From NCBI GenBank assembly GCA_003218135.1, contig QHNQ01000036.1, forward strand, positions 1 through 32,594: a stretch of 32,594 bases of DNA, read 5' to 3'. Under the pieces are notes generated by a model. It was not told the origin of the DNA. It was given only the letters and a program-made list of their open reading frames with translations, and searched no databases. Numbering within the stretch: the first letter of the stretch is position 1; every line of letters begins with the position of its first letter. The translations under genes and the position numbers were made by a program. Below, piece by piece: positions 1-32,594 of this stretch. Source of the DNA: Verrucomicrobiota bacterium. Its GTDB lineage: Bacteria > Verrucomicrobiota > Verrucomicrobiia > Chthoniobacterales > UBA10450.

Positions 1-1159
1 GGCGCAGAATTGCCGGGTCAATCAGATCGGCGCGATTGGAAGCCAGGATAATCACAACGTCGTTGAGCGAATCGATTCCGTCCATCTCTGAGCAGAACAT
101 CGGCACAAGCGTGGAAAGAATGTTCGAGTAACGCGACGCGCGGCGGGTGCCGAGAATCGATTCGGCCTCGTCAATAAACAGAAACGGCATGTAGCCTTCG
201 CTTTTCTTCTCGCGAGCGGTGGCAAAAATTTCGCGCACCATTCGCTCCGATTCGCCTACCCACATGTTGAGAATCTCGGGGCCTTTGACGTGCATGAAAT
301 ATTCGCACATCTCGGTTCGCGCTCTTTCCCGAAGCTGCTTCGTCAAATTATAAGCCGTCGCCTTTCCAATCAGTGTCTTTCCGCAACCCGGTGGACCGTA
401 AAGCAGAAAACCTTTCGGCGTGGCATGTTGAAACTTTTGGAAAAGATCCGGATGCAGCAGCGGTAGCTCGATGGCGTCCTTGATTGCCTGGAGCGCTGCT
501 TCCTGACCTCCAACCTTTTCCCACGGCAGCTCCGGCACCGTGTCTAGATAATGTTCGTGTGATTTCGTGCTCGAGAGCATCTCCAGCGCCATCCGGTAAT
601 TGGAGTCAACGCGAACTTCATCGCCTGATTTTAACGTCGAGTGAGCAAGGTCGGCAGAACGCTGCAGCACCATCGATTGCAATCCGTGCTCCGAGCCGAC
701 GCGCAATCGGTCTTTCCCAATTACCTCAGTGATTTTTGTCACCGGGCCGGCTGTCTCAAATCCGAGATCACCGACAATCACGAAAGCTTCATTGACGAGC
801 ACGCGTGTTCCTTTTTTCAATTTCGTGAGCGGAATACGGGGATCGATGTTGCAGTAGTAATCCGCGCCGCCAACTACGATGTGCGCCGTTTCCTTTGATG
901 TGGCGCCGAGAAACGTGCCAATCCGGTTCGCTGGCGAAGTTACTTTCTTAATGACTTCCTCGAGCTTCTCAATCATTCGACGCGCCTCGACCATTGTTTC
1001 CTGTTGATCGAAAATCTGCGGTCGCAGCTCTAACAGGTCGCGCCGAACGGGATCGCCCGGCGGCAGCGAGGAAATGACTCGATCGAATGCGTCGATGAGA
1101 TTGTCCGGACCCGAGTCCCCAACCCCGTCCTGAAGTCCCTCGCTGCGCTTGTCGCTCAT
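1..1159 (-). CDS. arc: ARC/Mpa-type proteasome-associated AAA ATPase (3' end beyond window)
   Basis: The first 386 codons are present and the gene runs off the left edge. A helical, coiled-coil-prone stretch (about residues 45-75) is followed by an OB-fold region (about 77-190) and then one AAA module. The AAA module has Walker A GPPGCGKT (255-262), Walker B FLFIDE (326-331) and sensor-1 asparagine in ASNR (about 375). This order, and the absence of a second AAA module so far, matches the bacterial proteasomal ATPase family (ARC/Mpa) rather than FtsH or ClpB. Family members form hexameric rings that unfold tagged proteins and feed them to the 20S proteasome in the cytoplasm. About 130-200 C-terminal residues are missing, including the tail that would dock on the proteasome. 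The ATG at 1159 gives a typical hydrophilic N-terminus. The family call is firm; whether a proteasome or tagging genes lie to the left cannot be seen. Confidence 0.88.
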   Translation of the reverse strand, partial: MSDKRSEGLQDGVGDSGPDNLIDAFDRVISSLPPGDPVRRDLLELRPQIFDQQETMVEARRMIEKLEEVIKKVTSPANRIGTFLGATSKETAHIVVGGADYYCNIDPRIPLTKLKKGTRVLVNEAFVIVGDLGFETAGPVTKITEVIGKDRLRVGSEHGLQSMVLQRSADLAHSTLKSGDEVRVDSNYRMALEMLSSTKSHEHYLDTVPELPWEKVGGQEAALQAIKDAIELPLLHPDLFQKFQHATPKGFLLYGPPGCGKTLIGKATAYNLTKQLRERARTEMCEYFMHVKGPEILNMWVGESERMVREIFATAREKKSEGYMPFLFIDEAESILGTRRASRYSNILSTLVPMFCSEMDGIDSLNDVVIILASNRADLIDPAILR

Positions 1160-1345
1160 TTATGGTTTGGGTCAATCCGCCGAACCAAGTTTCACTATAG
1201 CTTTATAAAGGCGCATTCGCAATTGTTCGACGCCACCGTCATACAAAATGTTCAACCAACCGCGACCGTAAAGGTCGCGCGTGGGTTGGACTGAGCACGC
1301 GAGTTGCAGTAAATCGGCCACGCCGCTAACGTTCGTTTCTCATCG

Positions 1346-1419
1346 GGAGCCTTAGCTCAATTGGTTAGAGCGCCGCCCTGTCACGGCGGAGGTTGCGGGT
1401 TCGAGCCCCGTAGGCTCCG
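1346..1419 (+). tRNA. tRNA-Asp (GTC)
   Basis: A full 74-base cloverleaf is visible. The 7-bp acceptor stem pairs GGAGCCT with AGGCTCC, the D arm is AGCTCAATTGGTTAGAGC, the anticodon stem is CCGCC/GGCGG around loop CTGTCAC with anticodon GTC, and the T arm is GCGGGTTCGAGCCCCGT. The discriminator base is G, as expected for tRNA-Asp. CCA is not encoded. Confidence 0.97.
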
Positions 1420-1432
1420 GATTCCGCAGACA

Positions 1433-1480
1433 TCAGCGTCGCATGATGTGAATGGCAAGAATACGGCCCTGATGACGCGC
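1433..1480 (-). pseudogene. 3' remnant of a paralogue of the neighbouring 108-residue gene
   Basis: Read on the minus strand, these 48 bases encode [15 protein letters not shown] and a stop. This matches the last 15 residues and stop of the intact gene ending at 1535, with one amino-acid change (S to G). The other base differences fall at synonymous positions, so the copy appears to have evolved as a coding sequence before losing its 5' part. It ends exactly where a dispersed GC-rich repeat begins (1480), suggesting a repeat-associated deletion. It lies 13 bases after tRNA-Asp. Confidence 0.7.
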
Positions 1481-1506
1481 CCGCCTTCGCTAAAACTACG
1501 GCGTGG
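1480..1506. repeat. Dispersed CGCCTTCGC...ACGGCG repeat, copy 1
   Basis: CCCGCCTTCGC, a short variable centre, then CTACGGCG. The same pattern recurs at 14585-14610 and 17386-17414. The outer CCGCC and GGCG parts can pair as a hairpin. Confidence 0.6.
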
Positions 1507-1534
1507 CAAGAGCCTGGGAAGGAGGGACCGCCAA

Positions 1535-1861
1535 TCACCTTCGCATAATGTGGATGGCTAAAATCCTACTCTGATGGCGCGCGAGCAAATAAACGACAAA
1601 ATCGCCAATGATTGAGTTGGGTTTGTTGCCGAGCTTTGTCACAACGCGACAGATGAGCGTTCTGCTGCGCGCATGCCACTCCAAATTGATCGCTCCGGAA
1701 ACGTCCCGGGCGCTGTGTATCTTTGCCCAGCCATGCGGACGTCCGGGTTGTTTGGCCCAAATTTTGATGAACCCAAATTTCTGCTCCAACTGCGGATCAC
1801 TCATGATCTTGGCGCGCAACGATTCGCGACCGGTCGCGATTACCTGGATCACGGTTTGCAT
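1535..1861 (-). CDS. Conserved hypothetical protein, 108 aa
   Basis: This is a small cytoplasmic-looking protein without signal peptide or membrane segment. It reads as a real globular protein, with [20 protein letters not shown] in the middle and a basic C-terminus ending in HIMRR. I recognise it only as a recurrent uncharacterised protein type of soil Verrucomicrobiota and cannot give a function. The start is the ATG at 1861; the upstream Shine-Dalgarno is weak (GGTG). Support for its being real comes from the 3' remnant of a paralogue at 1433-1480, where most base changes are synonymous. It is preceded by a palindromic repeat (1929-1977) and the GNAT gene on the same strand. Confidence 0.75.
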
Positions 1862-1928
1862 TTACGTTAGATTCACCAAGAAATCGTTCGCTTTGCAACG
1901 TTTGTTTGATGTGAAGAGAGGCGCGCGA

Positions 1929-1977
1929 GGAGCGGCGGTCTCCAGTCCGCCGCCGGGCAATCCAGAGATCGCCCCTG
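1929..1977. repeat. REPIN-like palindrome pair
   Basis: A GGAG head is followed by a perfect CGGCGG/CCGCCG stem (1933-1938 with 1947-1952). A second, opposite hairpin follows, in which GGCAATC pairs with GATCGCC (one wobble). It lies between the GNAT gene and the 108-residue gene. The left half strongly resembles the element inside the membrane-protein gene at 10761-10829. Confidence 0.65.
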
Positions 1978-2007
1978 CTTGGTTTCATGCAGACACGATT
2001 TCCCGCG

Positions 2008-2496
2008 TCACGGGAGCAGCGAACGGAACAACATATACACATCGACGTATCCTTTTTCCGGATGCCGAAAAGCGCCGGGCAAAGTGCCAACGATTTCAAA
2101 GCCGAGTTCCTGCCATAGACGGATCGCAGGGGTGTTCGTCGAAATCACATAATTGAATTGCATGGCGCGAAAACCGCTCTGGCGCGCTTCGTGCAAGCAA
2201 TGGACGGCCATTGTGCGTCCAACTCCTGTCCCCTGTGCGTCTGATGCGACCATGAAAGCAGCATTGGCGACGTGAGAGCCGGGACCGAGCTGATTCGGTC
2301 TTAGAATGTAAGTGCCGACAACGCGCCCATTTTTTTCTGCGACGTACGTGCGCGTATCGGCGCGAAACCAATAAGCCAGCGCCTCCTCGCGCGACATTTT
2401 GGGATCGAGCGCGTAAGTGTCGCCGGCAGAGACGATCTCATGAAAAATTTTCCAGATCGCGTCGTGATCCGCGTTGGTTACTGCGCGGATTTTCAT
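2008..2496 (-). CDS. GNAT-family N-acetyltransferase
   Basis: The 162-residue protein has the length of a single GNAT domain. The acetyl-CoA-binding motif A is seen as DAQGTGVGRTM (about 87-97), preceded by the strand AAFMVAS and followed by a helix. The C-terminal block STNTPAIRLWQELGFEIVGTLPGAF is typical of acetyltransferases of the phosphinothricin/RimI-like type. It would transfer an acetyl group from acetyl-CoA to an amine; the substrate cannot be predicted. The ATG at 2496 starts right at the first strand (MKIRAV); an in-frame TTG at 2505 would add three residues. It lies downstream of a REPIN-like repeat and reads the same way as the long minus-strand gene series, but the roughly 110-base gap argues against tight coupling. 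Confidence 0.9.
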   Translation of the reverse strand: MKIRAVTNADHDAIWKIFHEIVSAGDTYALDPKMSREEALAYWFRADTRTYVAEKNGRVVGTYILRPNQLGPGSHVANAAFMVASDAQGTGVGRTMAVHCLHEARQSGFRAMQFNYVISTNTPAIRLWQELGFEIVGTLPGAFRHPEKGYVDVYMLFRSLLP

Positions 2497-2525
2497 TGTT
2501 AACAATCGACTGTAAACCTAATCGT

Positions 2526-2587
2526 TTGGAGTTCTGCGTCTACGCGGTCTGTGTGGGCGCGCGTGCCGCCTGAGGGCGGAACTCCAA
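2526..2587. repeat. REPIN-like palindrome pair
   Basis: Outer arms TTGGAGTTC (2526-2534) and GAACTCCAA (2579-2587) are perfect inverted repeats with GGAG heads. Each arm encloses a smaller hairpin: GCG-TCTA-CGC on the left and CCGCC-TGAG-GGCGG on the right. It lies between the GNAT gene and the 195-residue gene. Confidence 0.7.
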
Positions 2588-2607
2588 GCTTCGACCGATT
2601 GGACCTG

Positions 2608-3195
2608 CTAACAAAGTGCAAGCCACGCAGCAACGGCGGCGAATTTCTGTTCTGTTCGCCATGGCGTTTCCATTTCACGGCCAAAGTTTTGTATCTGACG
2701 GCGCACGTTTTGATCTGTTTGTTTGAGTTCCTCGACGGCGTGCGCGTACGCATGCCGCTCGATGACAACCTTCGTGCGGATCCGATGTGCCCGCAAAGAT
2801 TCCTCGAGTACAGAGCGAAATAACCGGCCCTCGAATGCGTGTGCGCGGATGTGCGGATTTGCGATCGAATCAGGATCAATCTGGCTGCCAACCACAAGAG
2901 CAGCGCGCCTGATCCTGAGATTTTGCCGCCGATAACCGGCGAGAAGTGTCGCGATCGATTGTTGCGCAATGCCTCGCACGACGTCTACGCGCTGATTGAT
3001 CTTTCTCGCGTCTCTTTCCAGTTTTCCCATTGCTGCGTGATACGGCTGTCGCGTTTCGGGATGCTGCGGGTCAGACAACTCGATCCGCCGAACATCGCAG
3101 AGCTGAGGCGACCGAGCTGTGCCCGTAAGCAGGACCGCAGCCGCCCAGCCGGATTTTACTCGGACGCCGAGAGCGGCAGCCCGCGGCTTCGTCAT
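2608..3195 (-). CDS. Conserved hypothetical protein, 195 aa, coupled to the TonB-C protein
   Basis: I do not recognise a named family. The protein begins MTKPRAAALGVRVKSGWAA, a strand-like N-terminus reminiscent of RNase H/actin-like folds (weak inference). A basic helical middle part and a strand ALVVGSQID follow; there is no signal peptide or membrane segment. The start at 3195 is chosen because its ATG overlaps the TGA of the upstream gene (ATGA), which implies translational coupling; an in-frame start further upstream (3255) would lie inside that gene. The C-terminal part is rich in Arg, Glu and Gln and probably helical. Confidence 0.75.
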   Translation of the reverse strand: MTKPRAAALGVRVKSGWAAAVLLTGTARSPQLCDVRRIELSDPQHPETRQPYHAAMGKLERDARKINQRVDVVRGIAQQSIATLLAGYRRQNLRIRRAALVVGSQIDPDSIANPHIRAHAFEGRLFRSVLEESLRAHRIRTKVVIERHAYAHAVEELKQTDQNVRRQIQNFGREMETPWRTEQKFAAVAAWLALC

Positions 3196-4310
3196 CGCGT
3201 CTGAAATGTCACAGGCACTGTCCCTTCCCATCCCTGGCTGGGGGCCGATTTCCAAGTCCGAAGCGTTTTCATCGCAGCCTGATCAAAGTACGGGTTGCCG
3301 GTGGATTTAACCACTTGGATATTGGTTACGTTTCCATTTGGATCGAAAGTTAAACGGAAGCGACCTGTCCCCGAAGCGCCCGGCAGAGACTGCCCCGGCG
3401 GAAAGGAGGGCGGAGGCGCAAAGATCAATCGCGGTTTCGGTGTTGACCTCGGAGTCGCGGTCGCTTCAGCCGTAGCCGACCAACGCGGCCGCACATCAGT
3501 CGGGACGCGAGACAAAAACGATTCGAGTGCGGCCGTAGAATGAGCGGTGGTCTTCTCACCAGCTGCTGTGACAACGCCAACGACTTCGCCGTTCTCAGTT
3601 ACAACGGGAGATCCGACCGAACTTCCAGGCGTCGCTCCCGTAATCTCCAAACGGTCGGACGCCTGCGCAGCAATCGTCATCTGACGAGCGTTGCCATCAT
3701 TTCCAGCCAGTGCGCTGCCGATCACTACAACGCCTACGCCCACCGGCGGATTGTCATTTTTGTTGAGATCGAGAAACCTCAAAAGCTTTGTGGGCTTCAC
3801 CTCGGCCTGCAGAACCGCGAGATCCAATTCTTTGGAAGCCCGGAGAATCCCGCTGACGTTGTAGATTCCGCCGTCCGCTGTTTTTGCGACAGCATTGACT
3901 CCGCCTTCAATTGCACGCGCTGTCGTAACGAATCTGCCGTCTGGCGAAATAAAAAAACCGCTCTCAGTTCGCAACAAGTTTCCCTTTGAATCAAATACCG
4001 TCACCCAAATCACAGCCGGCCTGACCCTGCTTTCGAGGTTCGCCAAATCGGACGACGGAGTTCGGCCAGCTTCGGCGCCGGGCGAAGCACTCGTGAAAGG
4101 CAAGGGAGTCGGCGATTGACGTACCGTTGTCGTCGGCGACCTCCCACCGCCGCGCGACTGCTGCCCGGGTGATCCAGAAGCAGTTTGGCCCGTCGATCTT
4201 TTCTCGCATGCCAAAGCGAGGAGGAACGCCAGCCAAAGTGCGCATCGAAGACTTAGCCGAAACTGCTTCAATTTGGAAATCACGCCAAAGCAGTGTCGGA
4301 CAAAAATCAC
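3192..4310 (-). CDS. Envelope protein: degenerate trypsin-like domain fused to a TonB C-terminal domain
   Basis: The 372-residue protein has a hydrophobic export segment (about 23-34) ending in LALAC, a possible lipobox with a non-ideal -3 position. A Pro/Ser/Thr-rich linker, a trypsin/HtrA-like fold (about 95-265), a second Pro-rich linker and a TonB_C domain (about 315-372, GRFRLTFDPNGNV...VPVTFQ) follow. The protease fold has lost two of three catalytic residues. The His position in the VTNAHV-type motif reads VTTARAI (Arg132) and the Ser position three before Pro235 is Val232; only Asp163 in ELDLAVL remains. It is therefore probably a binding or scaffold protein in the periplasm. The start is a GTG with no clear Shine-Dalgarno, so a later in-frame GTG (codon 10) is possible. 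Its stop overlaps the next start. Confidence 0.8.
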   Translation of the reverse strand: MIFVRHCFGVISKLKQFRLSLRCALWLAFLLALACEKRSTGQTASGSPGQQSRGGGRSPTTTVRQSPTPLPFTSASPGAEAGRTPSSDLANLESRVRPAVIWVTVFDSKGNLLRTESGFFISPDGRFVTTARAIEGGVNAVAKTADGGIYNVSGILRASKELDLAVLQAEVKPTKLLRFLDLNKNDNPPVGVGVVVIGSALAGNDGNARQMTIAAQASDRLEITGATPGSSVGSPVVTENGEVVGVVTAAGEKTTAHSTAALESFLSRVPTDVRPRWSATAEATATPRSTPKPRLIFAPPPSFPPGQSLPGASGTGRFRLTFDPNGNVTNIQVVKSTGNPYFDQAAMKTLRTWKSAPSQGWEGTVPVTFQTR

Positions 4311-4350
4311 AATTTAATCAAGCCGGCAAATCGAGCAGCACGCAAAATTT

Positions 4351-4500
4351 TTACCGCCGCTTGAAGTACTGAATGGCTTTCTCGTGTTTCTTTGCCTGCG
4401 CCTTTGTCCTGAATGTGCCGAGATTTCTTCGTCTGCCCGTTTTTGGATTTTTCTTTCGCGAATACAACCGGTACTTCCCTGATTTGAGTTTTCTGATCAT
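4351..4500 (-). CDS. Small basic conserved protein, 49 aa
   Basis: The sequence MIRKLKSGKYRLYSRKKN continues with a RRRNLGTF strand and ends HEKAIQYFKRR. It matches a small, widespread, very basic hypothetical protein type (KSGKYRLYSRKK...NLGTF...A..HE.A.QYFK) found in many bacteria. The charge suggests nucleic-acid binding, but no function is established. The ATG at 4500 is preceded by only a weak GATAGAG. It stands alone between the DoxX-like gene and the TonB-C gene. Confidence 0.8.
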   Translation of the reverse strand: MIRKLKSGKYRLYSRKKNPKTGRRRNLGTFRTKAQAKKHEKAIQYFKRR

Positions 4501-4544
4501 CTCTATCGAGTATTCGCAGATGAAACGGACCCTTCGGGTTGAAT

Positions 4545-4603
4545 TGTAGAGCGACCGCTTCGGTTGCCGAATTAAGAGAGCTAGGCGGAGCGCCTGCCCT
4601 ACA
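4545..4603. repeat. REPIN-like palindrome pair with TGTAG/CTACA ends
   Basis: The left end TGTAG is followed by a GCGACCG/CGGTTGC hairpin. The right end is an AGGCG-GAG-CGCCT hairpin followed by CTACA, the same head inverted. The CTA of the right head (4599-4601) is the stop codon of the DoxX-like gene. Confidence 0.75.
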
Positions 4604-5108
4604 AAGGCTTGGTCAAACGATTCGAGACCCAAAGCACCACCAGCGCAGCGATAATTGCGAGATTCGTCGCCAGGTGTGCAGGGAAGCTCCAGTGCTGGCT
4701 GGCATGACCAAAACAGCCACACGTGATGTCGAGCCCGCGAACTTTTGCCGCGGTAGTCGCGAGCGTGAAGACCAGAATCAGAGCCATAAGGATGGAGAGT
4801 GCGCCGCGATAGAAGTAGCGAACAATTAGCGCGAGACCGCAGAAAATCTCCAGCCACGGCAAATAGAAAGCCAGTGCGACACTGATGGGCCATGGTAGAA
4901 TTTTGTAATTATCAATGTCGTTCGCGAACTGAACCGGATCGAGTGCTTTGATCGAACCAGCGTAAATGAAAATTCCGGCGACGACGAAGTCGAGAATTCG
5001 CCAGAGCAAACGCCAAACGTCCAACGCTGAACGCCCAACGGCCAGTGTTGAATCTTCCGTCCGTTCGGTGTTCGGCGTTGCGAGTTGAACGTTGGGCGTT
5101 TTGTTCAT
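4599..5108 (-). CDS. DoxX/MauE-like membrane protein
   Basis: The 169-residue protein has about four membrane segments, beginning FVVAGIFIYAGSIKALDP, the signature opening of the DoxX/MauE superfamily. A CGCFG motif follows the third segment. Such proteins are linked to membrane redox or disulfide chemistry; MauE acts in cysteine tryptophylquinone enzyme maturation, but the role here is not known. The ATG at 5108 overlaps the TGA of the rhodanese gene (ATGA). The first ~30 residues are unlike the family: they are encoded by a GTTGAACG-like dispersed repeat (5009-5100) and look like a recent extension. The stop codon is supplied by a palindromic repeat head. Confidence 0.85.
   Translation of the reverse strand: MNKTPNVQLATPNTERTEDSTLAVGRSALDVWRLLWRILDFVVAGIFIYAGSIKALDPVQFANDIDNYKILPWPISVALAFYLPWLEIFCGLALIVRYFYRGALSILMALILVFTLATTAAKVRGLDITCGCFGHASQHWSFPAHLATNLAIIAALVVLWVSNRLTKPL
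5009..5100. repeat. GTTGRRCGTT-type minisatellite inside the DoxX-like gene start
   Basis: Several degenerate units of the form AACGYYCAACG or GTTGRRCGTT occur in succession, including CGTCCAACGCTGAACGCCCA and GTTGAACGTTGGGCGTT. A short relative is at 17317-17340. It encodes most of the atypical N-terminus of the protein. Confidence 0.6.
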
Positions 5109-5530
5109 TTCTGTTTGAGCCAAGCCTCCCATCCGCCTTCGAGTACGAAAACGTCAGGAAGCTGCGCTTCTTTGCGCAAGCGCCGGGCAACTTCGCGGCT
5201 GGCATTACAACTTAGACTGCTGCAATAGACCACCACCTTTTTGCCGAGCGACCAGGCCGCCAAAAATTGCGGCAGCAATTCATTCCACCGGTCTTCGTTT
5301 AACGATAGCGCTCCGGGAACGTGATCGTGCGCGAACTCCTCGTCCGGCCGGGCATCGATCCAGATAGCGTTTTGACCCCAGGCTCGCGCCTGATCGACGT
5401 TAACCGATTCCGACGGCGGAATGGTCGAGCGCCATGAGATTTTGTCCTGAAAATAAATCGCCTCGCCAGCCGCCGGGAGAAGCGCCAGCACCGCCAGCAT
5501 AATCGCTTGACGTGTCAGTGAGAATTTCAC
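5105..5530 (-). CDS. Exported rhodanese-like domain protein
   Basis: The 141-residue protein has a hydrophobic N-terminal export segment (about 8-24, AIMLAVLALLPAAGEA) followed by one rhodanese domain. Recognisable parts are IWIDARPDEEFAHDHVPGAL (about 57-75), the active-site strand VVVYCSSLSC with Cys103, and LEGGWEAW near the end. Rhodanese-type cysteines carry a persulfide or take part in thiol redox reactions; the exported location suggests envelope thiol chemistry. The start is a GTG at 5530, since the next ATG (codon 11) would cut off part of the export signal. It is coupled to the DoxX-like gene, and the pair plausibly forms a redox module. Confidence 0.88.
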   Translation of the reverse strand: MKFSLTRQAIMLAVLALLPAAGEAIYFQDKISWRSTIPPSESVNVDQARAWGQNAIWIDARPDEEFAHDHVPGALSLNEDRWNELLPQFLAAWSLGKKVVVYCSSLSCNASREVARRLRKEAQLPDVFVLEGGWEAWLKQK

Positions 5531-5540
5531 GGGCGGCGAC

Positions 5541-5599
5541 TTGGGAAGCGCGGTGACATGTCACCGCGTTCAAAGCACGGACATGTCCGCACACTCCAA
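5541..5599. repeat. Paired ACATGT-centred palindromes (REPIN-like)
   Basis: A perfect 20-base palindrome CGCGGTGACATGTCACCGCG (5549-5568) is followed ten bases later by a 12-base palindrome CGGACATGTCCG (5578-5589). On the minus strand the right one is preceded by GGAG (5594-5597). It separates the DUF1573 gene from the rhodanese gene. Confidence 0.65.
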
Positions 5600-5630
5600 A
5601 CGGCCGATTGCGGAATCAAAATGTCGCTCG

Positions 5631-6290
5631 TTATTGAACGGTCGGCGCATTCGTGATGCGCGCCGTCGCGTAAAATACCTTCTGTGAGTCGTCCGGCTGA
5701 ATCGTCAGCGTCGAAGCAATAAGGTTCTTCGTCTCCTGAGGTTGGACATCGATTTGGAACTCGCCGTTGCCCTTCTCCTCGACTTTGGTTTGGAAATCGG
5801 GACTCGATGACGTCACCTTGATATGCTTCACCGTAAACTCCTTGCCCACCTTGACCGTGATCGTTTTCGCGTCCGGCTTGTCACCTTGTTTCCAGAAAAC
5901 AAATGTCGGGTTGATCTCCAATTGCTGCGGAATGACCGTCTTGAGAGTCAGCACGGTCTTTTGATTCGCGGCCTCGTCAGTTTCCACCGTCACAGTTTTA
6001 ATCTGCGTGCCGGTGCGGTCGCCAATGTTGAATGTGGCCGTAATCTCGCCTTTGTCACCAGGCGGCACTTCGTCCTTCTGCGTTTGTGCCGTGGTGCAAC
6101 CGCATGACGCGTGAACAGATTTGAAGTGGACCGGTGTCTTGCCGGTATTTTGATATTTGAAATGGCCAACGGCCTGTTTATCGGCAGGCGTCGGGTGCAG
6201 CTCGACGCTGGTCTGCTCCCATTTCAATTCGGCGCGTGCGCTAAGGCTAATGATGATCGACAGGGCAAAAGCAACGATATGTGTTTTCAT
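5631..6290 (-). CDS. Secreted DUF1573-family protein
   Basis: The 219-residue protein has a signal peptide (1-20, cleavage after SARA). Its first domain has the hallmark of DUF1573: the repeated Ig-like strand pattern FKYQNTGKTPVHFKSVHASCGCTTAQ, with a CGC pair at about 63-65, then VPPGDKGEITATFN. A second beta-rich half (about 110-215) resembles a further Ig-like domain. The family is extracytoplasmic with no assigned biochemical role; the CGC pair suggests a disulfide or metal site. The ATG at 6290 overlaps the rfbD stop (ATGA), so the two are probably translated together. Confidence 0.9.
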   Translation of the reverse strand: MKTHIVAFALSIIISLSARAELKWEQTSVELHPTPADKQAVGHFKYQNTGKTPVHFKSVHASCGCTTAQTQKDEVPPGDKGEITATFNIGDRTGTQIKTVTVETDEAANQKTVLTLKTVIPQQLEINPTFVFWKQGDKPDAKTITVKVGKEFTVKHIKVTSSSPDFQTKVEEKGNGEFQIDVQPQETKNLIASTLTIQPDDSQKVFYATARITNAPTVQ

Positions 6291-7156
6291 TTTTTGGAGT
6301 AGAAGCGCGTAATATAATCAGCAACCGCGTCTCGCCAAGTGCGAGGTGAAGTGCCCCCCAGTTGAGCATATTTTTCGGTCGAGAGCACGGAATAAACCGG
6401 GCGGCGTGCGACCCAGCTTGACATGTCCTTCAATTTGAGCGCACCGACTGTTCTCGCTTTCAGAGAGAGACCAGCCTCGTGGCAACAATCCAACGCCCAT
6501 TGTGCGTACTCCTCCCAGCTGCATTCGCCAGCGTTGGCGAAATGCAGAATGCCGCCTTGGACACGGTCAAAAAATTGCGGCAACATCCGCGCAATGTCAT
6601 GCGTGTAGGTGGGTGTGGAGAATTTGTCGGATATCGCATCGACCTTTTCGTTCTCCTGTGCGCGCTTGATCATTCCATCGACGAAACTCGGCCGATCAGG
6701 ACCAAATACCCATGAGACGCGCACAACGAGATGCCCACCGTCCGCCGCCAGCACATTCTTTTCTCCGGCCAACTTGGATTCACCGTAAACACTGATCGGC
6801 TTCGCTTCGTCTTCTTCCGTGTACGGCCCGCGTTTCTCCCCGTCGAAGACGTAATCGGTGCTGAAGTGAATCAGCTTTGCGCCTTTCTGGCGGCAAATTT
6901 CCGCAACAATGCCTGGCGCTTCGCCGTTGACCATGAAAGCGCGATCGCGCTCAGTCTCACAAAGATCGACATTCGTGAATGCGCCAGCATTGATCAGCAC
7001 ATCAAACCTCGAGGCACGCAGCTTTTCGCGCACGTCATCCAAATTCCATAGATCAAGCTGCGCGTGATTGAAGCCGCTAACATCATATTTGTCTCGATAT
7101 TCGCGCACGAGCGCAGCGCCAAGCCGTCCTTCCGCGCCGATGATAACAATTTTCAT
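6287..7156 (-). CDS. rfbD: dTDP-4-dehydrorhamnose reductase
   Basis: The 289-residue extended short-chain dehydrogenase reduces dTDP-4-dehydro-L-rhamnose to dTDP-L-rhamnose with NAD(P)H, the last step of dTDP-rhamnose synthesis in the cytoplasm. Visible motifs are the Rossmann GAEGRLG (8-14), the RmlD-typical VLINAGAFTNVDLCE, the STDYVFDG active-site strand, the catalytic YGESK (Tyr-x3-Lys), and SWVFGP. The length is normal for the family. It follows rfbB on the same strand with a 66-base gap holding a palindromic repeat, and overlaps the next start by four bases. rfbA and rfbC are not in the window. Confidence 0.94.
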   Translation of the reverse strand: MKIVIIGAEGRLGAALVREYRDKYDVSGFNHAQLDLWNLDDVREKLRASRFDVLINAGAFTNVDLCETERDRAFMVNGEAPGIVAEICRQKGAKLIHFSTDYVFDGEKRGPYTEEDEAKPISVYGESKLAGEKNVLAADGGHLVVRVSWVFGPDRPSFVDGMIKRAQENEKVDAISDKFSTPTYTHDIARMLPQFFDRVQGGILHFANAGECSWEEYAQWALDCCHEAGLSLKARTVGALKLKDMSSWVARRPVYSVLSTEKYAQLGGTSPRTWRDAVADYITRFYSKK

Positions 7157-7163
7157 TGTGTTC

Positions 7164-7219
7164 TAGCGGCTATTTCTAATGGCTGCCTACCATGTCGGCA
7201 GTCTGAAACTGCCGCTACA
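7164..7219. repeat. REPIN-like palindrome pair between rfbB and rfbD
   Basis: The right half is a perfect CGGCAGT-CTGAA-ACTGCCG hairpin followed by CTACA, an inverted GTAG head. The left half, GCGGCTATT paired with AATGGCTGC, has several G-T pairs and a head decayed to CTAG. Confidence 0.7.
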
Positions 7220-7222
7220 GTT

Positions 7223-8212
7223 TCAATACCTTCCTGCGCGCTCGAGCAACGGTTGCCACCACGAAGGATTATCAACGTACCACTGAATAGTTTCCTCCAA
7301 GCCTTCCTTGAAACTGCGGCGCGGTTTCCAGTTTAATTCCCGTTGAGCGAATGAAGAGTCGATCGCGTACCGGCGATCGTGTCCAAGCCGGTCGGGCACA
7401 AACGAAATGAGGCTGTGGGGTTTGCCCAATATGTCGAGAATCATCTTTACGAGATCAATGTTCGCCATCTCGCTGTCGCCCCCAAAATTGTAAATCTGTC
7501 CCAGTTTCCCTTCGAAAAGCGCCGCCACAATGGCGGAGCAATGATCGCTCACGTGGATCCAGTCGCGCACATTCATCCCGTCGCCATAGACCGGCAGTGA
7601 CTCGTCGCGGAGGGCCTTGATGATCATGAGCGGGATCAATTTTTCCGGGAACTGGTATGGCCCATAATTGTTAGAACAGCGGGTAACGAGTACTTCCTGG
7701 CTGTAGGTCTTGTAAGAGGCGAGCACGAGAAGATCGGCGCTGGCTTTGCTCGCCGAATACGGCGAACTGGGGTCGAGCGCGGATTGCTCGGTGAATCTCC
7801 CAGCCGGCCCGAGCGAGCCATAGACTTCGTCTGTGGAGATTTGGACGAAGCGCTGAACACCGTGGCGGCGGGCGCAGTCCAATAGCACGCTCGTCCCGAT
7901 GACGTTTGTATGAATGAAATTGAGCGGATCGTTGATGCTGCGGTCCACATGCGATTCTGCTGCGAAATTAATGACCGCATAAAACCGATGCTCGGTCATC
8001 AGGGCATCCATTTGGTCGGCATTTGCGATATCGGCTTTGAAAAATTCGTAACGCTCGCCATGTTCTTCGACCACGCCATTGAGATTGGCGAGATTGCCGG
8101 CGTAAGTGAGCACATCCACGTTGGTCACAAACGCGGGCTTGTAATGTTGCAAAATATACCGAATAAAATTGCTCCCGATGAATCCGCAGCCACCTGTTAC
8201 AAGGATGCGCAT
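7223..8212 (-). CDS. rfbB: dTDP-glucose 4,6-dehydratase
   Basis: The 329-residue protein converts dTDP-D-glucose to dTDP-4-dehydro-6-deoxyglucose using bound NAD+. The start MRILVTGGCGFIGSNF carries the NAD-binding TGxxGxxG. Also present are NFAAESHVDRSI, the catalytic STDEVYG, YSASKAS (Tyr-x3-Lys), SNNYGPYQFPEKLIPL and GDGMNVRDWI, all diagnostic for RmlB. I place the start at 8212 because family members begin a few residues before this Rossmann motif; an in-frame extension to 8413 would run through the opposite-strand gene. The start codon overlaps the start codon of the divergent gene at 8211, so at least one promoter must lie inside the neighbour. Confidence 0.95.
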   Translation of the reverse strand: MRILVTGGCGFIGSNFIRYILQHYKPAFVTNVDVLTYAGNLANLNGVVEEHGERYEFFKADIANADQMDALMTEHRFYAVINFAAESHVDRSINDPLNFIHTNVIGTSVLLDCARRHGVQRFVQISTDEVYGSLGPAGRFTEQSALDPSSPYSASKASADLLVLASYKTYSQEVLVTRCSNNYGPYQFPEKLIPLMIIKALRDESLPVYGDGMNVRDWIHVSDHCSAIVAALFEGKLGQIYNFGGDSEMANIDLVKMILDILGKPHSLISFVPDRLGHDRRYAIDSSFAQRELNWKPRRSFKEGLEETIQWYVDNPSWWQPLLERAGRY

Positions 8213-9923
8213 GGCAGCGCGTACTAGCAGCGCTAAGCAGAGCGCGCCAGCAGAATATTCTCCCGCAATCGCAGGGCTGCGCAGCCGCGTGGAACAATGG
8301 CGAACGCAATTGGCGGCGACGGACTGGGTCCCGTGGGCGATCCTGGGATTGGCAGCTGTTTTGCGATTTTTCCTGCTCGGCATCAAGCCGGCGCATTTTG
8401 ATGAGGGCATCAACGGATGGTTTGTCGATCAGGTGGTGCATAACGGGTTTTACCGGTACGACCCGACGAACTACCATGGGCCGCTTCACTTTTACGTTCT
8501 GCTCCTGTCGGAGAATCTATTTGGCCGAAACATCTGGGCTTTGCGGTTGCCTGTCGTGCTCGTAAGCATCGCTGGTGTATGGCTGATACTGAAATTCGAG
8601 CCACTGGTCGGGCGCACCGTCACCCGAATTGCAGCACTGGCCATGGCGATCTCACCTGGATTTGTCTTCTATGGGCGCTATGGCATCCACGAGGTGTGGC
8701 TGCAATTCTTCTCGACCATGTTCATCCTGGGACTGCTTAGCCTGTGGAGATTTGGTAGGCTCAAAGACCTTTGGTATGCCGGCATGGGACTAACCGGGAT
8801 GATTCTGACGAAGGAAACCTACGCAATCCACGTCGCCTGCGCGCTCCTCGCGGTTCCGGTCCTGGCGGTTTCTTGCGCGCTAAGCCGCGTTCCGGATTCC
8901 AAGTGCGCCAGGCAAACCTGGAGCTGGATCGACTTGGGAATGATCATACTTGTCGGCGCAGCCGCGATCATATTTTTCTATTCGGGAACTTTCTTTAACT
9001 GGGATGGCGTCAAAGGTCTGTATCAGGCGTTCAAGGCGTGGACTGAAACCGGTGCTGCCGGTCACGGTCATGAAAAGGCATGGGATTATTGGTTCAAAAT
9101 AATGGGACCATCCTGGGAGACCGGAGGAAACAGTTTTACCGGCTATGAATTGCCGATGCTGGCTGGACTAATTCTTTGCGTGTTTTGCCAAAAATTTAAG
9201 AACCTCAGTCTGCGTTATCTCGCCATCTACGGCGTGGGAGGCCTGGTTGCCTACAGCTACGTCAAATACAAGACGCCGTGGTGTGTCATTAGTTTCGGAT
9301 GGCCACTTCTGTTTGTGTTTGGCGCGGCGGTGTTGTTGGCCCGTCCAAAACCGCCAAAGCGCAAACCATCCTTGTTGCGTTTGTTCACCCCGACGATTGA
9401 GAAGGTGAACGGGGTGATAATTGTTCTCTTGTGCCTTTCGCTCGGCCGATCCATTTGGCTGAACTACTTCCGATGCTCGTCACCCACTGAGCAGTACGCA
9501 TACGTGCAGACTTACAACGACATGTTTAAGCTAACCAGGCCACTCCTGAAATTGGCGAAACGGGACCCCGTGTACTACCACCTGATCGGCCATCTGATTC
9601 GGTCAAGCGTTTACCCACTTCCGTGGGTTCTGGGAGACTTTGATCGGGTCGGCTACTACGAAGGGGGTAACATGCCGGCGAATCTCGACGGCGATTTTCT
9701 CCTGGTGCAGCAAGACAAAATCAAAGACGTCGAATCAAAGTTGAAGGGCACGTACTACACTGACATGATGACGCTGCGGAATTACCAGGAGCCCTCGAAG
9801 ATTTTCTTTAGCGCACAAGTGTTTAAGGACTTGTTCCCTGGCAGAAAACCGGAGTTTGTCGGCAACGCACAGAATCCGACACCCGCTCCGACACCTGCTG
9901 CGACACCTGCCAAAACTCCATGA
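8211..9923 (+). CDS. Agl23/GT-C-type multi-spanning membrane glycosyltransferase-like protein
   Basis: The 570-residue integral membrane protein has about ten hydrophobic segments. After the first (about 38-57) comes the loop AHFDEGINGWFVDQVVHNGF with the acidic pair Asp64-Glu65, then YRYDPTNYHGPLHFY. This arrangement is characteristic of the Agl23-like group of the GT39/PMT (GT-C) superfamily. Such proteins use lipid-linked sugars on the outer face of the membrane; donor and acceptor are unknown here. The ATG at 8211 is preceded by AAGGA six bases upstream. The C-terminus is a Thr/Pro/Ala-rich tail. Its TGA overlaps the next ATG. Proximity to rfbBD suggests a role in envelope polysaccharide or glycoprotein assembly. 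Confidence 0.85.
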   Translation: MAARTSSAKQSAPAEYSPAIAGLRSRVEQWRTQLAATDWVPWAILGLAAVLRFFLLGIKPAHFDEGINGWFVDQVVHNGFYRYDPTNYHGPLHFYVLLLSENLFGRNIWALRLPVVLVSIAGVWLILKFEPLVGRTVTRIAALAMAISPGFVFYGRYGIHEVWLQFFSTMFILGLLSLWRFGRLKDLWYAGMGLTGMILTKETYAIHVACALLAVPVLAVSCALSRVPDSKCARQTWSWIDLGMIILVGAAAIIFFYSGTFFNWDGVKGLYQAFKAWTETGAAGHGHEKAWDYWFKIMGPSWETGGNSFTGYELPMLAGLILCVFCQKFKNLSLRYLAIYGVGGLVAYSYVKYKTPWCVISFGWPLLFVFGAAVLLARPKPPKRKPSLLRLFTPTIEKVNGVIIVLLCLSLGRSIWLNYFRCSSPTEQYAYVQTYNDMFKLTRPLLKLAKRDPVYYHLIGHLIRSSVYPLPWVLGDFDRVGYYEGGNMPANLDGDFLLVQQDKIKDVESKLKGTYYTDMMTLRNYQEPSKIFFSAQVFKDLFPGRKPEFVGNAQNPTPAPTPAATPAKTP

Positions 9924-12043
9924 AGTGGGTCACTGCTGCAGTCACATTTGTTAATCTTTCGGTCGTTTCCGGTGTTCTTCTGGGGCTGGCCGGAAGAGGA
10001 TTAAACACGCTGAGTGCGGCTCTCGCATTGATGTGCGGCGCTGCATTTGCAGTCGCGGCTTATCTTGGAACCTCTGACGAGGCCGTACGCCAAGAAGCTG
10101 CGAATCGCCCGGAATTGCCACGTAAGTCTCGGGACGATTCGGAACCGGAAAGCACGAAGCACTCACCCACTTGGTCGGCCCTCATGCGCTACCGCCGCGT
10201 TTGGTTCTGGGCAATGGCAGTGTGCTTCGCGGCATTTGCCATTCGGTCATTCTGTTGGTTGTTCTACATCGACGGCAGCGATTACAAGATCCAATCGCCA
10301 AATAATCTCGGCGATCTCTCGCTGCATCTGACATTAATCAAAAACTTTGCGAACGGCGTCGCGATTTGGCCGGACAGCCCTATCTACGTATTTAGCAAAC
10401 TGAGATATCCGGCAGGCATTGATTTCTTTAATGCGCTGCTTTCCCTTGTCCACGTCGATTTAATAATCGGGCTGGTTTGGGTCGGATTGCTTTCTTCACT
10501 CGCGATCTTTTATGGGTTCTACCGCTGGGGGGGCACCTTCGCGATAGCAGGTTTTTTGTTTAACGGCGGTATAGCCGGCTTTCAATTCTTCAAGACCTTT
10601 CAGTTTTTGGATTACCAGGGTACTGCGGCAGATATCGCCCATAGGCAGATCGCTTGGAAAAGCATCGTGTTATCCATGCTCGTGACCCAGCGGGGCTGGC
10701 TTTACGCTATCCCGGCAGGTCTCGTGTTGCTCTGGCACTGGCGCGAGAAATTCTTTAGCCAAGGAGCAGCGGTTTCCGAACCGCCGGGCACATTGCCAGA
10801 GCACGGCGGACTAGAGCCCGCCGCTCCTTGTCCGCGCGGCCCCCTGCCCTTCTGGGTTGAGCTTTCCATTTACGCATCAATGCCGTTATTCCACATGCAC
10901 ACCTTCATCGCGCTGACGATCGTGTTGATTGTCGGGATGTTTTTCGAGCGCGCAAGCGAACTCACATTCATCATCAACTTGGTTCGCGCTAGTGGGATCG
11001 CCGGAATCGGCAGGCTCGTTTCGCATCCGAAGATGTGGCCGGAGATTTTTCGCGGCGCGCCGATTCGGAGACATGCTGCTGCAATGCTGATCGCGGCTTT
11101 CATCCCAGCAACGTTTTTTGTGTGGCTGACTACCGATCAATTTCACGCGGCGTCGGTGCTCAAATGGCATCCCGGTTGGGCACAGGATTCGTCGGAGTTG
11201 GGAGCGCCTTATTTCCGGCTGGGACCAAAGGATTTTGGCTCTTCAACAATGTTTGGTCAGCTGTTACAAAAAACATGGAATGGCGTGATCGCTCCATTTT
11301 TCCAATTCTGGCTGCCAAACTTCGGGTTGTGGGTTCCATTGGCGATGGGGCTTGTCGGAATGGTCGGCTGGCGTATTTGGAAACGTAAGTGGCGATGGGG
11401 CGAGAGGCCCCCAGCGGATATTGCGTTCGTGCTGGCCGCAGTCATGATCTTCGGTGTCGGCTATTTTGTGCAAACCGCGCCATGGGAATGGGACAATCTG
11501 AAGCTCATGGTCTGGGGTTACTTTATTATCCTGCCGTTTCTATGGAGTGACATCCTCGGGCGTTGGGCGTTTCCGGAGCGGGCAGCGATGTGCGCTGCAC
11601 TCTTCGGTTCAGGATTTATCACCTTGTTGGGCGGGCTATCTGCGGGACACCCAGGTTTTGGACTTATTGAGCGCGCGAGGCTGGACCGTGTTGGCACGGC
11701 CGTTCGGCCTTTGCCGGTGGAAGCTCGGTTCGCCGCCTGGCCAACATTTAACGATCCGATTTTGCTACAAGGACGCAAAGCTGTCATGGGTTATCCCGGT
11801 CATTTGTGGACGGAAGGATTTGATTACAACGACCTGAACAATCGGCTCAACGCGTTGATGAATGGCGCCCCAAATTGGCGCGAAGCGGCCCAGAGTTTGG
11901 GAGTCCGTTATATTTTCTGGGGTCAAGACGAGAAGGCTAATTACCAGGCGAGCACTCGGCCGTGGGAAACGACTGCCTTCCTCGTCGCGTCCGGCGACTG
12001 GGGCGCAATCTACGATCTCGCGGTACCAGCCCCTCAGCACTGA
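9920..12043 (+). CDS. Large multi-spanning membrane protein, probably GT-C-like
   Basis: The 707-residue protein has a dozen or so hydrophobic segments and is translationally coupled (ATGA) to the preceding GT-C-like gene. After a short N-terminal membrane pair and a hydrophilic loop (about 52-90) comes a segment followed by the extracytoplasmic loop NNLGDLSLHLTLIKNF, whose Asp/His pair recalls the acidic first loop of GT-C enzymes. The hydrophilic C-terminus (about 590-700) resembles the soluble domain seen in such proteins. The specific family is not recognised. Residues about 281-304 are encoded by a 69-base palindromic repeat inserted in frame into a loop between membrane segments. The stop codon lies inside a hairpin. 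Confidence 0.8.
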   Translation: MKWVTAAVTFVNLSVVSGVLLGLAGRGLNTLSAALALMCGAAFAVAAYLGTSDEAVRQEAANRPELPRKSRDDSEPESTKHSPTWSALMRYRRVWFWAMAVCFAAFAIRSFCWLFYIDGSDYKIQSPNNLGDLSLHLTLIKNFANGVAIWPDSPIYVFSKLRYPAGIDFFNALLSLVHVDLIIGLVWVGLLSSLAIFYGFYRWGGTFAIAGFLFNGGIAGFQFFKTFQFLDYQGTAADIAHRQIAWKSIVLSMLVTQRGWLYAIPAGLVLLWHWREKFFSQGAAVSEPPGTLPEHGGLEPAAPCPRGPLPFWVELSIYASMPLFHMHTFIALTIVLIVGMFFERASELTFIINLVRASGIAGIGRLVSHPKMWPEIFRGAPIRRHAAAMLIAAFIPATFFVWLTTDQFHAASVLKWHPGWAQDSSELGAPYFRLGPKDFGSSTMFGQLLQKTWNGVIAPFFQFWLPNFGLWVPLAMGLVGMVGWRIWKRKWRWGERPPADIAFVLAAVMIFGVGYFVQTAPWEWDNLKLMVWGYFIILPFLWSDILGRWAFPERAAMCAALFGSGFITLLGGLSAGHPGFGLIERARLDRVGTAVRPLPVEARFAAWPTFNDPILLQGRKAVMGYPGHLWTEGFDYNDLNNRLNALMNGAPNWREAAQSLGVRYIFWGQDEKANYQASTRPWETTAFLVASGDWGAIYDLAVPAPQH
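10761..10829. repeat. 69-base REPIN-like element inserted in frame within a gene
   Basis: The ends AAGGAGC and GCTCCTT are perfect inverted repeats. Inside are a GCGGTT-TCCG-AACCGC hairpin and, inverted, a CGGCGG/CCGCCG hairpin, both with GGAG heads. The length is a multiple of three and no stop is introduced on the coding strand. Confidence 0.75.
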
Positions 12044-12048
12044 GGGGC
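12029..12048. terminator. Hairpin between convergent genes
   Basis: GCCCCTCAG and CTGAGGGGC form a 9-bp stem with a 2-base centre. It contains the stop codon of the 707-residue gene (12041-12043) and lies 28 bases past the end of the convergent PHP gene. There is no T-run, so termination is a guess from position; a palindromic repeat is the alternative. Confidence 0.45.
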
Positions 12049-12075
12049 GACCCGGCTTCCGCGAGTAAAGAAGTT

Positions 12076-12816
12076 TTACGTTTCGGCGAGCTTTCGCCGT
12101 ACCCGAAACGGATGCGTGAGGAAAACAAAATAGATGGCGCTCACGAAATCGATGAAACTGCAAGCCGGACTCGTCAGGCGCAAAGGGCCACTGCGCAATC
12201 CTGCAAAAACACTGTCAAACGTGAGGGCAGGCGGCATTGGCATACTCGTGTAATGCCTGCCGAAGGCGTGCAGCCGATGCGCGTCGGAAGTGGCAATCAT
12301 TGGTTTGCCAAACCGGGTGGCCACTCTCTTTGCGCGGCGATTTGGATTAAATAATCCAAAGTGGAAGTGGCAGTACTCAATGGCGTCAAAACAATCTATT
12401 TCGGCAAACAGCCGCGATCCGATTGAGCCGCCGAAAATGTAAAACGGATGTGGCGCGATGGTGAAGATGGAATTGCCGCGCCGCGCTCGGAGCCGCCGCA
12501 AATCATCGAAATTCTTCAGCTGCTCTATTTCTTCCGCGGTCACATTCAACACGATCACGTCCGCACCGAGCAAACGCACTTCGGCCGCCGGAATGAGTAG
12601 AATCCCCATTGCGGCGGCATCTGCGAACACTTCCTTTCGATTAAACACCGCATCGTGCAGGGTAATCGCGAGCACGCGGAATCCCAGAGCGCGCGCGCGT
12701 TCCAATAATTGATGCGCCGAAAAATCCACGGCGTCCTTGGGATCATCGAGCGTGTGAATGTGCAGATCAATTTTGATCCAATTTCCGTCCTCGCTCCTAC
12801 CCGTGCCCGTGCTCAT
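12076..12816 (-). CDS. PHP-domain phosphoesterase-like protein
   Basis: The 246-residue protein contains the four metal-binding blocks of the PHP family: IDLHIHT (16-22), AITLHD, a glutamate in PAAEVRLLG, and TIAPHPF, with the final TSDAHRL. PHP enzymes use two or three divalent metal ions to hydrolyse phosphoesters; the stand-alone TrpH-like members act on small nucleotides or RNA 5' ends. The exact substrate is not predictable. The ATG at 12816 leaves a short hydrophilic N-terminus before the first block; a later start is not available without losing the motif. It converges with the 707-residue membrane-protein gene. Confidence 0.88.
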   Translation of the reverse strand: MSTGTGRSEDGNWIKIDLHIHTLDDPKDAVDFSAHQLLERARALGFRVLAITLHDAVFNRKEVFADAAAMGILLIPAAEVRLLGADVIVLNVTAEEIEQLKNFDDLRRLRARRGNSIFTIAPHPFYIFGGSIGSRLFAEIDCFDAIEYCHFHFGLFNPNRRAKRVATRFGKPMIATSDAHRLHAFGRHYTSMPMPPALTFDSVFAGLRSGPLRLTSPACSFIDFVSAIYFVFLTHPFRVRRKLAET

Positions 12817-12994
12817 GCTGGAGCATCAAGATTAGCCGCATATCGTCCGGATTTCATTTTCGCATTGTCAAAGCGGATCTGCTGCTTTGCTCCCTTATTC
12901 GATTACAATTAGGAGCACACGCAAGAGCACGAACAAGAATTCAATCACTTGCGAGGTACGTTACGCCATCTACTATTCACTGATCACTATTCAC

Positions 12995-13018
12995 GGGAAG
13001 CCAACGGCTTCCCCTACA
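12995..13018. repeat. Single REP-like hairpin with CTACA end
   Basis: GGGAAGCC-AAC-GGCTTCCC is a perfect 8-bp stem followed by CCTACA, i.e. a GTAG head on the minus strand. It sits four bases before tRNA-Leu(GAG). The 180 bases to its left (12817-12994) hold no gene, only a TGATCACTATTCAC-type short direct repeat. Confidence 0.65.
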
Positions 13019-13021
13019 GAA

Positions 13022-13103
13022 GCTCGGGTGGTGGAACTGGCAGACACGTACGTTTGAGGGGCGTATGCCGAAAGGCTTGCGGGTTCGAGTCCCGCCCCGA
13101 GCA
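13022..13103 (+). tRNA. tRNA-Leu (GAG)
   Basis: An 82-base class II tRNA. Acceptor GCTCGGG pairs with CCCGAGC. The anticodon stem TACGT/GCGTA encloses loop TTGAGGG with anticodon GAG. The long variable arm (TGCCGAAAGGC) and T arm GCGGGTTCGAGTCCCGC are present. The discriminator is A, as expected for leucine, and no CCA is encoded. Confidence 0.96.
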
Positions 13104-13151
13104 TGATTTCTTGAGCGCCGACTCCGCTTGGCTGGCTTCGAGAAATCAATA

Positions 13152-14325
13152 TCAATGCAGATCGTACGCTTCGACTAGAGCAACTCCGGTGGTGTTATTT
13201 ACCCCGCGCACAATCGCGGTGTAGTTTCCGGGTGGCAGGTTTGCAATGATCGCAGATTCGCTCGCATCTCCTGGAGCATGGCCGCTGTTCTGGATATCCT
13301 GGACCTGGTCCTGGGTGATGATCCCGCCGATGATGGTGTTCTGCCAATTATCATTGGAGGCAATCAAAGCTCCATTGCTATCGTGCAGTTCCAGTGTCGG
13401 ATCGGCCAATGGGTTGGGAATACCATACTGACTGAGCTCAGGCCCAATGGCTCGAATAATGACGCTCTTTGGCGTCGTCCCTTGAACAATGAATCCACCA
13501 ATCATCACGTTGTCTCCGGTCTGCACAAAGCTACGAGTGCTGATGTTGCCTAGAATTGAGTTAACGTCGGGACCAAGATCGTACACCTCCACTAGAGCAA
13601 CTCCGGTGGTGTTGTCTACCCCGCGCACAATCGCGGTGTAGTTAGCCGGTGGCAGGTTTGCGATGATCGCAGACTCGCTCGGGTCTCCCGGAGCGTGATG
13701 CTATTCTGAATATCCTAGACCTAGTCTTGAGTGATGATCCCGCCGATAATGGTAGTCTGCCAATTATCATTGGAGGCAATCAAAGCTCCATTGCCGTCGT
13801 GCAGTTCCAGTGTCGGATCAGCCAACGGATTCCCTCGTATACGAAGCTGTCGGTGCCAATTACATTTCCAGCAGCGTCCCGGAAGGTTAAAATGTTCGGC
13901 GGATCCCCGTAGCAATCAACATCACTTCCCCAGTAAGCGCCGAAAGCCGAGACCGGCTGGGAAAAAGAGATGGTCACCGGGCCAGTGGGCCGATCCGAAT
14001 CCATTAATATGCTACCGTCGCTAGGCCTGCCAATGACAGTGCACAGTCTAAACGACATGGCAGTAACCATGTGATCGCCGGAAATCGTAGCGATACCACC
14101 GAGAATGGAGGTTCCGCTAGGGATTGATCTTACCCCGAACTCTTCCCACGTTTCGGAGTTAGTACCGACAAATGGCGGCACGGGTGTTACCTGGGCCGCA
14201 GCGTACGTGAGACACGTCCTTGCGATCAATAAGAACGCAATCGCGCGCAACACACACAAACTCGTTGCACGAAAAGGCGCAACCAAGAGACCCCGCTTAT
14301 TTCCCAGCTGAAGCCACCGGTTCAT
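13152..14325 (-). pseudogene. Decayed secreted protein with tandem 'GNISTRSFVQTGDN' domains
   Basis: The 5' part (14325 to about 13840) still encodes a signal peptide and a beta-rich secreted domain (TISFSQPVSAFGAYWGSDVD...). At about 13840 the frame jumps into the middle of a repeated domain (NPLADPTLELHDGNGALIASNDNW). That copy has two in-frame TAG codons (13721-13723 and 13715-13717), where the intact copy downstream has CAG, and a one-base deletion shortly after. The last copy (13628-13152) is open and nearly complete. It carries LGNISTRSFVQTGDNVMIGG and ends ALVEAYDLH. The domain type is common in secreted proteins of Verrucomicrobiota. The gene probably once encoded a large cell-surface protein and is now inactive. 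Confidence 0.8.
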
Positions 14326-14687
14326 ATCCCAGCCTTTCGGGCGCGCCGCCTAAACCGAGCTAATCACCTGGCCAAGGTCGTGTCAATCCGTGGCGCATCT
14401 TGTTGTCCCTCTTTTTCTACAGAGAACAACCGGCGAAGTCCCCAAATAATTTGTGTTGAGCGACAGCAAACGAGTCTTACGCGGGGAGAAGGCGAGCGGA
14501 ACAATCATTCTGCGACGGGCAAGGAGCCAATGCGAGCTTGATCGTGCGCAAAGCAGCGAGCGCTTGATTTACCAACGCGCTAAGCCGCCTTCGCCGAAGC
14601 TACGGCGGGCCGAAGGACAAGGCGTTCGATCTTGCCCGCAATTAGACCTTTTCGCGCTGTTTCTCTTCCGATAATCTTCACTGCAAT
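14326..14687. other. Intergenic region without a convincing gene
   Basis: This region separates the decayed secreted gene from floA. Short open frames here have no recognisable protein character. The only clear structure is a copy of the dispersed CGCCTTCGC...ACGGCG repeat. No strong promoter or Shine-Dalgarno was seen before floA. Confidence 0.5.
14585..14610. repeat. Dispersed CGCCTTCGC...ACGGCG repeat, copy 2
   Basis: CCGCCTTCGC, a variable centre, then CTACGGCGGG. The outer CCGCC/GGCGG can pair. Relatives are at 1480-1506 and 17386-17414. Confidence 0.6.
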
Positions 14688-15704
14688 ATGGATTCACTTT
14701 ATCTTGTCGGTATCGCAGTGCTGGCGCTTTTCGCGTTCGTGCTGGCGGTCATTCTTTTTAACTTTTTCGGTCTCTGGCTTCGGGCACGAATCGCAAATGC
14801 TCCGGTGAGTCTTGGCAAAATGATCGGGATGCGGCTGCGCAAGGTGCCAGTTGGATTAATCGTCGATAATCGGATTACCGCTGTGAAAGCAGGCATCGAG
14901 ATTCCGAGCGATCCGCTCGAGGCGCATTATCTGGCGGGTGGCGATGTCAATCATGTTATTCTGGCTTTGATCGCGGCAGACAAGGCCGGGATTTCGTTGG
15001 ATTTCAATCGGGCTTGCGCAATTGATCTGGCCACGAAGGGCACCGGCAAAACGGTTCTCGAAGCGGTGCGGACGAGCATCAATCCGAAGGTGATCGACGC
15101 GCCGAGTCCCAACATGGGACGGAGCACGATCGACGGCGTCGCGCAAGACGGAATCGGCGTAAAGGTGAAAGCGCGCGTGACGGTGCGTTCGCATCTCGAT
15201 CGCTTCGTCGGCGGCGCGACGGAGGAGACAATTATCGCGCGGGTTGGTGAGGGAATCGTTAGCTCGATCGGCTCGGCGAAAACCTACAAGGATGTTCTGG
15301 AAAATCCGGATCGCATTTCAAAAACCGTGCTGGCGAAAGGGCTCGACAGCGGGACTGCATTCGAAATCTTGTCGATCGATATCGCCGACGTCGATGTGGG
15401 CGACAACATCGGCGCGAAACTTCAGACCGAGCAGGCCGAAGCCGACAAGCGTGTCGCGCAAGCCAAAGCGGAAGTGCGTCGCGCCGCGGCGGTCGCAGTG
15501 GAACAGGAGATGCGCGCCAAGACGCAGGAGATGCGGGCCAAAGTTGTTGAAGCTGAAGCGCTCGTGCCGCAGGCCATGGCCGATGCCTTTCGCGCCGGCA
15601 ATCTTGGGATCATGGATTATGTCCGGATGAAAAATGTCCAAGCCGATACTTCCATGCGCGAATCAATCGCCGGCGGAGACAAGCCGCGGACGGACGGAAC
15701 GTGA
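14688..15704 (+). CDS. floA: Flotillin-like protein FloA
   Basis: The 338-residue protein has one N-terminal membrane segment (about 5-27). An SPFH-type domain follows with the FloA-characteristic text [21 protein letters not shown] and a C-terminal helical region rich in Glu, Ala and Gln (about 250-310, [20 protein letters not shown]). FloA assembles in functional membrane microdomains in the inner membrane and affects membrane fluidity and signalling-protein organisation. The length fits the family (about 330). The ATG at 14688 starts directly before the membrane segment. A membrane-anchored proline-rich protein follows 44 bases downstream in the same direction. Confidence 0.94.
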
Positions 15705-15748
15705 TTCAGTGATCGTAGTGATGTAACGACTCAACGATCGCCCACCGA

Positions 15749-16402
15749 ATGCTCGCAGTTCATCTCGAAAATCTACTTTTTCTTCTGCTTCTGGTGGTCG
15801 CCGGCTTGTTCCAGTTACTGGGGAGAGCTGCCCGCAAGAGAAGCGGAGAGGAAGAAAAACAAGCGCCGAAACCTGCACCGCAAATGACGAAACCAATTCC
15901 GCGGGTGGCAAAGGAGTCCGATCAGGAACGCATTCGCAAATTCCTTGAAGCGCTCGGCCAACCGTCTGCATCGAAGCCGCCTCCGCCTGTGATGCCTCGC
16001 ACCGACATCCCACCAAGACCGTTGGCACCGGTGCGGCCGCCGGTTGAACCGTTGATACCGCGTTGGAAACTCACGCCGGAAGAGCGGCGCAAACGTCCCT
16101 ACATTCTGAAAGAAAGCTCTTTGCCGGGCAGTGTCACGCCGGCGGAGCAAATTTCTGCGCCAGCGATGACGATTGCGCCTGCGTTCGAGGTTCACGAAGG
16201 ACCGTTACCGATCGAACCGCCCCCGGTTATCAAAACGCCGATGGAAACTTACGCCGCAGCCACGCGCGCAGTTCCCAAAGGCGCAGATTTAAAAACAGAC
16301 ATCGCTATCTTGCTTGCATCGAAATCCGGTTTGCGCGACGCAATCATTCTACGCGAAATTTTCGGACCGCCCCGAAGTTTGCAAGCTCTCGATCTGCTGT
16401 AG
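15749..16402 (+). CDS. Membrane-anchored proline-rich protein downstream of floA
   Basis: The 217-residue protein has a single N-terminal membrane segment (about 7-25, ENLLFLLLLVVAGLFQLLG) and then an Arg/Lys-rich stretch, so the rest is probably cytoplasmic. A long Pro-rich low-complexity region (about 40-180) leads to a compact C-terminal helix block, LRDAIILREIFGPPRSLQAL. This tail, REI-GPP-SLQ, is the recognisable part of an uncharacterised protein type that I associate with floA in this phylum. A role as a partner of flotillin is inference from position and topology. The TAG stop sits in a TGTAG that could be the head of a further palindromic repeat. Confidence 0.8.
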   Translation: MLAVHLENLLFLLLLVVAGLFQLLGRAARKRSGEEEKQAPKPAPQMTKPIPRVAKESDQERIRKFLEALGQPSASKPPPPVMPRTDIPPRPLAPVRPPVEPLIPRWKLTPEERRKRPYILKESSLPGSVTPAEQISAPAMTIAPAFEVHEGPLPIEPPPVIKTPMETYAAATRAVPKGADLKTDIAILLASKSGLRDAIILREIFGPPRSLQALDLL

Positions 16403-16420
16403 CGGCCGCTGATCTCTTTC

Positions 16421-16438
16421 TGCGCTGAGAACAGCGCA
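16421..16438. terminator. Hairpin downstream of the floA pair
   Basis: TGCGCTG-AGAA-CAGCGCA forms a perfect 7-bp stem 18 bases after the stop codon. No T-run follows, so it may instead be a dispersed palindrome. The rest of 16439-16649 holds no convincing gene. Confidence 0.4.
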
Positions 16439-16649
16439 CCCCACAGCGCCATGCCCTTGAGCTTCCGCGCAAAGCTCGTCCTCTCGCTGCCTTTCCAAAC
16501 GCCAGCGCGGTGGAATTTGGCAGTCAGCCTGGGCGCCGAATGAAAAATTCGCGCACATATTTGCCTAACCGAGGCGACCAAACCAGCTTCTGAATCCGAA
16601 CTCAACCCTTAGTCGTTTCTCGGTTTCTCCCGGAAGGAAGTCAAAAACC

Positions 16650-16874
16650 GTGGACATCTACATATACATGCAGGGGCAACGACGCGGCCCTTACGAAAAG
16701 GCGCAACTGGAAGAAATGTGGAACGGCGGCCAAATTCCTGCGGACACGTTGTACTGGCACGAGGGTATGCCCCAGTGGGCGGTGATCGCTGATCTTTTTG
16801 CTAACACCACGATCGCGCCTCCCTTGTCTTTGGACGCCGGCAACGCCGAGTCGATGACGTTTCCCGCATCGTGA
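16650..16874 (+). CDS. Small GYF_2-domain protein
   Basis: The 74-residue protein is essentially one GYF-type domain: IYMQGQRRGPYEKAQLEEMW, then GQIPADTLYWHEGMPQWAVIADLF. The conserved elements are the aromatic strand, RGPY, the helix with Leu/Trp, and the D-x-x-x-W-x-x-G-M-x-x-W block. In bacteria this domain usually accompanies membrane proteins and probably binds proline-rich peptides; the floA-linked proline-rich protein just upstream is a tempting partner (inference only). The start is a GTG at 16650 supported by AAGGAAG about ten bases upstream; no ATG precedes the domain. Confidence 0.82.
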   Translation: MDIYIYMQGQRRGPYEKAQLEEMWNGGQIPADTLYWHEGMPQWAVIADLFANTTIAPPLSLDAGNAESMTFPAS

Positions 16875-17217
16875 ATGCGGGTTAGCGCATGTTTCAGAAC
16901 AGGGTCAGTTTGCGGCCAGCGCAGCATCTACATCTGGGAAAATCTGAAATACTTGATCATGCGTTAAGTGACTGTGTGAGAGCAGGCGAAACGTCCAGAT
17001 CGATTTCGCCTTTCAGCGGCAGGACATTCAACTGGTGTTGGCGCGCCATCAGAGTGGTTGAGGAAGCGTTTGCTTTCATCAACCCTTTTCAATCGTGAAT
17101 GCGTCACCATCCGGGCGTATCGGTCACGATTTTCAAGGCGTGGCATGCAGGGAAGCGGCTACAAGTCGGAAACGCTTGAGCTTCACGTTAGAATCCGTAG
17201 TTTCAGACTTTCCAAAA
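16875..17217. other. Intergenic region with no recognised feature
   Basis: The stretch lies between the GYF gene and tRNA-Leu(CAA). Open frames of 60-90 codons occur but look like chance, with no domain, signal peptide or Shine-Dalgarno. No tRNA-like or strong hairpin structure was found. Confidence 0.5.
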
Positions 17218-17301
17218 GCCGGCGTGGCGGAATTGGCAGACGCGCTGGACTCAAAATCCAGTGGCCGCAAGGCCGTGTGGGTTCGAGCCCCTCCGCCGGC
17301 A
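17218..17301 (+). tRNA. tRNA-Leu (CAA)
   Basis: An 84-base class II tRNA. Acceptor GCCGGCG pairs with CGCCGGC. The anticodon stem CTGGA/TCCAG encloses loop CTCAAAA with anticodon CAA. The variable arm (GGCCGCAAGGCC) and T arm GTGGGTTCGAGCCCCTC are in place. The discriminator is A and no CCA is encoded. Confidence 0.96.
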
Positions 17302-17316
17302 GATTCTCTGACGCTG

Positions 17317-17340
17317 GGTGTTGAGCGTTCGACGTTGAAC
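17317..17340. repeat. Short GTTGAGCGTTCGACGTTGAAC-type repeat
   Basis: Two to three degenerate GTTGRRCGTT units follow directly after tRNA-Leu(CAA). They are related to the longer array at 5009-5100. Confidence 0.5.
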
Positions 17341-17385
17341 CCGTGATTTCCATCTGGGTGCGGCCAGCGAATTCGAAAGATACCT

Positions 17386-17414
17386 CCCGCCTTCGCATCA
17401 AACCTACGGCGCGG
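17386..17414. repeat. Dispersed CGCCTTCGC...ACGGCG repeat, copy 3
   Basis: CCCGCCTTCGC, a variable centre, then CTACGGCG. It resembles the copies at 1480 and 14585. Confidence 0.6.
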
Positions 17415-17510
17415 CAGGCGGCTCCGCTCGACGTGACAACCTTTGTTTTCGGTGATCGCATCATATCACTGGCGTTTGTCGAGTGAGATGCCTTGGCAGA
17501 TGATCCAAAA

Positions 17511-17556
17511 TAATTGGGAACTTCGCGTTTTGTTTCCTGTAGGAAATAATAGATCA
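17511..17556 (+). promoter_or_regulatory. Putative ECF-type promoter of the sigma-factor gene
   Basis: GGAACTTCGCGTTT (17517-17530) is followed after two bases by TTTCCTGTAGGAA (17533-17545). The block recurs at 20666-20694 with 27 of 29 core bases identical. GGAAC is the classical -35 core of ECF promoters. The TTCCT-GT-AGGAA inverted repeat would overlap the -10 region and could be an operator. It lies about 70 bases before the sigma-factor start. Confidence 0.65.
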
Positions 17557-17612
17557 GAGGTCGCGCAAAAAGACGACTACGAACGGCCCTGCACTTGGCA
17601 TTTTCTGCTTGT

Positions 17613-18416
17613 ATGGCGAAGGGAAGACCACAATGTTCATTCGTGAACGGGAAGAACGGCCACGCGGATGCAGACGGACCGCATGATTTTGTAACTACCC
17701 GCTGGAGCTTGATTCTTTCGGCCGCGAAGTCGGACAATCAGGAACAAGATGCGTGCAACGCGCTAGCCGAGCTCTGCCGGACTTATTGGCGGCCCATATT
17801 CTCATTTGTTTGCGCACGTGGCCATTCGACAGAGGATGCGCAGGACCTCACGCAGGATTTTTTTGCGATCATACTAAAGGACAACTGGCTGCAGCACGCA
17901 GATCGCAGCCGGGGCCGGTTTCGTTCGCTCTTGCTCAAGTCACTTCAAAACTTTCTCATTAATGCCACCGAGAGAACTCATGCGCGTAAGCGTGGCGGTG
18001 AGGTGGAATTTGTTTCATGGGACGACTGGGCAGCGGAAGAGCGGTCGCATCTATCTCTCTCCGCGCGCACGCTCGATTCGCTACCGCCGGAGCGAGTGTT
18101 CGATCTTACGTGGGCTACAACGGTGGTAGAACACGCGCTTCAACGCTTGCGCGAAGAATGCGAAAGCAAAGGCAAGCTCTGGCTTTTCCAATCGCTGAGC
18201 CGCCACCTGACAGAGGAACGCGATGAAGTGTCATATGCCGGCCTTTGCTCGGAACTGGGAGTGGCAGAGACTGTGGTGAAAAAACAACTGCACAAGATGC
18301 GGCAGCGTTACCGGTCCTTGCTGCGCGCCGAAGTTTCGCGCACGGTCGACAATCCCGCCGACGTGGACGACGAAATCCGTTACCTGTGTGCGTCACTCGC
18401 AACAGGAACCGAGTAA
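17613..18416 (+). CDS. ECF-type sigma factor linked to a Ser/Thr kinase
   Basis: The 267-residue sigma-70-family protein is longer than classical ECF factors. Region 2 is seen as CRTYWRPIFSFVCARGHSTEDAQDLTQDFF (about 55-84), followed by RGRFRSLLLKSLQNFL. Region 4 (about 206-235) reads VSYAGLCSELGVAETVVKKQL, then HKMRQRYRSLL. The FVTTRWSLIL opening and this pattern match the STK-associated ECF groups abundant in Planctomycetota, Acidobacteriota and Verrucomicrobiota. No anti-sigma gene adjoins; the partner is the kinase starting five bases after its stop. In such systems the kinase is thought to control the sigma factor by phosphorylation. The ATG at 17613 is chosen; an in-frame TTG at 17595 and a GTG at 17643 are alternatives, none with a good Shine-Dalgarno. 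Confidence 0.9.
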   Translation: MAKGRPQCSFVNGKNGHADADGPHDFVTTRWSLILSAAKSDNQEQDACNALAELCRTYWRPIFSFVCARGHSTEDAQDLTQDFFAIILKDNWLQHADRSRGRFRSLLLKSLQNFLINATERTHARKRGGEVEFVSWDDWAAEERSHLSLSARTLDSLPPERVFDLTWATTVVEHALQRLREECESKGKLWLFQSLSRHLTEERDEVSYAGLCSELGVAETVVKKQLHKMRQRYRSLLRAEVSRTVDNPADVDDEIRYLCASLATGTE

Positions 18417-18421
18417 TTGCA

Positions 18422-20473
18422 ATGACAGATTCACATCTACGCTCCGATCCACTTCCAAGCGCTACCAAAGAGCACACAAAATGCGAGAGGTGTGGAGCAA
18501 CCATGCGACTCGACACCGGAGTTTGCGTGAGTTGCCTCCTGCGCGAGGGGTTGGAAGGCGGTGATGAGGTTTCTCACGTGTTTTATCAGAGCGTTCTCGC
18601 CGAGGTGGACGCGCCGCACAAGTCGTGGTTCCTGGGAAATTACGAAATTCTCGAGCAGATCGGTTGCGGCGGCATGGGCGTGATCTATCGCGCCAGGCAA
18701 CGACATACTCGCCGCATCGTCGCGGTAAAGCGCGTCCTTAGTTATCGCGCTGATTCACCCGGAGCACTGCAGCGTTTCCGACGAGAAGCACAGGCGATTG
18801 CCAGTCTGGATCACCCGAACATCCTCCCGATTTACGAAGTGAGCGAAAGCGAGGACGGGCTGCCGTTTTTCAGCATGAAGTTCGCAGAGAAGGGAAGTTT
18901 GCACGAGAATGCGGCTTCTCTGCGCGACCAACCGCGGAAGTCCGTTGAACTCATGGCAAAGGTCGCGAGTGCTGTTGAATACGCGCACAGCCGTGGAGTG
19001 CTCCATCGCGACCTTAAACCGGGGAACATTCTACTCGACGATCGCGACGAACCATTGGTGAGCGATTTCGGTTTGGCAAAACTACTGGACGCCGACAACG
19101 ATCTTACACGGTCGCTGACTACGTTCGGAACCGCAGGTTTTATCGCCCCCGAACAAGCCGGTCACGCAGCGGTCGATTTTACCCCAGTTGCCGATGTTTA
19201 CAGTCTCGGCGCAGTTCTGTTCAACGTGCTTGCCGGACGTCCACCATTCCTGGGTTCCAATCCGGTTTCCGTGATTCGCCAAGCATCTGAAACGCAGGCG
19301 CCTAAATTACGCTCGCTGGCGCCATCGCTCGATCGAGATTTGGAGACGATTTGTGCACGCTGTCTCGAACGTGATCCAAAAGCGCGCTACCAGGCCGCCG
19401 GAGACCTCGCAGCTGATCTGGAACGGTGGCTTGATGGTCGTCCGATCATTGCCCGCCCGGTTTCACCTCCAGCGCGGATCTGGCGCTGGTCGCGTCGTAA
19501 TCCGAAATTGGTTGCCGCGGGCATTGCGGGTCTTGTATTCGGCGCGACTGCGGTCTCGTTCTTCCGCGGTGATGTTTTTCGAGCGTCGCAGTTTAATCCG
19601 CCTGACAAGACTATTGCAGTTTTGCCGTTCAGCGATGTTAGCGAGACCACAAATCAGGGATACAAGCGCGCCGTTCCGGTTTCCGCGCACGAAGAACCCG
19701 GCAATGGCGTATACGACCTTTATCTACAGCGGCCGTTCGCGGATGTAACTCATCCGACAGGAATAACCGGTACCGGAATTAGCGTGCCCGTACAGAATCC
19801 AGTTATTCCATTCACAGTTCCGGATTCCACCTCTCCGGCAGATTCCGACACGCGCCGCCCGGAGACTCGCGTGACCGCTGCGCCTCCAGAGACGGGAGTC
19901 ACTACCGGTGTGCGTGATCGCGCATCGGAAGCCGGTCTGCGAACGAACAAAATTACAGCGGACGTCAGCGGTGCGCCTCCAGGGACGGGAGTTACTACCA
20001 GTGTGCGTGATCGCGCATCGGAAGCCGGTTTGCGAACCAACAAAATTACAGCGGACGGGCCAGCGTCCATTCAGGGGTTTGTCAAAGATCCAAAAGGCGA
20101 TCCGATTAAAGGCACAGATGTTCGGATCGAATCGCGAGACGGGAAACAGGTGTTCAGCACAGTTAAGACCGACTCAAAGGGCCGCTATATTTCACAGGGA
20201 CTCCAACCGGGTGTTTACCGGGTAACATTGCTTGTGAATGGCGCGGTCAAGGCTTCGATCATGAACACGCAGACCAAGGCGAATCAACCGACTCAGCTAA
20301 ATTTCGATTTCAAGCCCACATCCCAGGCAGGTAACAACACAACGGGCCGAAAGCATATGGTATGGGTGCCAAATCGTACCGGGAGCCATATCGGCGGTAA
20401 TTGGGTCGAAGTCGATGACGAGGGAAACCCGCATTTCGATTCCAACGTTCAGACATACAACGTTCGTCGTTGA
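18422..20473 (+). CDS. Transmembrane Ser/Thr protein kinase with C-terminal carboxypeptidase-regulatory-like domain
   Basis: The 683-residue kinase starts with a zinc ribbon (Cys21, 24, 35, 38). The kinase domain (about 74-337) is complete: G-loop GCGGMG (81-86), Lys103 in AVKRV, HRDLKPGN (195-202), DFGLAK (215-220) and APEQ (242-245). One membrane segment (about 363-381) is followed by a short KTIAVLPFSDVS piece. That piece looks like the start of the TolB/FlgO-like domain common in such kinases, but it breaks off after about 12 residues. Then come a low-complexity region, a 31-residue repeat in two copies (about 487-545), a carboxypeptidase-regulatory-like beta domain (about 548-632) and a tail KHMVWVPNRTGSHIGGNW. 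The last two parts are near-duplicates of the secreted protein encoded at 20723. The catalytic domain is cytoplasmic and the C-terminal domain presumably outside, as a sensor. It is in an operon with the sigma gene. Confidence 0.92.
   Translation: MTDSHLRSDPLPSATKEHTKCERCGATMRLDTGVCVSCLLREGLEGGDEVSHVFYQSVLAEVDAPHKSWFLGNYEILEQIGCGGMGVIYRARQRHTRRIVAVKRVLSYRADSPGALQRFRREAQAIASLDHPNILPIYEVSESEDGLPFFSMKFAEKGSLHENAASLRDQPRKSVELMAKVASAVEYAHSRGVLHRDLKPGNILLDDRDEPLVSDFGLAKLLDADNDLTRSLTTFGTAGFIAPEQAGHAAVDFTPVADVYSLGAVLFNVLAGRPPFLGSNPVSVIRQASETQAPKLRSLAPSLDRDLETICARCLERDPKARYQAAGDLAADLERWLDGRPIIARPVSPPARIWRWSRRNPKLVAAGIAGLVFGATAVSFFRGDVFRASQFNPPDKTIAVLPFSDVSETTNQGYKRAVPVSAHEEPGNGVYDLYLQRPFADVTHPTGITGTGISVPVQNPVIPFTVPDSTSPADSDTRRPETRVTAAPPETGVTTGVRDRASEAGLRTNKITADVSGAPPGTGVTTSVRDRASEAGLRTNKITADGPASIQGFVKDPKGDPIKGTDVRIESRDGKQVFSTVKTDSKGRYISQGLQPGVYRVTLLVNGAVKASIMNTQTKANQPTQLNFDFKPTSQAGNNTTGRKHMVWVPNRTGSHIGGNWVEVDDEGNPHFDSNVQTYNVRR
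19879..20057 (+). repeat. 93-base tandem repeat inside the kinase gene
   Basis: Two copies (19879-19964 and 19972-20057) lie at a spacing of 93 bases, i.e. 31 codons, and differ at only a few bases. Each encodes TGVTT-VRDRASEAGLRTNKI and flanking residues. The high identity points to recent duplication. Confidence 0.9.
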
Positions 20474-20580
20474 TGGTGTTGAAAACGGCTACGACGAAGG
20501 GACGACCAAACGTCAAAGGTCGTGATTGGGACGTCGCTTTGAGAAAACGCTTCTAATCTGTAGCCACGCCCTGCGGGTTG

Positions 20581-20611
20581 TGTGATCGCGCCTCATAGAG
20601 GCGCGGTCACA
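20581..20611. terminator. Strong hairpin between kinase and secreted-protein genes
   Basis: TGTGATCGCGCCTC and GAGGCGCGGTCACA pair over 14 bases (one G-T) with a 3-base loop. It follows the kinase stop by about 105 bases and precedes the second ECF-type promoter block. The lack of a T-run leaves open that it is a dispersed palindrome rather than a true terminator. Confidence 0.5.
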
Positions 20612-20659
20612 GCAATAGTCCACTCGCGGAAACTTCGTTTTTTCCCTGATTCGGCAAAT

Positions 20660-20705
20660 TATTTCGGAACTTCGCGTTTCATTTCCTGTAGGAACTAGTG
20701 AATCA
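20660..20705 (+). promoter_or_regulatory. Putative ECF-type promoter of the secreted-protein gene
   Basis: GGAACTTCGCGTTT (20666-20679), two bases, then TTTCCTGTAGGAA (20682-20694) repeats the block before the sigma gene almost exactly. AT-rich flanks and a trailing ATCA are also shared. The gene start follows 28 bases after the block. Confidence 0.68.
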
Positions 20706-20722
20706 TCAAAATATATTCACTT

Positions 20723-21256
20723 ATGTTTATTAAATCATTGCAGATTGGGTTCATGGGGTTGTTTCTCTGTGTTGCGAACGCCTGGGCTGGGCCGTCAAGC
20801 ATTCAGGGGGTCGTTACGGACATCAAAGGGCAACCGATTAAAGGCGCGGATGTTCGGATTGAATCGAAAGATGGCAAACAGGTGTTCGCCACGGCCAAGA
20901 CCGATGGAAAGGGGCGCTACATTTCACAGGGCCTGCAACCGGCCGTCTACCGGGTGACGCTGATGGTCAACGGCGCGGTTAAGGCGTCGATCACGAATAC
21001 AAAAACCAAGGCCGATCAGGTGACACAACTCAATTTTGATCTAAGACCATTGCCAGCCGCGCAAGTAAAAGCCGCGGAAAAGAAAGGCAAACACATGGTC
21101 TGGGTACCGCCCTCGACGGGAACCCACACGGGCGGCCACTGGGAAGAGGTTCCCGACGGCGCAACCAGCGCAGGCTCGTTGAACGTCCAGCGAGCCAACG
21201 CCGAAGCATTCCAGCGCCAAGCGCAAACCATGGGTTCGGGCGGAACTGGCAGGTAG
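20723..21256 (+). CDS. Secreted carboxypeptidase-regulatory-like protein, paralogue of the kinase C-terminus
   Basis: The 177-residue protein has a signal peptide (1-22, ending NAWA before GPSS). A carboxypeptidase-regulatory-like beta-sandwich domain (about 26-110) begins SIQGVVTDIKGQPIKGADVR and contains GKGRYISQGLQPAVYRVTL. The tail has KHMVWVPPSTGTHTGGHW and a Gln/Ala-rich C-terminus. Nearly the whole domain and the KHMVWVP tail match the kinase residues 548-664, also at the DNA level, so one arose from the other by duplication. Such domains are structural, binding or plug-like, not enzymatic. Position and shared promoter-like block suggest that it is a target of the sigma factor and perhaps a ligand or competitor for the kinase sensor (inference). 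Confidence 0.88.
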   Translation: MFIKSLQIGFMGLFLCVANAWAGPSSIQGVVTDIKGQPIKGADVRIESKDGKQVFATAKTDGKGRYISQGLQPAVYRVTLMVNGAVKASITNTKTKADQVTQLNFDLRPLPAAQVKAAEKKGKHMVWVPPSTGTHTGGHWEEVPDGATSAGSLNVQRANAEAFQRQAQTMGSGGTGR

Positions 21257-21450
21257 CCTAAGCCACCTTGCTCAAACGAAAAATTGCACTGCATCGTCTG
21301 TGTTAGTGCAGTTGAAGCCAGCTTTTTCAGCGACTCGATCGCGTTTAGCGGCTCTAAAATGTGGGTACGGTGCGCTTCGTCAGTGCATCGAAGAGAGGCA
21401 GCACGCTACGCAATATTTTGCTGTGAGAGACAGCGTCCGATCGTGCATAT

Positions 21451-21864
21451 TCAAGCGGGCGGTTGCGCCGTCAAAAATAAGGTCCTTACAGACTCTCGCG
21501 AGAGTGCAACAATCGTGAAGACTCCGAGAATTGTTCCGAAAGGAATGAAGAGACATTCGATGCAAGCCACGACGAGCGCGAAGGAGTAAGCTTTGCAGCG
21601 GGAAAGGCATCGGCCGGCAATGAGAATACAAATCGCCATTGTAACACCGGCGAGGAAGAAGAGCGCGCCCAGCGCAACGAAGATCCACCCAAGAAACGCT
21701 GGCGGCGGTTCCTGGTTACCAGGGCCGGGATGGTGAGCAGCATAAAGCAAGAACACGCCGACGATGGAATACAAGAGGGGAAAAAACGAAACCAGCGCCG
21801 CGAAGCCGGCGACTACGTAATGAAAAATGGCGAGTAATCGGAGATGTTCGTTATCCTGGTTCAT
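21451..21864 (-). CDS. Small four-helix membrane protein
   Basis: The 137-residue protein has four hydrophobic segments (about 10-42 split in two, 58-84 and 93-118) and begins NEHLRLLAIFHYVVAGFAAL. The pattern LRLLAIFHYV, then FLGWIFVALGALFFLAG, then IAGRCLSRCKAYSFALVVACIECLFIPFGTILGVFTI is a recurrent uncharacterised membrane family of bacteria. No function is known. The ATG at 21864 gives a short hydrophilic lead before the first segment. It is followed on the left by about 190 bases without a gene, and upstream lies the amt gene on the same strand. Confidence 0.85.
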   Translation of the reverse strand: MNQDNEHLRLLAIFHYVVAGFAALVSFFPLLYSIVGVFLLYAAHHPGPGNQEPPPAFLGWIFVALGALFFLAGVTMAICILIAGRCLSRCKAYSFALVVACIECLFIPFGTILGVFTIVALSRESVRTLFLTAQPPA

Positions 21865-21951
21865 TCACTAACAGACTGTTCTGCTGTCTTACTCCCACTT
21901 TTGCTCATGCTCATACGCACTCCGATTCAGGAGCAAGAGCAAGAAGATGAT

Positions 21952-23418
21952 TCACGACGTGATATACCCTTCTTCGCCGTGTTGATTGATGTCGAGCCCT
22001 TGGCGCTCGATCTCCGGCGCGATGCGCAAACCGATCGCTCCTCGGACGATCGCACCGATGATTGCGGTCCCGATCACCGCCAACAGAATTGTAATCACAA
22101 TTGCTTTTAACTGTTCGATCCACAGCGTGTGACCAACAATTCGCGCAAGCCCATTCTGCGTTGCAGGGTTAAGCGATCCGGGGAGAGTCACCGAAAGATT
22201 GGGATTCACAGCCGCCGTGGCGAAGACGCCGGTGAGAAATGCGCCCAGCGTCCCGCCGACTGCGTGAATGCCGAAAGTATCAAGCGCGTCGTCGTAGCCG
22301 AGCCAGGATTTTAGTTTCGTGCAGGCAAAAAACGGGACGATCCCCGCCGCGACGCCGATAATCACTGCACCGGTGGGAGCGACATATCCACAGGCCGGCG
22401 TGATTACGACGAGTCCGGCTACCGCGCCGGAACAAAATCCGAGCACGCTCGGTTTCCCACGCAGCGCGTACTCGAGCATAGCCCACGTGAACGAAGCTAC
22501 CGCCGTCGCAAGCGTTGTCGTCATGAATGCGTTTGCGGCGATCCCATCCGCCGCAAGAGCGCTCCCAGCGTTGAATCCGTACCAACCTACCCAAAGCAAA
22601 CCGGTGCCGACCATGCACAGTACCATACTGTGCGGCGCCATGATTTCTTTTCTGAATCCAAGTCTGTGCCCGAGAAGAATGCACAGCACCAGCGCCGACC
22701 AACCTGAAGTCATATGAACGACGGTTCCGCCGGCGAAATCGATAGCCGTGATTTTTGCCGCGGGATTCCAAACGCCATTCATCCAGCCATCAATTCCCCA
22801 CACCATATGCGCGATAGGAAAATACACGGCAAACATCCACGCACCGACGAAAACAAGCACGGCGGCGAATTTCATCCGCTCAGCAACTGCGCCGATGATT
22901 AACGCGGGCGTGATAATCGCGAACATCAGTTGGTACATCGCAAAGACATTCTGCGAAACCCAGTAGGAATACTCGGTGTTTGGCCGCGCATCGACTCCGT
23001 GCAAAAAAGCAAACTTCAGTCCGCCCATGAAAGGGGATCCATGTGAAAAAACGAGAGAATAACCTGCCGCCCACCAAAGAATCGTTACCAGACCGGCAAT
23101 GCCGAGACATTGAGCCAATACTGAAAGAACATTCTTCGCGCGGACGAGACCACCATAAAAAAGCGCCAGCCCGGGCAACGTCATGAAAAGGACCAGCGCG
23201 GCGCACGTCATCATCCATGCATTGTGCCCCGGGCCGGGACCACCGATGTTCGAGGCCATTGACGAACTGGTATCGGCGCCACGCCCCGAATTGTTTACAT
23301 AAGCTTCAAGGTCAGCGATACGTTGCTCAAGCGAGGGTGAAACGGAAGGCGACGCTGTTTGAGCATGCAGCGGAGACACAAACGCAATGATCCCGATAAG
23401 AAAAATGACCCGCATCAT
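21952..23418 (-). CDS. amt: Ammonium transporter
   Basis: The 488-residue Amt/MEP/Rh protein moves ammonium across the inner membrane. It has a signal peptide (about 1-19, PLHAQ) and a hydrophilic coil-like segment LEQRIADLEAYV, then eleven membrane helices. Family marks include FYGGLVRAKNVLSVL, FAIITPALIIGAVAERMKF, the first pore histidine in GGTVVHMTSGWSALV and the second in DTFGIHAVGGTLGAFLTG. The start ATG at 23418 is followed by a second ATG; both give the same signal peptide. There is no glnK next to it, and I saw no convincing sigma-54 -24/-12 box in the 258 bases upstream, which otherwise hold no gene. Confidence 0.96.
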   Translation of the reverse strand: MMRVIFLIGIIAFVSPLHAQTASPSVSPSLEQRIADLEAYVNNSGRGADTSSSMASNIGGPGPGHNAWMMTCAALVLFMTLPGLALFYGGLVRAKNVLSVLAQCLGIAGLVTILWWAAGYSLVFSHGSPFMGGLKFAFLHGVDARPNTEYSYWVSQNVFAMYQLMFAIITPALIIGAVAERMKFAAVLVFVGAWMFAVYFPIAHMVWGIDGWMNGVWNPAAKITAIDFAGGTVVHMTSGWSALVLCILLGHRLGFRKEIMAPHSMVLCMVGTGLLWVGWYGFNAGSALAADGIAANAFMTTTLATAVASFTWAMLEYALRGKPSVLGFCSGAVAGLVVITPACGYVAPTGAVIIGVAAGIVPFFACTKLKSWLGYDDALDTFGIHAVGGTLGAFLTGVFATAAVNPNLSVTLPGSLNPATQNGLARIVGHTLWIEQLKAIVITILLAVIGTAIIGAIVRGAIGLRIAPEIERQGLDINQHGEEGYITS

Positions 23419-23676
23419 TACGCGCCCCCGTTATAGCGCGCAGATTTCTCACGGCAAGGAAAATGCCGTTGCAGTTCTCACAGCAACCGTGCTGTAGAGT
23501 GCGCTGTCCTCATTGCATTGGTTTTAAGCCCAGGCACAGCACAACTACTCCGCTGAGGGCAGTGGATGCCACAGCACCACAAAAGAAAACTCCGCGGAGC
23601 AGTCCGTCTCAGAAAGTATTCTCGGAGCTGGCCAGACCAGGTTAAGGAGCTCGGCGGGTTCCTCCTCCGCCTCGAA

Positions 23677-24750
23677 TCAGATCAAATTCAAAGCAATCTC
23701 AGACAAAAAATTCGGCTCGACCGAAACTTGCTCCGACAACGGTTCACGAGTTTGTTCTTCTTCATCGTCGTCATCATCATCGGCATCAGCGCCGTTATCG
23801 GCATCAGTTCGTGGGCCCACTGCCGGCAAGTCATTCTGCTGTAATTTCTCGTAACGCTCACGAACGTTGGCCGGCACTTTATCAAGGTCTTGTTTCGTTT
23901 CGACCAGTCCACTGAAGAGCAATTTGCCCTGTGGATCTTTGGCGGTGAGCACTTTTTTCCCGTTCACGTTTTCCAACTTCATCTCGCCTTTGTCATCGCT
24001 AAAGACGATTTGCGCTTGGCCAATGTCGATCTTCGTAGCCTTAAGCGTACCATTGTCGTTGCTCAGAATCCGAATCTCACGCGCCGCACGCCGGGCGTCT
24101 TCCCGCGCACGTTTCGCGGCCTCGTGAGCCTGCATCACTGCTCCACGGACTATGTCGCGTTGTGCGCCCAATTGTTCTCTTAATTGCTCTTTCAACTGTT
24201 GTTTCATTTCTTTCATTTGCTCGTTGAGATCGCCCGTTTCATCGAAATCCCAGTCGTGGTCTCCTCCAGGCATTCCCGGCATCATAACGTGATGCCTGGG
24301 CACCTCTTTCCTGGCGAGCTTCACTGTAATCTTTTGTTCCTGGCCCTTTCGCAATATCGTGAGCGTGACGTCCGTGCCGTCGGAGAAAGTCTGTAGCAGC
24401 TTTCGCAGTTGGCTGGGTTCAATCAGAATCTGGTCATTCAGCATTTTTAGGATGTCGTTCTGCTGAATGCCTGCCGAGGCGGCAGGACTATCCGGCACCA
24501 CATATTCAACAACCAACCCGAGACCTTTGACCAGCCCAAGCTGTTCACTTACGACATCCGGAACCTGCGACGTCTCCACGCCAAGAAACGTCGTTGGCAC
24601 CTTCGGCGCTTTCTCGTGATGACCGGGTACCCCTGGCGGCCCATGGGGGCCAGGCGGCGGTGGCGGTGGTGGTGGCGCAGGCGGCGTCTGGGCAAATCCC
24701 ACGATGGGCAAGATGATGGCTGCAATTGTAGTGATGGATTTTGTTTTCAT
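23677..24750 (-). CDS. Secreted PDZ-domain protein of an ECF sigma operon
   Basis: The 357-residue protein has a signal peptide (1-20) and a poly-proline stretch (23-33). One PDZ domain (about 57-147) follows, with FLGVETSQVPDVVSEQLGL and GLVVEYVVPDSPAASAGIQQNDIL. Then come a long charged helix (about 175-225, many Gln, Arg and Ala), a small beta region and a very acidic tail (about 316-333). No protease catalytic motif is present, so it is an HtrA-like PDZ binding protein, not an enzyme. It is the third gene of the ECF/anti-sigma series (17-base gap), which suggests a role in envelope-stress sensing, perhaps presenting misfolded-protein ends. The ATG at 24750 is directly before the signal peptide. 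Confidence 0.88.
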   Translation of the reverse strand: MKTKSITTIAAIILPIVGFAQTPPAPPPPPPPPGPHGPPGVPGHHEKAPKVPTTFLGVETSQVPDVVSEQLGLVKGLGLVVEYVVPDSPAASAGIQQNDILKMLNDQILIEPSQLRKLLQTFSDGTDVTLTILRKGQEQKITVKLARKEVPRHHVMMPGMPGGDHDWDFDETGDLNEQMKEMKQQLKEQLREQLGAQRDIVRGAVMQAHEAAKRAREDARRAAREIRILSNDNGTLKATKIDIGQAQIVFSDDKGEMKLENVNGKKVLTAKDPQGKLLFSGLVETKQDLDKVPANVRERYEKLQQNDLPAVGPRTDADNGADADDDDDDEEEQTREPLSEQVSVEPNFLSEIALNLI

Positions 24751-24767
24751 GGTTTTTGTTTGTTAAA

Positions 24768-25316
24768 TCACTGGCCTGAAACGGGGACAAGAACGACTTC
24801 CTCGCTGGAATAAGAGACACGAAGTGACGCGCCAGTTATCGGATTACGCCACTGCCACGTCTGATGGCTGTGATAACGGAGCCGCCGCACGGGTTGCGGC
24901 GAGGCGTTGGTAAACTGAAGTCCCTCGTCGCGCGTGTTGTAAACGACCTGCATCGCGCCAGCAGGAACAAATTTGTTCAAGGGTTCGGTTCGTGCGATTC
25001 CACCCCCTTTCGGGGTGGCATGCACCGACTGAGTCGTTTCCGGTGCCGATGAAACCTCTGTGACATTTTCGCCGTGCTCCTGCCGGCGTTCCAAACTGAT
25101 TGCTGCGAATAGAACCAAAACCGCCGCAGCCGCGAGCGCGAAGCCCCAGTTGTAAGGCGTTTCCAGAAGACGCCGCCAATTCCGTCTGGTGTCCGCCGCG
25201 ACAGGGGCCGAGCGATGTTTGGCCAATGCTTCTTTAATGCCCTCAAACAGAACCGGCGAAGGCTGCGCTGGTCGCAGTTTCCGTAAATCATTCTCGATGT
25301 CAGAAAAATCGCTCAT
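24768..25316 (-). CDS. Putative transmembrane anti-sigma factor
   Basis: The 182-residue protein has a cytoplasmic N-terminal part (1-54) that opens MSDFSDIENDLRKLRPAQPS, typical of short anti-sigma domains in this phylum. One membrane segment follows (about 57-76, NWGFALAAAAVLVLFAAISL), then an extracytoplasmic beta-rich domain (about 120-182). No zinc-binding HxxxCxxC motif is present. The assignment rests on its place: its ATG overlaps the TGA of the ECF sigma gene (ATGA), and a PDZ protein follows. It would hold the sigma factor at the membrane until an envelope signal is perceived. Confidence 0.75.
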   Translation of the reverse strand: MSDFSDIENDLRKLRPAQPSPVLFEGIKEALAKHRSAPVAADTRRNWRRLLETPYNWGFALAAAAVLVLFAAISLERRQEHGENVTEVSSAPETTQSVHATPKGGGIARTEPLNKFVPAGAMQVVYNTRDEGLQFTNASPQPVRRLRYHSHQTWQWRNPITGASLRVSYSSEEVVLVPVSGQ

Positions 25317-25801
25317 TGGGGTTGCAACATTCTTTTTAAGGCCGCCAGCGCGTATCGATAACGTGATGCTGCCGTGTTCTGCGATATGCCAAGTGCGCCT
25401 GCGATCTCAGCAAAGGTCAGTTCATTCCAAATTTTCATGACCAGCACCTCACGTTGTTCGCGCGGCAGGCCATCGATTGCCTCCGCCAAAGCTCGCTGTG
25501 TTTCATCCTCAATTTCAAATTGCGGCTCGCTGAATTCAGTTTCGCCAAACACACTCGCCTCACGCCGCGCGCGCCGGCTGTTACGACGAATAAAGTCAAG
25601 AGCGATCGAACGCACCGCGGAATAAAGCAGCGCGCGGTTATCAATCTTGTGATTACGCCGCCAGAACTTGACGAAAGCTTCCTGGACAATGTCTTCCGCG
25701 TCAGCGGCTGAGTGCACCCAGTGGCGAGCAAACAGCAGCAAGCCTGGCGCGATTTCGCAAAAACAACGCTTCCAATCCTCATGACTGGCAATATTCTCCA
25801 T
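25313..25801 (-). CDS. ECF sigma factor
   Basis: The 162-residue sigma-70-family factor has region 2 as ARHWVHSAADAEDIVQEAFV (about 25-44) then KFWRR. Region 4 (about 108-158) reads LPREQREVLVMKIWNELTFA and continues with EIAGALGISQNTAASRYRYAL. This is the classical ECF architecture, and the length is typical. It is followed by an overlapping putative anti-sigma gene and a PDZ protein. The ATG at 25801 is preferred because GAGAAGG lies just before it and region 2 begins soon after, although the spacing is short; an in-frame ATG at 25846 would add 15 residues. It is distinct from the kinase-linked sigma factor. Confidence 0.92.
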   Translation of the reverse strand: MENIASHEDWKRCFCEIAPGLLLFARHWVHSAADAEDIVQEAFVKFWRRNHKIDNRALLYSAVRSIALDFIRRNSRRARREASVFGETEFSEPQFEIEDETQRALAEAIDGLPREQREVLVMKIWNELTFAEIAGALGISQNTAASRYRYALAALKRMLQPQ

Positions 25802-25872
25802 GACCTTCTCACGGTCTTTATCTTCGAGACGCCGCCAAGCGCGCATTTTGTCTATCCAGTTAAGAAAACTGA

Positions 25873-25913
25873 GGGCTTGTCGAGCCCGCCGCGGCGCGCC
25901 CGGCGGTCGCGCC
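25873..25913. repeat. GC-rich double hairpin between GH26 and ECF genes
   Basis: GGGCT-TGTCG-AGCCC is followed by GGCGCG and CGCGCC, a 6-bp stem with a 9-base loop. It may be a palindromic repeat or a terminator for the GH26-like gene. Confidence 0.5.
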
Positions 25914-25921
25914 GTACCAAC

Positions 25922-27046
25922 TCATTTTTTCGGAATCGCTCGCAGAATTCGATCGCCAAGCCAATCAGGATGCGCGATCCCGTCGCGATACGCTTGCAAC
26001 GATTCCACCGACGAGTTGACACGAAGGTTGCTGTAAGATCCGTCGGCGTTCTGCCAGCGCTCATGCCAGTAAAGCGCCGCTTTGATCCGTGGATATCGCG
26101 TGCGAAAAAGCTCCAGACCTTGCTTGATCCACGCCGGTTTGCGGATGGCACTGGGCGGGGCCGTGGTCAGCGGGAATTCACCAGTCGCCCACTCGGCAAT
26201 CATGATCGGCTTGTTCGGATCGAGCCTGCACATTTGCTGATACGGCCAGTCCACAAGGGATGGAACGTCGGGATTGGGCTCGTCCTTGTATTGCTGGCCG
26301 TAAACACTTAGCCCGAGCCAATCGACGTAATCCGAGCCGGGATAATATGCGGGCGCGTCGTTCCAAGTTTCGTAAGGATATGGGTAATTGTTCGTGTGAA
26401 ACATCCACTTAATATTTGATGCGCCGCGCGCACGGACACGATCCACGATGTAACGATAAGCCTTGCGAAATGTTTCCGGGCCTTTCCAATTTTTAACCTC
26501 CGGGTCCCATTGCGCGCCGCCGTAATAAGCCCCCGACCACGGAAACCAGGTGCCATTCATTTCGACACCGAACACCACGATCATGGGATGACGAAAATCG
26601 CGCGCAGCGTCCGCCCATTTGTCAATATAGGCGTCCCACTTGCCTGCAAGAATCTCAGTCAAACTGAATTTGTCCGGCCCGTGATCTTCCTCGTATGGCT
26701 TGTCCCATGGCGACCAAAAAACGAGTGGCATCGAGCCGTGCCGCCAAATCACGTTGAGATTATCCACGGGGAAATTCTGTTCTCCCCAATAACTCGACGA
26801 CGCGATAATTGCCTGATGTTTGCCCACCATCTCCTCGAAATCTTCGATCGTTTCGAGCCTTACATCGTCTTCTTCATCGCCAAAATCCATGAACGCGCCG
26901 GTGTAAGCGCCGTGCTCTGGAATGACCACCTCGACCGGACCATTTGGATCGACTTGCACGACCGCGACGTGCTTACGGCATCCGAATAGCACTAAGCTCA
27001 GTGCCATTAGCGCAACAGTAGTTCTGATAGCTGCATCTGTGCCCAT
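25922..27046 (-). CDS. GH26-like glycoside hydrolase lipoprotein
   Basis: The 374-residue protein has a lipoprotein signal peptide (LVLFGC, lipidated Cys23) followed by a TIM-barrel hydrolase domain resembling GH26 (beta-mannanase type). The catalytic candidates are Glu162 in VVFGVEMNGTWFPW (acid/base) and Glu285 in IMIAEWATGE (nucleophile). Further support comes from SPWDKPYEE early, NIKWMFHTNN and DYVDWLGLSVYG before the nucleophile, and a final LYWHERW. It would cleave beta-mannan or a related beta-glycan at the cell surface; the exact substrate is open. The ATG at 27046 is chosen because it gives a clean lipoprotein signal. An in-frame extension to 27166 would be encoded partly by a dispersed repeat and overlap the divergent gene. 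Confidence 0.86.
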   Translation of the reverse strand: MGTDAAIRTTVALMALSLVLFGCRKHVAVVQVDPNGPVEVVIPEHGAYTGAFMDFGDEEDDVRLETIEDFEEMVGKHQAIIASSSYWGEQNFPVDNLNVIWRHGSMPLVFWSPWDKPYEEDHGPDKFSLTEILAGKWDAYIDKWADAARDFRHPMIVVFGVEMNGTWFPWSGAYYGGAQWDPEVKNWKGPETFRKAYRYIVDRVRARGASNIKWMFHTNNYPYPYETWNDAPAYYPGSDYVDWLGLSVYGQQYKDEPNPDVPSLVDWPYQQMCRLDPNKPIMIAEWATGEFPLTTAPPSAIRKPAWIKQGLELFRTRYPRIKAALYWHERWQNADGSYSNLRVNSSVESLQAYRDGIAHPDWLGDRILRAIPKK

Positions 27047-27064
27047 TCGATTTCGCAGATTAGA

Positions 27065-27100
27065 CCAGAGATGTTTCGCTTCGCTCAACATGACAGTCAC
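27065..27100. repeat. Dispersed repeat containing TTTCGCTTCGCTCAACATGACA
   Basis: A block resembling a repeat that I have met in many bacterial genomes (its reverse strand reads as the spurious peptide MLSEAKHL). Here it fills the gap between the GH26-like gene and the divergent gene. Recognition is from memory, not from a second copy in this window. Confidence 0.45.
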
Positions 27101-27145
27101 CCCAGGAATTCTCCTTGACCAGAGAATCGCGAATATGAGAAGAAA

Positions 27146-27760
27146 ATGCGATTCAAGATGGGGCAAGTGAACACAAAAGTTCTCATAGTTTTGATCTCGT
27201 CTTTTGCATCAGCCGCTTTCTCGGAGGACTTCAAAACGGTTAACGGAAAGGAATACAAAGACGCCGCTATCATCCGCGTCGAGCCCGATGGCATCGTGGT
27301 CAAAACGAAATCGGGAATTACAAAGGTCTACTTCGCCGAACTCCCGAAAGAAATCCAAGAGCGCTTTCATTATGACCAGCAAAAGGCCGGCGCATACTCT
27401 GCGGAGCAGGCTGCAAGTTACACGGCGTATCAAAGGCAGCAGCAAGACGCCCAGCGTGAACGAGACGACGCGGCAGCAAAGAACAACGCGATTTTAGCCG
27501 AACAAGAAGCAGCGAAAAATCGAACTCAAGTGTTGCAAGCGCGCTACGACCAGCTGCACCAACAGGAAGACGATTTGCTCCGCCAAATCGGTGAGGCGAA
27601 GCAACCCGGACCCGCGTACTACGGTGGGAAGAACAATCGTACTCTGCTCCACCATCCGAACCCGCAAAAATCCCAGCTACCACTTCTCCAGAGCCATCTG
27701 AGCGATGTCCGTCGCGAAAGAACCGAAGTCAGAAAGCAACTGGAGAAAGCGCAGCGTTAA
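27146..27760 (+). CDS. Secreted coiled-coil protein with N-terminal SH3-like/beta domain
   Basis: The 204-residue protein has a signal peptide (about 1-26, VLIVLISSFASAAFS). A small beta domain (about 28-75) follows: FKTVNGKEYKDAAIIRVEPD, then GIVVKTKSGITKVYFAELP. A long charged helix rich in Gln, Ala and Glu (about 80-155) and a C-terminal helix probably form a coiled coil. The beta part is a recurrent module in Verrucomicrobiota secreted proteins; no function is known. The ATG at 27146 is preceded by GAGAAGA. It is divergent from the GH26-like gene and 47 bases before a large glycosidase gene in the same direction. Confidence 0.82.
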   Translation: MRFKMGQVNTKVLIVLISSFASAAFSEDFKTVNGKEYKDAAIIRVEPDGIVVKTKSGITKVYFAELPKEIQERFHYDQQKAGAYSAEQAASYTAYQRQQQDAQRERDDAAAKNNAILAEQEAAKNRTQVLQARYDQLHQQEDDLLRQIGEAKQPGPAYYGGKNNRTLLHHPNPQKSQLPLLQSHLSDVRRERTEVRKQLEKAQR

Positions 27761-27807
27761 CTCTGCGTCGCTTTCATTGTTAGCGATACGCATTTAGATA
27801 CGACGCT

Positions 27808-30018
27808 GTGAATGGCGCGCGGTTGCGAACGTCTCTGCAAGGAAAATGTGCGCGCAGTGCCGCAGTCAGCTGGGGCAGTTTCCAGTTGGCAATAGCAATG
27901 GCAGCACTCGGCGAGAAGCCGCTCATGGTGTCTGCCATTGTCTCAGCAGATCATGCCGTAAACCAGTGCGTGCCGACGCAAACTCTTGGCGCTGGCGTTG
28001 ACGGTCACGAAAAGGGCGAATGCGCTCGGATGTTCACGGAAAAGAATGTCGCTGAGATGCTATCCGCCGGGTTTGGGCCGCTCACGTATCGACTGCGCAC
28101 CGAGCTGGGTGGTGAAGTGTGGCATTGGAACTCGCGCGGCACATGGACTGATCCTGTTCACAAGTGCGGATACTGGACGTCTGACGATTCACTCGGCGAG
28201 CCGATCAACGTTTCCTATGGGTATCGTTTGCCAAGGCGCGGAAACACCATCGATCAAGCAAACGATGACGGTTATTCTCGAATCGCCGACGAAGACAAGG
28301 ATTCATTTTGGAAAAGCAATCCATATCTCGATTCGCATTTCACTGGCGAACCCGAAGACGCTCATCCGCAATGGGTGGTGATCGATCTCGGCGCGACTAA
28401 GCCGGTCAACGCCATTCGGATTCATTGGGGCGCACCGTATGCCCAGCAATTCAGAGTCGAATACTGGCCGGGAGACGATCCGATGCATTTGCACCCGGAC
28501 GATGACGACGACTGGCAGCCATTCGCGCGAGGAAACGTAAATGACGGAGACGGCGGGGATGAACTCATCAGACTCGCTGAGCGCCCGCGATCTGTTCAGT
28601 TCGTGCGAATCGTGATGAGCCACAGTTCGCGAACCAGCGGGCAACCCTCGGACGATATTCGCGATCGGCTTGGCTTTGCGATTCGCGAGATCGAACTCGG
28701 AAATCTCGATAAGGGCGGTCGTTTTCATGATCGTGTTCGTCACGGGCACGATCGGCATCGCCAAACAGTTATTTATGTTTCATCCACCGACCCGTGGCAT
28801 CGTGCAGAAGACGTCGACTTCAGTATCGAGCAGCCGGGACTCGATTTCGTTTTTCGCAGCGCACTCACGAACAATTTGCCCGTGCTTGTGCCGATTGGTG
28901 TGTTGTACGACACGCCTGAGAACGCAGTCGCTGAGATCCAGTATTTGTTGCGGCGAAACTATCATTTGGAAGGCATCGAGATGGGCGAAGAACCCGACGG
29001 ACAATGGGCTTCACCAGAGGATTACGCCGCGCTTTGCACCGCGGTCGCGCGCCAACTCGCGTCGCTGAATCCAAACTTGAAACTCGGCGGCCCGAGCCTG
29101 CAAAATTTCGAGGACCAACTGCTCACATGGAGCGATCAATCGGGAAATCGTTCCTGGATGAATCGGTTTCTAAAATACATTCGACGCGCGGGCGCGCGCT
29201 TCGATTTTTTCTCGTTTGAGTTTTATCCATTCGACAACGTCTGCGGAGATCCTGCGCCCCATTTGTTAAAAATCCCAAAGCGTCTCGGCGCAATGATGAC
29301 CAGTTTGCGCCAGGATGGCGTGCCTTCGGACATTCCGTGGCTGATGACCGAATTTGGCTATTCGGTTTTTGGTGGACGTCCCGAAGTTGATATCGAAGGC
29401 GCGCTCTTCAACGCGGATACAGTGGGTGCCTTTCTCACGTTAGGCGGTGGCAAGCCGTACCTGTACGGCTATGAGCCAAACTATCTTCAGGACGAACTGA
29501 AATGTTCCTGGGGCAATCTGATGATGCTTCAGTTGAATCGGAAGAGTGACCAAGTGAATCGCTTATCCACTTACTACGCCGCTCAACTCATCACGAAAGA
29601 GTGGATGCAACCAGTAAACGAGTCGCAGGAAATATTTCCAATCACCATACACGCAACGAACGCAGGCGCGCACAGAGTGACGCGCCCTACCAACCCGAAG
29701 TCATTAACTGCTGTCACTGCTTATGCGGTTCGACGGCCGGACAAGCAGTGGGCACTGCTTGCAATCAACAAAAATCCCAAACGCACAGCGCAGCTCAACG
29801 TAGAGTTTGATCTTCCGGGCGCAAAGCAGCCAGCGCGCTTTATCGGCAAAGTTGAATTAATTCAATTCTCACGGCAGCAATACGCCTGGCACGCCGACGG
29901 CCCAAACGGTCACCCGATCCGCAGTTTGCCTCCCACACACTTCACCCATGATGGGTCATCGTCCTTCGAATTACCGCCCTATTCGCTAACCGTTCTTCGG
30001 GGAAATGTGGCGAATTGA
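27808..30018 (+). CDS. Large glycoside hydrolase-like protein with discoidin-like insert
   Basis: The roughly 736-residue protein contains a discoidin (F5/8 type C)-like beta domain (about 183-300, with [20 protein letters not shown], then [10 protein letters not shown]). It is inserted into a clan-A-type TIM barrel (about 315-600). The likely acid/base is Glu395 in [11 protein letters not shown] (the GxNEP position) and the nucleophile Glu515 in WLMTEFGYS, about 120 residues apart as expected. A C-terminal beta-sandwich (about 610-736, WALLAINKN...YSLTVLRG) is typical of arabinofuranosidase/GH39-like enzymes. The precise family is not clear. The start is uncertain: a GTG at 27808 is the longest option and an ATG at 27898 is possible; a clear signal peptide is not seen in either, but the N-terminus is moderately hydrophobic. 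Confidence 0.82.
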
Positions 30019-30070
30019 TGTATCGCACCGCGCCACCTGAATTAAATTCGTCGCAGACGAGGCCGGCGTT

Positions 30071-31186
30071 TCATTTGCGTAACATTCCCGAAAACCACCC
30101 TTTCCTCTGGGACTTTAATGCTTTCTGGAATTCCTCCTTCACAAAATTGGGGTCCCTCGCGTGGGCCATAGCGTCCATGAGACTGATGCGCTCATCCAGA
30201 AGCAACTCGATAAGACTAACGTCCACGGTATGCATGCCGTCCGCAGCTCCGATTTGAATTAATCCTGGTATCTGCGAAAGCCGCCGCTCCCGGATACATG
30301 CCCCGATTCCTGAGTTCACGATCATCAATTCCGTAGCCAAAATCAGGCCTGGCTTGTCTCCACTTCGCGGCAGGAGATACTGGCATACCACTCCCAACAG
30401 CGACCAGGCAAGTTGGGCGGCGACGAACTGCTGGCCCTCCTTTGGAAAGGCATCAATAATGCGCCCAATAGCCGATGGCGCATCGTTCGTGTGCATGGTT
30501 GCAATCACGAGGTGCCCTGTTTCCGCTGCCGTAATCGCGGTTTGCATCGTGTCCGTGTCCCGCATCTCACCCACAAGAATGACGTCCGGATCCTGTCTCA
30601 ACGCGTTCTTAAGCGCGGACGCGAAACTGTGCGCATCGGAACCAATTTCGCGCTGGTTAAACAGGCTTCGCCCCTGCGAATGAACGAATTCGATGGGGTC
30701 CTCAATACTGACGATGTTGACGGAACGCCGTTTGGCTATCGTCTGAGCCATGCTCGCCAGAGTGGTGCTCTTGCCTTCGCCGCTCGCGCCAGTCAGCAGT
30801 ATCAGGCCGGCTCTCTCGTCACACCACTTATCCACCACTGGAGAATGTCCCAACGACTTTAGATCGCCGACCTCAAAAGGGATACGCCGGAAATTGGCCT
30901 CAATCGCGCCTGACACATAGCACGCATTTCCGCGAAAGCGCCCGATACCCTCGACCTGCAACGCGAAGTCAAGCTGCCACTCATTTTCCAGCTTCGCCCG
31001 TTGTCCCTCCTTCAAGGCATCGATCACCATCCTCCTTGTATCCTCCGCGGACAGCGGCTCTTCCGTCAGCGGCTTGATGACACCAGCTACCCGCATCATC
31101 GGTGGCGCCCCTGCTGTCAAGTGAAGATCGGAAGCCTCCTTCTCGGTCGCAAGCACCAGAAGATCGATCAAGTCATGTTTCTTCAT
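30071..31186 (-). CDS. pilT: PilT-family twitching ATPase
   Basis: The 371-residue hexameric ATPase powers type IV pilus retraction at the inner membrane. Visible are the PAS-like N-domain start ASDLHLTAGAPPMMRV, Walker A GASGEGKST (133-141), the Asp box IEDPIEF (161-167), Walker B DVILVGEMRD (201-210) and the His box HLVIATMHTND (225-235). The C-terminal GMHTVDVSLIELLLDERIS is typical of PilT. Walker A departs from the usual GPTGSGKST, and the AIRNLIRE motif needed for retraction reads IGACIRERRLSQI, so its activity may differ. It starts 20 bases after the stop of a second PilT-family gene, forming a two-gene unit. Confidence 0.9.
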   Translation of the reverse strand: MKKHDLIDLLVLATEKEASDLHLTAGAPPMMRVAGVIKPLTEEPLSAEDTRRMVIDALKEGQRAKLENEWQLDFALQVEGIGRFRGNACYVSGAIEANFRRIPFEVGDLKSLGHSPVVDKWCDERAGLILLTGASGEGKSTTLASMAQTIAKRRSVNIVSIEDPIEFVHSQGRSLFNQREIGSDAHSFASALKNALRQDPDVILVGEMRDTDTMQTAITAAETGHLVIATMHTNDAPSAIGRIIDAFPKEGQQFVAAQLAWSLLGVVCQYLLPRSGDKPGLILATELMIVNSGIGACIRERRLSQIPGLIQIGAADGMHTVDVSLIELLLDERISLMDAMAHARDPNFVKEEFQKALKSQRKGWFSGMLRK

Positions 31187-31206
31187 ATGGATTCAAATTG
31201 TGAGGA

Positions 31207-32265
31207 CTAGGCGATTCCTCTCATGGCACGACGAAGCTCGGATTCATTGCTGACCGAAGCCAGGGCAGTCGCTTCCGTGATGATCTTGTCCTGGAGCGCT
31301 TTGAGCGTCGATTGCAAAAATGAAACGGCGGCAGGGTCCGATCCACGGGAGATATACTGATCGATATTCTGCAACTCTCGTCTGGCGATCCAGTCGCGCA
31401 TGGCACCCGCATTTTCGACGTGTTCCACCAGCAAATGCAAACCACCGTCAGCAGATGGAACCAGTTTCTGGCACAGGACGCCGGACAGCTGATTTGCCAA
31501 AAGGTTCACACCATGCTTCTCGGTCCCGGCCGGAAAAAGATTCAGATAGCGCTCCATTGTGTCGGCAACCTTCTCCGAATGCAGGGTCGAAACAACGAGA
31601 TGTCCGGTCTCTGAAGCCTGCAAGGCCGTCAATGCAGTTTCGTAATCCCGGATCTCACCGACAAAAATGACATCCGGCGCCTGACGAAGGGCGCTCCGCA
31701 ACCCGATCGCAAACGTGCTGGTGTCGCGTCCGACCTGTCGCTGGGTGAAATGACAGCGCTTGCTGGTGAACTGATACTCGACGGGATCCTCGATGGTCAC
31801 TATATGTCGCACCAGGTTCTCGTTCATCCATTGAAGGAGGGACGCGATGGTGGTGGATTTCCCTGAGCCGGTTGGTCCCGTTATAAGAATCAGGCCGTGC
31901 TCGCGAGCGCCCCACCGGGTCAGGAGCCATTCGGGCGCTCCGAGCGCTTTCAATGCAGGTACCTTGGTCTTGATGCGGCGCAGGACCGCCCCGAGCCGGC
32001 CCATGGTGCGGTGCAAGCTGACGCGGTAGCGCGTATGCGTGCGCGAGACAAAGCCGGTATCGCGATCCCTGTCGCCGTCGCCTTGCGCGTTCGCGCCGCA
32101 GGCCTGCCAGAACGCGGTCAACTGCTCGCGCGACATCGGTTCGTCACCGAACACGCTGATTTGTTCATTGATCTTCAGCCGCGGTACTTCGTCCTCCTGA
32201 AGGAAGACGTCGCTCGCCTCCCGCTGCTCCGCGGCGTCGAGAATGCTGTCAATGTTCTGGGGCAT
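31207..32265 (-). CDS. PilT/PilU-family ATPase
   Basis: The 352-residue ATPase has a standard Walker A GPTGSGKST (130-138), Asp box IEDPVEY, Walker B DVIFVGEIRD and His box HLVVSTLHS. The N-domain REASDVFLQEDEVPRLKIN is recognisably that of PilT relatives. The C-terminal part has ENAGAMRDWIARRELQNI in place of AIRNLIRE and lacks the GMQTMDQSL block. It therefore fits the accessory PilU-like side of the family, although it lacks a long PilU tail. The ATG at 32265 is taken as start; an in-frame TTG at 32304 would add 13 residues. Together with the next gene it probably forms a retraction-motor pair. Confidence 0.88.
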   Translation of the reverse strand: MPQNIDSILDAAEQREASDVFLQEDEVPRLKINEQISVFGDEPMSREQLTAFWQACGANAQGDGDRDRDTGFVSRTHTRYRVSLHRTMGRLGAVLRRIKTKVPALKALGAPEWLLTRWGAREHGLILITGPTGSGKSTTIASLLQWMNENLVRHIVTIEDPVEYQFTSKRCHFTQRQVGRDTSTFAIGLRSALRQAPDVIFVGEIRDYETALTALQASETGHLVVSTLHSEKVADTMERYLNLFPAGTEKHGVNLLANQLSGVLCQKLVPSADGGLHLLVEHVENAGAMRDWIARRELQNIDQYISRGSDPAAVSFLQSTLKALQDKIITEATALASVSNESELRRAMRGIA

Positions 32266-32376
32266 GATTGATGCAATTTCTACCACGCGCCGGATACATG
32301 GCAAACGTTCCTGAATGATCCGGAACCTGAGGAAGAGGTGTTATTGCTCGCGTGCCGCAGTGTCTTGTTAGACCCA

Positions 32377-32594
32377 TCATTGTTCTGGCCCGCTTTCGAC
32401 CGTTTTTCCTATTTCCTGATTATGTTTATCGTTGGTCCCCTTGATGCGATCTACGGTCTTCCTGAGGATTGTTCCATTGTATCCAACGAGATCTACAGCC
32501 TGCAGAGGCTTTGTGCTTTCATGTATTTCGCTTTTGCTTTCAGAATTGGGATTAGCGGCGGCATTTTTCTTCTGACATCCCGATGAAAGCAAGA
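32377..32594 (-). CDS. Probable small lipoprotein (5' end beyond window)
   Basis: The frame is open to the right edge, and the visible 72 residues start with LLSSGCQKKN, a possible lipobox and cysteine, then a charged, Asn/Ser/Lys/Glu-rich sequence. An exported, lipid-anchored protein with its signal peptide outside the window is plausible. It reads towards the PilT pair with a gap of about 110 bases. No family is recognised. The composition is unlike the chance frames in the neighbourhood, but the evidence is modest. Confidence 0.5.
   Translation of the reverse strand, partial: LLSSGCQKKNAAANPNSESKSEIHESTKPLQAVDLVGYNGTILRKTVDRIKGTNDKHNQEIGKTVESGPEQ

Follow-up and report, generated by a model that had tools for sequence, protein, structure and literature searches.

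The window considered here (the whole stretch of 32,594 nucleotides, part of a 2.75-Mb assembly that is 86.65% complete) appears to carry a local module of an ECF sigma factor and a Ser/Thr kinase whose receptor is built from the module's own output. I propose that this receptor arose by the collapse of an operon, that it shares a partner with the output, and that the output feeds back on the signal, a reading to which I give a probability of about 0.55. The layout of the locus bears out the earlier note, which had placed open reading frames for a sigma factor, a kinase, and a secreted protein in this order, with five bases between the stop of the first and the start of the second:

17218–17301, + strand: tRNA-Leu(CAA) (ARAGORN, Rfam), directly 5' of the sigma/kinase module and outside the circuit
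17517–17545, + strand: ECF-type promoter-like motif 5' of the sigma gene
17613–18416, + strand: predicted ECF sigma factor, 267 aa from the annotated start
18422–20473, + strand: membrane Ser/Thr kinase, 683 aa, with a chimeric ectodomain; ATG at 18422
18641–19396, + strand: protein kinase domain, kinase residues 74-325 (Pfam)
19508–19564, + strand: putative transmembrane helix, the lone hydrophobic segment 3' of RRNPK, residues ~363-381 (read from the sequence)
19604–19717, + strand: remnant of a FlgO/TolB-like domain in the kinase
19736–19963, + strand: TonB-dependent receptor fragment in the kinase, 76 aa (tblastn/blastp 59-62%, E 1e-19 to 7e-25)
19964–20056, + strand: end of the receptor fragment, repeated in tandem (DNA, read from the sequence)
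20054–20464, + strand: captured mature secreted domain with KHMVWVP tail, kinase residues 545-681
20666–20694, + strand: ECF-type promoter-like motif 5' of the secreted gene
20723–21256, + strand: free, predicted secreted protein, 177 aa: signal peptide, CarboxypepD_reg beta-sandwich, KHMVWVP...TGTHTGGHW tail
20723–20788, + strand: putative signal peptide of the free secreted protein (signal-peptide-like start, read from the sequence)

Eight of the 14 close sigma loci likewise have this tRNA-Leu(CAA) sequence, whole or partial, 5' of the sigma gene.

The kinase domain is clearly matched (Pkinase, 3e-47), with its catalytic residues legible in the sequence: K103, HRD at 195-197, and DFG at 215-217. 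It is the other end of the protein that resembles the secreted protein, a likeness that the earlier note had seen and that holds up. CarboxypepD_reg (PF13620) is found in both (kinase residues 549-629, 2.4e-13; secreted protein residues 26-108, 4.4e-14), both carry KHMVWVP, and kinase residues 545-681 are 66% identical to residues 22-160 of the secreted protein (E 6.8e-53), the DNA being 65% identical over 136 codons. Within its own genome the secreted protein matches these two copies only. The tail follows the pattern KHMVWVP...TG(S/T)H.GG.W in each of them, and across 19 free and kinase copies V126 and W127 are invariant, while T132, G133, H135, G138, W140, and E142 are nearly so.

AF2 gives the secreted protein a beta-sandwich core from about residue 25 to 108 (pLDDT 71-91 by block) and a tail with no usable fold (pLDDT below 50). 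PDB matches of the model are the transthyretin-like domain of carboxypeptidase D and CnaB-type domains. With PF13620 and a modelled transthyretin-like sandwich, the secreted protein is predicted to belong to CarboxypepD_reg. The model of the whole kinase is poor (mean pLDDT 36.9), the captured domain being the exception. The FlgO/TolB-like domain is mostly lost from the kinase of the window, is longer in those of genomes G055, G070, G072, G076, and G078, and is absent from that of G080.

Kinases bearing the captured domain occur in 10 of the 35 genomes of the genus: the window, G052, G055, G063, G064, G070, G072, G076, G077, and G080 (contig ends cut the kinases of G052, G063, and G077, and the frame of the G064 kinase is broken). 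Because the kinase copies, ten in all, group in a single clade (95/95) nested among 25 free copies, I take the domain to have been captured by the kinase once. Such a tree lends no support to several independent captures, nor to continuing conversion between the copies on the kinase and the free ones. The free copy keeps close company with the fused kinase, as the earlier note would have it: at 8 of 9 testable loci (G077 is left out of the count), a free copy preceded by the promoter-like motif lies on the same contig within about 2.3 kb. In G070, the free copy is found on a different contig, and a motif-bearing Kelch gene stands where it would otherwise be. A search at the level of the order found matches to the secreted protein (E ≤1e-15) in 47 of 213 genomes, all within the window's family, and the viral contigs searched held no relative. 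G050 (L048:1-2829) carries secreted copies in a tandem array, two of which have motif sites of their own; duplication of this kind would be needed for the fusion.

The origin of the chimera is best seen in four close sigma loci, those of G078, G001, G065, and G009, whose kinases are not fused. TPR repeats are found in the kinases of G001 (by Pfam), G065 (by BLAST), and G078 (read from the sequence), and the G009 kinase is split in two pieces. In all four loci a TonB-dependent receptor (PF00593 and PF07715) lies 3' of the kinase, followed in G078 and G001 by a free secreted gene, in G009 by a Kelch gene (the free copy there being 5' of sigma), and in G065 by other motif-bearing genes, with no free copy at the locus. 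The earlier note had counted it against the circuit if close relatives should have homologous kinases with unrelated C-termini and no free domain beside them. The first half of this is what these four relatives have; the second is not, for a motif-bearing free copy is still present in three of the four. Because homologous kinases of close relatives have unrelated C-termini, the fusion is, as far as the sequences tell, a derived event at the level of the genus and not an ancestral design.

The linker of the fused kinase points back to the same operon. It matches residues 373-448 of the G065 receptor (59%, E 7e-25) and residues 378-452 of the G001 receptor (62%, E 1e-24), the receptor of G078 itself being a poorer match than these two. 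Identity to the receptor fragment is 54-71% in five of six kinases compared, and the G080 kinase gives no match to it. At the level of DNA, the G070 linker is 77% identical to receptor over 178 bp (E 3e-34). A tblastn scan finds the fragment in 8 of the 10 fused kinases, the exceptions being G080 and G052 (the contig of the latter begins beyond this point). Of 61 loci scanned, only the four non-fused ones have a whole receptor. The end of the fragment, read from the DNA, is repeated two to four times, and the secreted domain then follows, from the N-terminus of its mature form on. By these matches, the ectodomain of the kinase consists of two pieces, first part of a TonB-dependent receptor and then the secreted domain in its mature form. 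Pieces of kinase, receptor, and secreted protein thus follow one another as the genes do in the unfused loci, the pattern expected from deletions within such an operon, and I infer that the chimera is a collapsed operon that once ran sigma, TPR-kinase, TonB-dependent receptor, secreted protein. That a receptor persists at the window locus was considered and rejected, the fragment alone being there; two receptors 75% identical to that of G078 lie on other contigs of the window genome.

What might a kinase do with such an outer domain? One view is that the free secreted protein is itself the ligand, and that homotypic contact activates the kinase (autoinduction) or inhibits it (end-point control). 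A domain and tail common to both copies, the tail residues invariant or nearly so, are what one would expect of this arrangement, and so is a free gene adjoining the fused kinase at eight of nine loci. However, the free copies have a helix-like extension at the C-terminus that the kinase copies are without, and the four non-fused relatives use the same promoter with a kinase that has no such domain. I consider sensing of the product itself unlikely. It is possible, and I put it forward tentatively, that a whole sensing operon spanning the envelope has collapsed into sigma factor and chimeric kinase, such that the cell would read the outside amount of either its own secreted protein or that protein's free target; it would then have an extracellular feedback, or a meter of a public good, wired straight to a dedicated sigma factor.

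Another view is that the outer part is the relic of a deletion accident, mostly tolerated baggage, and that the kinase is constitutive or works through its remaining domains. Substitution rates bear on this. For the captured domain, dS is 0.08-0.24 (10 pairs from five species, G080 apart; 0.47-0.60 with G080), as against 0.22-0.95 in sigma and 0.70-1.66 in the free copies of the same species, and dN/dS is about 0.25-1.25 (10 pairs). Differences at the three codon positions are 0.097/0.084/0.118 in the captured domain, 0.038/0.033/0.195 in the kinase domain, and 0.198/0.175/0.455 in the free copies. With dS so low and the differences so nearly even over codon positions, the captured domain is, on this evidence, either young or the product of a recent exchange, and its constraint is weak. 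Throughout the 3' half of the kinase gene (19562-20464), dS between species is far below that of the adjoining sigma gene and dN/dS is raised, which suggests a recent exchange between species or altered selection. An overlapping reading frame was considered as the cause of the low dS and rejected, no alternative frame being open in all five kinases (a stretch of 260 codons).

The near-flat substitution over codon positions is what baggage would show, and the variable number of linker repeats and the FlgO/TolB-like domain, eroded in the window and missing from G080, fit as well. It is too much to expect, however, that baggage would spare the sites conserved in the free copies: at 31 columns invariant in those copies, the kinase copies have 13 changes where 33 are expected (P 0.0013; compared were 9 kinase copies with 18 free ones, after 8 of 35 rows had been dropped as distant, cut, or duplicate). 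Nor would it be expected to remain readable, yet the frame is open in the six complete fused kinases, and in eight kinase copies with at least 185 substitutions there are no internal stops, against 6.6 expected under neutrality (the stop in G063 is the natural end of the gene, not an internal one). The fusion, moreover, has been kept in 10 of 35 genomes. That the outer part is mere baggage therefore seems doubtful.

The strongest feature of the locus is one that the earlier note passed over. A 29-bp motif, GGAACTTCGCGTTT(TG/CA)TTTCCTGTAGGAA, lies 5' of both the sigma gene (68 bases from the annotated start) and the secreted gene (29 bases from the start), and the two sites are identical at 27 of 29 positions. 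By chance, no shared motif of 29 bp is expected (100 shuffles), and these two are the only sites in the 2.75-Mb assembly when up to three mismatches are allowed. The consensus has the geometry GGAACTT-N15-GTAG with an AT-rich stretch 5' of it, a spacing that I take to be that of ECF promoters. Over the family (83 genomes), the 29-mer with up to three mismatches occurs 14 times, in 11 genomes, and its reversed control not at all. The exact 26-bp core has 20 sites in 14 of the 83, and with only 1 to 3 of them per genome, the earlier note's description of the circuit as self-contained is apt. Thirteen of these 20 precede free secreted genes, three precede genes of secreted Kelch proteins, and one precedes the sigma gene of the window; one more precedes a gene of a Lactonase-type propeller protein, and two precede unclear genes. 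With up to one mismatch, the core is found at 44 sites in the 83 genomes, against 9 for the reversed pattern.

Autoregulation by the sigma factor is not a general feature, since the motif precedes the sigma gene in 1 of 14 close loci, that of the window; in the other 13, the best site has 5-7 mismatches over 16 fixed letters. The motif was likewise rejected as a general property of the secreted family. At 40 loci of diverged secreted paralogues (33-54% identity), motif-like sites are found in just two (L190 and L202), a sigma gene in one (L190, with its site), and a related kinase in one other (L175).

The motif instead goes with the sigma clade. Over the 83 genomes, 11 have both the exact motif and a sigma factor of the clade (membership assigned from identities and the tree), 3 the motif alone, 3 the sigma factor alone, and 66 neither (Fisher P 7e-9, uncorrected for relatedness). 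The motif stands without a clade sigma in G050, G063, and G069, and the sigma without an exact motif in G079, G077, and G001. Contig ends account for some of these mismatches, as the contigs of G077 and G079 stop inside the kinase and that of G063 begins inside it; G001 carries TTCCGGTAG in place of TTCCTGTAG. Paralogous ECF sigma/kinase loci of the family (L130-L148, including L131, L133, L135, L136, and L138) have sister motifs in which TAG is preceded by different letters (TT, GT, CG, GC) and which mostly lie 5' of genes for exported proteins. At L133, four sites of the same variant precede four different genes. There seems to be a family of local ECF regulons in the window's family. A second locus of this kind in the window genome (L164) has a sigma factor 57% identical and a kinase of 957 aa, and no motif-like site was found there.

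A tree was made of 48 sigma proteins, of which 29 were labelled and 19, without a site, excluded (sites with at most one mismatch and a start codon at most 170 bp away). On it, the letters of the -10 take six states with five changes, the minimum. In 1000 shuffles of the states, the mean is 16.5 changes and the lowest 12. The surrounding letters are fixed by the search pattern, and therefore the evidence is the two free letters alone. The elements found are those of a predicted ECF promoter: GGAACTT as -35, a spacing of about 15 bp to the -10, and specificity for the sigma clade. It could be argued that the 29-bp motif is instead an operator for some other regulator, and the inverted GGAA...TTCC arms inside it would suit one. 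An operator, however, gives no reason for a constant spacing like that of ECF promoters with an AT-rich stretch 5', nor for two free letters that follow the clade of the neighboring sigma, nor for four sites of one variant before four different genes at L133, and I think it quite improbable. Given the shared motif, its recurrence before the free copies of relatives, and -10 letters that track the sigma clade, the secreted gene is probably an output of the window sigma factor, and the earlier note's suggestion to that effect gains strong support in silico.

The sigma factor itself matches Sigma70_r2 (PF04542) above cut-off (Pfam, 1.7e-5), PF07638 (Sigma70_ECF) at 19 bits, under the cut-off of 21.1, and TIGR02937 at 36.2 bits, under that of 42.9. 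From its sigma-70 regions, it is classed as a sigma factor of the ECF type. It is of the kinase-linked kind: a membrane Ser/Thr kinase lies 5 bp 3' of it, the loci of relatives have the same order, and there is no anti-sigma gene beside it (5' neighbors judged by ORF reading). Ten of the 14 close loci have a TTTATGCTTGTAT-like element close to the start annotated for sigma (at most two mismatches; 17590-17650 in the window). Its conservation suggests a second, conserved promoter and a start at GTG 17643; this conserved GTG is perhaps likelier to be the true start, giving a protein of 257 aa.

Among known systems, the kinase-linked sigma factors of ECF43 are close to this one. In the pairs EcfK/PknS of Xanthomonas citri and EcfP/PknT of Vibrio parahaemolyticus, a transmembrane Ser/Thr kinase activates the adjacent sigma factor, according to the accessible parts of the sources (PMC13147305; PMC8999054). 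The kinase phosphorylates the sigma factor directly (PMC13147305, in part), and region 2.2 is without the acidic DAED motif, a phospho-Thr standing in its place (PMC8999054, in part). The window too has an ECF sigma gene beside a transmembrane Ser/Thr kinase, but region 2.2 of its sigma factor retains an acidic DAQD, which puts it outside ECF43. The accessible text of the review also describes kinase-linked groups ECF59, 61, 62, 217, and 283, with a kinase neighbor and an acidic region 2.2, and leaves the mechanism of their activation open (PMC8999054). The window sigma was compared with these groups on the kinase neighbor and acidic region 2.2 alone, and for them and for it, unlike ECF43, phosphorylation in region 2.2 is not to be assumed.

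The earlier note knew of no kinase carrying a copy of its regulon's secreted product. For ECF43 kinases this stands, none being described in the accessible parts of the two sources (PMC13147305; PMC8999054). The claim must nonetheless be narrowed, because RsgI6, a sigma regulator in the membrane of Clostridium thermocellum, already has an outer GH10 domain 57% identical to Xyn10D, whose promoter is recognised by SigI6 (PMC4711584, in part). The outer domain of the window kinase is similarly homologous to the secreted product of its own sigma factor's predicted regulon. The two differ in that RsgI6, in the part of the source available, is an anti-sigma factor with a polysaccharide binder derived from an enzyme, where the window has a kinase, on which Pfam finds no RsgI_N domain. 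That part reports neither an origin by operon collapse nor a receptor fragment (PMC4711584). BlaR1 is a second likeness: its outer sensor domain is homologous to class D beta-lactamases, and it induces a secreted beta-lactamase (PMC5957439, in part). BlaR1 differs from the window in signaling through a metalloprotease, with no sigma factor. Its sensor and the enzyme induced belong to different beta-lactamase classes.

The relatives from before the fusion call to mind Fec (FecI/FecR/FecA), at least in the partial sources seen, in joining an ECF sigma factor, a membrane regulator, and a TonB-dependent receptor. They differ from it in having a kinase in place of an anti-sigma factor of the FecR type, and on the four receptors Pfam finds plug and barrel only, with no N-terminal signaling domain. 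The window locus, with just a 76-aa fragment of receptor, is not of the Fec type. The open-access literature searched yielded no ECF sigma/kinase/TonB-receptor operon like this one.

By analogy with RsgI6 and BlaR1, I prefer the reading of a shared target, in which the kinase and the free protein probably bind the same thing, much as has been proposed for RsgI6. The proposed sequence of events is as follows. Deletions would have reduced an older operon of several genes to a single receptor kinase, and another copy of the secreted gene would have kept its promoter. The outer domain of the kinase would bind the same extracellular partner (a polymer, a surface, or a protein) as the free secreted protein does, and binding would activate the kinase, which would then switch the sigma factor on by phosphorylation. 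The sigma factor would transcribe the secreted gene and, in the window, its own gene as well. As free protein accumulates, it would take up the partner, and the signal would be damped. Several observations weigh against so tight a design: the weak constraint on the kinase copies, a motif 5' of the sigma gene at the window alone of 14 close loci, genomes that have the motif or the clade sigma but not both, and a FlgO/TolB-like domain that the window kinase has mostly lost.

The locus belongs to uncultured bacteria of the soil and offers a case, open to test, in which a sensor at the cell surface appears to be made of its own output. It may also be a dated, stepwise example of how a sensor gains a ligand-binding part through deletion in its own operon, with intermediates that persist in related genomes. 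The pairing of ECF sigma factor and Ser/Thr kinase, common in Verrucomicrobiota yet little studied, becomes testable here, since there are predictions for promoter, regulon, and receptor domain alike, and the system is small enough to be rebuilt in E. coli. If it is true that the free copy modulates the kinase, then the level of output would be wired directly, at the molecular level, to transcription.
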